Source: Planctomyces sp. SH-PL62 (GTDB lineage: Bacteria; Planctomycetota; Planctomycetia; Planctomycetales; Planctomycetaceae). Taken from it: a stretch of 45,433 nt of DNA. The number at the start of each line of letters is the position of its first letter. Within the stretch, counting starts at the first letter, position 1. The notes under the pieces are model-generated. The model made no database searches. It had not been told where the DNA came from and saw only the letters and a list, made by a program, of their open reading frames with translations. The stretch lies in NCBI GenBank assembly GCA_945905295.1, contig CAMDPX010000030.1, positions 1 through 45,433 of the forward strand, read 5' to 3'. Positions 1-45,433 of this stretch are shown piece by piece. Made by a program: the position numbers and the translations under genes.

Positions 1-63
1 GTCAGCCCCCCGGTGATCACGATGACCGCTGAAAACCGGGGGGCTGACGCCGCCCCGCTCGCC
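1..63. repeat. Inverted repeat of the GGCGAGCGG family, cut by the window start
   Basis: The window opens inside the left arm (GTCAGCCCCCCGGT); the complete 29-nt right arm lies at 35-63 and ends GCTCGCC followed by TGA. The same 29-nt arm pair recurs at 1347-1419, 7991-8070 and 45381-45433, with a half copy at 43495-43514. The loop between the arms differs in every copy. Confidence 0.9.
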
Positions 64-99
64 TGATGTGGATCGCAAAAAATGATCGCGCGTGACGAA

Positions 100-140
100 A
101 AACAGAAGCCCGGCTTTTCCCATAAGCCGGGCTTCTGTTT
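100..140 (-). terminator. 17-bp hairpin with U-tract, probable terminator of the downstream hsp20
   Basis: Perfect 17-bp stem (arms 100-116 and 124-140, loop 117-123). Read on the minus strand it is followed by TTTTT, so it fits a rho-independent terminator for the Hsp20 gene that ends at 219. The stem core (AGCCCGGCTT) is also that of the hairpin embedded in the TIR gene at 19813-19845, so it may be a dispersed palindrome recruited as a terminator. It abuts the GTAG element starting at 141. Confidence 0.5.
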
Positions 141-192
141 GTAGTGCCCCCGTTGATGGGGGCGAGACCGACCCGATCAATCGGGTCACTAC
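141..192. repeat. GTAG...CTAC paired-hairpin (REP/BIME-like) element
   Basis: GTAG at 141-144, hairpin GCCCCC/GGGGGC, a short spacer, hairpin GACCCGAT/ATCGGGTC, then CTAC at 189-192. The second hairpin is shared with the elements at 2753 and 28964. Confidence 0.8.
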
Positions 193-218
193 GAGCGATC
201 GTGCGCAGTCGTCTTCGG

Positions 219-617
219 TTACGACGTGGCCACCGGAATGCGCCGCGGTTCCGGCTTGTCGGCCTTCGGGAGGACGACTTCCAGCACGCCGTTGTTGAGC
301 TTGGCGGTAATGTGCTGATGATCGACTTCATCGCTCAGGATGAACGAACGCAGGAAGTCGCCGGTCTCGTATTCCTGATGCAGCAGCCGAGCGTTTTCTG
401 GAACGACTTGCTCCATGCGGCCGAACAGCGTCAGCTTGTTGTCCTGCACTTGCAGTTCCAAAGTGTCGAGCGACACGCCGGGCAAGTCGGCTCGCAGGAC
501 CAGTCCTTCGTCGGTTTCGTAGATGTCGATCGGCGGGGTGAAGACCAATCGCTCAACCGGCGGATGCGGAGCCGGAGTGTTGCCGTTCTTGGCGGTTTGA
601 GTCAGTTCATTGGTCAT
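219..617 (-). CDS. Small heat shock protein, Hsp20/alpha-crystallin family
   Basis: 132-residue ATP-independent holdase chaperone expected in the cytoplasm. After a short N-terminal arm (about 25 residues) the alpha-crystallin domain begins at PPIDIYE and carries the family motifs LRADLPGV near residue 45 and the closing GVLEVVLPK near residue 110, followed by a short tail with RRIPV, resembling the I-x-I/V oligomerisation anchor. It lies downstream of a second hsp20 (728-1171) on the same strand; 110 bp holding a GTAG element (648-712) separate them, so co-transcription is plausible. No CIRCE-type inverted repeat is visible upstream. The arm is shorter than that of its neighbour, so the two may form different oligomers. 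Family call is secure; the exact substrate range is unknown. Confidence 0.95.
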
Positions 618-647
618 GGCAAGCCTCGTGGAAGCGTTTTGAAATCC

Positions 648-712
648 GTAGCCGCGTTTCGCCAGAACGCGGAATGTCTTGAATCGCCCGCGTTCTGGCG
701 AAACGCGGCTAC
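648..712. repeat. GTAG...CTAC paired-hairpin element, CGCCAG-loop type
   Basis: GTAG (648-651) then stem CCGCGTT/AACGCGG with loop TCGCCAG; after a 15-nt-scale spacer the mirror hairpin with loop CTGGCGA; CTAC at 709-712. It lies between the two hsp20 genes, just upstream of the 617 start, so it would be part of any bicistronic transcript. Confidence 0.85.
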
Positions 713-727
713 CTCATACACGGCTCG

Positions 728-1171
728 CTAGGCTCCGAACGCGACCGGAATATGGCGAGGTTTGACCTCCTCGGCCTTAGGCAGATGCACCTTCAAGATG
801 CCGTTGACGAACTCGGCAGAGAGGTTGTCCGCTTTCACACGGTCGGGGAGCGAGATGGATCTCTGCCAGACTCCGCGCGGACGCTCTTGGCGGCGGAAGC
901 GTTCCTCGGCGGCTCCTTCCGGATTGGCATGGCGGCCGGTCATGGAGAGCACGCCATTGGCGATCGTCAGTTCCAACTCCTCGGATTTGACCCCAGGCAG
1001 TTCGGCGGTGATGAGGTATTCGGTGGGCAGTTCGTACAGATTAACCGGCGGGTACTGGCGTCCGAACCGCAAACCCTGGAACGATAGATTCACGCTTTGC
1101 AGCAGGCGATCGACTTCCCGCTCCAGGTCGTGGAAGGCGTCCCAACTGTGTCCCCAACGGAAGAGAGCCAT
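728..1171 (-). CDS. Small heat shock protein, Hsp20/alpha-crystallin family
   Basis: 147-residue paralogue of the neighbouring Hsp20. The N-terminus (MALFRWGHSWDAFHDLEREV) is the usual amphipathic arm of class A bacterial Hsp20s; the alpha-crystallin domain runs from about residue 42 (PPVNLYE) through ITAELPGV to NGILKVHLPK near residue 130, and the tail has RHIPV. A GGAG Shine-Dalgarno precedes the ATG. It is the first gene of the pair, so heat-shock control would act upstream of 1171, but I see no CIRCE or clear ROSE-like thermometer there. Identity is secure; whether the pair forms hetero-oligomers is not visible. Confidence 0.95.
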   Translation of the reverse strand: MALFRWGHSWDAFHDLEREVDRLLQSVNLSFQGLRFGRQYPPVNLYELPTEYLITAELPGVKSEELELTIANGVLSMTGRHANPEGAAEERFRRQERPRGVWQRSISLPDRVKADNLSAEFVNGILKVHLPKAEEVKPRHIPVAFGA

Positions 1172-1527
1172 GATTGTTCTCCGATTGACAGATAGAAGCG
1201 GCCGTTCGTCGCAAAGGCAAAGAGTGTGCCGAGTGTTTCGCGAGTCGTGATCGCGGCTCTCAAGGTCTTTTCCGAAAGGAAGTTAGCAGCCAAGTCGTGC
1301 ATTGGTCGGCGGGGGACTCGACTGCCAAGGTTGCATGAGTGAGATCGGCGAGCGGGGCGGCGTCAGCCCTCCGGTTCTGCGTCGAACTCAACCGGGGGGC
1401 TGACGCCGCCCCGCTCGCCTGAACGTTGCACGAATGGCCGTCGTCGAGAGATTCGCTCGACCGGAGCGCATTGGTTAATCTGCCCCGCCGAACTCAGTCA
1501 CCCGCCACGCGAGGCCGAAAGGGGATC
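1172..1527. other. Divergent intergenic region hsp20 / coaD
   Basis: 356 bp between the divergent hsp20 and coaD starts. It holds one GGCGAGCGG-family inverted repeat (1347-1419). Otherwise I recognise no promoter motif with confidence; an upstream in-frame ATG at 1426 is not used in the coaD call because it lacks conserved sequence and a ribosome-binding site. Confidence 0.6.
1347..1419. repeat. GGCGAGCGG-family inverted repeat
   Basis: 29-nt arms (1347-1375 and 1391-1419) that match except for one base, separated by a 15-nt loop. Same arms as the copy inside the coding sequence at 7991-8070. Confidence 0.9.
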
Positions 1528-2049
1528 ATGTCCGAGTTGAATCCGCATCACGCTGTTTACGTCGGCAGTTTTGACCCGCTCACGCTGGGGCATCTCGACA
1601 TCATCCGCCGAGGGGCCGGCCTGTTCGACAAGCTGACCGTGGGGATCGGACTCAATCCGGAAAAGAGTCCGCTGCTGACTCCGGAAGAACGTGAAGCGAT
1701 GTGTCGGCAAGTCCTCGCTCCGCTGCAGAACGTCGAGGTGAAGTGCTTTGCGGGACTGACCGTGAACTTCGTGCGCGAATGCGGAGCGGCCGTGATGCTC
1801 CGGGGCGTGCGCACGCTGACCGACATCGAAACCGAATTCACGATGACACTGGCCAACCGCGCGTTGGACCCGGCGATCGAAACGGTCTTCCTGATGGCGA
1901 GTGAAAAGTATTCGCACATCTCCAGCAGCCTTATCAAACAGATCGCCAGCCTGGGCCGAGGCAACACGGCGGAACAGCTCAAGTCGTTCTTGCCGCGCGA
2001 GATCATCGCGCCGCTACTGGCGAAATATCCCGATCGACAACCGCAGTGA
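1528..2049 (+). CDS. coaD: Phosphopantetheine adenylyltransferase
   Basis: Transfers AMP from ATP to 4'-phosphopantetheine to give dephospho-CoA, the penultimate step of coenzyme A synthesis, in the cytoplasm. The 173-residue product has the nucleotidyltransferase signature YVGSFDPLTLGHLDII near residues 10-25, with the GH of the T/HxGH motif, the VMLRGVRTLTDIETE substrate-binding segment, and the C-terminal SHISSSLIKQ motif typical of CoaD. Start chosen at ATG 1528: it has an AAAGGGG ribosome-binding site a few bases upstream and gives the standard family length; the frame is open further upstream to 1426 but that stretch is unlike CoaD. Not linked to other CoA genes here. Confidence 0.97.
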   Translation: MSELNPHHAVYVGSFDPLTLGHLDIIRRGAGLFDKLTVGIGLNPEKSPLLTPEEREAMCRQVLAPLQNVEVKCFAGLTVNFVRECGAAVMLRGVRTLTDIETEFTMTLANRALDPAIETVFLMASEKYSHISSSLIKQIASLGRGNTAEQLKSFLPREIIAPLLAKYPDRQPQ

Positions 2050-2052
2050 AAA

Positions 2053-2128
2053 CAATTTTCGATTGCCGATTTTTGATTTTCGATTGAATCAGAGTCCGCA
2101 ATCAAAAATCGAAAATCGAAAATCAAAC
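2053..2128. repeat. AT-rich inverted repeat
   Basis: Arms built of GATTTTCGATT/GATTTTTGATT units around a short centre, immediately before the Shine-Dalgarno (AGGAG) of the next gene. It is strikingly AT-rich against the GC-rich background and could form a hairpin in the coaD-thioredoxin spacer. Confidence 0.75.
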
Positions 2129-2145
2129 AACACAGGAGACTTCTG

Positions 2146-2739
2146 ATGGTCAAAACCGCTTCCACCATGTTGCCGCTGGGAACTGCGGCTCCCGATTTCT
2201 CTCTGCCGAACGTCGATGGGCGAATCGTGTCGCTCAAAGATTTCAAAGGTTCGAAGGGGTTGCTGGTCGCGTTCATCTGCAACCACTGCCCGTTCGTGGT
2301 TCACATCCGGCCGGAGTTCGCCAAGTTTGCTCGCGAGTATCAAGCCCAGGGAATCGCGATCGTGGCGATCAACCCCAACGACGCGAAGGCGTATCCGGCC
2401 GACGCCCCCGACAAGATGAAAGCCGAAGCCGAATCGGCCGGCTATGCGTTTCCGTACTTGTTCGATGAAGCACAGTCGGTCGCGAAAGCCTATCGAGCGG
2501 CCTGCACGCCGGACCTGTTTTTGTTCGACGGCAATCAGCGGCTGGTCTATCGCGGGCAGTTTGACGATAGCCGGCCGACAAACGGAGTCCCCGTCAACGG
2601 CTCACACCTGCGAGCCGCGTGCGACGCGGTTCTGGCGGGACGTGCTATCGAAGATGGCCAGCGGCCGAGCATCGGCTGCAACATCAAATGGCGGCCCGGC
2701 AACGAGCCCAACTACTTCACCGGTCAGCCGGCGGAGTGA
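2146..2739 (+). CDS. Thioredoxin-fold redoxin (AhpC/TSA-like) protein
   Basis: 197-residue peroxiredoxin/thioredoxin-like protein. The N-terminal part (APDFSLPNVDG) is the redoxin opening strand; the redox motif is CNHCPFV near residues 45-51, the form found in a widespread bacterial family of thioredoxin-family proteins, giving a two-cysteine CxxC centre. Conserved later segments include PYLFDE and CTPDLFLFD with a cis-Pro region, and GCNIKW near the C-terminus. No signal peptide is obvious, so a cytoplasmic role is likely. A GGAG ribosome-binding site lies upstream. Substrate is unknown; peroxide reduction or thiol exchange are the family expectations. Confidence 0.88.
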   Translation: MVKTASTMLPLGTAAPDFSLPNVDGRIVSLKDFKGSKGLLVAFICNHCPFVVHIRPEFAKFAREYQAQGIAIVAINPNDAKAYPADAPDKMKAEAESAGYAFPYLFDEAQSVAKAYRAACTPDLFLFDGNQRLVYRGQFDDSRPTNGVPVNGSHLRAACDAVLAGRAIEDGQRPSIGCNIKWRPGNEPNYFTGQPAE

Positions 2740-2752
2740 TCCGTCAGCGCTC

Positions 2753-2806
2753 GTAGTGACCCGATTCATCGGGTCGATCGAAGGACCGCATAAATGCGGT
2801 CACTAC
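2753..2806. repeat. GTAG...CTAC paired-hairpin element, TGACC type
   Basis: GTAG 2753-2756, hairpin GACCCGAT/ATCGGGTC, spacer, hairpin GACCGCAT/ATGCGGTC, CTAC 2803-2806. It fills the 74-bp gap between the convergent thioredoxin-like and mcsB genes and could act as a bidirectional terminator. Confidence 0.85.
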
Positions 2807-2813
2807 GAGCGCG

Positions 2814-3881
2814 TTAGTTCTGCTCGTGCGGCCGCGTGCCTAGCCGCTGTCGCAGCAGCGTCGCGCGGGCGACGTTGCGTTCGGCGGATTCCAATTGGCG
2901 CTGCCGAACCTTTTGCAGGTGTGCTGGCTGCGTCGTAATCAGCAGCTCATTGATCGTCGGAATCTCCAGCTTGCCGATCAGGCCGAGGTTGATTCCCAGC
3001 CGCACGCTCGACAAGAGATGCAGCGTCTCCTCGGACGTGATGGTCTGCGCGCTGCTCAAGATGCCGAACGCTCGCGAGATCTGATCGTGCAGCCCTTCGC
3101 GGTTGTCGTGGAGCAGCGTTTCGCGAGCACGTCGCTCGTACTTCAGAATCGACGGGATGACCTCCTGCACCATTTGAATCAGCGACTCCTCGCTGTGGCC
3201 GAGCGTGACTTGGTTGGAGACTTGATAGAAGTCTCCCATCGCCTGGCTCCCTTCGCCGTACAGACCGCGTACCGCCAGCCGTAGCCGCTGCAACGCCTGA
3301 AAGACTTTCTGGAGGTCTTTCGTCAGCACGAGTCCTGGCAGGTGCAGCATCACGCTGACGCGAATGCCGGTGCCGACGTTCGTCGGGCACGCGGTCAAAT
3401 AGCCCAAGCGATCGTCGAACGCGAACGTGACCTCGCGGCTCAGCAGGTCGTCGATGCGATTGAGTTCCTGCCAGCAGTCGTCGAGGGCGAAGCCGCTGTG
3501 AATGACTTGCATCCGCAGATGGTCTTCCTCGTTGATCATCAGGCTGATGTTTTCCTCGTCGCTGACCGCGGCACCGCGCGGGCCGGCGGCTTCCGAGTGC
3601 TCGCGGCTGATGAGCTGCCGCTCGACCAGGAACTGCCGATCCAGCGAATTCATCTCGCTGACCGGCAGGAATTCCAAATTGTGTCGCAGCGGCAGCACGC
3701 TGACGCGATCGCGGATCAGTCCCACGATCTCGGCCTTCGCGGCGTCATCGGCTTTACTGGGAAACGGAAAGTCGGCCAAGTTGCGAGCCAGCCGAATCCG
3801 GCTGGACATGACAATGTCCGATTCCGGCCCCGTGCCTCGCAGCCATTCGCCACAGTGTTGAGCAAGTGCATCCAAATCCAC
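2814..3881 (-). CDS. mcsB: Protein arginine kinase McsB (ATP:guanido phosphotransferase family)
   Basis: Phosphorylates arginine residues of proteins; in Firmicutes pArg marks proteins for ClpCP degradation and controls heat-shock regulators. The 355-residue product has the phosphagen-kinase ATP-binding SSRIRLARN (residues 26-34), the NEEDHLR motif (117-123) and the CPTNVGTG catalytic loop (165-172) whose cysteine corresponds to the active-site Cys of the family; the length matches McsB rather than creatine kinase. Start chosen at GTG 3881 with an AAGGAG ribosome-binding site; the frame stays open to 4334 but that upstream part has no family similarity and crosses a palindromic repeat. No mcsA, ctsR or clpC is adjacent, unlike the Firmicutes operon. 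Confidence 0.93.
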   Translation of the reverse strand: MDLDALAQHCGEWLRGTGPESDIVMSSRIRLARNLADFPFPSKADDAAKAEIVGLIRDRVSVLPLRHNLEFLPVSEMNSLDRQFLVERQLISREHSEAAGPRGAAVSDEENISLMINEEDHLRMQVIHSGFALDDCWQELNRIDDLLSREVTFAFDDRLGYLTACPTNVGTGIRVSVMLHLPGLVLTKDLQKVFQALQRLRLAVRGLYGEGSQAMGDFYQVSNQVTLGHSEESLIQMVQEVIPSILKYERRARETLLHDNREGLHDQISRAFGILSSAQTITSEETLHLLSSVRLGINLGLIGKLEIPTINELLITTQPAHLQKVRQRQLESAERNVARATLLRQRLGTRPHEQN

Positions 3882-3913
3882 GATCGGTCTCCTTCCGTGT
3901 GGGCGTGTTTTCA

Positions 3914-4022
3914 CGCCACCGAGTTCATCTCGGTGGTTCCCGCGCTTTTGCACTACGCCAGCCCCGAGTTGTTTCGAGAGTCGTGCAGAAACGCGGGAAC
4001 CACCGACGCAAGGTCGGTGGCG
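3914..4022. repeat. Paired-hairpin repeat with CCACCGA stems
   Basis: Two hairpins (CCACCGA/TCGGTGG at 3916-3936 and CCACCGAC/GTCGGTGG at 4000-4020) flank complementary segments TTCCCGCG and CGCGGGAA. It occupies the 271-bp divergent spacer between mcsB and the ROK gene. It has the two-hairpin layout of the GTAG elements but not their ends. Confidence 0.75.
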
Positions 4023-4152
4023 GGAAAGCCACACGCTCTGACGTCGTGTGGCAGAATACCGATTCTGTCTCGGACCGACAGCCGACAGCCGATTTCCCAA
4101 TTCCGCGCGTCGATCGTACAGTCCGCGCACAACATTCCTCAGCGAGACAGCC

Positions 4153-5160
4153 ATGTTCCTCGGCATCGAAATTGGCGGCACGAAACTGCAATTGGGAGTC
4201 GGTACCGGCGACGGTCCACCTCTGATCGCGCTCGAACGGCGAACCGTCGAACGCACGCGCGGAGCAGACGCGATTCGCGAGCAGATTCTCGAAGCCGGAC
4301 GCCAACTGTTCGACAAGTATCCGATTGAACGCATCGGCTACGGCTTCGGCGGACCGGTGAACTCGGCGACCGGCCGAGTCATCACGAGCCATCAAGTCGA
4401 GGGTTGGACCGACTTCCCAATCGTCGATTGGACGCGCGAGGCGTTTGGAGTTCCGGTCCGATTGGGAAACGACTGCGACGTCGCCGCGCTGGCAGAAGCG
4501 ACCTACGGCGCAGGACGAGGGCACGGCACCGTCTTCTACATCACGGTCGGCACTGGCATCGGCGGAGGATTGGTCATCGACGGTCGCTCGCAAGGAGCCG
4601 GGCGACTCGCGATCGCCGAGATTGGTCATCTGCGACCCGGTCCGCTGGCCGACGATCCGCATGCAACGGTTGAATCACTCGCCGCCGGTCCCGGCATCGA
4701 AGCGGCGGCGCGGGCGCTCGTCACCGGGCAAACTCGGCATCCGCTGATTGCGGCCGGTGGATTCGCTCCAGCAGACATCGGCGTGGATTGGTCGGCCGCG
4801 GAGAACGACACGGACGATCTGCTTTGCCGATGTCTTGGCAATGTTGAGCAACTGACGGCCAAGCAAATCGCGCAAGCCGCCGCTCACGGAAATCAGATGG
4901 CGAACGCGGCGTTGCATCAGGCTCACGTCGCGCTCGGTTGGGGGATCGCGCAGATGGTGACGCTGCTCTCGCCGCACGTCGTCGTGATCGGTGGCGGAGT
5001 CTCGCTGATGGGCGAGGAACTCTTCTTCGAGCCGCTGCGCCGACAAGTTCGGCGATTCGTTTTTCCACCGCTGGCCGACTCGGTCCGTCTGGTCCCCGCG
5101 GCGTTGGATGAAGAAGTTGTCGTCCACGGTGCGATCGCTCTCGCAGCGAGAGACGATTGA
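4153..5160 (+). CDS. ROK family protein, probable sugar kinase (glucokinase-like)
   Basis: 335-residue ROK-fold protein expected to phosphorylate a hexose with ATP in the cytoplasm. The ASKHA phosphate-1 motif is IGGTKLQLG at residues 6-14, and the sugar-binding/catalytic block GNDCDVAALAEA (around 107-118, with the catalytic-type ND) is followed by TVGTGIGGGLV. There is no N-terminal helix-turn-helix, so it is an enzyme-type ROK rather than a repressor. The EIGHLRPG segment keeps the His of the ROK motif but the following CxCGxxGC zinc cysteines are absent. Start at ATG 4153, where similarity begins; the frame is open upstream. No sugar pathway genes adjoin, so the substrate is unknown. Confidence 0.88.
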   Translation: MFLGIEIGGTKLQLGVGTGDGPPLIALERRTVERTRGADAIREQILEAGRQLFDKYPIERIGYGFGGPVNSATGRVITSHQVEGWTDFPIVDWTREAFGVPVRLGNDCDVAALAEATYGAGRGHGTVFYITVGTGIGGGLVIDGRSQGAGRLAIAEIGHLRPGPLADDPHATVESLAAGPGIEAAARALVTGQTRHPLIAAGGFAPADIGVDWSAAENDTDDLLCRCLGNVEQLTAKQIAQAAAHGNQMANAALHQAHVALGWGIAQMVTLLSPHVVVIGGGVSLMGEELFFEPLRRQVRRFVFPPLADSVRLVPAALDEEVVVHGAIALAARDD

Positions 5161-5220
5161 GGTTCCCTGCCGCGCGGCCTACGCTGCCTCTTCCTTCGAT
5201 GATCTTTTTGGGGAAACCTT

Positions 5221-7230
5221 ATGTCGATTCGCGTGAAGTGCGACACGTGTTCCAAGTCCTTTGCCGTCAGCGATGAGAAGGCGGGAAAACGAGTGCGTTG
5301 TCCGGGATGCAAAGAGGTGCTCACCGTGCCGTCGGACGACGAGGAACTGGAACCGGCTCCGCGACCTCGCAAAGCCTCCGGTCAGAAAAAGAAGAAAAAG
5401 GCCGCTAAGTCTCAGGCACCGTGGCTGCTGATCGGAATCGGCGGCGGAGTGCTGGTCGTCGCGATCGTGGTCGGCTTCCTCTTGATGGGAGGGCCGGACA
5501 AGCCGGCGGGTGTCGCTCAGCCGGCACCACCGGATGGAGTTGTACCGGCGACGCCGAATGCATCCCCAACGGTTCCCGGCACACCGCCGGCGACTGCTCC
5601 TACGACGCCGAGCACCGCATCGTCAGCCGCCAGCGCACCGGCGGTGGTCGCTTGGGCGGTCAAAGCCGACCCGGTCCCTCAGCCGATTGAGTGGCCCGCA
5701 AGTTGGAAAGCGAAAGTGGACGTCTTCGGAAGTGCTTCCGAGGTTTTGTTTCCAACGTCGCTCAGTCCGCTCGTTGTAGATCTTGAAGCCGGGGCCGAGG
5801 TGCGCGGCGGTCAGGTTTGGAATCTCGCGACGGGCGAGAAGCTGCACACGTTCAAAGGCAAGACCGGACCGATCAGCGCGCCCGAGCGGCGGCTGAGTCC
5901 CGATGGCAAGTATCTGTTGGGCAAGGCCGTCGATAAGGAAAACAACACGAAGCTGGAAATCTGGTCGTTGGAGACCAGTCAGCTCGTGCGTCAGATCTCA
6001 GCCGATGTCGCGGGCATGAATCTGGGGTTCGCCGATTTTCTTCCGGGAGATCGCATCGTCACGATCACGACTGGCAAACAAGGGGACAAGAATGCCGCGC
6101 ATCGACAGCGCGTGTTTAATCTCAACTCAGGCGAGCAACTCCTTCAGTCCGGCGACGACAATTTGTTGGAACCGAAAAATGCCGTCTTCAGCCACGGTCG
6201 GCGATACCTCGCCAGTTATTCGCGAGCGGTGCGTGGCGAGCTGGTGATCTACGACACGCAAACCTGTCAGCTCGTCGCGAAGAAACTGATGAGCGGGAAG
6301 GGGACGGACTCGGTCGAAGCGGCGGGGTTCTCTCCGTTGGGCGACAAGATCGCGGTCGCGATGGGTGGGTACAACGTGTGCCGGATCGTGGTGCTCGACG
6401 CTGCGACGGGGAACGAATTGCAGGAGCATCGTTATCCCGCCAGCTTCAGGAATCTCGTGCCCGGCCTGCTCTACACGGGCCCGACGATTGATTGGTTTCC
6501 CGACGCCAGCGCGTTGCTCTTGGGAGGAACCGTGGCCATTGATCTCGTCAGCGGTCGTTTGGTGTGGTCGCTGTTCACAGCCCCCAACGAGTACAGCCTG
6601 GACAATACAAATCGCCGCCTGCCAGTGGCGGGCGGATTTCTCACCATCAGCGGCAAAGTGAATAAGGCGAAATTCACATTGCTGCCGTTCGAAGCGAAGT
6701 CATTGTCGCTGGCTCAATCGCTGTCGACGAACAACTCCCTCGACGCACTCATCAAGCCCAGCCAAAAAGTGAGCCTCGACGTGAAAGTCGAAAAGCTCCT
6801 CTTCGGAACTCCTGAGGAAACGAAGAAAACTTTGGAAGGAACGTACCGCGAGATGCTCGAAGCAGCGGGCTTTGAGTTGGCGGACAACCAACCCGTCGTC
6901 TTCAAGGTCTCGTACAACGAAGCCGCGGCGGGCAAGTTCGATTCCTTCATGCGCGGCCCGATCGGCGGCGGTGCCACGCCTTCCGTCGTGGGGACGAAAG
7001 CTCTGGTCAACCTCGAATGGGCCACCAATCAGAAGGAGTCGCTCTGGAAGCACCCCTTTGAGTTCGCTCCCAGAACGATCAGCGTCAAAGGGGAATTCAC
7101 CGCCGAAGCCGCCCGCAAAAGCATGTTCGAGCAACTCCAAAGTTTCGTCTTCAGCCAGCCGCTGCCGTATTATCTCTCGACCGACAAGCAAACGATGCTC
7201 CCCACCTTCACGACGGTCGTGCGCGAATAA
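5221..7230 (+). CDS. MJ0042-type zinc finger membrane protein with beta-propeller-like domain
   Basis: 669 residues. An N-terminal MJ0042 zinc ribbon has paired cysteines C7/C10 and C27/C30 (CDTC and CPGC). It is followed by a lysine-rich stretch (KKKKK near 56-60), a single membrane segment (about 67-89), a Pro/Ala/Thr-rich linker to about 150, and a region of about 350 residues with WD40-like blades (LSPDGKYLL, WSLETSQLV, FSHGRRYLASY, FSPLGDKIAVA). The last 150 residues form a separate alpha/beta region. Orientation is probably zinc ribbon inside and propeller outside. Such ribbon-plus-propeller proteins are common in planctomycetes but have no assigned function. It precedes the DUF1549-family gene by 118 bp on the same strand. 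Confidence 0.8.
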   Translation: MSIRVKCDTCSKSFAVSDEKAGKRVRCPGCKEVLTVPSDDEELEPAPRPRKASGQKKKKKAAKSQAPWLLIGIGGGVLVVAIVVGFLLMGGPDKPAGVAQPAPPDGVVPATPNASPTVPGTPPATAPTTPSTASSAASAPAVVAWAVKADPVPQPIEWPASWKAKVDVFGSASEVLFPTSLSPLVVDLEAGAEVRGGQVWNLATGEKLHTFKGKTGPISAPERRLSPDGKYLLGKAVDKENNTKLEIWSLETSQLVRQISADVAGMNLGFADFLPGDRIVTITTGKQGDKNAAHRQRVFNLNSGEQLLQSGDDNLLEPKNAVFSHGRRYLASYSRAVRGELVIYDTQTCQLVAKKLMSGKGTDSVEAAGFSPLGDKIAVAMGGYNVCRIVVLDAATGNELQEHRYPASFRNLVPGLLYTGPTIDWFPDASALLLGGTVAIDLVSGRLVWSLFTAPNEYSLDNTNRRLPVAGGFLTISGKVNKAKFTLLPFEAKSLSLAQSLSTNNSLDALIKPSQKVSLDVKVEKLLFGTPEETKKTLEGTYREMLEAAGFELADNQPVVFKVSYNEAAAGKFDSFMRGPIGGGATPSVVGTKALVNLEWATNQKESLWKHPFEFAPRTISVKGEFTAEAARKSMFEQLQSFVFSQPLPYYLSTDKQTMLPTFTTVVRE

Positions 7231-7348
7231 CGTTCCCAAGACGTCGTCGCGGTCCGACACCAGATGTGACAGCGGTGTTGCAGCCAATTGCCCACAGGCA
7301 TACAACGTTGCCGATGTTTGAGTCCAACCACTTCGGGGTACTCACGGT

Positions 7349-9835
7349 ATGAGCCTTCGTAACACCTTGGTGATTGTTGTTCTGTCGCTGGGAAGTTTCT
7401 CCCGCGCTGCGGAGTTGCAGGTGAGTCCGGCAACGATTTCGCTCGACCGGCCGGAAGCGTCGCAGCAAATCCTCGTGACGGAAGTCGAGGGAGAACGTCG
7501 TCGCGATGTGACCCGCGAAGCTCGCTACGAGATTGCGGCCCCGGCCATTGCCAGCATCGCGGCTGACGGTCTGCTGCGCCCCGCGACCGAAGGGACGACG
7601 CAGCTCATCGTGAAGTTCGGCGACAAGACCCTCAACGTGTCGATCACCGTCTCCGGTTTGCTGAAGCCGGTGCCGGTCTCGTTCAGTTATGAGGTCGTCC
7701 CCATTCTGACCAAAGGACGCTGCAACGCCGGCGGATGCCACGGGAAAGCGGAAGGCCAAAACGGATTCAAACTCAGTCTGTTCGGCTTCGATGCGGCGGC
7801 TGACCACGAAGCGATTTTCAAAGAAGCCAAAGGGCGGCGTCTCAATCTGACTAATCCGCCAGCCAGCCTGCTACTGCTGAAGGGGACCGCCACGATGCCT
7901 CACGGCGGCGGGCGAAAAATCGAGCCGGGCAGCCCCGCCGAACATCGTTTGCGCCGCTGGATCGCCGAAGGGGGGGCGTTCACAACGTCTGGCGAGCGGG
8001 GCGGCGTCAGCCCCCCGGTGGCAACGCCCAATGCAGGAACAACCGGGGGGCTGACGCCGCCCCGCTCGCCTGATGCGGAGAGGCATATCGTCAGCATCGA
8101 AGTCGAACCGGCTCAAGTCGTGATCGCCGCGAACGGCACACAACAGTTGCGAGTCACCGCGATCGACGACCTCGGCGGCAAACGCTGCGCGACGGTCGAA
8201 GCCGATTACATTTCGAATGCACCCCACATCGCCGACATGAATACGCGCGGCTTGTTGCAGGCCAGCGACGTGCCAGGCGAGGCAGCGATTCTCGTGCGGT
8301 ATCTCGGACACGTTGCCGTCTGCCGAGCCGTGATGCCTCGGCCGGGAAGCACATTCGCTCGGCCGCCGGAAAACAACTTCATCGACAAGCATGTCTTAGA
8401 CAAGCTGACTCGGCTGGGCATTCCTCCCAGCGAACCGATCGACGACGCGACGTTTATTCGACGAGCATTCCTCGACGTGATCGGCACGCTCCCCACGGCC
8501 GCTGAAGCTCGCGCGTTCATCGGCGATCCGTCAGCCGAAAAACGTGCCAAGCTCGTCGATGCACTGCTGCAACGCCCGGAGTATGCCGAGTACTGGGCGA
8601 TGAAATGGTCTGACTTGCTGAAGGCCGACACGCTGAAGATCACTCCGAAAGGAACCGTTGGGCTGACTCGCTGGTTGCGTAAGCAATTCACAACGAACCG
8701 GCCGTACAACGAAATGGTCCACGAGATCCTTACGATTCAAGGACCGACACAGAGCGAAAGTCCAGCCTCGTTCTTCAAATCGCTCGACTCGCCGGAAGTG
8801 ACCAGCCGAGCGATCAGTCAATTGTTTCTCGGCGTGCGAATCGAGTGTGCTCAGTGTCATCACCATCCCAGTGAACGCTGGAGCCAAGACGACTACGCGG
8901 GACTTGCCGGATTCTTCTCCGGCACGGTGGTCAAGAAACTGCCGGACGGCACCGATGCAATCGTCGCTCGCGCGGGCACCGACCAAAAACATCCGCGCAC
9001 CGGAGAACTCGTCCCGGCGCGAGCGCTCGGCGCGGCGACCGCGGACTTCACGAATGTCATCGACCGCCGAGTCGTGCTTGCCAACTGGATGACCGCTCCC
9101 GACAACCCGTTCTTCACGAAGGCGATCGCCAATCGCCTCTGGGCGCACTACTTCGGCCGCGGCCTTGTAGAGCCGATCGACGACAACCGCGCAACGAATC
9201 CCGCGACCAACGAACCGCTGCTGGCCGCGCTCGAATCGCATCTCAAAGAAGTGAAGTACGACCTCAAGGCATTCACACGCACAATGCTGCTGTCGCGAGC
9301 CTATCAGCTCGGATCGGGGACAGACCTGAACCGTGATGACCGCCAGCACTTCTCGCACGCTCGGCCGAAGACGCTGCCGGCCGAGGTGCTGCTCGACGCG
9401 ATCAGCCAGACGACCGGCGTCCCCGAAAAGTTCAACGGCTGGCCCGATGGAGTCCGCTCGATCCAAGTCTGGGACAACCGGATGCCGTCATACTTCTTCC
9501 GCATCTTCGGTCGCCCCGTCCGAGCCACCGTCTGCGAATGCGAACGGAGCAACGAACCGAGCATCTCACAGGCGTTGCACCTGCTGAACTCTCCGGAAGT
9601 CCACGCCAAGCTGATCCACCGCCACGGCTTGGCCCGCAAACTCGCCGCGACCCCCAAGTCCAACGACGAACTGGTCGATGAAATCTACCTGAGCACTCTC
9701 ACCCGCTTCCCCACCGCCGAAGAGAAGGTTCTGATGGCCACCGCCTTCGAGGCCGCCGGAGCGAACCGGCATCAAGCGGTCGAGGACGTGCTGTGGGCGG
9801 TGCTGAATACGAAAGAGTTTCTTTACAACCATTGA
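7349..9835 (+). CDS. Exported Big2-DUF1549-DUF1553 protein with CxxCH-type motifs
   Basis: 828 residues with a signal peptide (about 1-20), a bacterial Ig-like Big2 domain (22-105), a cysteine motif CNAGGCH at 125-131 (CX4CH, not the usual CX2CH), a second Ig-like segment (about 248-330), DUF1549 (about 345-540) with a CAQCHHHP haem-like motif near residue 500, and C-terminal DUF1553 (about 570-820). The family is abundant in planctomycetes and is usually encoded next to a DUF1501 protein; the reaction is unknown, though haem-like motifs suggest redox work outside the cytoplasm. A complete 80-bp palindromic repeat (7991-8070) is translated in frame as residues about 215-241, between the cysteine motif and the second Ig domain. 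No strong Shine-Dalgarno precedes the ATG. Confidence 0.88.
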   Translation: MSLRNTLVIVVLSLGSFSRAAELQVSPATISLDRPEASQQILVTEVEGERRRDVTREARYEIAAPAIASIAADGLLRPATEGTTQLIVKFGDKTLNVSITVSGLLKPVPVSFSYEVVPILTKGRCNAGGCHGKAEGQNGFKLSLFGFDAAADHEAIFKEAKGRRLNLTNPPASLLLLKGTATMPHGGGRKIEPGSPAEHRLRRWIAEGGAFTTSGERGGVSPPVATPNAGTTGGLTPPRSPDAERHIVSIEVEPAQVVIAANGTQQLRVTAIDDLGGKRCATVEADYISNAPHIADMNTRGLLQASDVPGEAAILVRYLGHVAVCRAVMPRPGSTFARPPENNFIDKHVLDKLTRLGIPPSEPIDDATFIRRAFLDVIGTLPTAAEARAFIGDPSAEKRAKLVDALLQRPEYAEYWAMKWSDLLKADTLKITPKGTVGLTRWLRKQFTTNRPYNEMVHEILTIQGPTQSESPASFFKSLDSPEVTSRAISQLFLGVRIECAQCHHHPSERWSQDDYAGLAGFFSGTVVKKLPDGTDAIVARAGTDQKHPRTGELVPARALGAATADFTNVIDRRVVLANWMTAPDNPFFTKAIANRLWAHYFGRGLVEPIDDNRATNPATNEPLLAALESHLKEVKYDLKAFTRTMLLSRAYQLGSGTDLNRDDRQHFSHARPKTLPAEVLLDAISQTTGVPEKFNGWPDGVRSIQVWDNRMPSYFFRIFGRPVRATVCECERSNEPSISQALHLLNSPEVHAKLIHRHGLARKLAATPKSNDELVDEIYLSTLTRFPTAEEKVLMATAFEAAGANRHQAVEDVLWAVLNTKEFLYNH
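7991..8070. repeat. GGCGAGCGG-family inverted repeat inside a coding sequence
   Basis: Two perfectly complementary 29-nt arms (7991-8019, 8042-8070) around a 22-nt loop. The reading frame continues through it, adding a Gly/Pro-rich linker (GERGGVSPP ... GGLTPPRSP). The same arms occur between genes elsewhere in the window. Confidence 0.93.
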
Positions 9836-9852
9836 TCCCAAGAGGATCTGAA

Positions 9853-10683
9853 ATGCCCTCGCCGTTTCCAGGTATGGACCCGTTTCTGGAGCATCCGGAT
9901 TTCTTTCCGGGGTTGCACGCGGCGTTGGCGTTTTGCATTCGCGAACAACTTCAAGCTCGGCTGCCCGACTCGTACTTCGCGGAGATTAGTGAGCGTTCCT
10001 GGGTGGATATCTCCGGCCGGTTCATTGAGCCGGATGTCGAAGTGCTGCAATGGCGAAATGCTTTGCATCAGCCGATCAGTTCCACGGCGATGCAGGCGGA
10101 TTCTGGCGGAGTCGCCGTGATGGACGGCAACGAGCCAGTTGTGATTCATTCGTTGCCGGCGGATCAGGAAGACGACGAAGTCCGCGAACAGTTCGTCGAG
10201 ATCTGGTCGAAGCGCGACGGAGATCGGTTGGTCGCTTCCGTCGAAGTGCTCAGCCCGGCGAACAAAACTCCGGGTGATCACGGCCGCGAGAAATACCTCC
10301 AAGAGCAGCGCGAGTTGCTGGACAGTCACGTCCATTTGATTGAGATTGATCTGCTGCGTGACGGCCGGCATTCCACTGCGGTCCCCGAACGAGCACTGCG
10401 GCGTTCGGTTGCCGCGTTCGATTACCATGTCTGCGTGCATCGAGCCTACCGGCCAGACGAGTTCTCTGTTTACCCGATTCGCCTGCCGCAACGCTTGCCG
10501 ACCGTCCGCGTGCCGCTGCTGCCGAACGATCCTGACGTGCCGCTTGATCTGCAATCTGTCTTTGACCGTTGTTATGACACTAGTCCGTACCGCCGCCGAT
10601 TGGATTACCATGACGCCAGCCTCGCACCGCCGCTGACTGCCGAACAACAAGTGTGGGCACTCAGTCTTCTGCCGTCGAACTAA
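9853..10683 (+). CDS. DUF4058 family protein
   Basis: 276-residue protein recognised from its N-terminus MPSPFPGMDPFLE, the hallmark of DUF4058, a family best known from cyanobacteria and planctomycetes. Other conserved segments are VEVLSPANKTPG (near residue 130) with following KYLQEQRELL, and HLIEIDLLR, which together resemble a nuclease-like or PD-(D/E)XK-like core, though I cannot demonstrate catalytic residues. Start is ATG 9853, 17 bp after the previous stop, with a purine-rich AAGAGG upstream. It sits between the DUF1549/DUF1553 and DUF1501 genes, which are usually adjacent. No signal peptide, so its product stays in the cytoplasm while its neighbours are exported. Confidence 0.85.
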   Translation: MPSPFPGMDPFLEHPDFFPGLHAALAFCIREQLQARLPDSYFAEISERSWVDISGRFIEPDVEVLQWRNALHQPISSTAMQADSGGVAVMDGNEPVVIHSLPADQEDDEVREQFVEIWSKRDGDRLVASVEVLSPANKTPGDHGREKYLQEQRELLDSHVHLIEIDLLRDGRHSTAVPERALRRSVAAFDYHVCVHRAYRPDEFSVYPIRLPQRLPTVRVPLLPNDPDVPLDLQSVFDRCYDTSPYRRRLDYHDASLAPPLTAEQQVWALSLLPSN

Positions 10684-10702
10684 CTTTTCAGGAGCTGTTC
10701 CG

Positions 10703-12049
10703 ATGTTGAACTTTTCATTCCGCAATTCCGGTCATCGTTTCTGTGACGGCCTGACTCGCCGACAAACTTTGCGACTGGGAGCGACCAGCCTGTTCGGCGG
10801 TCTGACGCTGCCGCAGCTTCTGCGCGCGGAAGCTGCCAACAAGTCCGAACGAATTCGCGAAGCAAAAGCCAAGTCGTGCCTGTTCATTTTTTTAGAAGGA
10901 GGTCCTCCTCAGCAGGACATGTGGGATCCAAAACCGGAGGCACCGTCCGAGATTCGCGGGCCGTTCGAACCGATCTCGACCGCGCTGCCGGGCGTGATCT
11001 TCACCGAGCACTGTAAGAACTGCGCGAAGATCGCCAACAAGTTCACCGTCGTGCGCAGCCATAGCCACGCCGATAACGGCCACGCCACCGGCTATCACTA
11101 TGTCATGACCGGACACCGCGCCGCGTTCGCCGACGGCGAGTATCCGCTCCCAACCAACGAGTTGTTTCCGTCGCTCGGTTCAATTGTGGCGCGAGAACTC
11201 GGCAGCAGCGGCACCGTGCCGCCGTACATCAACATGCCCCATCCGATGTCGGCCGGTGGGCCGGGCTTCTTCGGGGCCGAGTTTTCTCCGTTCGTCATCG
11301 AAGCCGATCCCAGCCAACCGGACTTCGAGGTCCGCGACCTCGCGAAGATCGACGGTGTGTCGAGCCAACGTTCCGACCTGCGACAGAAATTGCTCGCCGG
11401 ACTCGAACAACGCCAGCCGCGCACCGGCCGAGCCGCCGCGATGAGCACCTATTATCAAAAAGCTCGCGACCTCATCACGTCGCCGGAAGCTCGCAAAGCG
11501 TTCGACATTCAGTCGGAACCCGCCAATGTGCGCGAGTCCTATGGCATGACTCAGATCGGCCAGAGCGCACTGCTCGGCCGCCGCTTGATCGAAGCTGGCT
11601 GCCGTTTCGTCGGCGTGGATGCTCCGGGTTGGGACGTGCATTTCAATTGCTTCCCCAGCTTGGTCAATGACCTGATTCCACCCGCCGACAAAGCGTTCGC
11701 CGCGCTGATCACCGACATGGAACAACGCGGACTGCTCGACAGCACGCTGGTCGTGATGATGGGCGAGATGGGCCGCACTCCGCGCGTCAACGCTCAAGCA
11801 GGCCGCGATCACTGGTCGATGGCCCAGTGCATCCTCTTCGCTGGTGGCGGAGTGAAGCCCGGACAAATCATCGGCTCGACCGACAAGCAAGCCGCTTATC
11901 CGACCAGCGACCCGATCAGCGTTGCCGATCTGCTGCGCACGATCCACACGCTGCTGGGGATCGACGCCGACCGAGAATACGACGACCCGCTCGGCCGTCC
12001 CGTCCCGCTGGTCAACGGCGGGAAGGTGATTCCGGGACTCATCGCCTAA
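10703..12049 (+). CDS. DUF1501 family protein, Tat-exported
   Basis: 448 residues. The N-terminus has a twin-arginine signal (TRRQTLRLGA, then a hydrophobic stretch and LLRAEA cleavage-like site). The mature part has the DUF1501 hallmarks FLEGGPPQQDMWDPK, HSHADNGHATGYHYVMTG and, near the C-terminus, MMGEMGRTPRVN and GRDHW, an alkaline-phosphatase/sulfatase-like fold family with possible metal ligands (His/Asp). It follows DUF4058 by 19 bp with an AGGAG ribosome-binding site and completes an operon-like run with the DUF1549/DUF1553 gene. Function is unknown; partnership with the cytochrome-like protein is inferred from recurrent gene pairing (seen again at 39116-43454). Confidence 0.92.
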   Translation: MLNFSFRNSGHRFCDGLTRRQTLRLGATSLFGGLTLPQLLRAEAANKSERIREAKAKSCLFIFLEGGPPQQDMWDPKPEAPSEIRGPFEPISTALPGVIFTEHCKNCAKIANKFTVVRSHSHADNGHATGYHYVMTGHRAAFADGEYPLPTNELFPSLGSIVARELGSSGTVPPYINMPHPMSAGGPGFFGAEFSPFVIEADPSQPDFEVRDLAKIDGVSSQRSDLRQKLLAGLEQRQPRTGRAAAMSTYYQKARDLITSPEARKAFDIQSEPANVRESYGMTQIGQSALLGRRLIEAGCRFVGVDAPGWDVHFNCFPSLVNDLIPPADKAFAALITDMEQRGLLDSTLVVMMGEMGRTPRVNAQAGRDHWSMAQCILFAGGGVKPGQIIGSTDKQAAYPTSDPISVADLLRTIHTLLGIDADREYDDPLGRPVPLVNGGKVIPGLIA

Positions 12050-12059
12050 GAACAACTTC

Positions 12060-12167
12060 GTAGGGTGGGACAAGCTCGCTTCGAGCGCCGGCCCACCAAT
12101 CTCGCTTTCAGAGATGGCGTTGTTTATTTGGTGGGCCGGCGCTCGAAGCGAGCTTGTCCCACCCTAC
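12060..12167. repeat. GTAG...CTAC long paired-hairpin element
   Basis: GTAG 12060-12063, about 38-nt hairpin-forming arm (GGTGGG...CCCACC with inner GCTCG/CGAGC), a spacer of about 32 nt, the complementary arm, and CTAC 12164-12167. It lies between convergent DUF1501 and SGNH genes. Confidence 0.88.
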
Positions 12168-12224
12168 AAAACGCGACGTTGTTCTTGGACAGGATCCTAA
12201 GTTCGCGACCCAAGGGGATCGACT

Positions 12225-13058
12225 TCACTTGGCAGCCTTCGGCCGTTCACGAATCTGCTTGGCGAGGAACCTCGCAGTCTCATCTCCGATGACGTGATAG
12301 CCGGCGAGATTCGGATGCCGATCGCTGAACCAACTGGGCAAGTCGCGGAAGTGGGCGTCGAGCCGATTGTCCATCACGACGACCGAGCCGCCTTGAACGA
12401 ACGGCTTGACCCACTCGCGATGCTGTTCCGGAATTCGGTCGAGCGCGTAGCGGCGGTAGTTGAGCATGTTCGGCCCGTGAGTCAGTTCCGCTTGATACCG
12501 CGTGTAGACATCAAACAGCGGTAGCTTCTCGTCCTCGGCCACTTGCTTGATCAACCCGTTGATCCGCGAGTCATTCTCCGGCGTGAGATAGGGGATGATC
12601 GTCGTTGGAAATATCTTGGCCTGCGGAAAATCCTTGTGCAGCCGAGCAATCAGGTCGCGGAAGTCCTGCGGAAAGTTTTTGGCGAAGTCCTCGCGTTTGC
12701 TGTTGTCGTTCAAGCCGTAACGAATGCAGACGTAGTCAATGCCCGGCAGCTTGGAGATCTCACGTTCGTAGCGTCCGCCGGTCAGCAATCCGTGAATGAA
12801 CTCGCCGTCGCGTCCCTGATTGATGACGTTCGTCGGCGGCAAATCTTTCTCCGTCGCCAGCAGCAAGCGAATCACGTCCTCCAAGTGTGGCCCGTCGCGA
12901 TGCGTGATGCGGCAGACGCTCCCGATCGTCGTGCTGTCGCCGAGCAACAGGATTTGCAGCTTCCCTTCATGCTCGGCCTGGGCGGAATCCGTCCCCGCTG
13001 CGAACAGAATGAGTCCTCCAAAAACGACAGACATGATGCGAGCGAGAAACATCGGCAT
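12225..13058 (-). CDS. Exported SGNH/GDSL-type hydrolase
   Basis: 277-residue predicted esterase/lipase-fold protein. A signal peptide covers about the first 27 residues (MPMFLARIM...ILFAAG...AQA). Block I is LLLGDSTTIG, with the nucleophile Ser; block III is RYGLNDNSK with the Gly-Asn pair; block V is DRHPNLAGY with the catalytic Asp and His. This places it in the SGNH superfamily, which in planctomycetes often deacetylates or de-esterifies polysaccharides. Start ATG 13058 has an AGGAG ribosome-binding site at good spacing; the frame is open to 13148 but the extension is not signal-like. Substrate is not deducible. Confidence 0.9.
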   Translation of the reverse strand: MPMFLARIMSVVFGGLILFAAGTDSAQAEHEGKLQILLLGDSTTIGSVCRITHRDGPHLEDVIRLLLATEKDLPPTNVINQGRDGEFIHGLLTGGRYEREISKLPGIDYVCIRYGLNDNSKREDFAKNFPQDFRDLIARLHKDFPQAKIFPTTIIPYLTPENDSRINGLIKQVAEDEKLPLFDVYTRYQAELTHGPNMLNYRRYALDRIPEQHREWVKPFVQGGSVVVMDNRLDAHFRDLPSWFSDRHPNLAGYHVIGDETARFLAKQIRERPKAAK

Positions 13059-13265
13059 GACAATGACTCCTGTGAACGTGAAAGTATGCTGGCCGCCCTC
13101 GGCCGACTTTGTATTCGTCATCCAATCATGTGCAACGCAGACGGGCAAGAGTGCCCAAGCGCGTACTGGCTTGGTGAGGGTCTGGTCCGCCGCGATGGCG
13201 GCGAGCCATTCGCTCGGGGCTGGGGCTTAGTCACGCAGCCAGTGGATCAGACGCAGGGCCTCACC

Positions 13266-13718
13266 TTACCGAGGTTGCGTGGGAGGCGCAGACGCCCAGC
13301 AGACGCTGTCCAGCAACTCGGAGAGTTCACACGACCTGCGCACGCGATCCACCACATGGGCCGACTGGTACAGCTTGCCCGGCAGAACTGGCGATGAGGG
13401 GATCTGGAATTCGTCGCCGCATTTCAGAGTGTCCCAGTCTTCGATGAACCCGACGGAGATGTCCGTGTCGGTCAGCAGCACGACAGGAATCTTCAAGAGG
13501 CTGTCCTCGTCATCCATGACACTGAGCACGCCGTCGGCTCCGCCCCAATTCAATGCGGTGTCGAGCAGGAGCACATCGGGGGATGATTCATGCAGCGCCG
13601 TCAGGCACTCCACGCCTCCCGAGACCAAGCGAACAGAATACTCGTGTGCTGCGAAATACCTTTCGAGGCGGGCTGACAAACGGCAATCCGCCTCGGCAAT
13701 CAAAAGTTGCTGTGCCAT
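13266..13718 (-). CDS. Stand-alone receiver-like protein, degenerate phosphorylation site
   Basis: 150 residues with the CheY-like alternating pattern. The acidic pocket residues (E9, D11), the phospho-acceptor candidate D53 in DVLLLDTAL, and the switch Thr T83 in PVVLLTDTD are present. The conserved Lys-Pro before the last helix is not found; the equivalent place reads FQIPSSP. There is no output domain and no histidine kinase nearby. It may be a pseudo-receiver that signals by protein contact, or a diverged single-domain regulator. It is followed by 207 bp to the SGNH gene on the same strand and is divergent from DUF1080. Confidence 0.72.
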   Translation of the reverse strand: MAQQLLIAEADCRLSARLERYFAAHEYSVRLVSGGVECLTALHESSPDVLLLDTALNWGGADGVLSVMDDEDSLLKIPVVLLTDTDISVGFIEDWDTLKCGDEFQIPSSPVLPGKLYQSAHVVDRVRRSCELSELLDSVCWASAPPTQPR

Positions 13719-14052
13719 CGCACGGTCCTAACCCAGAGAGATTGTTCCTTCAACTTCTCTCGGCTCGTCCATGCCGCCTCCGTGCCGTCTTCGATGTCGC
13801 CCGTATTGCGCGCTGGCCGTCCTGAAAAGACAAGCCCCATCGCAAATCGATGCGACCGGTCGCGTGATATCTCCCGCCTCGCACGACCCTCAAGCCGCGA
13901 GCGAGATCGTTGTCCCACGCCCGCCAGACTTTGCCGAGTCCCCTTTGCCGGCTTCGCGGACCCAGGTGTCGGCCTTTTGCCTTTTTGATTCGCTGGACCC
14001 ACAATGCCGCCCCGTTAATTCGATTCCAAAAACCTCACTGGGAGCCTGCCTC
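13719..14052. other. Divergent intergenic region receiver / DUF1080
   Basis: 334 bp. The plus frame is open across it (from 13771) but the peptide lacks any family similarity and the signal peptide begins at 14053. I see no repeat, RNA or clear operator here; promoters for both flanking genes are expected but not recognisable by eye. Confidence 0.5.
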
Positions 14053-15078
14053 ATGCGAGCATTCATTCGTCCTGCCGTGCTGCTTGGTTTCAGTTTTGTC
14101 GTCGCGTCTGTGTGGTGTGTCGTGGATCGTTCGCTAGTCGCGAACGCCGCGGACTCGAAGGGGATCGCTGCGATCACCGTCGAAGAAGCGAAGAAAGATC
14201 CGGACTTCGCCATACAAGGCGAGTACGAAGGACAACTCGGCGGTCAGGACGAAAAGCAGAAGTGGGGCTTGCAAGTGATCGCGCTGGGTGACGGGAAATT
14301 CCACGTGGTGGCGTACGCCGGTGGATTACCGGGAGCGGGTTGGGACAAGAACGAAAAGGTCGAAGTCGATGGCAGCGCCAAGGACGGCGTCGCGACCTTC
14401 AACGGCGAGAAAGGTTCGGCCACGATCAAGGACGGTGTTGCCTACGTCAAAGATCCGGATGGCAAATCGCTGGGCGAAATGAAGCGAGTCGATCGCACGA
14501 GCCCAACGCTTGGCAAGAAGGCTCCGGACGGGGCGGTCGTGCTGTTCGATGGCAAGTCGGGTGACGCTTTCACCGATCCCAAGAAGTTCGTGGATGGTCT
14601 GATGTCGCAAGGCATCACCAGCAAGCAGAAGTTTCAGGACTTCTCGCTCCACATGGAATTCCTGCTGTCGTACGTGCCGGCCGGTCGCGGTCAGGGCCGA
14701 GCCAACTCTGGATGCTACATGCAGGGCCGCTACGAGGTGCAGATCCTCGACAGCTTCGGCCTCTCTGGCGAGCACAATGAATGCGGCGGCATCTACACGA
14801 TCAAGAAGCCCGACGTGAATATGTGCCTGCCGCCGCTGGTCTGGCAGACCTACGACGCCGAATACACCGCGGCCCGCTACGACGCAGATGGCAAGAAGAC
14901 AACCAACGCCAAACTGACGGTCACGCACAACGGCGTGCAGATTCACAAAGACGTCGAACTACCGAAGGCCACCACCGCCGCCCCGGTCGCGGAAGGTGCC
15001 GAACCCGGCCCGATCTACATTCAAGATCACGGCAACCCCATCCGCTTCCGCAACATTTGGGTCGTCGAGAAGAAGTAG
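14053..15078 (+). CDS. Exported DUF1080 (3-keto-disaccharide hydrolase-like) protein
   Basis: 341 residues. A signal peptide (about 1-33, ending ANA) is followed by a segment of about 130 residues unique to this protein type (YEGQLGGQDEKQKWGLQV, beta-rich), then the DUF1080 concanavalin-like domain from about residue 165 (VVLFDGKSGDAF) to the end, with FSLHMEFLL, RANSGCYMQGRYEVQILDSF, CGGIYTIKKP and the closing RFRNIWV strand. The domain occurs in 3-keto-glycoside hydrolases and many planctomycete exported proteins, so a carbohydrate role is likely, but the substrate is unknown. Start at ATG 14053 with GGGAG upstream. It is convergent with glnD. Confidence 0.9.
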   Translation: MRAFIRPAVLLGFSFVVASVWCVVDRSLVANAADSKGIAAITVEEAKKDPDFAIQGEYEGQLGGQDEKQKWGLQVIALGDGKFHVVAYAGGLPGAGWDKNEKVEVDGSAKDGVATFNGEKGSATIKDGVAYVKDPDGKSLGEMKRVDRTSPTLGKKAPDGAVVLFDGKSGDAFTDPKKFVDGLMSQGITSKQKFQDFSLHMEFLLSYVPAGRGQGRANSGCYMQGRYEVQILDSFGLSGEHNECGGIYTIKKPDVNMCLPPLVWQTYDAEYTAARYDADGKKTTNAKLTVTHNGVQIHKDVELPKATTAAPVAEGAEPGPIYIQDHGNPIRFRNIWVVEKK

Positions 15079-15084
15079 AGCAAT

Positions 15085-15155
15085 TGGGAGGGCGAGGCTC
15101 CTACCGAGCCGCAGAGGGAACAACGTGTGATCCCCTTCTCGGTTCGGCTCCCGTT
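15085..15155. repeat. Imperfect palindromic segment between convergent genes
   Basis: The 78-bp gap between DUF1080 and glnD contains GGGAGGGCGAGGCTCC with nearby GGCTCCTACCGAGCC and a distant CGGTTCGGCTCCC, giving an imperfect inverted repeat. It may serve as a terminator or be a decayed dispersed element. Confidence 0.4.
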
Positions 15156-15156
15156 G

Positions 15157-17853
15157 CTAGCTCACGAACCGCTTGTGACCGGTCGCGTCGAATTCGGCCA
15201 GGGTGTTGCTAAGTTCGTGCTGGATCGACGCGAGCCGGCCGGCATCGGTGATTTTTTTTCCCGAGCGATCGGTGACGTAGAAGGCGTCCAGCACTTGGTC
15301 AAGATGCGTGGCGATCTTGGCGAGGTCGATCGACAGCTCCAATCGGAAAATCGCGCGGCTGATCGTGTAGAGCAGGCCCGGCCGGTCATGCGCGAAGACG
15401 CAGACGATGTTGCAGCGGTCCGACGAATCGTTGTCGATCGTCACGCGGTTGGACAGATCGCTGATCGGAGCTTTCGCGGTCCCCCAATCGAAGCGGCGTG
15501 AGCGCTGGAACATCTCATCGACTTTGACCTCTTTGCGGAGCACTCGGCCAATCGCCTGGCCGACTTCATCCATCCGATATTTTGGCACGGGGCCGGTGAA
15601 ATCGGTGTCGCGGACGTCAAAGACATCCACCACGATGCCGTCCGTCGTTGTGCAAATCTGAGCGGACAGAATTTCCAGCCTCTGTGACGTCAGCGTGCCG
15701 GCGATGCGGTGGAAGCACCCCTCGGAGTTTTGCCGATCGAGCACGACGCGGTACTCGACGGTGTCGGTCCCGGCATCGTGATTCGCCGTGACCACGATCT
15801 GCCCCGGCTGCAAGCGGCGGATGATTTCCAAGTCGGATGCGATGCGGTCGCGCGGCGTGCCGAGCAAATAGTGCGGCGGGAATTGCTTCAATTGTTGATC
15901 AAGCCAGTGGGCGAGTTGTTGCCGCTCCTCGTCCGCAGCGCTGTTGGGGATCAGCGTCTTTGTGACATGCACGCGGACTTTGTCGAGCCGTTCCTCTTCC
16001 AGGAACTTCGCGTGCTTGCCGCTGAGAATCAGCATCGACCGGTCGTAGAGATCGGTGAGCAGCCCCGCCTTCCAATCGTTCCAAATTTCAGGACCAACGG
16101 CAGAGATGTCCGCCACGGTCAGCACGTAAAGCATCGTCAACCGCTCGGGGCTGCCGGCCAGGTGGCTGAATCTCGCCAGCTCGCCGGGGTCGGCGATGTC
16201 GTGCCGGAACGCGACATCCGCCATGACCAGATGCTTGTGGACCAGAAACATCAATAGCTCGCGCTGCGGCTCCGGCAGACCGAAGCGGACGGCGATCTTT
16301 TCGGCGATGCCGCGTCCGACGTCCGAGTGGTCTTCGACACCTCCCTTACCGATATCGTGCAACAACATCGCGAGATGCAACACCGATTTGAGTTTGACCT
16401 CGCGGTACGCGGCTCCGATCGGGCTGTTGACCTTTTCCAACGATTCGATGATCGACATCGCTCGCAGCGTGTGCTCATCGACGGTGTAGCTGTGATAGGC
16501 GTTGAATTGCAGCAGGCAGCGGACACGAGCGAACTCTGGCAAGAGAATCTCCAGCACGCCGGTGTCGTGCATCGCCCGCAGCGTCGCCCCCAAGTGGCCG
16601 CGAGGTTCGAGGATCGCCAGAAACAGCCGCGAACATTCGGGATCGACGGTCCCACCCAGTTTGGGCACCGCCTGACGAATCCGTTCGAGCACTCGCGGCG
16701 CGATCGACACTTGCTGCCGCGCCGCCGTCAGAAACAGCCGCAGGACGCTGTGCAAATCGGAGCAGACCGCATCCAGCCGCCCCGGCGAAACGTCCAATCG
16801 CGAATGGCCAATCAAGAAATGCCCATCCTGTCGCCGCATCCACAGCCGGTCGAGCAGCCAATCTTTCAGCGGCTGCCGGCGATGCCGAGCAATAAATCGA
16901 GCGACCACCGCCGAGATCAAGGACGTGTGCTGAAAGTATTCCTGCATGAAGCGTTCGACCGGAAGCTGCGCCGGAGTCGCCTCAATGCCGCGCTTCTCAG
17001 CGATCCGCAGTTGCTCTTCCCGAGTCAGCCGATCCTGCGGCTTGCCGGCCGCGAAGTGCAGGTCCATCCGAATCTTCATCAAGAATTCCTGCGCCGAAAT
17101 CAGATGCCGAGCATCGTCGCTCGTCAGCGCCCCGTTGAGTCGCAGAGAGTCAATGTCGGGAGCTCCATACCACGCGAAGCCGACCCACCGCAGGAGATGC
17201 AGATCGCGCAGCCCGCCGCGCGAACATTTGATATCCGGCTCAAGCTGCTGCACCGGCCCGCCATTCTTTTCCAGTTCCGCTTCGCGGTTGGCGATGGCGG
17301 ATTCAAAGAAGGCTCGCCGCCGACGGCGCACGACGGTCCGCTCGAACTTCCGCTTGAGCTTGGCGACCAAATCGGCCGCCCCCCACAGCGATTGCATTTC
17401 GAGCAACGACGTCGCGACGGTCGAATCCTCCAGAGCCATCGCGATGGCTTCCTGCGGCGTGCGAACGCTGCGACCAAGGTCCAACTGCGCGTCGTACAAA
17501 CTGTGTTGGCACCGATTCGTGACCTGCTTGAATTCCTCGCCGACCGACGGCTCGTACAAAAACATCAAGTCGATGTCGGAATACGGAGCCAACTCGCCCC
17601 GCCCCGTCCCACCAACCGCGACCAGAGCCGAACTCCGAGCCAACTTCTCCGCGACCTCCGGCGAAACAATCGACAACGCTTCCAACCATTGCTCGACAAC
17701 AAACGCTCGAAAGCCATCCGACAACGCCGTGGCCGTCTGCACGCCTCCCGCGCCATGCTCAAATTGTTTCCGACCACGTTCGCGAATTTCGGCGATGCGA
17801 CGGCGGAGAGCTTCCAGGTGGTTGGCGGTATTCGCGGAGGTGGTCGTGGTCAT
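15157..17853 (-). CDS. glnD: [Protein-PII] uridylyltransferase/uridylyl-removing enzyme
   Basis: 898-residue bifunctional nitrogen sensor that adds UMP to PII at low glutamine and removes it at high glutamine. The nucleotidyltransferase motif is GGTGRGELAPYSDIDL (81-96, with the Asp pair D93/D95). The HD hydrolase signature HDIGKGG starts at H499, followed by EDHSDVG. Two ACT domains close the protein (first around GCFHRIAGTL, second around IVCVFAHDRPGLLYTIS), the glutamine-sensing part. Length equals that of proteobacterial GlnD. No glnB or amtB is adjacent in the window. A glutamate synthase operon (30156-37082) lies on the same fragment, which fits a shared nitrogen role but is not linkage. 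Start ATG 17853 gives a reasonable N-terminus. Confidence 0.96.
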   Translation of the reverse strand: MTTTTSANTANHLEALRRRIAEIRERGRKQFEHGAGGVQTATALSDGFRAFVVEQWLEALSIVSPEVAEKLARSSALVAVGGTGRGELAPYSDIDLMFLYEPSVGEEFKQVTNRCQHSLYDAQLDLGRSVRTPQEAIAMALEDSTVATSLLEMQSLWGAADLVAKLKRKFERTVVRRRRRAFFESAIANREAELEKNGGPVQQLEPDIKCSRGGLRDLHLLRWVGFAWYGAPDIDSLRLNGALTSDDARHLISAQEFLMKIRMDLHFAAGKPQDRLTREEQLRIAEKRGIEATPAQLPVERFMQEYFQHTSLISAVVARFIARHRRQPLKDWLLDRLWMRRQDGHFLIGHSRLDVSPGRLDAVCSDLHSVLRLFLTAARQQVSIAPRVLERIRQAVPKLGGTVDPECSRLFLAILEPRGHLGATLRAMHDTGVLEILLPEFARVRCLLQFNAYHSYTVDEHTLRAMSIIESLEKVNSPIGAAYREVKLKSVLHLAMLLHDIGKGGVEDHSDVGRGIAEKIAVRFGLPEPQRELLMFLVHKHLVMADVAFRHDIADPGELARFSHLAGSPERLTMLYVLTVADISAVGPEIWNDWKAGLLTDLYDRSMLILSGKHAKFLEEERLDKVRVHVTKTLIPNSAADEERQQLAHWLDQQLKQFPPHYLLGTPRDRIASDLEIIRRLQPGQIVVTANHDAGTDTVEYRVVLDRQNSEGCFHRIAGTLTSQRLEILSAQICTTTDGIVVDVFDVRDTDFTGPVPKYRMDEVGQAIGRVLRKEVKVDEMFQRSRRFDWGTAKAPISDLSNRVTIDNDSSDRCNIVCVFAHDRPGLLYTISRAIFRLELSIDLAKIATHLDQVLDAFYVTDRSGKKITDAGRLASIQHELSNTLAEFDATGHKRFVS

Positions 17854-18152
17854 GCGGCGTCAAAATTAGAAAGCGTCGGGTCCGTCCGTTTCAGAACGGG
17901 CGAACTATCGGCAGACGAACCAAAAATGTCGAACGACTTCGGCGAACATCCCAAGCCCGATCCGCATGGCAGCGATGCTGGTCCCTGGGTTGGCCGATTG
18001 AGCAGCGGTCTCTCGTTGAATGACCGAGTGCCGCAGTTTTCTTCGCAACGCAGCAGCCGCGAATCCCGATCGCCAGGCTCAGGGGGGCTTGAGCGTGGAT
18101 ATCGCGCCGCGAGACGGTAGTATGTCGCCACCGACTACTGAGCAGGCGTGTC

Positions 18153-20822
18153 ATGACAGATTTCTTCATCAGCTATAACAAAGCCGACAAGACCTGGGCC
18201 GAGTGGATCGCCTGGGAGTTGGAGGCCAAGGGATTCACCACGGTGATCCAAGCCTGGGACTTTCGTCCCGGCTCCAGTTTCATTTTGGAAATGCAGCAAG
18301 CAGCGGCTGGGGCCGAGCGGACGATTGCGGTTTTATCGCCGGAGTATCTGGCCTCAGAATTCACACAGCCGGAGTGGGCGGCGGCCTTCGCCAAAGATCC
18401 CACGGGGAAGAAGCGATCGTTGCTGCCGGTGCGAGTCAAGAAGTGCGATCTCGCCGGCTTGCTGCCGCAGATTGTCTATATCGACCTCGTGGATAAGAAC
18501 GAGGCTGAGGCTCAGACCGCATTGCTCACCGGGATTGAAACGGGGCGTGTCAAACCGGCCACGAAACCGAATCCGTTTGGTGCCAAAGCCGCGGCCAAGG
18601 CCATCTCCGACAAGCCGCGGTTTCCCGGAGCGTTGCCGGACGTGTGGAACGTCCCGCATGAGCGGAACCGGAACTTCACCGGGCGGGATGAGTTGCTCAA
18701 GCGGTTGCGAGAGGCTCTGACAGCGGGGCAATCGGCGGCGTTGGTGCAGGCGTTGCATGGACTCGGCGGGATTGGGAAGACGCAGATGGCGGTCGAGTAT
18801 GCGTATCGGCATGTCGGCGACTACGACTGTGTGTGGTGGGTGCGAGCGGAGGAGGCGGTGACGCGGGATGGCGATCTCGCCGCGTTGGCGCAGGCGCTGG
18901 AACTTCCGGAACGGGACGCTCAGGACCAGCGACAGATCATCGCGGCGGTGAAAGACTGGCTCGGGCGGCATTCGCGATGGTTGTTGGTGTTGGACAACGT
19001 GCCGCATCCCCAGGATCTCGACGGCGTGCTGCCGCAGCATCCGCTGGGGCACATCCTGATCACTTCGCGCGACCCGAATTGGCGCGAGCGGGCCACGCCG
19101 CTCCCGGTCAACGTCTTCGAACGCCCAATCTCGGTGGAGTTCCTGTTGAACCACACTAACCCGAAGCGCGAGCGAGGGCATGGGGCCAGCGACGTCTCTC
19201 CCTCGCTGGCGCTTCGGGTTAGTGTGCCGGAGGCACAGGCCGCCGATCAGTTGGCCGGCGAGCTGGGAGATTTGCCGTTGGCGTTGGCTCAGGCGGTGGC
19301 GTACATGGAGGAGACGCAATTGTCGATCGGTAAGTATCTCGAACTCTTTCAGAAGAGACGCTCCGACCTGTGGGGGGACGAACAGGCCCCGTTGGGTCAT
19401 CAAGAGACGGTCGCCCTCACGTTCGGGCTGAGCATCGAGCGGCTGGAACAGACTTCCGCAGTCTCCAAAGTGTGGGCGGACTTCGCCGAAGTCCGCGGAT
19501 CGCCAGCGAAGCTGGGCGATGCCGATTTCGGCGAAATCGGCCTACGGCCGGAGACTTCGGAAGTCTCCGCCGAGAATCTGGCGGCCGTGGACTTGCTCTA
19601 CCTGTGTGCGTTCTTGGCTCCGGATGACATTCCCCGCTCACTCATCGCGGAGGGCGGAAAGCGCCTGCCCGCCCACTTGGCCGCCGTCGTGTCGGACGAG
19701 CTGACGTTGAATCGCGTCCTGAAGACGTTGCGGAGCTATTCGCTGATCGAACTCACGGCCGAATCCTTCTCCGTGCATCGCCTGCTCCAAGCGGTCTGCC
19801 GCGACCGGTTGCAGATGCCCGGCTTTTCCAAAAAGCCGGGCATCTTTGGTCCCCAACCGTTCGTCGCCGCTGCGGTCAAGCTGGTCAACGACGCCCTTCC
19901 CGGAGACTCGCCCATCAACGTGGCGAGCTGGCCGGTGATTCAGACGCTCTTGCCCCATGCCCAGTCGGTCGCAACACACGCCGAGAGACTCGGTATCGAG
20001 CCTCAGGCCACCGGGCGACTGCTGAACCACGTCGGACTCTACTTGCGGATTCGCGCCGAGTTCGCCGAGGCGAAGAGCGTCCTCGAACGAGCCGTCAGCA
20101 TTGGCGAACAAGCACTCGGGTCGGATCATCCCAACGTGGCCATCCGCGTGAACAACCTCGGCAGCGTGCTCAAGGATCTTGGTGACCTGCCGGGGGCGAG
20201 ACAGGCGTTTGAGCGGGCCTTGAAGGTTGGCGAGAAGGCATTCGGGCCGGATCATCCCAACGTGGCCATCCGCGTGAACAACCTCGGCAGCGTGCTCCAG
20301 GATCTTGGTGATCTGCCGGGGGCGAGACAGGAGTTTGAGCGGGCGTTGCAGATCTTCGAGAAGGTGCTCGGGCCGGATCATCCCAACGTCGCCACCCTCT
20401 TGAACAACCTCGGCGGCGTGCTCAGGGATCTTGGCGACCTGCCAGGGGCGAGACAGGCGTTTGAGCGGGCGTTGCAGATCTTTGAGAAGGTGCTCGGGCC
20501 GGATCATCCCAACTTCGCCACCGTCTTGAACAACCTCGGCGGCGTGCTCAGGGATCTTAGCGACCTGCCGGGGGCGAGACAGGCGTTTGAGCGGGCGTTG
20601 GGGATCGACGAACAGGCGTTCGGGCCGGATCACCCCGAAATAGCCACCGACGTGAACAACCTCGGCAACGTGCTCCGGGATCTTGGGGATCTGCCGGGGG
20701 CGAGACAGGCGTTTGAGCGGGCGTTGGGGATCTTCAGGAAGTTCCTCGGGGATGAGCACCCGAAGACGCGGAACGTGCGAGAGAATCTTGAGATCGTGAA
20801 CAAGTTGCTGGCAGGCAAGTGA
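18153..20822 (+). CDS. TIR-NB-ARC-TPR protein (STAND/NLR-like), candidate immune sensor
   Basis: 889 residues. N-terminal TIR domain (about 1-130: MTDFFISYNKAD, LSPEYLASEF) with candidate NAD-cleaving glutamate E74 (QPEW). Then NB-ARC/STAND ATPase: P-loop GLGGIGKT (203-210), Walker B WLLVLDNV (276-283) and a GLPLA-like GDLPLALAQ (372-380). The C-terminal sensor has kinesin-light-chain-type TPRs of 42 residues (about 640-885), five of them near identical. Domain order matches NLR-like proteins used in bacterial anti-phage defence, where a sensed ligand triggers oligomerisation and NAD depletion; that role is inference. Three palindromic repeats are translated in frame (about residues 334-358, 433-472, 555-565). 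It is monocistronic and divergent from glnD (299 bp). Confidence 0.92.
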   Translation: MTDFFISYNKADKTWAEWIAWELEAKGFTTVIQAWDFRPGSSFILEMQQAAAGAERTIAVLSPEYLASEFTQPEWAAAFAKDPTGKKRSLLPVRVKKCDLAGLLPQIVYIDLVDKNEAEAQTALLTGIETGRVKPATKPNPFGAKAAAKAISDKPRFPGALPDVWNVPHERNRNFTGRDELLKRLREALTAGQSAALVQALHGLGGIGKTQMAVEYAYRHVGDYDCVWWVRAEEAVTRDGDLAALAQALELPERDAQDQRQIIAAVKDWLGRHSRWLLVLDNVPHPQDLDGVLPQHPLGHILITSRDPNWRERATPLPVNVFERPISVEFLLNHTNPKRERGHGASDVSPSLALRVSVPEAQAADQLAGELGDLPLALAQAVAYMEETQLSIGKYLELFQKRRSDLWGDEQAPLGHQETVALTFGLSIERLEQTSAVSKVWADFAEVRGSPAKLGDADFGEIGLRPETSEVSAENLAAVDLLYLCAFLAPDDIPRSLIAEGGKRLPAHLAAVVSDELTLNRVLKTLRSYSLIELTAESFSVHRLLQAVCRDRLQMPGFSKKPGIFGPQPFVAAAVKLVNDALPGDSPINVASWPVIQTLLPHAQSVATHAERLGIEPQATGRLLNHVGLYLRIRAEFAEAKSVLERAVSIGEQALGSDHPNVAIRVNNLGSVLKDLGDLPGARQAFERALKVGEKAFGPDHPNVAIRVNNLGSVLQDLGDLPGARQEFERALQIFEKVLGPDHPNVATLLNNLGGVLRDLGDLPGARQAFERALQIFEKVLGPDHPNFATVLNNLGGVLRDLSDLPGARQAFERALGIDEQAFGPDHPEIATDVNNLGNVLRDLGDLPGARQAFERALGIFRKFLGDEHPKTRNVRENLEIVNKLLAGK
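19152..19226. repeat. In-frame palindromic repeat encoding TNPKRERG...SLALRVSV
   Basis: 75 bp (25 codons) with 17-nt perfectly complementary ends (19152-19168, 19210-19226) and further inner pairing. It adds a peptide in the NB-ARC between strand motif and the GLPLA-like motif. The NPKRERG/SLALRVS peptide is a familiar mark of dispersed repeats in planctomycete genomes. Confidence 0.92.
19450..19566. repeat. Nested in-frame repeat: GTAG/CTAC element inside another inverted repeat
   Basis: The outer arms (19450-19466 and 19550-19566) are complementary with one mismatch. Inside them lies a paired-hairpin element 19472-19545: a GTGG foot (one base from GTAG), stem GCGGACTT/AAGTCCGC, loop CGCCG, spacer, stem GCCGATTT/AAATCGGC, and CTAC at 19542-19545. 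All of it is translated in frame within the TIR protein. Confidence 0.85.
19813..19845. repeat. In-frame hairpin with AGCCCGGCTT-type stem
   Basis: 15-bp perfect stem (19813-19827 with 19831-19845) and a 3-nt loop, translated as MPGFSKKPGIF. Its core matches the terminator-like hairpin at 100-140. Confidence 0.85.
20124..20753 (+). repeat. Five tandem 126-bp units encoding TPRs
   Basis: Units begin at 20124, 20250, 20376, 20502 and 20628, each 126 bp (42 codons), with high nucleotide identity including silent positions. This points to recent duplication or gene conversion, a way to vary the sensor array of the TIR protein. Confidence 0.93.
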
Positions 20823-20840
20823 TCGTCGTCCGAATGACCA

Positions 20841-21018
20841 ACACTGTGGGGCTCTCCGCCATCTGTGTTGAAGCAAGACCTTCGAGGGGGAAGTCTCACG
20901 CAGAGGCGCAGGGCTCGCAGAGTTTGGAGGGATCGGTAGTTAGGTCTTCTCTGCGAACTCAGCGCCTCTGCGTGAGAAATTTGTCTTTCAATCACGGATG
21001 GCGGAGAGCCCATTGTGG
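20841..21018. repeat. Nested inverted repeats
   Basis: Outer arms GGGCTCTCCGCCAT (20841-20872 region) and ATGGCGGAGAGCCC (20988-21018 region) enclose an inner pair built on CTCACGCAGAGGCGC (20894-20922) and GCGCCTCTGCGTGAG (20949-20977). The arrangement suggests one element inserted in another. Confidence 0.8.
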
Positions 21019-21047
21019 ATGTGGGAGCGATTGGAGTAGCTGTGGCG

Positions 21048-21117
21048 GTAGCCACGCTCGCCAGAGCGTGGGGGAAGTGCGATGTTGAATGCCCCACGGT
21101 CTGGCGACCGTGGCTAC
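21048..21117. repeat. GTAG...CTAC paired-hairpin element, CGCCAG-loop type
   Basis: GTAG 21048-21051, stem CCACGCT/AGCGTGG with loop CGCCAG; mirror hairpin CCACGGT/ACCGTGG with loop CTGGCG; CTAC 21114-21117. Stem bases differ between its own two hairpins by a compensated pair change. Confidence 0.88.
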
Positions 21118-21212
21118 TCTTGGTTTAACACCAGGAGGCGGAAAGGGGACGGAGGCCGGGACGCAGCTCTTTTTGAAAACCGGGGAAGTGATTGCGTCCG
21201 CGTTCCTCAGCA

Positions 21213-22451
21213 TCACTCATACCGCAGTGCTTCGATGGGATCGAGGCGGCTGGCTCGGCGGGCGGGGTAGTAGCCGAAGAAGACGCCGACGGCGGCTGCG
21301 AAAATGAACGCGGCCACGGCGGCAACGATCGACACTTCGTGCTTCCACGGAGTTCCACTGGTGAAGGCGTTGATTAGCGAGACGACTCCGATGGACGCTC
21401 CGATTCCCAGCGAGAAGCCGATCACGCCGCCGATGCACGACAGCAAGACCGCTTCGACCAGGAACTGTCGCAAGATGTCGCCGGAACTCGCGCCGACCGC
21501 CATGCGGATGCCGATCTCGCGAGTCCGTTCGGTGACGGAAACCAGCATGATGTTCATGATCCCGACGCCGCCGACAAGCAGCGAAATGCCCGCGATCGCG
21601 GAGAGCATCAGTGTGAGCGTGCCGGTCACAACGCCGAAGATATTGGCGATCTCGGTCGTGTTCTGGACGACGTAATCGCGTGGCTCGCCGGGTTGAATGC
21701 GATGCCGCTCGGCCAGCAGTTGGTCGATTTCGTTCTGAGCTTCGGACATCGACTGTGTCGAACGAGCCGACGCCATGATCGCGTTCACGTTGTCGAATTC
21801 GGAACCGCTCAGCCGCTTGCGAACCGTCGTGTAGGGCATCAGGACGATGTTGTCCTGATCCTGGCCGACCATGTTCGCTCCCTTCTTTTCCAGCACGCCG
21901 ATCACTCGAAACGGGATGTTCTTGATGCGGATGCTCTCGCCGATCGGATTGGTCGTTTGAAACAGTTTGGCGACCAGCGTGTAGCCAATGACGCAGACTT
22001 TGTTCGCGCTGGTGACATCACGTTCGGTGAAGAATTCGCCACTCCGCAGCGGCCAATTGCGAACGGTGAGATAATCGCCGTTGACGCCGTACATCTCGCG
22101 GGGACTGAAATTCGAGCTGCCGTAAATGACCTGCGCACTCGCGCCCACGAGGGGCGAGGACGCGCGAATCGACGGGCAATCCTGGGCGATCGCGTTGGAG
22201 TCGCGAGCGGTCAGAGTCACGTTGGCCTGCATCACTCCGCCACGCTGACGGTTCCCCGGAAAGACCATGACGACGTTGCTGCCCAGCGCCTCGAATTGTC
22301 CCTGCACCAGCGAGCTGGCACTCTGGCCGAGCGACACCATCGTCGTCACCGCTGCGATCCCGATCACAACGCCCAAGACGGTCAGACTCGCGCGCATCTT
22401 GTTCTTGGCAAGTGCTCGCAACGCGACTCGGAGAGTGAGGAGCAGGCTCAT
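21213..22451 (-). CDS. MacB-type ABC transporter permease (FtsX family)
   Basis: 412-residue inner-membrane permease without its own ATPase domain. The first membrane helix follows LRALAKNKMRASLTVLGVVIGIA (start-proximal motif of MacB/LolC/FtsX permeases), then a large periplasmic domain of about 220 residues, then three C-terminal helices including VGGVGIMNIMLVSVTERTREIG, the FtsX-family signature loop. The start ATG 22451 overlaps the stop of the upstream adaptor gene by 4 bp, so the two are translationally coupled. The matching ATPase lies on the opposite strand at 24159. Probable role: a tripartite efflux or lipoprotein/peptide export system with the adaptor and the TolC-like protein at 25032. 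Substrate unknown. Confidence 0.93.
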   Translation of the reverse strand: MSLLLTLRVALRALAKNKMRASLTVLGVVIGIAAVTTMVSLGQSASSLVQGQFEALGSNVVMVFPGNRQRGGVMQANVTLTARDSNAIAQDCPSIRASSPLVGASAQVIYGSSNFSPREMYGVNGDYLTVRNWPLRSGEFFTERDVTSANKVCVIGYTLVAKLFQTTNPIGESIRIKNIPFRVIGVLEKKGANMVGQDQDNIVLMPYTTVRKRLSGSEFDNVNAIMASARSTQSMSEAQNEIDQLLAERHRIQPGEPRDYVVQNTTEIANIFGVVTGTLTLMLSAIAGISLLVGGVGIMNIMLVSVTERTREIGIRMAVGASSGDILRQFLVEAVLLSCIGGVIGFSLGIGASIGVVSLINAFTSGTPWKHEVSIVAAVAAFIFAAAVGVFFGYYPARRASRLDPIEALRYE

Positions 22452-23734
22452 CGCGGTGGCCCTGTCGGAGGAGCTTGCACGCCGGTGACGAGCACGTCCC
22501 CCTTCTGGAGTTTGCCCACGACCAGTTCGGTAAATTGGCTGTCGCTGAGGCCGGTCGTGACTTCCACGGCTCGCAGCAGGTTGCCCTCGGCAACCCAGAC
22601 GTGGCGGCGGTTGCGATCTTTCCGAAGTTGCGCACGTTCTTGAGCCGACAGCGACTTCTCCGACTGCTGCGCCTCTCCCTGTTCGTCGTTGGGGTTCGCC
22701 TGGGCCTGGCCTTCGAGAATGGGAATGTCCGCTGGTCGAACTTGCTTGATCGTCGGATAGAACCGCAACGCCGCGTTGGGAATCTTGACGACATCCTCGC
22801 GATGATCGACTTGAAACGAGAGGCTCGCGGTCATACTGGGGAGCAGATCCAGGTCCGGGTTCGCGGCCGAGACCACGACCGGATAAGTCACCACGTTTTG
22901 AGTCGTTGTGGCCGCCAGCCGGATCTCCAGAATCGTGCCGTTGAACAATTTCTCCGGATACGCATCGACGGTGAATGTGACCGGATAGTTCTTCTTCTTC
23001 GCCAACTTGATCCAACCAATATCCGCTTCATCGACCGACGCGTGGATGTGCATTTCCTTCCGCATGTCGGGAGCGACGATGAACAGTTCCGGGGTTTGAA
23101 ACTGAGCGGCCACCGTTTGTCCCGGATCAATTTTCCGTTCGATGACGATGCCATCCACGGGCGAGAGAATCTTGGTGTAGTCCAGATTCGCTTGCGAGTT
23201 CTCCAGCGTGGCCTTGGCTTGAGCCACTGCGGTGTCGGCGACCTTGAGCTGTGCGTCCAACGACAACCGAGTGAACTTGAACTTGTCCATTTCCGCCTGC
23301 GCGATGAAGGTCTCGTCCTCCATTCGCAAGGCGATCGCCCGCTTCTCATCATTGATTGCCTGCTGCAATTGAGCTTTGACACGGAACACATCCGCTTCGC
23401 GACTCGCCAGCGAGGCTTCATCGCGGGAAACGTTCGACTGATAGAGTGTGGGGTCGATCGTCGCCAGCAGATCGCCGACTTTGATCTCTTGATTGAACCC
23501 GCAGAAGAGTTCCTTGATCGGCCCGGACACGAACGACCCAATGACGACTCGCAGTTTCGGCTTGACGGTCCCGGTCGAGTTCACGACCGAGACAATGTCA
23601 CCCTGCTCGACCGTCGCGGTGCGCCACAGAATTTTGTGGCGCTTGGCCCAGGATTCGGCCATCGGCTTGTAGGCGGCTGCGCCAATTCCCGCCAGAATCA
23701 ACAGGACGACGGTCAGTTTGATGAGAAATCGCAT
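22448..23734 (-). CDS. Periplasmic adaptor (HlyD/MacA-like membrane fusion protein)
   Basis: 428 residues. An N-terminal membrane anchor (MRFLIKLTVVLLILAGIGAA) precedes the barrel/lipoyl/hairpin architecture of membrane-fusion proteins: strand TVEQGDIVSVVNSTGTVKP, lipoyl half GDLLATIDPTLYQ, a long alpha-helical hairpin (about 100-170), second lipoyl half LSPVDGIVIERKIDPGQTV and beta-barrel VTFTVDAYPEKLFNGTILEIR. Start chosen at ATG 23734, which begins the anchor; the frame is open to 23806. It heads a two-gene operon with the permease (4-bp overlap) and is divergent from the ATPase across 424 bp of repeat-rich DNA. Confidence 0.92.
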   Translation of the reverse strand: MRFLIKLTVVLLILAGIGAAAYKPMAESWAKRHKILWRTATVEQGDIVSVVNSTGTVKPKLRVVIGSFVSGPIKELFCGFNQEIKVGDLLATIDPTLYQSNVSRDEASLASREADVFRVKAQLQQAINDEKRAIALRMEDETFIAQAEMDKFKFTRLSLDAQLKVADTAVAQAKATLENSQANLDYTKILSPVDGIVIERKIDPGQTVAAQFQTPELFIVAPDMRKEMHIHASVDEADIGWIKLAKKKNYPVTFTVDAYPEKLFNGTILEIRLAATTTQNVVTYPVVVSAANPDLDLLPSMTASLSFQVDHREDVVKIPNAALRFYPTIKQVRPADIPILEGQAQANPNDEQGEAQQSEKSLSAQERAQLRKDRNRRHVWVAEGNLLRAVEVTTGLSDSQFTELVVGKLQKGDVLVTGVQAPPTGPPR

Positions 23735-23880
23735 GTCGGGATCAACAAGGTTTTGGTGGGGCTGTCGAAACCGCGAAGTCGCGGATCGGTCATTACCTAG
23801 TGCCACAGATCAGAAATCACTTTGACCGGAACGATCGCGAGATGCCTTCTGATCACAACTTGAGTTTTTAGACCGATGAT

Positions 23881-23962
23881 CCCCACGGATGGCATGGCGA
23901 TACCACGGATAAAACAGGACGTCTCGTTTTTCATCCGTGGTATTGCGATGCCATCCGTGGGG
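23881..23962. repeat. Inverted repeat with CCACGGAT units
   Basis: 30-nt arms (23881-23910, 23933-23962) complementary except two bases, loop of 22 nt. Each arm contains two copies of CCACGGAT. Confidence 0.9.
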
Positions 23963-24070
23963 AGTTTCAGGCTCCAGGACAGTTCAATTGAGATCTGAGG
24001 AACCAGCGGAATCAGTTTTCGTTTCGGAGGTCCGGCCAAAAGCCAAAGGACGCGAAGAGTGAGACATTTC

Positions 24071-24132
24071 TCCGTACCGCGACCGTTAGGGAGCGGCCAG
24101 CGCCGGCCGCTCCCTAACGGTCGCGGTACGGA
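24071..24132. repeat. Perfect 28-bp palindrome upstream of the ABC ATPase
   Basis: Arms 24071-24098 and 24105-24132 are perfectly complementary, loop AGCGCC. The right arm ends 26 bp before the ATPase start, so it would fold in the leader RNA or overlap the promoter. No GTAG foot. Confidence 0.93.
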
Positions 24133-24158
24133 TTTCAGCGAGCACGACGAGGATCGTA

Positions 24159-24887
24159 ATGGCTTTGATTGAAATTCGTGATGTTTGCAAGGTCTACGAT
24201 TTGGGCGAGGTCAAAGTCGAGGCTTTGAAGAACGCGCATCTGACCGTCGAGCAAGGGGAGTATATCGCCTTGATCGGTCCCTCCGGTTCCGGCAAGAGCA
24301 CGCTGATGAACACGCTGGGTTGTTTGGATCGCCCGACGAGCGGCAGCTACAAACTGGCTGGCGAGGAAGTCGCCACGATGTCGGGGAACGAACGTGCTCG
24401 CATTCGCAATCAGCGGATCGGGTTCGTCTTTCAGAACTTCAACTTGCTGGCGCGAACCTCCGCGCTCGAGAACGTCGAGTTGCCGCTGCTGTACTCGCGA
24501 GGCGTTTCGTCTTCCGAACGGCATCGCCGCGCAATCGAGAAACTCAAACTGGTCGGACTCGGCGATCGTCTCGATCATCACCCGACGCAACTCTCCGGCG
24601 GACAGCAACAGCGCGTTGCGATCGCGCGGGCACTCGTGAATGAGCCGGCGATCCTGATGGCCGACGAGCCGACCGGGAACCTCGATTCCAAAACCAGCCG
24701 CGAAGTCATCGCCTTGTTCCGCGATCTCAATGAGCAAGCCGGCATCACGGTCATCCTGGTGACGCACGATCAAAACGTGGCTCGCCACGCCAAACGGATC
24801 ATCGTCCTGCGTGACGGCGGAGTCGTCTGTGATACGACCGACTTTCACCAAGCTACCCAAGCGCTTCAGGCGGAACTTCCAGAGTAA
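24159..24887 (+). CDS. ABC transporter ATP-binding protein (MacB/LolD type)
   Basis: 242-residue stand-alone ATPase of the MacB/LolD branch. Walker A GPSGSGKST is at 40-48, Q-loop VFQNFNLL near 90-97, signature LSGGQQQR at 145-152, Walker B ILMADEPTGNLD at 165-176 and the switch His in LVTHDQ. It energises the permease encoded divergently at 21213-22451; normally the two genes sit in one operon. The gene for the outer-membrane factor follows downstream after a GTAG element, so ATPase and TolC-like protein probably share a transcript. Start ATG 24159 has weak ribosome-binding sequence (GAGGATC) upstream. Confidence 0.95.
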   Translation: MALIEIRDVCKVYDLGEVKVEALKNAHLTVEQGEYIALIGPSGSGKSTLMNTLGCLDRPTSGSYKLAGEEVATMSGNERARIRNQRIGFVFQNFNLLARTSALENVELPLLYSRGVSSSERHRRAIEKLKLVGLGDRLDHHPTQLSGGQQQRVAIARALVNEPAILMADEPTGNLDSKTSREVIALFRDLNEQAGITVILVTHDQNVARHAKRIIVLRDGGVVCDTTDFHQATQALQAELPE

Positions 24888-24949
24888 TCCGCAACCAGAC
24901 CGCAATCGGCAGACGATGAACGATCAGGATTCTCAGCGGTTCTAGAACC

Positions 24950-25014
24950 GTAGCCGCACTCGCCAGAGTGCGGGAGAATGGCTGAACAGCCCGCGTTCTG
25001 GCGAACGCGGCTAC
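24950..25014. repeat. GTAG...CTAC paired-hairpin element, CGCCAG-loop type
   Basis: GTAG 24950-24953, stem CCGCACT/AGTGCGG with loop CGCCAG; second hairpin CCGCGTT/AACGCGG with loop CTGGCG; CTAC 25011-25014. An ATG inside it (24978) is in frame with the TolC-like gene but is judged not to be the start. Confidence 0.88.
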
Positions 25015-25031
25015 GCATTCTGGATTCCGGC

Positions 25032-27125
25032 ATGGTTCGCAAGTCGCTGATCCTTCTGCTGCCGGTCTGCCTCGCGCTTGTGGCAGATTCTGCGCATGCA
25101 CAGCGCGTGCTGCCGACGCTTTTCCCGGAACAGCGTTCGATCTCCATTCGAGACCCCTCGCAGCTTCAGAAGACACGCATTCCGGACTCGCCGCCGCCAT
25201 CGAAAGTTTCAGATCCGCAGCCGGACTTGCAGCCGTTCTATCTTTCGCTGGATGAGGCGATTCGCACCGCGCTGCAAAACACGGAGGTCGTTCGCGTGCT
25301 GGCCGGAGTCACGGCCACGACCAGCGGACAGACGATTTACGACCCAGCCGTCACGAACACCGGCATCGACGAACAAAACGCACGGTTCGATCCGACGTTG
25401 GGGCTCAAAAACACTTGGAACCGATTGGAAACTCCGTCGGCCAGTCCCGATACGCTGGATCCCACGCGATCGGTCATTACCGGGTTGCGAACCGACAACT
25501 TTAATTCGACCACGAGCCTCTCCAAACAAAACACGCTGGGCGGAATCTGGGACTTGGACATCAACACTACGCCGTCACGCATGCAGCCCGGTTCGTTTCC
25601 TCTGAACCCGCAGACTCGGTCGTCAACCAGCATCGGCTATACACAGCCGTTGTTGAAAGGGGGCCGCATCGGGGCCAATCTCGCGCCGATTGTGTTGGCT
25701 CGCATCGACACCGAGCGGTCGTACTTTCAGTTCAAAGATTCCATGCAGGAGCAGGTTCGCGGAGTCATCGAAGCGTATTGGTCGCTGGTGGCGGCACGCA
25801 CCGATGTTTGGGCACGCCGGCAGCAGGTCGAGCAATTGACTGAAGCGGTGCGGCGAATCGAGGCTCGTGTCGCCAAAGATCTCGATAACGCGGCGGACTT
25901 GGCTCAAGCCAAGCTCACGCTCGCGAATTTTCGAGCCAACTTGGTCACGTCCGAGGCGAACGTGATTCAGCGCGAGGCCGCGCTGCGAAATATCTTGGGA
26001 TGGGCACCTTCGGACGGAATGCGGCTGATCCCCAACTCGCCGCCGAACACCGAACGCTTTCTTCCCGATTGGTCACTGATCAATGAACTCGCGGCCGAAC
26101 GCCGGCCCGATGTGATCGAGCTCAAGCTGATTCTGGAAGCCGATGAGCAACAATGGCAGATCGCCCGCAACAATGCTTTGCCGCAAGTCGATGCCGTCGG
26201 CCTGTATCGCTGGAATGGTCTCGAAGGGACGATGCCCAATGGTTCGTCGGTCTCGTCAAACTCAGGAGCCTTCACCGATTGGACGTTGGGGGTGAATTTC
26301 TCGGTGCCGCTGGGGCTGCGTCAGTCGCGCGCCGCGCTGCGTGCTCGCGAACTGATCATCGCGCGCGATCGTGCCAACTTGCAGCAGGGACTGCACAACG
26401 CCGGTCATCTGCTCGCCACGAGCGTGCGCAGCCTCGACCAACTCTATGAGCAGTATCTTGCGTTTCGAGAAGCTCGGCAGGCGGCGCGAATCAACTTGGA
26501 TTATCAACTGGTGAACTACCGCCTGGGGCGAGCGATCCTGATCAACGTCTTGCAGGCCCTGGTCGATTGGGGCAATTCCGTCTCGTCGGAAGCGAGCGCA
26601 CTGACGCAATACAACGCGCAACTCGCCATGCTGGAACGTCAGACCGGCACGATTCTCGAAACGCATGGAGTCGTCTTCTACGAAGAGCGGTCTGGCTGGG
26701 TCGGCCCATTGGGACACTTCGTCGAAGACGTTTGTTATCCCAAAGATCTGCGGCCGTCTCAGAACGTGGATCGCTATCCGACCTCGGACAAGCCGTCCGA
26801 AGACGCCTTCGACTTGCGACCTCCGACCAATCTGCGCGACCGCCTGCCGAACATCCCCTACGACGACATCAAGCTGCAGCCGCTCGAAGACTTCGTGCCG
26901 CCAGTTCCCAAGAAAGAAGACTCCAAGCCAGAGCCAAATCCCAAGCGTCCGCTTCCGATTCCGCCGCCCCCCGATCCGCCCAAGAACGGAGCGATGCCGC
27001 CGCCCACGGATCGCACCGTCGGGCAACGCGCCAAGTCTTGGTTCCGCCGCCACAGTTCCAATGCGCCGGCCATCGGTCCAACACGTCGCCAGGCGGTTGC
27101 GAGTTCGTCGAACGCCGAGAAGTGA
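25032..27125 (+). CDS. TolC-family outer-membrane efflux protein
   Basis: 697 residues. A signal peptide (MVRKSLILLLPVCLALVADS, ending AHA) is followed by the outer-membrane efflux fold: YLSLDEAIRTALQNT near residue 75, coiled segments VRRIEARVAKDLDNAADLAQAK, NILGW, then the second repeat half with ERRPDVIELKLILEADEQQW and NYRLGRAILINVLQALVDW. The last 110 residues are a proline-rich extension (KRPLPIPPPPDPP) not usual in TolC and possibly periplasmic or cell-wall facing. Start at 25032 puts the signal peptide first; an in-frame ATG at 24978 lies in a repeat. Acts with the ABC genes around it as the outer channel. No strong Shine-Dalgarno is seen. Confidence 0.88.
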   Translation: MVRKSLILLLPVCLALVADSAHAQRVLPTLFPEQRSISIRDPSQLQKTRIPDSPPPSKVSDPQPDLQPFYLSLDEAIRTALQNTEVVRVLAGVTATTSGQTIYDPAVTNTGIDEQNARFDPTLGLKNTWNRLETPSASPDTLDPTRSVITGLRTDNFNSTTSLSKQNTLGGIWDLDINTTPSRMQPGSFPLNPQTRSSTSIGYTQPLLKGGRIGANLAPIVLARIDTERSYFQFKDSMQEQVRGVIEAYWSLVAARTDVWARRQQVEQLTEAVRRIEARVAKDLDNAADLAQAKLTLANFRANLVTSEANVIQREAALRNILGWAPSDGMRLIPNSPPNTERFLPDWSLINELAAERRPDVIELKLILEADEQQWQIARNNALPQVDAVGLYRWNGLEGTMPNGSSVSSNSGAFTDWTLGVNFSVPLGLRQSRAALRARELIIARDRANLQQGLHNAGHLLATSVRSLDQLYEQYLAFREARQAARINLDYQLVNYRLGRAILINVLQALVDWGNSVSSEASALTQYNAQLAMLERQTGTILETHGVVFYEERSGWVGPLGHFVEDVCYPKDLRPSQNVDRYPTSDKPSEDAFDLRPPTNLRDRLPNIPYDDIKLQPLEDFVPPVPKKEDSKPEPNPKRPLPIPPPPDPPKNGAMPPPTDRTVGQRAKSWFRRHSSNAPAIGPTRRQAVASSSNAEK

Positions 27126-27197
27126 AATCTCCGTGTCGCACGAAACGTCATCGTCTTGGTTCATCGGCCTCGCGACGCGGCTTCGCCGCAACCAAAC

Positions 27198-27258
27198 GTA
27201 GGACGGACAATCCTGTCCGTCGCCAAGTCCTCAGGACGGACAGGATTGTCCGTCCTAC
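27198..27258. repeat. GTAG...CTAC paired-hairpin element with GGACGGACA stems
   Basis: GTAG 27198-27201, hairpin GACGGACA/TGTCCGTC, spacer, mirror hairpin, CTAC 27255-27258. It lies in the 262-bp gap between the TolC-like and solute-binding protein genes. Confidence 0.88.
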
Positions 27259-27387
27259 AAAATGCGTGTGACTCCGACTCTTCCGCAGACCGACGGAAAT
27301 GGCGGAGGACCGGATTTGTCTTTCTGATTCGCACAGGTCACGATGCCGTCCTCCTGTCATCTTCTACTTTCGCGGAGACCATTCACC

Positions 27388-28446
27388 ATGAGCGACACGA
27401 CGCGGCGCGACTTTCTGGAACGACTGGCGACTGGTACCGGCATCGGCGTTGGCTTGGGCATCGCCGGTTGCTCACAGCGCGATCAGCAAGCTCCCGTCAA
27501 CGCGAGCAGCGCCGGTCAGCCGGGACGCAAACGCCTGCGAGCGGCGTTTTCCAACGCAGGATTGCAGAGCAGTTGGTGCGCGCTCGGCAAAACGACGGCT
27601 GAGTTGTGGGGCCAACTGCTGGATATCGAGATCGAATGGTTCGACGGCGAGTTCGATCCCGAAAAGCAACGCAACAAGATCGACGCGATCGTTCACAAGC
27701 AGTGGGACTTCTGCTGCTTCCAGGCGGTGCAGATTGATTCGCTGGCCGCTCCGGTGCGCAAGTTGAAGCAGCGCGGTGTGCCGGTCATCTCGATGGACAC
27801 GCTGCTGGTCGACATGGACAAGATGCGCGACACCGGCGTCTGGTGCGAAGTCACTCCCAACCATGTGGACATGGCCGAGAAGAGCGTCGGCTATCTGATG
27901 GAGAAGATCGGCGGCAAAGGAAAGGTGATTCACATCGGCGGGCTGAGCGCTCACAGCGGAGCGCAGGGACGCAAGCAAGGCTTTGAAAACATCGTCAAGA
28001 AGTTCTCCGACGTCCAAGTCGTGGGTGGCGAAGTTCGCTGGTGCGATTGGAAGAAGGAGAAAGCTCGGAACACCTTCGAGTCGCTGTTGGAACAAGAGAA
28101 GGAGCCGATTGCCGGTGCGTTCTTCCACAGCGATGACATGGCCCTCGCCGCCGCGCCGGCCATCAAAGGGACGATCCACAAGGACATGAAGATCGTCGCA
28201 GTGGACGGCCAGAAGGAAGGACTGGAAGCGGTCCAGAACGGCGTATTAGCTGCAACGACAGTGAACCCCGTCTGCCGCATTCACCGCACGTCGCTGATCA
28301 TTGGCCAGTTCATCGCTCGGAACGGCGAGAAGGTCGACACCGTACCGATGGAGGTAATTACTCCGGGACCGCTGGTCTCCTTGGATCATCCCAACGATTT
28401 GGCTGCGATGTTCTATCTGGCTGACCCGACCCATTGCCTCGTGTGA
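27388..28446 (+). CDS. Tat-exported lipoprotein, periplasmic sugar-binding protein family
   Basis: 352 residues. The N-terminus combines a twin-arginine motif (TRRDFLERLATG) with a lipobox GIAGC (lipidated Cys28), so a folded lipoprotein is predicted. The mature protein is a type-1 periplasmic binding domain of the ribose/galactose group (RLRAAFSNAGLQSSW, QAVQIDSLAAPVRKLKQRGVPVISMDT, FFHSDDMALAAAPAIKG, IVAVDGQKEGLEAVQNG). Start ATG 27388 has GGAGACC upstream; the frame is open to 27343. No ABC permease or ATPase for sugar uptake is adjacent, so it may serve a distant transporter or a signalling receptor. Tat rather than Sec export suggests it folds or binds a cofactor first. Confidence 0.9.
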   Translation: MSDTTRRDFLERLATGTGIGVGLGIAGCSQRDQQAPVNASSAGQPGRKRLRAAFSNAGLQSSWCALGKTTAELWGQLLDIEIEWFDGEFDPEKQRNKIDAIVHKQWDFCCFQAVQIDSLAAPVRKLKQRGVPVISMDTLLVDMDKMRDTGVWCEVTPNHVDMAEKSVGYLMEKIGGKGKVIHIGGLSAHSGAQGRKQGFENIVKKFSDVQVVGGEVRWCDWKKEKARNTFESLLEQEKEPIAGAFFHSDDMALAAAPAIKGTIHKDMKIVAVDGQKEGLEAVQNGVLAATTVNPVCRIHRTSLIIGQFIARNGEKVDTVPMEVITPGPLVSLDHPNDLAAMFYLADPTHCLV

Positions 28447-28453
28447 GAAGCCC

Positions 28454-28618
28454 GTCGCCTGACTCTCCGAGGCTGTGAACTTTTTGGTAGCTGAAGTCGC
28501 CAGACTTCAGAATTCGCCGAGAAAACTGAACTCTGGCGAGTTCAGCTACCAATTCTTTCACAGCCTCTCCGAGTCGGGAATGCTTTCGCAAGATTCCCGA
28601 CTCGGAGAGTCAGGCTAC
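28454..28618. repeat. Composite nested repeat with GTAG/CTAC element inside
   Basis: Outer frame: GTCG at 28454 followed by CCTGACTCTCCGAG, matched by CTCGGAGAGTCAGG and CTAC at 28615-28618. Inside it is a complete element 28487-28549 (GTAG, stem CTGAAGT/ACTTCAG with loop CGCCAG, stem CTGAACT/AGTTCAG with loop CTGGCG, CTAC) and a further hairpin of CTCTCCGAGTCGGGAAT with its complement. Confidence 0.85.
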
Positions 28619-28658
28619 GCTGAAAAGCCGCTTCGAGAATTGCCATTAAGGTCTCGTG

Positions 28659-28967
28659 ATGTCTGTCTCTCGCCGAGAATTTGCCAAGTCGATCGCCGCC
28701 GTCGCGGCTCTGCCGGCTGCGGCCGTCGGACTGGCAGAGGATCCAAAACCACCGACACCGGAGAAGCCCGATCCGCTCCGTGTCGAGTTGGCTCTGTGGT
28801 TGGAATTGATCCGCGTCAGATACCCCGACCCGCGATTGACTCCCGCCGTGATGACGTTGGTGGCCGGCGACTGTCTCGGTGACATCATGCACTGCCGCCG
28901 CGTGAGTTCTTTCCCACTGAAGAACTCTGACGCCCCAGCGTTCGCGATGACCGTCTGGCACTCGTAG
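28659..28967 (+). CDS. Small Tat-signal protein, unknown function
   Basis: 102 residues. MSVSRREFAKSIAAVAALPAAAVG is a twin-arginine signal; the remainder (about 75 residues, with RVELALWLELIRV and a Cys-containing GDCLGDIMHC) matches nothing I recognise. ATG 28659 is chosen over GTG 28656 for its better signal-like start. The stop TAG is part of the GTAG foot of the repeat at 28964-29017, so the gene may have been shortened or ended by the insertion. Downstream is the LysR gene, 193 bp away. Could be the residue of a larger exported protein. Confidence 0.6.
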   Translation: MSVSRREFAKSIAAVAALPAAAVGLAEDPKPPTPEKPDPLRVELALWLELIRVRYPDPRLTPAVMTLVAGDCLGDIMHCRRVSSFPLKNSDAPAFAMTVWHS

Positions 28968-29017
28968 TGACCGCATTCATGCGGCCGTTGTTCCGACCCG
29001 ATCAATCGGGGCACGAC
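28964..29017. repeat. GTAG paired-hairpin element, TGACC type, decayed right end
   Basis: GTAG 28964-28967, hairpin GACCGCAT/ATGCGGCC, spacer, hairpin GACCCGAT/ATCGGGGC, and CGAC in place of CTAC. It is the same type as 2753-2806 but with its hairpins in the other order. Confidence 0.8.
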
Positions 29018-29160
29018 CAGCGGATTTGCTCGCAGATGCCCGTCTGTTTCTTGACGGTCCCGGAATCAAGGGCTAATTTGCCGCCCTGGATTTATGGCCG
29101 GCAGGATGCTGTATTAGCCATTTTGATATTAAGCCCGCTGAGGCGGGTAGGTCGTGCTTC

Positions 29161-30156
29161 ATGCCGTTGCCCAACGTCGAGCTGTTTTGTGATGTCGTCG
29201 CGCTGCGCAGTTTCTCGAAAGCGGCGGCCGAACGAGATGTCACGCAGTCGTCGGTCAGCCAGTCGATTGCGGCACTAGAGAAGCGGTTGGGATTGCAACT
29301 GATTGATCGAAGCAAGCGACCGTTTGAACTGACACCGGCGGGAGTCATTTACCACGAAGGCTGTCGGACGCTGCTGGATGAGTTTCGCAAGTTGGAAGAT
29401 CGCGTGCGGAACATGGTCGATAAGGTCGTCGGCCGCGTACGCATCGCGGCGATCTATTCGGTCGGATTGTCAGAGATGGATCGCTATGTCGCTCGGTTCC
29501 GCGAGCTTTATCCGGATGCCGAACTGCGAATCGACTACCTGCATCCCGACGAGGTGTATCGGCGCGTCTCGGCCGACGAAGCGGACTTGGGCTTGGTCTC
29601 GTTCCCGAAAGAGGGGGGCGAGTTCAAAGCTCAGGAGTGGCAGCGACAGCCGATGGTGTTGATCGTTCCGCCGGACCACAAATTGGTTGAAGAAGGACGT
29701 GAGCAATCCGGAGTCTCGGTGCAGGCGCTGGAAGGCGAAGACTTCGTCGGGCTGACGGAGGAACTGAAAATTCGCCGTCAGATCGATCGCTGGCTGAAGC
29801 ACGACAAAGTCTCGGTCAACGTGGTCCACTCATTCGACAACATCGAGAACATCAAGCGCGCAGTCGAGATTGGTTCCGGCGTGTCGATCCTGCCTGAGCC
29901 GACCGTCCAACGGGAAGTCGAAGCCGGGACATTGGTCGCGCTACCACTGAAAGACGTGGCTTGGTTTCGGCCGATCGGTGTGATTCACAAGCGAAACAAG
30001 TCCCCTTCGACAGCGGCGTCGAAGTTTTTGGAATTGCTCAAGGCACCGCCAGCAGCGCTGCCGCCGGTCGCTCGCAGCAACGGGCACAAGAACGAACGCC
30101 CTCGAATGGCGCGGCCGGCAATGACAGTCAGAATGGAAGAAGAGGTTCAACGCTAA
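29161..30156 (+). CDS. LysR-family transcriptional regulator
   Basis: 331 residues. The N-terminal winged helix (about 1-65: LFCDVVALRSFSKAAAERDVTQSSVSQSIAALEKRLG with LTPAG) is the LysR DNA-binding domain; the rest is a LysR substrate-binding domain (VRIAAIYSVGLSEMD through GSGVSILPEPTV) plus a basic C-terminal tail. Its stop codon overlaps the gltB start as TAATG, so the two are translationally coupled, unlike the usual divergent LysR arrangement. Regulation of gltB is therefore probable (GltC is a LysR protein that controls gltAB in Bacillus), but the effector is unknown. The upstream 29100-29155 segment is AT-rich and promoter-like. Confidence 0.93.
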   Translation: MPLPNVELFCDVVALRSFSKAAAERDVTQSSVSQSIAALEKRLGLQLIDRSKRPFELTPAGVIYHEGCRTLLDEFRKLEDRVRNMVDKVVGRVRIAAIYSVGLSEMDRYVARFRELYPDAELRIDYLHPDEVYRRVSADEADLGLVSFPKEGGEFKAQEWQRQPMVLIVPPDHKLVEEGREQSGVSVQALEGEDFVGLTEELKIRRQIDRWLKHDKVSVNVVHSFDNIENIKRAVEIGSGVSILPEPTVQREVEAGTLVALPLKDVAWFRPIGVIHKRNKSPSTAASKFLELLKAPPAALPPVARSNGHKNERPRMARPAMTVRMEEEVQR

Positions 30157-33100
30157 TGACTCAACTACAACTTCACAGCAACGGCCAACCGAAGAAGCAG
30201 GGCCTGTATGACCCGGCGTTCGAGCACGATGCCTGCGGCGTCGGTTTCGTGGCCCACATCAAAGGGGAGCGGTCTCGGCAGATCGTCGATGACGCGGACG
30301 AGATGCTGCGCCGGATGACTCACCGCGGAGCTTGTGGTTGCGAAGAGAACACCGGAGACGGAGCCGGCATCCTCACGGCGTTGCCGTATGAGTTCTTGGA
30401 GAAGATTGCGAAGACGGAGTTGAAGGCATCGCTGCCGCCGCGCGGCCGATACGGTGCCGGGATTGTCTTCCTGCCAACTGACCCCGCGGAGCGTGAAGCC
30501 TGTAAGAACACCGTCAACGAAATCATCGCCGAGCAAGGTCAATCATTGATCGGCTGGCGACATGTGCCGACCGATGCCAATGCGGCGGACATCGGACCGT
30601 CGGCTCGGTCGCGTGAGCCGGCGATGGAGATGGTGTTTGTCGGCGCGAAAGAAGGGATCGATCAGGCGGAGTTTGATCGGCAACTCTTCATCATCCGCAA
30701 GGTGGCGAGTCATCGGCTACGCGATGAATCGAAGCTGACTCAGGCGTTACTCTTTTATATTTGCTCGTTGTCCACGCGGATCATCATCTACAAGGGAATG
30801 ATGATGCCGTCGCAGGTCATGCCCTATTTCCCGGACCTGCGCGATCCGGACTACAAGAGCCATCTGGCGATGATTCATTCGCGGTTCTCGACGAACACGT
30901 TTCCGAGCTGGGATCGGGCTCAACCGTGCCGCTTCATGGCTCACAACGGCGAGATCAACACGCTGCGCGGCAACGTCAATTGGATGTACGCTCGGCAGGG
31001 AGTCATGAATTCGGAGTTGTTTGCGGGCGACCTGCAAAAGCTGTTTCCGATTTGCGAAGCCCATTGCTCGGACTCCGGCAACTTCGACAACGCTCTGGAG
31101 TTGCTCTATCACGCCGGACGGTCGTTGCCGGAAGCGGTGATGATGATGATCCCGGAGGCGTGGCAGAATCATCATGCCATGTCCGAGGACAAGCGGGCGT
31201 TCTACGAATACTTCTCGGCGTTGCAGGAACCGTGGGACGGGCCGGCGTCGATCTCGTTCACCGACGGGCATTACATCGGAGCGGTGCTCGACCGGAATGG
31301 CTTGCGGCCGAGCCGGTATTACGTCACGAAGGACCACAAAGTCGTGATGGCCTCCGAAGTCGGAGTGCTCGACATCGCGCCGGAGAACATCGCCATCAAG
31401 GGACGCTTGCAGCCCGGGAAGATGTTCCTCGTCGATTTCGAGCAAGGTCGCCTGATCCCCGATGAAGAGCTGAAGCAAACGGTCGCCGCGAAACGACCCT
31501 ATGCCGAATGGCTGGCCGGTCAGCGGATTAAGCTGTCGGAACTGCCGAAGGCCGAGGTGCCGGCGAAGTACGACGAGGCGATGCTGCTCAAGCAAATGCA
31601 GGCGTTCGGGTACACGACCGAGACGCTGCAATTCATGATGATCCCGATGATCGAGACAAAGAAAGACCCGCTCGGTTCGATGGGCAACGACGCCGCGCTG
31701 GCGTGTCTGAGCGATCAGCCGAGATTGATTTACGACTACTTCAAGCAGCTCTTCGCACAGGTGACGAACCCGCCGCTCGATTCGATCCGCGAAGAAGTCA
31801 TCATGTCGCTGGAGTGCTTCATCGGACCGGAAGGCAACCTGCTCGACGCGACCGAGCGGCAATGTCACCGGCTGGTCGTGCCGAACCCGATCCTGACCAA
31901 CGAAGAGCTGGCTTCGATTCGGCACCTCAATTATCGCAACTGGAAAACGAAGACGATCGACATTTCGTTCCCTCGCTCGCAGGGTGATCCGGGTTTGCGC
32001 TGGTGTCTCGAACGGATCTGTCAGGAAGCGACGCAGGCGATCGAAAGCGGATTCAGCTTGATCGTGTTGTCCGATCGCACGACGGGGCCTGAGCGTGTGC
32101 CAGTCAGTTCGCTGCTGGCGGTCGGAGCGGTGCATCAGCATCTGGTACGGCACGAATTGCGGACGCGCATCGGCATCATCGTCGAGACGGGCGAAGCTCG
32201 CGAAGTGCATCATCACTGTCTGCTGGTCGGTTACGGAGCCGACGCAATCAACCCGTATCTCGCCTTCGAGGCGCTGCGGCAATGCCGCGAGGACGGGACG
32301 CTCGGCGATCATTGGACCGACGACAAGATCGTCGCGGCGTATCGCAAGGCGGTTGAGAAGGGGATGCTCAAAGTCATGGGCAAGATGGGCATCTCGACAT
32401 TGCAGTCGTACAAGGGCGCTCAGATTTTCGAGGCGCTCGGCCTGAACGAGAGCGTCGTCGATTACTGCTTCGCCGGAACGGCCAGCCGGATCAAGGGGGT
32501 CGATTTTGAAGTGCTCGGCATGGAAGCGATGCAGCGGCACGAGGTCGGATATCCGCCGCGTGAGGGGCAGTCGGCCTCGGTGCTTCCGAACCCCGGCGAG
32601 TTTCATTGGCGGAAGACCGGTGAGAAGCACGCCTGGAATCCGTTCACGATCGCCGAGATTCAGAACGCGGCGCGGACGGGTGACAAGACTTCGTACACAC
32701 GCTTCGCCCAGATCGTGAATGAAGACACTCACAAGGCGTGCTTCCTGCGCGGCCTGTTGAAGATCAAGACCGGTCTCACGCCAATTCCGCTCGATCAAGT
32801 CGAACCGGCGGCCGAGATCGTCAAACGGTTCTGCACCGGCGCGATGAGTTACGGGTCGATTTCGGCGGACGCTCACGAATCGCTGGCGATCGCGATGAAC
32901 CGCATCGGCGGCAAGAGCAATACCGGCGAAGGGGGCGAGGACTACAAACGATTCATCCCCGACGCGAATGGCGACTCACGCCGCTCGGCAATCAAGCAAG
33001 TCGCGAGCGGTCGCTTCGGCGTTTCGAGTTGGTATCTCACAAACGCCGACGAATTGCAGATCAAGATCGCCCAAGGGGCGAAGCCCGGTGAAGGAGGCGA

Positions 33101-34751
33101 ACTCCCCGGCCATAAGGTCGACAAGATCATCGCCGCAACTCGGCACAGCACGCCGGGCGTGGGACTCATCAGCCCGCCGCCGCATCACGACATCTATTCG
33201 ATTGAGGATCTCGCGCAGCTCATCTTCGATTTGAAGAACGCGAACCCGTCGGCGCGCGTGAGCGTCAAGCTGGTCAGCGAAGTGGGCGTCGGCACGATTG
33301 CGGCTGGCGTCGCGAAGGGGCACGCCGACAACATCACGATTGCTGGCACCGAAGGGGGCACCGGCGCGAGTCCACTGACGTCGATCAAGTACGCCGGCTT
33401 GCCGTGGGAACTCGGCATCGCTGAGACGCACCAAACGCTGGTGATGAACGACCTCCGCAGCCGCGTCCGCCTGCAAACTGACGGGCAGTTGAAGACCGGC
33501 CGCGACATCGCGATTGCCTGCATGTTAGGAGCCGAAGAGTTCGGCTTCGCGACCGGACCGCTGATCGTGCTCGGTTGCATCATGATGCGAAAGTGTCATC
33601 TCAACACCTGCCCCGTCGGCATCGCGACGCAAGATCCGGAGCTGCGGAAGAAGTTCAACGGGCAGCCGGAACACGTCATCAACTACTTCTTCATGGCTGC
33701 CGAAGAATGCCGTGAGATCATGGCGTCGCTCGGCATCCGCACGATGAACGAACTCGTCGGCCGAGTCGATCTGCTGGAGACCGACGCCGCGATCAATCAC
33801 TGGAAGGCGAAGGGAATTGACCTCTCACCGATCCTCATGATGGCTCGCAAGCCGCACGAGAATGTCGGCACGTATTGCTCGGTTGGGCAACGGCACGGCT
33901 TGGAGTTCACGCTCGACCAAACGACGCTGATCCCTGCCTGCCGGGAAGCGATCGACAACGGCACGAAGCTGCGGAAAGAGCTCCGCATCGTGAACACCGA
34001 CCGAGCGACTGGCACCACGCTGTCTCACGAAGTCAGCAAACGCTGGGGCGCGAACGGTCTGCCCGATGACACGATTCATCTGAAGTTTACCGGCCACGCT
34101 GGCCAAAGCTTCGGAGCCTGGGCCGTGCATGGCGTGACGCTTGAACTCGAAGGGGACGCGAACGACTACGTCGGCAAGGGACTCAGCGGTGCTCGCGTCA
34201 TCATCTATCCGCCGAAGGCCGTCACCTACGAGAGGGACAAGAACATCATCATCGGCAACGTGGCGTTGTACGGAGCGATCGCCGGTGAAGCGTACTTCAA
34301 CGGCGTCGCCGCCGAACGTTTCTGCGTGCGCAACAGCGGAGCCGAAGCGGTCGTCGAAGGCTGTGGCGACCACGGTCTCGAATACATGACTGGCGGCCGA
34401 GCAGTGGTGCTCGGCCCTACCGGCCGCAACTTCGCCGCCGGCATGAGCGGCGGCATCGCCTACGTCTATGACCCGCACGTTCAATTCAAAGCCAACTGCA
34501 ATCCGGAAATGGTCGAACTCGAAAAGCTCGAAGACCAAGCCGACATCGCCGACCTCAAGCGACTCGTGACTAATCACGCCAACTACACCGGCAGCGGCGT
34601 GGCAAAACGCATCCTCGCCAATTGGGCGACGGAGCTAAAGCATTTCCACAAGGTCATGCCGGTGGACTACAAGCGAGCGCTGGCGGAGATGGCGAAGGAG
34701 GCTCCAGCCAAAACTGGCAAGGTCATCGCCACTGCGGCGGGGCAGATGTGA
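30156..34751 (+). CDS. gltB: Glutamate synthase large subunit
   Basis: 1531 residues; transfers the amide nitrogen of glutamine to 2-oxoglutarate to give two glutamates. The Ntn-amidotransferase domain has its nucleophile Cys27 in HDACGVGFVAH after a 26-residue propeptide, as in bacterial GltB. The central and FMN-binding synthase domains follow (GEGGEDYKRF, SPPPHHDIYSIEDLAQLI, EGGTGASP). The 3Fe-4S cluster ligands are C1141, C1147 and C1152 (CIMMRKCHLNTCPVG). The C-terminal GXGXG beta-helix domain is intact. Start ATG 30156 overlaps the LysR stop by one base with AAGAGG upstream. gltD follows only after a PIN toxin-antitoxin pair. Identity is certain. Confidence 0.99.
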   Translation: MTQLQLHSNGQPKKQGLYDPAFEHDACGVGFVAHIKGERSRQIVDDADEMLRRMTHRGACGCEENTGDGAGILTALPYEFLEKIAKTELKASLPPRGRYGAGIVFLPTDPAEREACKNTVNEIIAEQGQSLIGWRHVPTDANAADIGPSARSREPAMEMVFVGAKEGIDQAEFDRQLFIIRKVASHRLRDESKLTQALLFYICSLSTRIIIYKGMMMPSQVMPYFPDLRDPDYKSHLAMIHSRFSTNTFPSWDRAQPCRFMAHNGEINTLRGNVNWMYARQGVMNSELFAGDLQKLFPICEAHCSDSGNFDNALELLYHAGRSLPEAVMMMIPEAWQNHHAMSEDKRAFYEYFSALQEPWDGPASISFTDGHYIGAVLDRNGLRPSRYYVTKDHKVVMASEVGVLDIAPENIAIKGRLQPGKMFLVDFEQGRLIPDEELKQTVAAKRPYAEWLAGQRIKLSELPKAEVPAKYDEAMLLKQMQAFGYTTETLQFMMIPMIETKKDPLGSMGNDAALACLSDQPRLIYDYFKQLFAQVTNPPLDSIREEVIMSLECFIGPEGNLLDATERQCHRLVVPNPILTNEELASIRHLNYRNWKTKTIDISFPRSQGDPGLRWCLERICQEATQAIESGFSLIVLSDRTTGPERVPVSSLLAVGAVHQHLVRHELRTRIGIIVETGEAREVHHHCLLVGYGADAINPYLAFEALRQCREDGTLGDHWTDDKIVAAYRKAVEKGMLKVMGKMGISTLQSYKGAQIFEALGLNESVVDYCFAGTASRIKGVDFEVLGMEAMQRHEVGYPPREGQSASVLPNPGEFHWRKTGEKHAWNPFTIAEIQNAARTGDKTSYTRFAQIVNEDTHKACFLRGLLKIKTGLTPIPLDQVEPAAEIVKRFCTGAMSYGSISADAHESLAIAMNRIGGKSNTGEGGEDYKRFIPDANGDSRRSAIKQVASGRFGVSSWYLTNADELQIKIAQGAKPGEGGELPGHKVDKIIAATRHSTPGVGLISPPPHHDIYSIEDLAQLIFDLKNANPSARVSVKLVSEVGVGTIAAGVAKGHADNITIAGTEGGTGASPLTSIKYAGLPWELGIAETHQTLVMNDLRSRVRLQTDGQLKTGRDIAIACMLGAEEFGFATGPLIVLGCIMMRKCHLNTCPVGIATQDPELRKKFNGQPEHVINYFFMAAEECREIMASLGIRTMNELVGRVDLLETDAAINHWKAKGIDLSPILMMARKPHENVGTYCSVGQRHGLEFTLDQTTLIPACREAIDNGTKLRKELRIVNTDRATGTTLSHEVSKRWGANGLPDDTIHLKFTGHAGQSFGAWAVHGVTLELEGDANDYVGKGLSGARVIIYPPKAVTYERDKNIIIGNVALYGAIAGEAYFNGVAAERFCVRNSGAEAVVEGCGDHGLEYMTGGRAVVLGPTGRNFAAGMSGGIAYVYDPHVQFKANCNPEMVELEKLEDQADIADLKRLVTNHANYTGSGVAKRILANWATELKHFHKVMPVDYKRALAEMAKEAPAKTGKVIATAAGQM

Positions 34752-34884
34752 GAAACCACGAATACGGGAGAACCGTTTGATTTTTGATGGTTGCCGGATA
34801 GCCATGACCGATTGGGCGAGTTTTCCAAAATGGCGGGGAACGGGGACAGATCCAAAATCACTGAGGGAATTCAAGAGGCAAATC

Positions 34885-35121
34885 ATGACTGTTGTTGAAG
34901 AAATCACGACTCGGGTAGCGGCACTGCCTGACGATGGGCAACGGGAAGTTTTGGACTTTGTTGAATTCATCGGTCGGAAGCGAACGAATGTGTCTCTTCG
35001 TGAACGGGGGCGTGAGCTCATGCGTCAGGTTCGCGAACGAAACGCGGGCGTATCAAAAGAGGTTCTCAATCGCGAAATCGAGGAAGCCATCGACGAAGTT
35101 CGTCAACAGGAACGAGCATGA
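34885..35121 (+). CDS. Probable antitoxin of a PIN-type toxin-antitoxin pair
   Basis: 78 residues. The N-terminal half (VVEEITTRVAALPDDGQREVLDFVEFIGRKR) resembles DUF2281-type antitoxin starts, and the basic/acidic C-terminal half (RERGRELMRQVRERN, then EVLNREIEEAIDEVRQQ) is helical, suited to cover a toxin. ATG 34885 is chosen: AGAGGC upstream, and its stop overlaps the toxin start (ATGA). The frame is open to 34777 but that part is not antitoxin-like. Positioned between gltB and gltD. No DNA-binding fold is certain, so autoregulation is unproven. Confidence 0.72.
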   Translation: MTVVEEITTRVAALPDDGQREVLDFVEFIGRKRTNVSLRERGRELMRQVRERNAGVSKEVLNREIEEAIDEVRQQERA

Positions 35122-35567
35122 TCACGGCGATTCTCGATACGAACGTCATTCTTCAATCCTTGCTCAGCGAGAGCGAGTCGTCATCGGTGAGGGTGTTGGA
35201 AAGTTACTTTGATGGGGAGTTCAATCTGGTGTTTTCGCAGGAGACGCTCGACGAGTTGATTGATGTCCTGTCGTTGGAACGACTACGGGCGAGGCATCGA
35301 CTGTCCGACGACGGAATCCTCGAACTGGTCAATTCCTTGTTAGACAACGGCCGATGCGTTCCAGTCACTGGGACAGTTTCAGCGCAACTGCCCCGCGATA
35401 TCACTGATACGAAGTTCCTAGCGTTGGCGAAGACATCAGGAGCCGATTACCTCGTCACCAATGACGGTCGCCATTTGCTGCCGATCGGAGTTTTTCATGG
35501 AACCAAAATTGTTCGCCCCAGTGAGTTTCTTGCAGTGATTGCAAGTCAGAAGAGTCAATCGAAATGA
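35118..35567 (+). CDS. PIN-domain putative toxin (COG1569-like)
   Basis: 149 residues with the PIN nuclease fold: ITAILDTNVILQSLLS (D7 acidic ligand), FSQETLDELIDVL (Glu), RDITDTKFLALAKTSGADYLVTND with the remaining acidic residues, and VFHGTKIVRPSEFL. PIN toxins are Mg-dependent RNases that cleave tRNA or mRNA. The gene overlaps the upstream antitoxin by 4 bp, the usual coupling. Alternative: a solitary PIN nuclease with a chance neighbour. It stops 30 bp before gltD, so the pair is transcribed within the glutamate synthase region. Confidence 0.85.
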   Translation: MITAILDTNVILQSLLSESESSSVRVLESYFDGEFNLVFSQETLDELIDVLSLERLRARHRLSDDGILELVNSLLDNGRCVPVTGTVSAQLPRDITDTKFLALAKTSGADYLVTNDGRHLLPIGVFHGTKIVRPSEFLAVIASQKSQSK

Positions 35568-35597
35568 GACCGACGTTTGAGAAAGTGAGTGAGTGCG

Positions 35598-37082
35598 ATG
35601 GGTAAGCCGACGGGCTTTATGGAATTCAATCGGCAGTTGCCGACGGATCGCGATCCGGCGTTGCGGATTTTGGATTGGCGTGAGTTTCATCATCACATGC
35701 TGGAGGAAGATCTCCGCAAGCAGGGTGCGCGGTGCATGGATTGCGGAGTGCCGTTCTGCCACACCGGCGGATTGATGGCCAACATGGCGGCGGGATGTCC
35801 GATCAACAATCTCATCCCGGAATGGAACGACCTCGTGTATCGCGGACACTGGCGCGAGGCGCTGGATCGGCTGCACAAGACGAACAACTTTCCGGAGTTC
35901 ACCGGGCGAGTTTGCCCTGCTCCGTGCGAAGGCTCGTGCGTTCTGGGGATCACATCGCCGGCGGTGACGATCAAGAACATCGAGTGCTCGATCATCGACA
36001 AGGGCTTCGATGAGAATTGGGTGACGGCCGAGCCACCGAAGACACGGACGGGTAAGAAGGTCGCAGTGATCGGCTCCGGGCCGGCGGGTTTGGCGGCGGC
36101 GGCGCAGCTCAACCGAGCAGGCCACACAGTGACGGTTTACGAACGAGCGGATCGGATTGGCGGATTGCTGATGTACGGCATCCCGAACATGAAGCTCGAA
36201 AAGTGGGTCGTGCAGCGGCGCGTCAATTTGTTGGCCGACGAGGGTGTGAAGTTCGTGACGAGCTGCGAAGTCGGCAAGGACATCGACGCCGTGCATCTCC
36301 GCGAAGAGAACGACGCGATTGTGCTGGCGACGGGAGCCACCAAGCCGCGCGATCTGCCGATCCCCGGCCGCGATCTCAAGGGGGTCCATTTCGCGATGGA
36401 GTTCCTGCACGCCAACACGAAGAGCCTGCTGGACTCGGACCTGCGCGACGGCAAGTTTCTGAATGCCGAAGGGAAGAAAGTCATCGTCATCGGCGGCGGC
36501 GACACGGGCAACGACTGCCTCGGCACGTCGATGCGGCAAGGTTGTTCCAGCCTGCTGAATTTCGAGATCGTCCCGCAACCGCCCAATGATCGAGCCGGCA
36601 ATAACCCGTGGCCGCAATGGCCGCGTATCTTCCGTGTCGATTACGGTCATGCCGAGGCGGAAGCGAAATTCGGAGCCGATCCGCGCACGTTTGCGATCGA
36701 CACGGTCCGTTTCAACGGCGACGCGAACGGTAATCTCAAATCGTTGACGACGGTGAAAGTCGATTGGTCGAAGCCGATCAAAGGCGGAGCTCCGTTCACT
36801 CGCGTCGAAGGCTCGGAAGTTGAGTTTGAATGCGATCTGGTGTTCTTGGCTTTGGGCTTTCTCGGCCCGGAGAAGTTGCTGGCGGATCAGCTTGGCATCG
36901 AGTTGGACCCGCGGTCCAACTTCAAAGCGGACTATGGCAAGTACACGACGAGCATTCCCGGCGTGTTCGCTTCGGGCGACTGCCGCCGCGGGCAAAGTTT
37001 GATCGTGTGGGCGATCAACGAGGGCCGCGAATGTGCTCGCGAGTGCGATCGGTTTTTGATGGGGAATACGCAGTTGCCGTAG
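35598..37082 (+). CDS. gltD: Glutamate synthase small subunit
   Basis: 494 residues; passes electrons from NAD(P)H through FAD and 4Fe-4S clusters to GltB. N-terminal cysteines C46, C49, C54, C67 and C106, C110, C114 ([24 protein letters not shown]) are the cluster ligands. The FAD site is [13 protein letters not shown] with [20 protein letters not shown], and the NAD(P)H site is [13 protein letters not shown] 35598 is used; a GTG three codons upstream is possible. The TAG stop is formed by the GTAG foot of a perfect palindrome (37079-37126). It is 30 bp after the PIN toxin gene. Identity is certain. Confidence 0.98.
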
Positions 37083-37126
37083 GTTGGGACTCCGTCCCGA
37101 CCGGTCGGGACGGAGTCCCAACCTAC
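37079..37126. repeat. GTAG...CTAC perfect palindrome between convergent genes
   Basis: 48 bp, 24 complementary base pairs, no loop beyond the centre. It comprises two back-to-back hairpins with stem GGTTGGGAC/GTCCCGACC. GTAG 37079-37082 carries the gltD stop and CTAC 37123-37126 carries the stop of the opposing gene. Confidence 0.95.
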
Positions 37127-38121
37127 GAAAGCCGCTCGAACTTCTGCAGAGTGTGATAGTCGCCCACCGGCGGCTTCACGTTGCCGGACGCGGCGCGCAC
37201 GACTTCGGAGACATACAGATCACCGCGTGAATCAAACCAGATGTCGTGCGGAGCGAAGAAATCTCCAGGAGCACACGGCTGATCTCCGCCCCCCCAACGT
37301 GCGAGCAATTGTCCGCGCGAATCAAAGATGCTGATCCGCCCGCCGGTCGCATTCGGATGCGGTGGGTGAGTCCCCGGCCACATCCCCGCGCGATAGCCCA
37401 CTTCGGCCACGAACACTCGGCCGTCGTTGTCGATCGCCACCTCGCACGGCCGAGCGATGTCCGGCCACTCCGCCAGAAACTCGCCGTCCGGTGAGAAGAG
37501 TTGGATCCGACTGTTCTCGCGATCGGCAACGTACACCGTGCCCTGTCGGTCGATGGCGATGCCATGTGGAATTTGAAACTGGCCGGGACCACTGCCGGGC
37601 TCTCCCCATGAATGGAGCAACTTCCCGTCTGACGAGAACCGGTGGATACGAGCGTTGCCGTAGCCGTCGGAGATGAATAACTCACCGGACGGAGCCAGCG
37701 CAACGTTTGTCGGAAAGTGAAACGGCGGCCCCGCATGTCGAATCGTGCGATAGTCGATGCTCGTCGCGCCGGTGTCCGAAGGCTGACCGTGATTCCCCAG
37801 CGTCATCAGCAGCTTGCCGTCGCCGTTGAATTTCCGAACGGTGTGTCCGAAGTCGTCGGTGCAGAACACGGTGTCGTCAGGAGCCACAGTGATGCCATGT
37901 GGCCGCAAGAACAAACCCTCGCCCCACGAACTTAGGAATCTTCCTTCACGATCAAAGACCGTGACTGGATGCTCGCCGCGGCTGAGAACGAACGCGCGAT
38001 CCTGCGAATCCGTGGCCACACCCACGACCTCGATCGTGTTCCAGTCGTCTGGCCAGCAGGGCCAATCGACTGCGACCCGATAACGAAACTCACCGGAGCC
38101 GAAAACGTCTTGGTCATTCAT
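37123..38121 (-). CDS. NHL-repeat beta-propeller protein
   Basis: 332 residues with about six NHL blades ([92 protein letters not shown]). NHL propellers bind ligands or act in lyase/peptidylglycine-amidating-like reactions; none can be assigned here. ATG 38121 is chosen: the open frame upstream to 38208 lacks similarity. There is no signal peptide, so it is probably cytoplasmic. It ends in the palindrome shared with gltD and is 7 bp downstream of the lipoprotein gene's stop, so those two are likely co-transcribed. Confidence 0.85.
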
Positions 38122-38128
38122 GGTTGAT

Positions 38129-39043
38129 TCACCGTGGCACAAAGAAGAGTCCGCGATTGATGTTCGTGTTCTCATGCCGCTCGCGATCGAGCAGGAACTT
38201 CCCCGCATCCTTGAGGGCCTCCGGGTCTAGCTCTTGTGACGTGATCTCCGTGGTTTCCAGGTTCTCGGGCTTGGGCTCCCCTTTGTAGGTTCTCACCACC
38301 GATCGTTGGGGAGCGTGTGTTTCGCCCGTCGCGATATCGAGCACGGTGATGGTGAACCGACTCAGCCCGTCCACGCCCTCAGGCATCACCCACACGTAGG
38401 TGTCGCAATACTGTCCGACATAGCAAGCGTCCTTGGGGACATCCTCTTTGCCACCGACGCAGTACCAGCCCATCGGGAGCATGCACTCGTAGGATTCCGT
38501 TCCGCCGACGAAAAAGCCTTTGAGCCGATCCTGGCACTGATCGCACTCGGCAGTCCCTGCCCCCACGATCAGTTGAAACGCACAACGCAGACGGCGGATG
38601 TTGTCCGAATCGGTCACCGGAGCGGTCGACCAGTTCTCGGTCACGGATCGCGTCGCGGACACCCCAAAGAGCAGCGAGAGGATTGGGAGAGCGCCACCAC
38701 CTTGCGAAAACTTCGTGAGCGTCGGGCTGTAGGTAGGATTGAAGCTGGCACCCTGCTGGTCTTCCACGTTGACCGTTCCGGCAGTGACCACCGAGATGGA
38801 TGGCATTGCAGCCGGGTTCGACGCGAAGCACGCCACATTGTTCAGCACTTGTTGATAATAGATATCCGCCACGGTGATGTTGGCGGCCACCGTGTGCTGG
38901 CGCAGAACTCGGTGAGTCGCGCAGCCACTGAGCCACGGGGCCAAAAGCATCGCCAGAGCAACGAATGAACGACCCACCAACGCTGCCCCCCAGCGGACAC
39001 GCCGACCACGCATCGTGGATTGAGCCCGCGCAGCAAGACACAT
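38129..39043 (-). CDS. Lipoprotein of unknown function
   Basis: 304 residues. The N-terminus has a basic stretch, a hydrophobic core and lipobox LSGC (Cys41 from this start), so it is a membrane-anchored lipoprotein. The mature part contains VNNV-type helices (NITVADIYYQQVLNNVACF), several cysteines (AECDQCQ, ECMLPMGWYC, ACYVGQYCDTYVW) and a beta-rich C-terminal end. No family is recognised. ATG 39043 has a GAGGGG ribosome-binding site; ATG 39013 is the alternative with a shorter signal. It is the upstream neighbour of the NHL gene. Could be an outer-membrane or periplasmic accessory protein. Confidence 0.72.
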   Translation of the reverse strand: MCLAARAQSTMRGRRVRWGAALVGRSFVALAMLLAPWLSGCATHRVLRQHTVAANITVADIYYQQVLNNVACFASNPAAMPSISVVTAGTVNVEDQQGASFNPTYSPTLTKFSQGGGALPILSLLFGVSATRSVTENWSTAPVTDSDNIRRLRCAFQLIVGAGTAECDQCQDRLKGFFVGGTESYECMLPMGWYCVGGKEDVPKDACYVGQYCDTYVWVMPEGVDGLSRFTITVLDIATGETHAPQRSVVRTYKGEPKPENLETTEITSQELDPEALKDAGKFLLDRERHENTNINRGLFFVPR

Positions 39044-39115
39044 AGGCGACCCCTCGACGGACATTTCCGGTGATATCGGTTGTCCGGACCGGGCAAGATG
39101 AGTGGCGGACGCCAT

Positions 39116-40555
39116 TCACGCCAGAATCTCGCGAACCACGCGAGCCGATTGGACGCCGGTGAGTTTTTCCTTCAGTCCGTGCTCGTTGACGAACAGCTCT
39201 TCGTGATGCAGGCCGAGCAGATGCAGAATCGTGGCGTGCCAATCGGGAACACTGACTCGATTCTCAACCGCGGCGAAACCAAGATCGTCGGTCGAGCCAT
39301 AAGTCGTGCCCCCCTTCACGCCGCCACCGGCGAGCCAACAGCAGGCGGCGTTCTTATTGTGATCGCGGCCGGCTTTGCGTTCGTCTTTGTCTTTCGGGAG
39401 TTGAGCAATCGGCAAGCGGCCAAACTCGCCGCCCCAGACGATCAGCGTTTCGTCGAGCAAGCCACGTTGTTTCAGATCGAACAACAGGCCGGCGATCGGC
39501 AAGTCGGTGCGATCGCACGCGGCTTTCATGTCGGTGGCGAGTCCCGTGTGGTTGTCCCAAATCTGAGCGTTGATGAAGAGCTGCACGAAGCGAACGCCAC
39601 GCTCGACCAAGCGCCGAGCGATCAAACATCGCCGGCCATAGGAATCGGTTGGCTCGCGGCCGATGCCGTATAGCTCCTGTGTCTGACGAGTCTCCTGCGA
39701 CAGGTCGAGCGCGTCGGTCGCAGACATCTGCATCCGTGCGGCGAGTTCGTAGCTGGCGATGCGCGCGTCGAGGTTCGGCTGACTCGGCCGCTGTCGCTGG
39801 TGCAGTCGGTCGAGCTGGTTCAAGAGGTCACGTTGCAGACGCGCGATCTCCGGAGGGTCTGCGGCTTCCGGCCGCAGGTTCAGCACCGGTGACCCGGTCG
39901 AGCGGAACCGAGTTCCCTGAAAGATTGGCGGCAGAAAGCCCGCGTGCCAATTCTCGACTCCGTTGATCGGCAGCCCCAGCGGATCGTCGAGCACCACATA
40001 CGCCGGCAAGTTCTGGCACTCGCAGCCGAGGCCGTACACGACCCATGAGCCCAGCGTTGGATATCCGGACGGCATGTGCCCGCTCTGGATGATGTAGAGC
40101 GCGGGCTCGTGCGTGATGTTGGTCGTGAACAGCGACCGAATCAGCGCGATGTCATCGACGTGCTTCGTCAGATGCGGCAGCGCGTTCGAGACCGACATGC
40201 CGCACTCGCCATGCTTGGCGAACTTGAACGGACTGCGCATCAGCGCGCCGGCATCGGTCACGTTCTCGACCTCACCGGCGATCTTGTTGAAGTACGCCTC
40301 GCCGTGATGCAGGTCGAGTTCCGTTTTTGGATCAAACAGGTCCATTTGGCTAGGACCACCATTCATAAAAAGCTGAATGACGGACTTCGCCTGCGCCGGA
40401 AAGTGCGTGGGGCGAGCTCGCAAATCGGTCGCAACTTTTGGTTCGGATGCGAAGAGATCATCTCCGAGCAGATGCAGTAGCGCGGCTCCTTGCAGGCCGG
40501 CTCCGACGCTCGTGAAGAAACTACGGCGAGTGAAGGGGTCGGGAGTCTTTTTCAT
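39116..40555 (-). CDS. DUF1501 family protein, Tat-exported
   Basis: 479 residues; second DUF1501 member in the window. The N-terminus has the twin-arginine signal FTRRSFFTSVGAGLQGAALL. Hallmarks are FMNGGPSQMDLFDPK, LIRSLFTTNITHEPAL, and C-terminal WGGEFGRLPIA with GRDHN, close to the other copy. ATG 40555 and the first codons (MKKTPDP) lie inside the left arm of an inverted repeat (40535-40619). It follows the cytochrome-type DUF1549/DUF1553 gene by 88 bp on the same strand, the usual partnership. Reaction unknown. Confidence 0.92.
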   Translation of the reverse strand: MKKTPDPFTRRSFFTSVGAGLQGAALLHLLGDDLFASEPKVATDLRARPTHFPAQAKSVIQLFMNGGPSQMDLFDPKTELDLHHGEAYFNKIAGEVENVTDAGALMRSPFKFAKHGECGMSVSNALPHLTKHVDDIALIRSLFTTNITHEPALYIIQSGHMPSGYPTLGSWVVYGLGCECQNLPAYVVLDDPLGLPINGVENWHAGFLPPIFQGTRFRSTGSPVLNLRPEAADPPEIARLQRDLLNQLDRLHQRQRPSQPNLDARIASYELAARMQMSATDALDLSQETRQTQELYGIGREPTDSYGRRCLIARRLVERGVRFVQLFINAQIWDNHTGLATDMKAACDRTDLPIAGLLFDLKQRGLLDETLIVWGGEFGRLPIAQLPKDKDERKAGRDHNKNAACCWLAGGGVKGGTTYGSTDDLGFAAVENRVSVPDWHATILHLLGLHHEELFVNEHGLKEKLTGVQSARVVREILA

Positions 40556-40619
40556 GCCGCCTTCTTGAGCGTTAAATGTTGTGTCAGTCGTTGGCGGCAT
40601 GAAAAAGACTCCCGACCCC
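40535..40619. repeat. Inverted repeat that supplies the DUF1501 start
   Basis: Perfectly complementary 27-nt arms at 40535-40561 and 40593-40619, loop of 31 nt. The left arm encodes the beginning of the DUF1501 protein. Complementary arms reading as ATGAAAAAGACTCCCGACCC look like a dispersed element rather than a native start region. Confidence 0.92.
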
Positions 40620-40643
40620 GTAACCGGCTCACGGCTTTCGGCC

Positions 40644-43454
40644 TCAATCGACATAGAGAAACGATGCGGAGTTCATGATCGTATGGCACAGTGTGACCAA
40701 CGCTTTTCGCGAGGCTTCGGCGGCGGGAACTTGTTTCGTCCATTGTTCGGTCAGAGCCGTCAGCGTCTGCAAACAGGCGGTGAGTTCTTCGTCGCTCGGC
40801 GGGCGAGTCAGCGCGATCCAATAGGCTCGCTGAACTTGGCGTTTCGGATCGTCAGCCGCTTCACGCTGCACTCGGTCAGCGAATTGGCGAGCGAGTTCTC
40901 GGACGGCGGCGTCATTCATCAGATGCAGCGCCTGCGGTGCGACCAGGGACTCGGCCCGTTGCAGGCAATTCGGATTCATCGCGGGGAGATCAAAACTCTC
41001 CAGCAGCGAGGCCGGGTGTTTGCGGAGTTGTTGCACATAGACGCTGCGTCGCTTGCCGGAGAGCACCAGCCCATCCGGTCGCACAGTGACTGCATCGCCC
41101 GGACCGAAGCGAGTCTCGTCGAGTTGCCCCGCCACGAGCAGCAACGAATCGCGCAGCAGTTCGGCTTCCATGCGTCTCAGCGGCATGTGTGAGAGCAGGC
41201 GGTTGTCGGGATCTTGATGAAGAGGGGGGGAGGGGGAGAGGGGGAGTGGGGGAGACGAACCAGCGGCTGTGTTGTTTGTGTTTCTCTCCCTCTCCCCCTC
41301 TCCCTCGCTCCCCCTCTGGCTGCTTTGCCGATAGACGCTCGACGTCATCATCAGGCGGTGCATTTCCTTCAGACTCCATCGCTGACGGACGAATTCTTGA
41401 GCCAGCCAGTCGAGCAGTTCGGGATGCGTGGGCCGATCTCCGGTCTTTCCGAAGTTGCCGACGCTCTTCACCAGACCCTGACCGAAGTGATGTTTCCAAA
41501 CGCGATTGACCATCACACGCGCGGTCAGCGGATGATTCGGTTGCGTCAGCCAGCGAGCGAAGGCCAAGCGGCGGCCGGTCGATTTTGCATCGGGCCAAGG
41601 GGGCACGAACTCGAACGGCGTCTGGCCATCGGTCAGCACCGCAGGCGGACCGGCGTGAACCAGCGTGCCAGAAATCTGATAGTCGCCGCGGCGATAGATG
41701 TAAGTTGGCGACGGCTCGCCGCGATCCCAAAGGGTGAAGAGACGCGGTTCAGGCAATCGCTTGGCCGCGAGTTCGTTGATCTGCTTCGCGGTCTCTGCCG
41801 TTTGTGGCCCAGCCTTGAGAGCGTCGATGTCGCGTTGGAGCGCGACGTTCTGTTCGTCGATCCGTTTGCGTTCGGTGGTCGTGACGTGTGGCTGGTAACG
41901 CTCTCCGAAACTCGCGCTTAACGCGCCGCCGTAGCCGATGAGTTGCGGCTTGAGCCAATCGTGTTCGTCGTAGGCTCCTTTGAAGATCGCGACCAGCCGG
42001 TAATAGTCGCGCTGCGGGATCGGATCGAACTTGTGGCTGTGGCAGCGAGCGCACTTGAACGTCAGCCCCATCACCCCGGAGCCGAGTACGTCCATCGAAT
42101 CAGCCATGACCTCCAGCCGATCGGGGACGAAGCCGGTGAGGTTTGCCCACGTCGGATCGGGAGCCATGCGCAGGAACGCCGTCGCGACGAGATTGTCTTC
42201 GATCTCTTGCGTGATCTCCGGCGCGTGTTCGTAATCGGCGAGTTCATCCCCCGCGAGTTGCTCCTGCAAGAAGCGGTCATACGGCTTGTCGGCGTTGAAC
42301 GAGCGAATCACATAATCGCGATACCGCCACACGGACGGCCGAGGCAGATGCTGTTCACGTCGGCCTTCGCAGTCGGCATAGCCAGCGACATCCAGCCAAT
42401 GCCGCCCCCAACGCTCGCCGTAGCGCGGCGATGCAAGCAAACGCTCGATCAACTTCTCATAAGCACGCGGATCGTCGTCGGCTAAGAAGGCTTCGGCTTC
42501 GGCTGGTTCCGGTGGGAGTCCCGTGAGATCAAACGATGCTCGTCGTAACAAAGTCAGTCGATCGGCTTCCGGCGACAGCGAGAGACCTTTCTCTTCCAGC
42601 TTTTGGAGGACGAACGCATCGACTGGGTTTCGCACGCGAGCCGCGTGTGCCACATTCGGTACGGTGACGGGGCGAGGCCGTTGGAACGACCAGAACTCGC
42701 GATCCTCGGTGCTCACCAGCGGATCAGCGGGAGTCCCTGCGACATCGGGTTCGTCGGCCGCTTCCGGTGCGCCGAGCGCAATCCAGCGCGTGAGCTTCTC
42801 GATCTCACTGGCTTCCATCGGCTTGACCATCGCCTCGACCAGCCGTTGCCGAGGGGGCATCTCCTCACGTTGAAGACGCTTGAGAATCAAACTTTCGTCA
42901 GGCTTGCCGGAGACGAATGCCGGTCCCGATGTCCCGCCGCGCAACATCGCCGCGCGAGTTCGCAGGTCGAGTCCCCCTTCCCGCTTCTGCCGGCCGTGGC
43001 ACGCGGTGCATCGCAGCAACAAGATTGGCACGATGTCGTGCTGAGTGACTTCTGGTTTCGTCGCCGCCTCGTTTTCAAACCGAGCACCGCCGTCGATCCA
43101 ACGGCGGATGATTTCCACTTCCGGTTTGGTCAATGGATTCTTTTTGTCCGGCGGCATCTCGCCGTCACGGACTAACTCATAGAGCCGGCTCTTGGCCGAC
43201 TCCCCTGGCACGACGACCGGTCCCGACTCGCTCCCTTTCCGAATGCCGGCCGAAGTGTGCAGAGCCAACTCACCCTTGCGAACTTCTTCGCCGTGACATC
43301 TCCAGCACTTCGACTTGAGCAACGGGCGAACGTCTTTGCCGAAGGACGGGACTGCGGCCGCCGACTTCTCTTGGGCAACGGCGCTGCCCATCAAGAGGTC
43401 GCCGCCATGCCAGATGTGAATGCTGAGCAGGAGCAAGAGCGGCCAGCGTTTCAT
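40644..43454 (-). CDS. Exported cytochrome-like PSCyt/DUF1549/DUF1553 protein
   Basis: 936 residues with a signal peptide (about 1-28), a planctomycete cytochrome domain with CWRCH and EVRKGELAL (first haem-like CXXCH), a second with CTACHG and GGLDLRT, then DUF1549 (about 265-450) including RHWLDVAGYAD, a third CARCHSHK motif, and C-terminal DUF1553 ending NSASFLYVD. Three CXXCH motifs imply covalent haem if the maturation system is present. Polypurine inverted repeat 41221-41317 is translated as a Gly/Glu- and Pro-rich insert between YRQSS and DPDNRLL, two usually adjacent DUF1553 motifs. It precedes DUF1501 in an operon. Confidence 0.93.
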   Translation of the reverse strand: MKRWPLLLLLSIHIWHGGDLLMGSAVAQEKSAAAVPSFGKDVRPLLKSKCWRCHGEEVRKGELALHTSAGIRKGSESGPVVVPGESAKSRLYELVRDGEMPPDKKNPLTKPEVEIIRRWIDGGARFENEAATKPEVTQHDIVPILLLRCTACHGRQKREGGLDLRTRAAMLRGGTSGPAFVSGKPDESLILKRLQREEMPPRQRLVEAMVKPMEASEIEKLTRWIALGAPEAADEPDVAGTPADPLVSTEDREFWSFQRPRPVTVPNVAHAARVRNPVDAFVLQKLEEKGLSLSPEADRLTLLRRASFDLTGLPPEPAEAEAFLADDDPRAYEKLIERLLASPRYGERWGRHWLDVAGYADCEGRREQHLPRPSVWRYRDYVIRSFNADKPYDRFLQEQLAGDELADYEHAPEITQEIEDNLVATAFLRMAPDPTWANLTGFVPDRLEVMADSMDVLGSGVMGLTFKCARCHSHKFDPIPQRDYYRLVAIFKGAYDEHDWLKPQLIGYGGALSASFGERYQPHVTTTERKRIDEQNVALQRDIDALKAGPQTAETAKQINELAAKRLPEPRLFTLWDRGEPSPTYIYRRGDYQISGTLVHAGPPAVLTDGQTPFEFVPPWPDAKSTGRRLAFARWLTQPNHPLTARVMVNRVWKHHFGQGLVKSVGNFGKTGDRPTHPELLDWLAQEFVRQRWSLKEMHRLMMTSSVYRQSSQRGSEGEGERERNTNNTAAGSSPPLPLSPSPPLHQDPDNRLLSHMPLRRMEAELLRDSLLLVAGQLDETRFGPGDAVTVRPDGLVLSGKRRSVYVQQLRKHPASLLESFDLPAMNPNCLQRAESLVAPQALHLMNDAAVRELARQFADRVQREAADDPKRQVQRAYWIALTRPPSDEELTACLQTLTALTEQWTKQVPAAEASRKALVTLCHTIMNSASFLYVD
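41221..41317. repeat. In-frame polypurine/polypyrimidine inverted repeat
   Basis: Left arm G/A-rich (41221-41256), right arm C/T-rich (41284-41317), imperfectly complementary, loop of about 27 nt. It is translated in the DUF1553 protein (about residues 713-745) as a low-complexity insert. Such long purine tracts could also form unusual DNA structures. Confidence 0.85.
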
Positions 43455-43494
43455 GGTGACGTCTCAGTTACAACAAACATCCGTGGGACGTTCT

Positions 43495-43514
43495 GGCGAG
43501 CGGGGCGGCGTCAG
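43495..43514. repeat. Half copy of the GGCGAGCGG repeat
   Basis: 20 nt of the left arm (GGCGAGCGGGGCGGCGTCAG) without a matching right arm; the sequence then diverges. It lies between the cytochrome-like and HTTM genes. Confidence 0.8.
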
Positions 43515-43550
43515 TCTCATTCGTTTCCGTGTGCGATCCAGGGGCGGATC

Positions 43551-44663
43551 TTAACTGGGCGAATGGAATTCTGCGTCCCGCTTCCTGTGACGTGAGAAGT
43601 GCGGGGTGGCTGGAGACGACACGGCGGGTGTTTGTTGCACGAATGCAGGCGGGCCGCCTGCACTACGGTGAGCGGGACCGTCAATCAGCGTGCGGATCAG
43701 AGAGGGGCTGATGAACGAGACGTTCGCGATGAGCATCGCGAAGCCGAAGGTCGGCATTCCCAGCGCGAAGACGATCCCCAAATGCAGGCCGACCGCGACG
43801 AGCAGCACCAGCGGGCGCGTCCAGCGGTTCCAAATCAGCACGCAGTACGACAGCTCAAAGGCGACGGTCAGGTGCGTCAGAGCGTTGATCACCAGCGGCC
43901 AATTGGCGAGCCAGGTCAGGTCGAGCGTTTGATACTCTTGATTGGCGATGCCTCCCCAAAACGCGAAGCCGGTCCACCATGACAAGCCCTGAAGTTTGGA
44001 AAGCCCCGCGAAGAGATAGATCACACAGAGATGACATTGCATCAGGCGGATCGCGAGGTTGGCGGTAACGTAGCTCGACTCTCCGAGTCGAGTCGCCGGG
44101 CCAATCGGACTCGACTCAGAGAGTCGAGCTACGTGTCGAGCGACGCGACGTACGCGCCAAGCATCGACCGAGAATCGTGAGCCGCACGGGCCAATCATTA
44201 GATACAACGACAGCAGGCCGTTGATTTGGTCGAGGCCGTACAACGCTCCTGGAGTGCGCTGGGCATAGGAAACCGTGAAGACGAATGCGAGCACGGCAGC
44301 CGCTCGCGTCCACAAGCCGACGGTCAGCAGGGCGAACGTCGTGAGCGCGACGATGTGCATGGCCCACAACGCGGATGAACTGCGGCACCACGACAAGACG
44401 CTCCACGAGTATCCGTCCTGATTCGCTTGAGCGATCACTTCGCGCGACAGCCAACTCTGTTCGCCGAAGAAGGCTTCAAGGTCGAGCGTCCAGACCGCGT
44501 GCGTGTAGAACAACATCAAGCCGGCGAGCACTCGAATCAGACAGAGCGTTGTCGGATCGGCGGGTGTGAACCAGAAACGGTTCCAAGCATTCGCCGTCGC
44601 GGCCGCAGCATCGCGGACGAATGTGATCGCCAATTCCAACATCCAACGCAGTCGCCCAAGCAT
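43551..44663 (-). CDS. HTTM-domain membrane protein (gamma-carboxylase-like)
   Basis: 370 residues with several membrane helices of the HTTM domain shared with vitamin K-dependent gamma-carboxylases: TLCLIRVLAGLMLFYTHAVWTLDLEAFFGEQSWLS at about 35-70, then AMHIVALTTFALLTVGLWTRAAAVLAFVF, LDQINGLLSLYLMIG, CHLCVIYLFAGLSKLQGLSWW, and a late helix pair. The bacterial function is unknown. Two repeats are translated in frame: a GTAG/CTAC element at 44070-44132 (about residues 178-198) and a single hairpin near the C-terminus (43644-43666). It starts 3 bp after the stop of the upstream membrane-protein gene, so the two are co-expressed. Confidence 0.88.
   Translation of the reverse strand: MLGRLRWMLELAITFVRDAAAATANAWNRFWFTPADPTTLCLIRVLAGLMLFYTHAVWTLDLEAFFGEQSWLSREVIAQANQDGYSWSVLSWCRSSSALWAMHIVALTTFALLTVGLWTRAAAVLAFVFTVSYAQRTPGALYGLDQINGLLSLYLMIGPCGSRFSVDAWRVRRVARHVARLSESSPIGPATRLGESSYVTANLAIRLMQCHLCVIYLFAGLSKLQGLSWWTGFAFWGGIANQEYQTLDLTWLANWPLVINALTHLTVAFELSYCVLIWNRWTRPLVLLVAVGLHLGIVFALGMPTFGFAMLIANVSFISPSLIRTLIDGPAHRSAGGPPAFVQQTPAVSSPATPHFSRHRKRDAEFHSPS
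43644..43666. repeat. Single GTAG-foot hairpin inside the HTTM gene
   Basis: On the minus strand GTAG is followed by the stem TGCAGGCG/CGCCTGCA-like, i.e. one half of a paired element. CTAC is at 43663-43666 on the plus strand. Translated as part of HRSAGGPPA. Confidence 0.75.
44070..44132. repeat. GTAG...CTAC paired-hairpin element inside the HTTM gene
   Basis: GTAG 44070-44073, stem CTCGACT/AGTCGAG with loop CTCCG; second stem identical, loop CAGAG; CTAC 44129-44132. Exactly 63 bp (21 codons), so the HTTM frame is kept. Confidence 0.9.
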
Positions 44664-44666
44664 GAT

Positions 44667-45266
44667 TCACCGCCTCTCCGAGCCATGCGTGCCTAGCGGT
44701 CGCTCGGCGAAGAGCGAGACGTCATTCAGACGTTTGCCCGACGAGACATGCTGCGGGCTGGGGACGTAATGCCGGCGCAATGAGAGCGTGACTTCGGCCG
44801 CGTGATGCTCGTACCGCAGATGATTGGCATAGGATCGCGTCACGGCGTCGAACACTTCGCGGCGGCTGTCGTCGATCGCGAGGCTATTCAAGAACTCGCT
44901 GAGCATGAAGTGGCGGTGATAGCGCAGTCGCGGTTGATGTTGCGAGGCATTCGGGAAGAGTCCCTGTTCGACACGACCGTCCTCGAAGCGGAGTTCGTAA
45001 TGGACGAGGTGACTTGGTCCCGGTTCCGGTGCGAAGAAGTGATAGCCGTGATTGAGGTTCATCCCTTCGAGGTACGGGCGGAAGGCCAACCACGCCCGCT
45101 GCCAGAGCGGCGACGTCGGAGCGACCGCCAGCGGTGCAATCACCAGCGCGAACAAATGCAGGACAAGTCCGACCGAGACGGCTCGGCGCAGCCAGGGCCA
45201 GCGTCCCCACACGGTTTCGGGGGGCAACAAAGACGCCGGTGATTGGGGAGACGTCGTGGGAGTCAT
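44667..45266 (-). CDS. Small membrane protein paired with HTTM
   Basis: 199 residues. One N-terminal membrane helix (about 28-48, AVSVGLVLHLFALVIAPLAVA) precedes a domain with YLEGMNLNHGYHFFAPEPGPSHLVHYELRFEDG and FMLSEFLNSLAIDD. I recognise this protein only by its context next to HTTM-domain genes; the reaction is unknown. It is the first gene of a two-gene unit with the HTTM protein (3 bp apart). The product may be the partner that presents a substrate to the HTTM domain, but this is conjecture. Confidence 0.75.
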   Translation of the reverse strand: MTPTTSPQSPASLLPPETVWGRWPWLRRAVSVGLVLHLFALVIAPLAVAPTSPLWQRAWLAFRPYLEGMNLNHGYHFFAPEPGPSHLVHYELRFEDGRVEQGLFPNASQHQPRLRYHRHFMLSEFLNSLAIDDSRREVFDAVTRSYANHLRYEHHAAEVTLSLRRHYVPSPQHVSSGKRLNDVSLFAERPLGTHGSERR

Positions 45267-45380
45267 GGCTGAAGAGAAATCGACCGAACGGTCTGTTCCA
45301 CGTCAGCAATGTCCTCCTCACGAGCGCAAACAAAACGCCCGGCGTGATCGGCACATCCGGGCGGTTGAGCGGCATCAATT

Positions 45381-45433
45381 GGCGAGCGGGGCGGCGTCAG
45401 CCCCCCGGTACGTTCGCGGCGGAACCGGGGGGC
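45381..45433. repeat. GGCGAGCGG-family inverted repeat, cut by the window end
   Basis: Complete left arm 45381-45409, loop, then the first 10 nt of the right arm (ACCGGGGGGC) at 45424-45433 where the window stops. Confidence 0.9.

What the first reader, a model, noticed from the sequence alone, without database searches (positions are those of the whole stretch)
19152..19845. Three different palindromic repeats translated in frame within the TIR-NB-ARC-TPR gene
A 75-bp TNPKRERG-type repeat, a nested GTAG/CTAC element within another inverted repeat, and a CCCGGCTT hairpin all lie within about 700 bp of one open frame without a stop. The inserts fall in the NB-ARC/winged-helix half. Either the protein tolerates loops there or selection for diversity keeps them.
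Basis: partly seen in the sequence, partly recalled or inferred. Interest (0 to 1): 0.7.

Follow-up and report, generated by a model that had tools for sequence, protein, structure and literature searches.

The report
Mobile palindromes translated inside immune-like gene
Three unrelated short mobile-type DNA palindromes lie in reading frame in surface loops of one bacterial immune-receptor-like gene; the same kind of insertion occurs in other genes of this bacterium, so it is a vivid case of a known process.

Summary
ORF 18153-20822 (889 aa, TIR/NB-ARC/DUF7779/TPR) contains three different palindromes within 19152-19845 and stays open. They are insertions: in an alignment with 27 homologues (26-48% identity) the core positions of inserts 2 and 3 are empty in 27 of 27, and each core position of insert 1 in at least 24 of 27. 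AlphaFold2 gives low confidence in the middle of each insert, between helices. Insert 1 is a dispersed family (82 half-sites in the genome, control 0), present in 12 of 12 genus genomes; it flanks a Y1 transposase gene in one sister species, and a subtype does so in another. Insert 2 is a GTGG/GTAG-tagged REP-like pair nested in another inverted repeat; insert 3 is a small hairpin family. A 445-kb sample of the genome has 142 such hairpins, 39 inside ORFs. Best reading: REP/TIR-type mobile palindromes fixed where the protein tolerates a loop. Intragenic REPs, even two per gene, are already described (PMC3733652, passages). Selection for diversity is not needed, but not excluded: 3 of 4 NB-ARC genes carry inserts, and a Chloroflexi homologue has an unrelated repeat in the same loop.

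The parts
18153..20822 (+). Host gene: 889-aa TIR_2 / NB-ARC / DUF7779 / TPR protein (NLR-like STAND ATPase)
   Evidence: Foldseek matches to plant NLRs, Apaf-1 and CED-4
19152..19226 (.). Insert 1: 75-bp family-A palindrome, read as HTNPKRERGHGASDVSPSLALRVSV (residues 334-358)
   Evidence: IR; 82 half-sites in the genome, control 0; residues 340-352 each occupied in 2-3 of 27 homologues; pLDDT under 50 at 340-353
19450..19571 (.). Insert 2: nested palindrome, about 120 bp, about 40 residues (434-473); outer arms 19450-19466 and 19550-19566
   Evidence: residues 435-472 occupied in 0 of 27 homologues; pLDDT under 50 at 448-451 and 453-469, the first part being modelled as an extension of helix 416-447
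19472..19496 (+). REP-like unit inside insert 2: GTGG tag plus hairpin GCGGACTTCGCCGAAGTCCGC
19521..19545 (-). Inverted REP-like partner inside insert 2: GTAG tag (CTAC at 19542-19545 on +) plus hairpin GCCGATTTCGCCGAAATCGGC
19813..19845 (.). Insert 3: 33-bp hairpin AGATGCCCGGCTTTT-CCA-AAAAGCCGGGCATCT, residues 554-565
   Evidence: 4 other genomic sites; 7 copies in the held DNA of this genome, 2 of them in called ORFs; residues 563-567 occupied in 0 of 27 homologues; pLDDT under 50 at 559-563

Best explanation
Three REP/TIR-type mobile palindromes of different families inserted into an NLR-like gene. Each survives because its length keeps the frame, it has no stop in the frame used, and it falls in a loop between helices; the cell translates them as extra, probably disordered, loops of about 25, 40 and 11 residues. 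Shown here: homologues lack them; inserts 1 and 3 belong to dispersed families of this genome; the middle of each is a low-confidence loop in the model; family-A palindromes flank a Y1 transposase gene in a sister genome and a subtype does so in another. Inferred: that a transposase of this type (RAYT/TIRYT, acting on single-stranded hairpin DNA) put them there, that they are nearly neutral, that they are translated in the cell, and the order of events.
For: Homologues lack the peptides. Family A: 82 half-sites at up to 2 mismatches in the genome, reversed control 0; at up to 1 mismatch in 12 of 12 genus genomes and 38 of 119 genomes, own included. Insert-3 hairpin: 4 other genomic sites at up to 3 mismatches. 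Low-pLDDT segments fall in the inserts. In a 445-kb sample hairpins are about 22 times rarer per kb inside ORFs than elsewhere (0.098 vs 2.17; ORF-edge hairpins counted as elsewhere), as expected if most genic hits are purged. SelD fusion gene: a family-A element at the same site in 7 of the 11 genomes that have the gene (own included), absent in 4, no stop in the listed matches. In 46 genic elements the in-frame coding score of arms (0.034) and loops (0.018) is far below that of the flanks (0.363). Family-A arms on both sides of a Y1 transposase gene in G006 (L339/L349), and of a subtype in G001 (L352). 6 of 13 Y1_Tnp loci of the own genome have matched hairpins on both sides of the centre, of other families.
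Against: The stem of the insert-2 REP-like unit is not repeated in the genome (itself plus one 2-mismatch site), so its mobility rests on its anatomy. No intact transposase of the family-A type was found in the own genome: the nearest relative is split over two frames at C374 and lies near a different palindrome family. Family A is at none of the 13 own Y1_Tnp loci, and of the 30 loci examined from four other genus genomes only L339 (and one weak half-site in L329) shows it. G011 has 126 family-A half-sites but no PF01797 match, only a more distant relative of that transposase. No transposase was linked to insert 3. No close orthologue with an empty site exists for this very gene. Movement was not observed. 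The low model confidence in the inserts is partly expected, since the alignment has few or no partners there.
Confidence: 0.86

Rival explanations
1. The inserts are kept by selection because NLR loops benefit from rapid diversification.
For: 3 of 4 NB-ARC genes found in the genome carry palindromes, against 24 of 304 other sampled ORFs (Fisher p 0.002; 0.020 without the gene under study). A Chloroflexi homologue (L031) has an unrelated dispersed repeat (28 hits in its own genome, control 0) in the same loop as insert 1. The paralogue at C68 has another family in another loop.
Against: Corrected for length and without the gene under study the excess is weak (3 seen, 0.90 expected, P 0.063). 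The same kinds of element sit in conserved enzyme genes. Of 31 homologue loci scanned, 4 had a hairpin in the matched stretch (L040, L050, L121, L220); only that of L220 is recognisably a repeat, the other three were not tested for dispersal. The scan misses imperfect repeats such as that of L031.
Confidence: 0.12
2. The gene is dying and collects insertions because it is no longer used.
For: Three insertions in one gene are unusual (P about 0.0024 for a named gene), and no close orthologue was found in the genus. The elements are largely stop-free in most frames, so an open frame is only weak proof of use.
Against: 889 codons without a stop, high coding score, TIR_2, NB-ARC and DUF7779 above the Pfam cut-offs, P-loop and other invariant residues kept; all three inserts keep the frame.
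Confidence: 0.1
3. The palindromic segments are removed from the message or skipped by the ribosome, so that the protein lacks them.
For: They form very stable RNA hairpins.
Against: Their lengths keep the frame and the frame used has no stop, which would be needless. No removal system was searched for.
Confidence: 0.03
4. Native variable loops that happen to be palindromic, or an assembly artefact at repeats.
For: The loop of insert 1 varies in length in the family; the genome is a draft of 476 contigs.
Against: 142 hairpins against 0 in a Markov-1 version of the 445-kb sample; two of the three are dispersed families; the flanks of the inserts align with one continuous homologue.
Confidence: 0.03

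Closest known systems
Intragenic GTAG/CGTC REPs and repeats flanking RAYT/TIRYT genes (PMC3733652; passages seen)
   Same: Palindromic repeats wholly within ORFs, dimers encoding 20-30 aa, two insertions in one gene (uvrA of O. terrae), a DNA ligase among the hosts; both REP super-families reported from Planctomycetes, and R. baltica named with different REP families and many tyrosine transposase genes with flanking repeats; some dimer spacers differ in sequence.
   Different: Here three kinds in one NLR-like gene; insert 1 carries no GTAG tag; the insert-2 stem is not itself repeated in this genome.
Rickettsia palindromic elements (RPE; recalled, and mentioned in the passages of PMC3733652)
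   Same: Palindromes translated in frame inside unrelated genes.
   Different: Another organism; no RPE sequence was compared here.
REPtrons / TnpA_REP (PMC8266576, passages seen)
   Same: GTAG-tagged hairpins in inverted pairs near a Y1/HUH transposase gene.
   Different: Cleavage is shown there for elements of other species; nothing was tested at the bench here.
Coding palindromes in mitochondrial genes of Nematomorpha (PMC6649704; search listing and start of the abstract only)
   Same: Inverted repeats inside protein-coding genes.
   Different: Animal mitochondria; both arms said to encode protein; no link to the elements here was tested.

Membership tests
REP/TIR-type mobile palindrome (insert 1, family A) | Dispersed multi-copy repeat, often as inverted dimers | tested here: met
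   82 half-sites, control 0; 34 of 64 listed rows are inverted pairs, 30 single arms
REP/TIR-type mobile palindrome (insert 1, family A) | Flanks a Y1 tyrosine transposase gene | tested here: met
   Met in G006 (L339/L349) and, for a subtype, in G001 (L352); at none of the 13 PF01797 loci of the own genome
REP/TIR-type mobile palindrome (insert 1, family A) | Filled and empty sites among orthologues | tested here: met
   SelD fusion: filled in own, G002, G003, G005, G007, G009, G010; empty in G004, G011 (75-77% identity) and in the distant G001, G008 (about 37%). Movement itself not observed
GTAG REP (insert 2) | Hairpin with a GTAG-type tag at its foot, in an inverted pair | tested here: met
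   GTGG at 19472-19475 and GTAG (minus strand) at 19545-19542
GTAG REP (insert 2) | Stem sequence repeated in the genome | tested here: not met
   itself and one 2-mismatch site. So not filed as a member of a REP family, though it is built like one
Small dispersed hairpin (insert 3) | Multi-copy in the genome | tested here: met
   4 further sites at up to 3 mismatches; 7 copies in the held own DNA
Small dispersed hairpin (insert 3) | Associated transposase | tested here: inconclusive
   None seen near the 13 own Y1_Tnp loci; not searched further
Rickettsia palindromic element | RPE sequence family | not tested
   No RPE sequence was compared
NLR-like STAND protein (host gene) | TIR, NB-ARC, DUF7779 and TPR in this order, P-loop intact | tested here: met
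FxSxx-COOH system TPR protein (NF040586) | Model score above cut-off | tested here: met
   461.5 against 300 bits
FxSxx-COOH system TPR protein (NF040586) | Partner genes of that system nearby | not tested
   Neighbourhood not examined

The most novel reading that the evidence does not exclude
In this planctomycete lineage several RAYT/TIRYT-type palindrome families act together as a steady source of new in-frame protein loops. NLR-type genes are preferred or especially permissive acceptors, and certain loops are hit by unrelated elements in different phyla. At a fixed coding site (SelD fusion) the element differs in subtype between close species, which points to continuing turnover or gene conversion inside a coding sequence.
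Probability: 0.3. Interest if true: 0.62.

Novelty: new member of a known kind. Interest (0 to 1): 0.42.

Why it matters
It shows small palindromes of mobile type lying in frame in genes at a rate of 39 per 445 kb of one genome, with filled, empty and different sites among sister species at one locus. That makes the question 'can REP-like elements build new protein loops, and does selection ever keep them?' directly testable. For annotation it warns that peptides such as TNPKRERG, REGEAPAEP or VGHVSNVP can be translated repeats and not conserved motifs.

Tried and rejected
Native-spacer idea: the loops between arms look unrelated from copy to copy (by eye), so I asked whether the loop is host sequence with arms added around it. 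Coding scores of the loops equal those of the arms, not those of the flanks, so this is not supported. Alignments of G010 with the own genome gave 29 indels of 20 or more bases, 8 of them with hairpins, none clean enough to fix insertion ends.

An intact family-A transposase in the own genome was sought and not found. The insert-2 stem gave no family. Rfam: no match in the window at the gathering score. The transposase P0005 has no solved relative by sequence at E 0.01. PADLOC gave only weak partial matches to the host protein.

Paper searches in the held open-access library: among the rows listed I saw no paper on translated palindromes in planctomycete NLR genes; two searches returned no paper. 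Only listed rows were seen, and most subscription journals are not held.

Limits: gene calls in the scripts come from a hexamer model trained on long ORFs of the same sample, not from a standard gene finder. The hairpin finder misses weaker pairs, insert 2 among them. The 445-kb sample is 20 stretches of 20 kb from large contigs plus the window, which was chosen for this finding.

Full report
What is there. ORF 18153-20822 encodes 889 aa with TIR_2, NB-ARC, DUF7779 and TPR domains. An AlphaFold2 model of residues 1-640, from an alignment of 18 sequences, has mean pLDDT 81; its Foldseek matches in the PDB include plant NLRs, Apaf-1 and CED-4 (TM-score over the query at most 0.44). The protein scores above the NCBIfam cut-off for the FxSxx-COOH system TPR family (461.5 vs 300 bits). 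As RNA they fold with z-scores of -10.2, -8.1 and -6.8, none of 200 shuffles as good in each case.

Are they insertions? I aligned the protein with 27 homologues from several phyla and from relatives (26-48% identity in their best segments). Residues 435-472 are occupied in 0 of 27 and residues 563-567 in 0 of 27. Residues 340-352 are each occupied in 2-3 of 27, and 353-359 in 5-7 of 27, so the loop of insert 1 is variable. In the search of 119 genomes (own included), several of the better hits stop near query residue 430-434 and resume near 473-481, which marks insert 2. In the model the segments with pLDDT under 50 are 132-157 (the linker after the TIR domain), 340-353, 448-451, 453-469 and 559-563. 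Apart from the linker these lie in the three inserts, between helices; the first part of insert 2 is drawn as an extension of helix 416-447. Low confidence there is partly expected, as the alignment has few or no partners at the inserts.

Insert 1 (family A). The half-site CTAACCCGAAGCGNNAGCGAGGG occurs 82 times at up to 2 mismatches in the 8.6-Mb genome, reversed control 0. At up to 1 mismatch it is in 12 of 12 genomes of the genus and in 38 of 119 genomes overall, own included. Of 64 rows listed in the stretches held, 34 are inverted pairs and 14 lie in called ORFs, one of these (L176:1427) probably a chance half-site. Arms are conserved; the loop between them differs from copy to copy.

Insert 2. 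Two hairpins tagged GTGG and GTAG face each other, nested in an outer inverted repeat: the anatomy of a REP/inverted-REP pair. Its stem is not repeated elsewhere. GTAG is the commonest tetranucleotide at the foot of hairpins in the genome sample (30 of 142; median tetramer 1), but only 3 of the 39 genic hairpins carry it.

Insert 3. The 33-bp CCCGGCTTTT hairpin has 4 other sites at up to 3 mismatches in the genome, and 7 copies in the own DNA held, 2 of them in called ORFs.

An open frame by itself says little: insert 1 is free of stops in 4 of 6 frames, insert 2 in 5 of 6, insert 3 in 6 of 6. What counts is that the lengths keep the frame (75, about 120 and 33 bp).

How general is it? In 445,433 bases (20 stretches of 20 kb plus the window) there are 142 hairpins with score 14 or more, against 0 in one Markov-1 version: 39 inside ORFs, 22 at ORF edges, 81 between genes, or 0.098 per kb of coding sequence and 2.17 per kb elsewhere, edges included. 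The 39 fall in 25 of 305 ORFs. Eight ORFs have two or more (3.65 expected, P 0.008) and two have four or more (P 0.0008). The ORF with six is a polyketide synthase. Another host is a MurJ-domain ORF, where the element is near the predicted N terminus and the start may be wrong. Family-A copies outside the sample lie in a DNA ligase-WGR gene and a SelD-oxidoreductase fusion. So the NLR-like gene is not special in kind.

A site followed through a genus. The SelD fusion was recovered in 11 of 12 genus genomes (in G006 only weak matches). A family-A element is at the same site in 7 (own, G002, G003, G005, G007, G009, G010), with more decayed arms in G003, G005 and G009, and absent in 4: G004 and G011 (75-77% identity) and the distant G001 and G008 (about 37%). 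The listed matches have no stops. Own, G002, G007 and G010 are about 91% identical, yet own and G002 carry one subtype (CCAAC/CTAAC...GCGCGAGC) and G007 and G010 another (GTAAC...GCGTCAGC). The element seems to have been exchanged or converted at a fixed coding site. This rests on one locus.

The likely mover. In G006 a Y1 transposase gene has family-A arms on both sides, and its reading frame runs into them. In G001 a relative is flanked by the subtype CTAGCCCGACGCGCAAGCGAGGG, and in G010 one is flanked by a related palindrome. Matches to this transposase were found in 8 of 12 genus genomes; every one of the loci read has palindromes near it, of several families, some of which also occur inside genes here (TGAGCGGCACGGCGCTAGCCG, GGCGAGC). 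Against this, of 43 PF01797 loci examined (13 own, 30 of others) only L339 shows clear family-A arms, with one weak half-site in L329. The own genome has 13 Y1_Tnp loci, 6 of them with matched palindromes on both sides of the centre, including GGGGTCGGGAGTCTTTTTC, which occurs three times in the polyketide synthase and at window 40535. The own relative of the family-A transposase is split over two frames at C374 near another palindrome family, so family A may no longer move here. That it ever moved by this enzyme is an inference.

Does selection keep them? Four NB-ARC genes were found in the genome. The gene under study has 3 inserts, C68 has 1 in another loop, C104 has 2 and C349 none in the pieces held. 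The excess over sampled ORFs is nominally significant (p 0.002, or 0.020 without the gene under study) but falls to P 0.063 when length is corrected and that gene is left out. A Chloroflexi homologue (L031) has, in the loop of insert 1, a different repeat with 28 hits in its own genome, control 0. This fits a permissive loop; it does not show selection.

Known or new? Passages of PMC3733652 report GTAG and CGTC REPs in Planctomycetes, intragenic REPs in several species with two in one gene, a DNA ligase among them, and R. baltica with many tyrosine transposase genes and flanking repeats. Passages of PMC8266576 show TnpA_REP proteins cutting single-stranded REPs of other bacteria. The present case is a new member of that kind, notable for three kinds in one NLR-like gene and for one coding site with filled, empty and different states in a genus.

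Noticed in passing
L241:1805-8986 (- strand): A 2394-aa polyketide synthase ORF holds six palindromes of at least three families, two of the families more than once.
   Followed up: partly
L220:2455-2538 (own genome, C68): The NB-ARC-TPR paralogue of the gene under study carries another palindrome family (REGEAPAEP...GSAGASPS) in another loop.
   Followed up: partly
L210:2195-2275 and orthologues L243-L252: At one coding site in a SelD fusion gene, closely related species carry different subtypes of the same palindrome or none.
   Followed up: partly
L163 near 1516 / L318: Two different palindromic sequences occupy the same aligned position in the own genome and G010.
   Followed up: no
window 1-45433: 23 hairpins of score 13 or more in 45 kb, 17 of them not inside a called ORF, several tagged GTAG/CTAC.
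   Followed up: partly
G000:C374:1726-2201: A Y1 transposase relative is split over two frames in the own genome.
   Followed up: no
G011: 126 family-A half-sites in a genome without a PF01797 match; only a more distant relative of the family-A transposase.
   Followed up: no
window 18153-20822: The host protein scores above the cut-off of the FxSxx-COOH system TPR family; its neighbourhood was not examined for that system.
   Followed up: no
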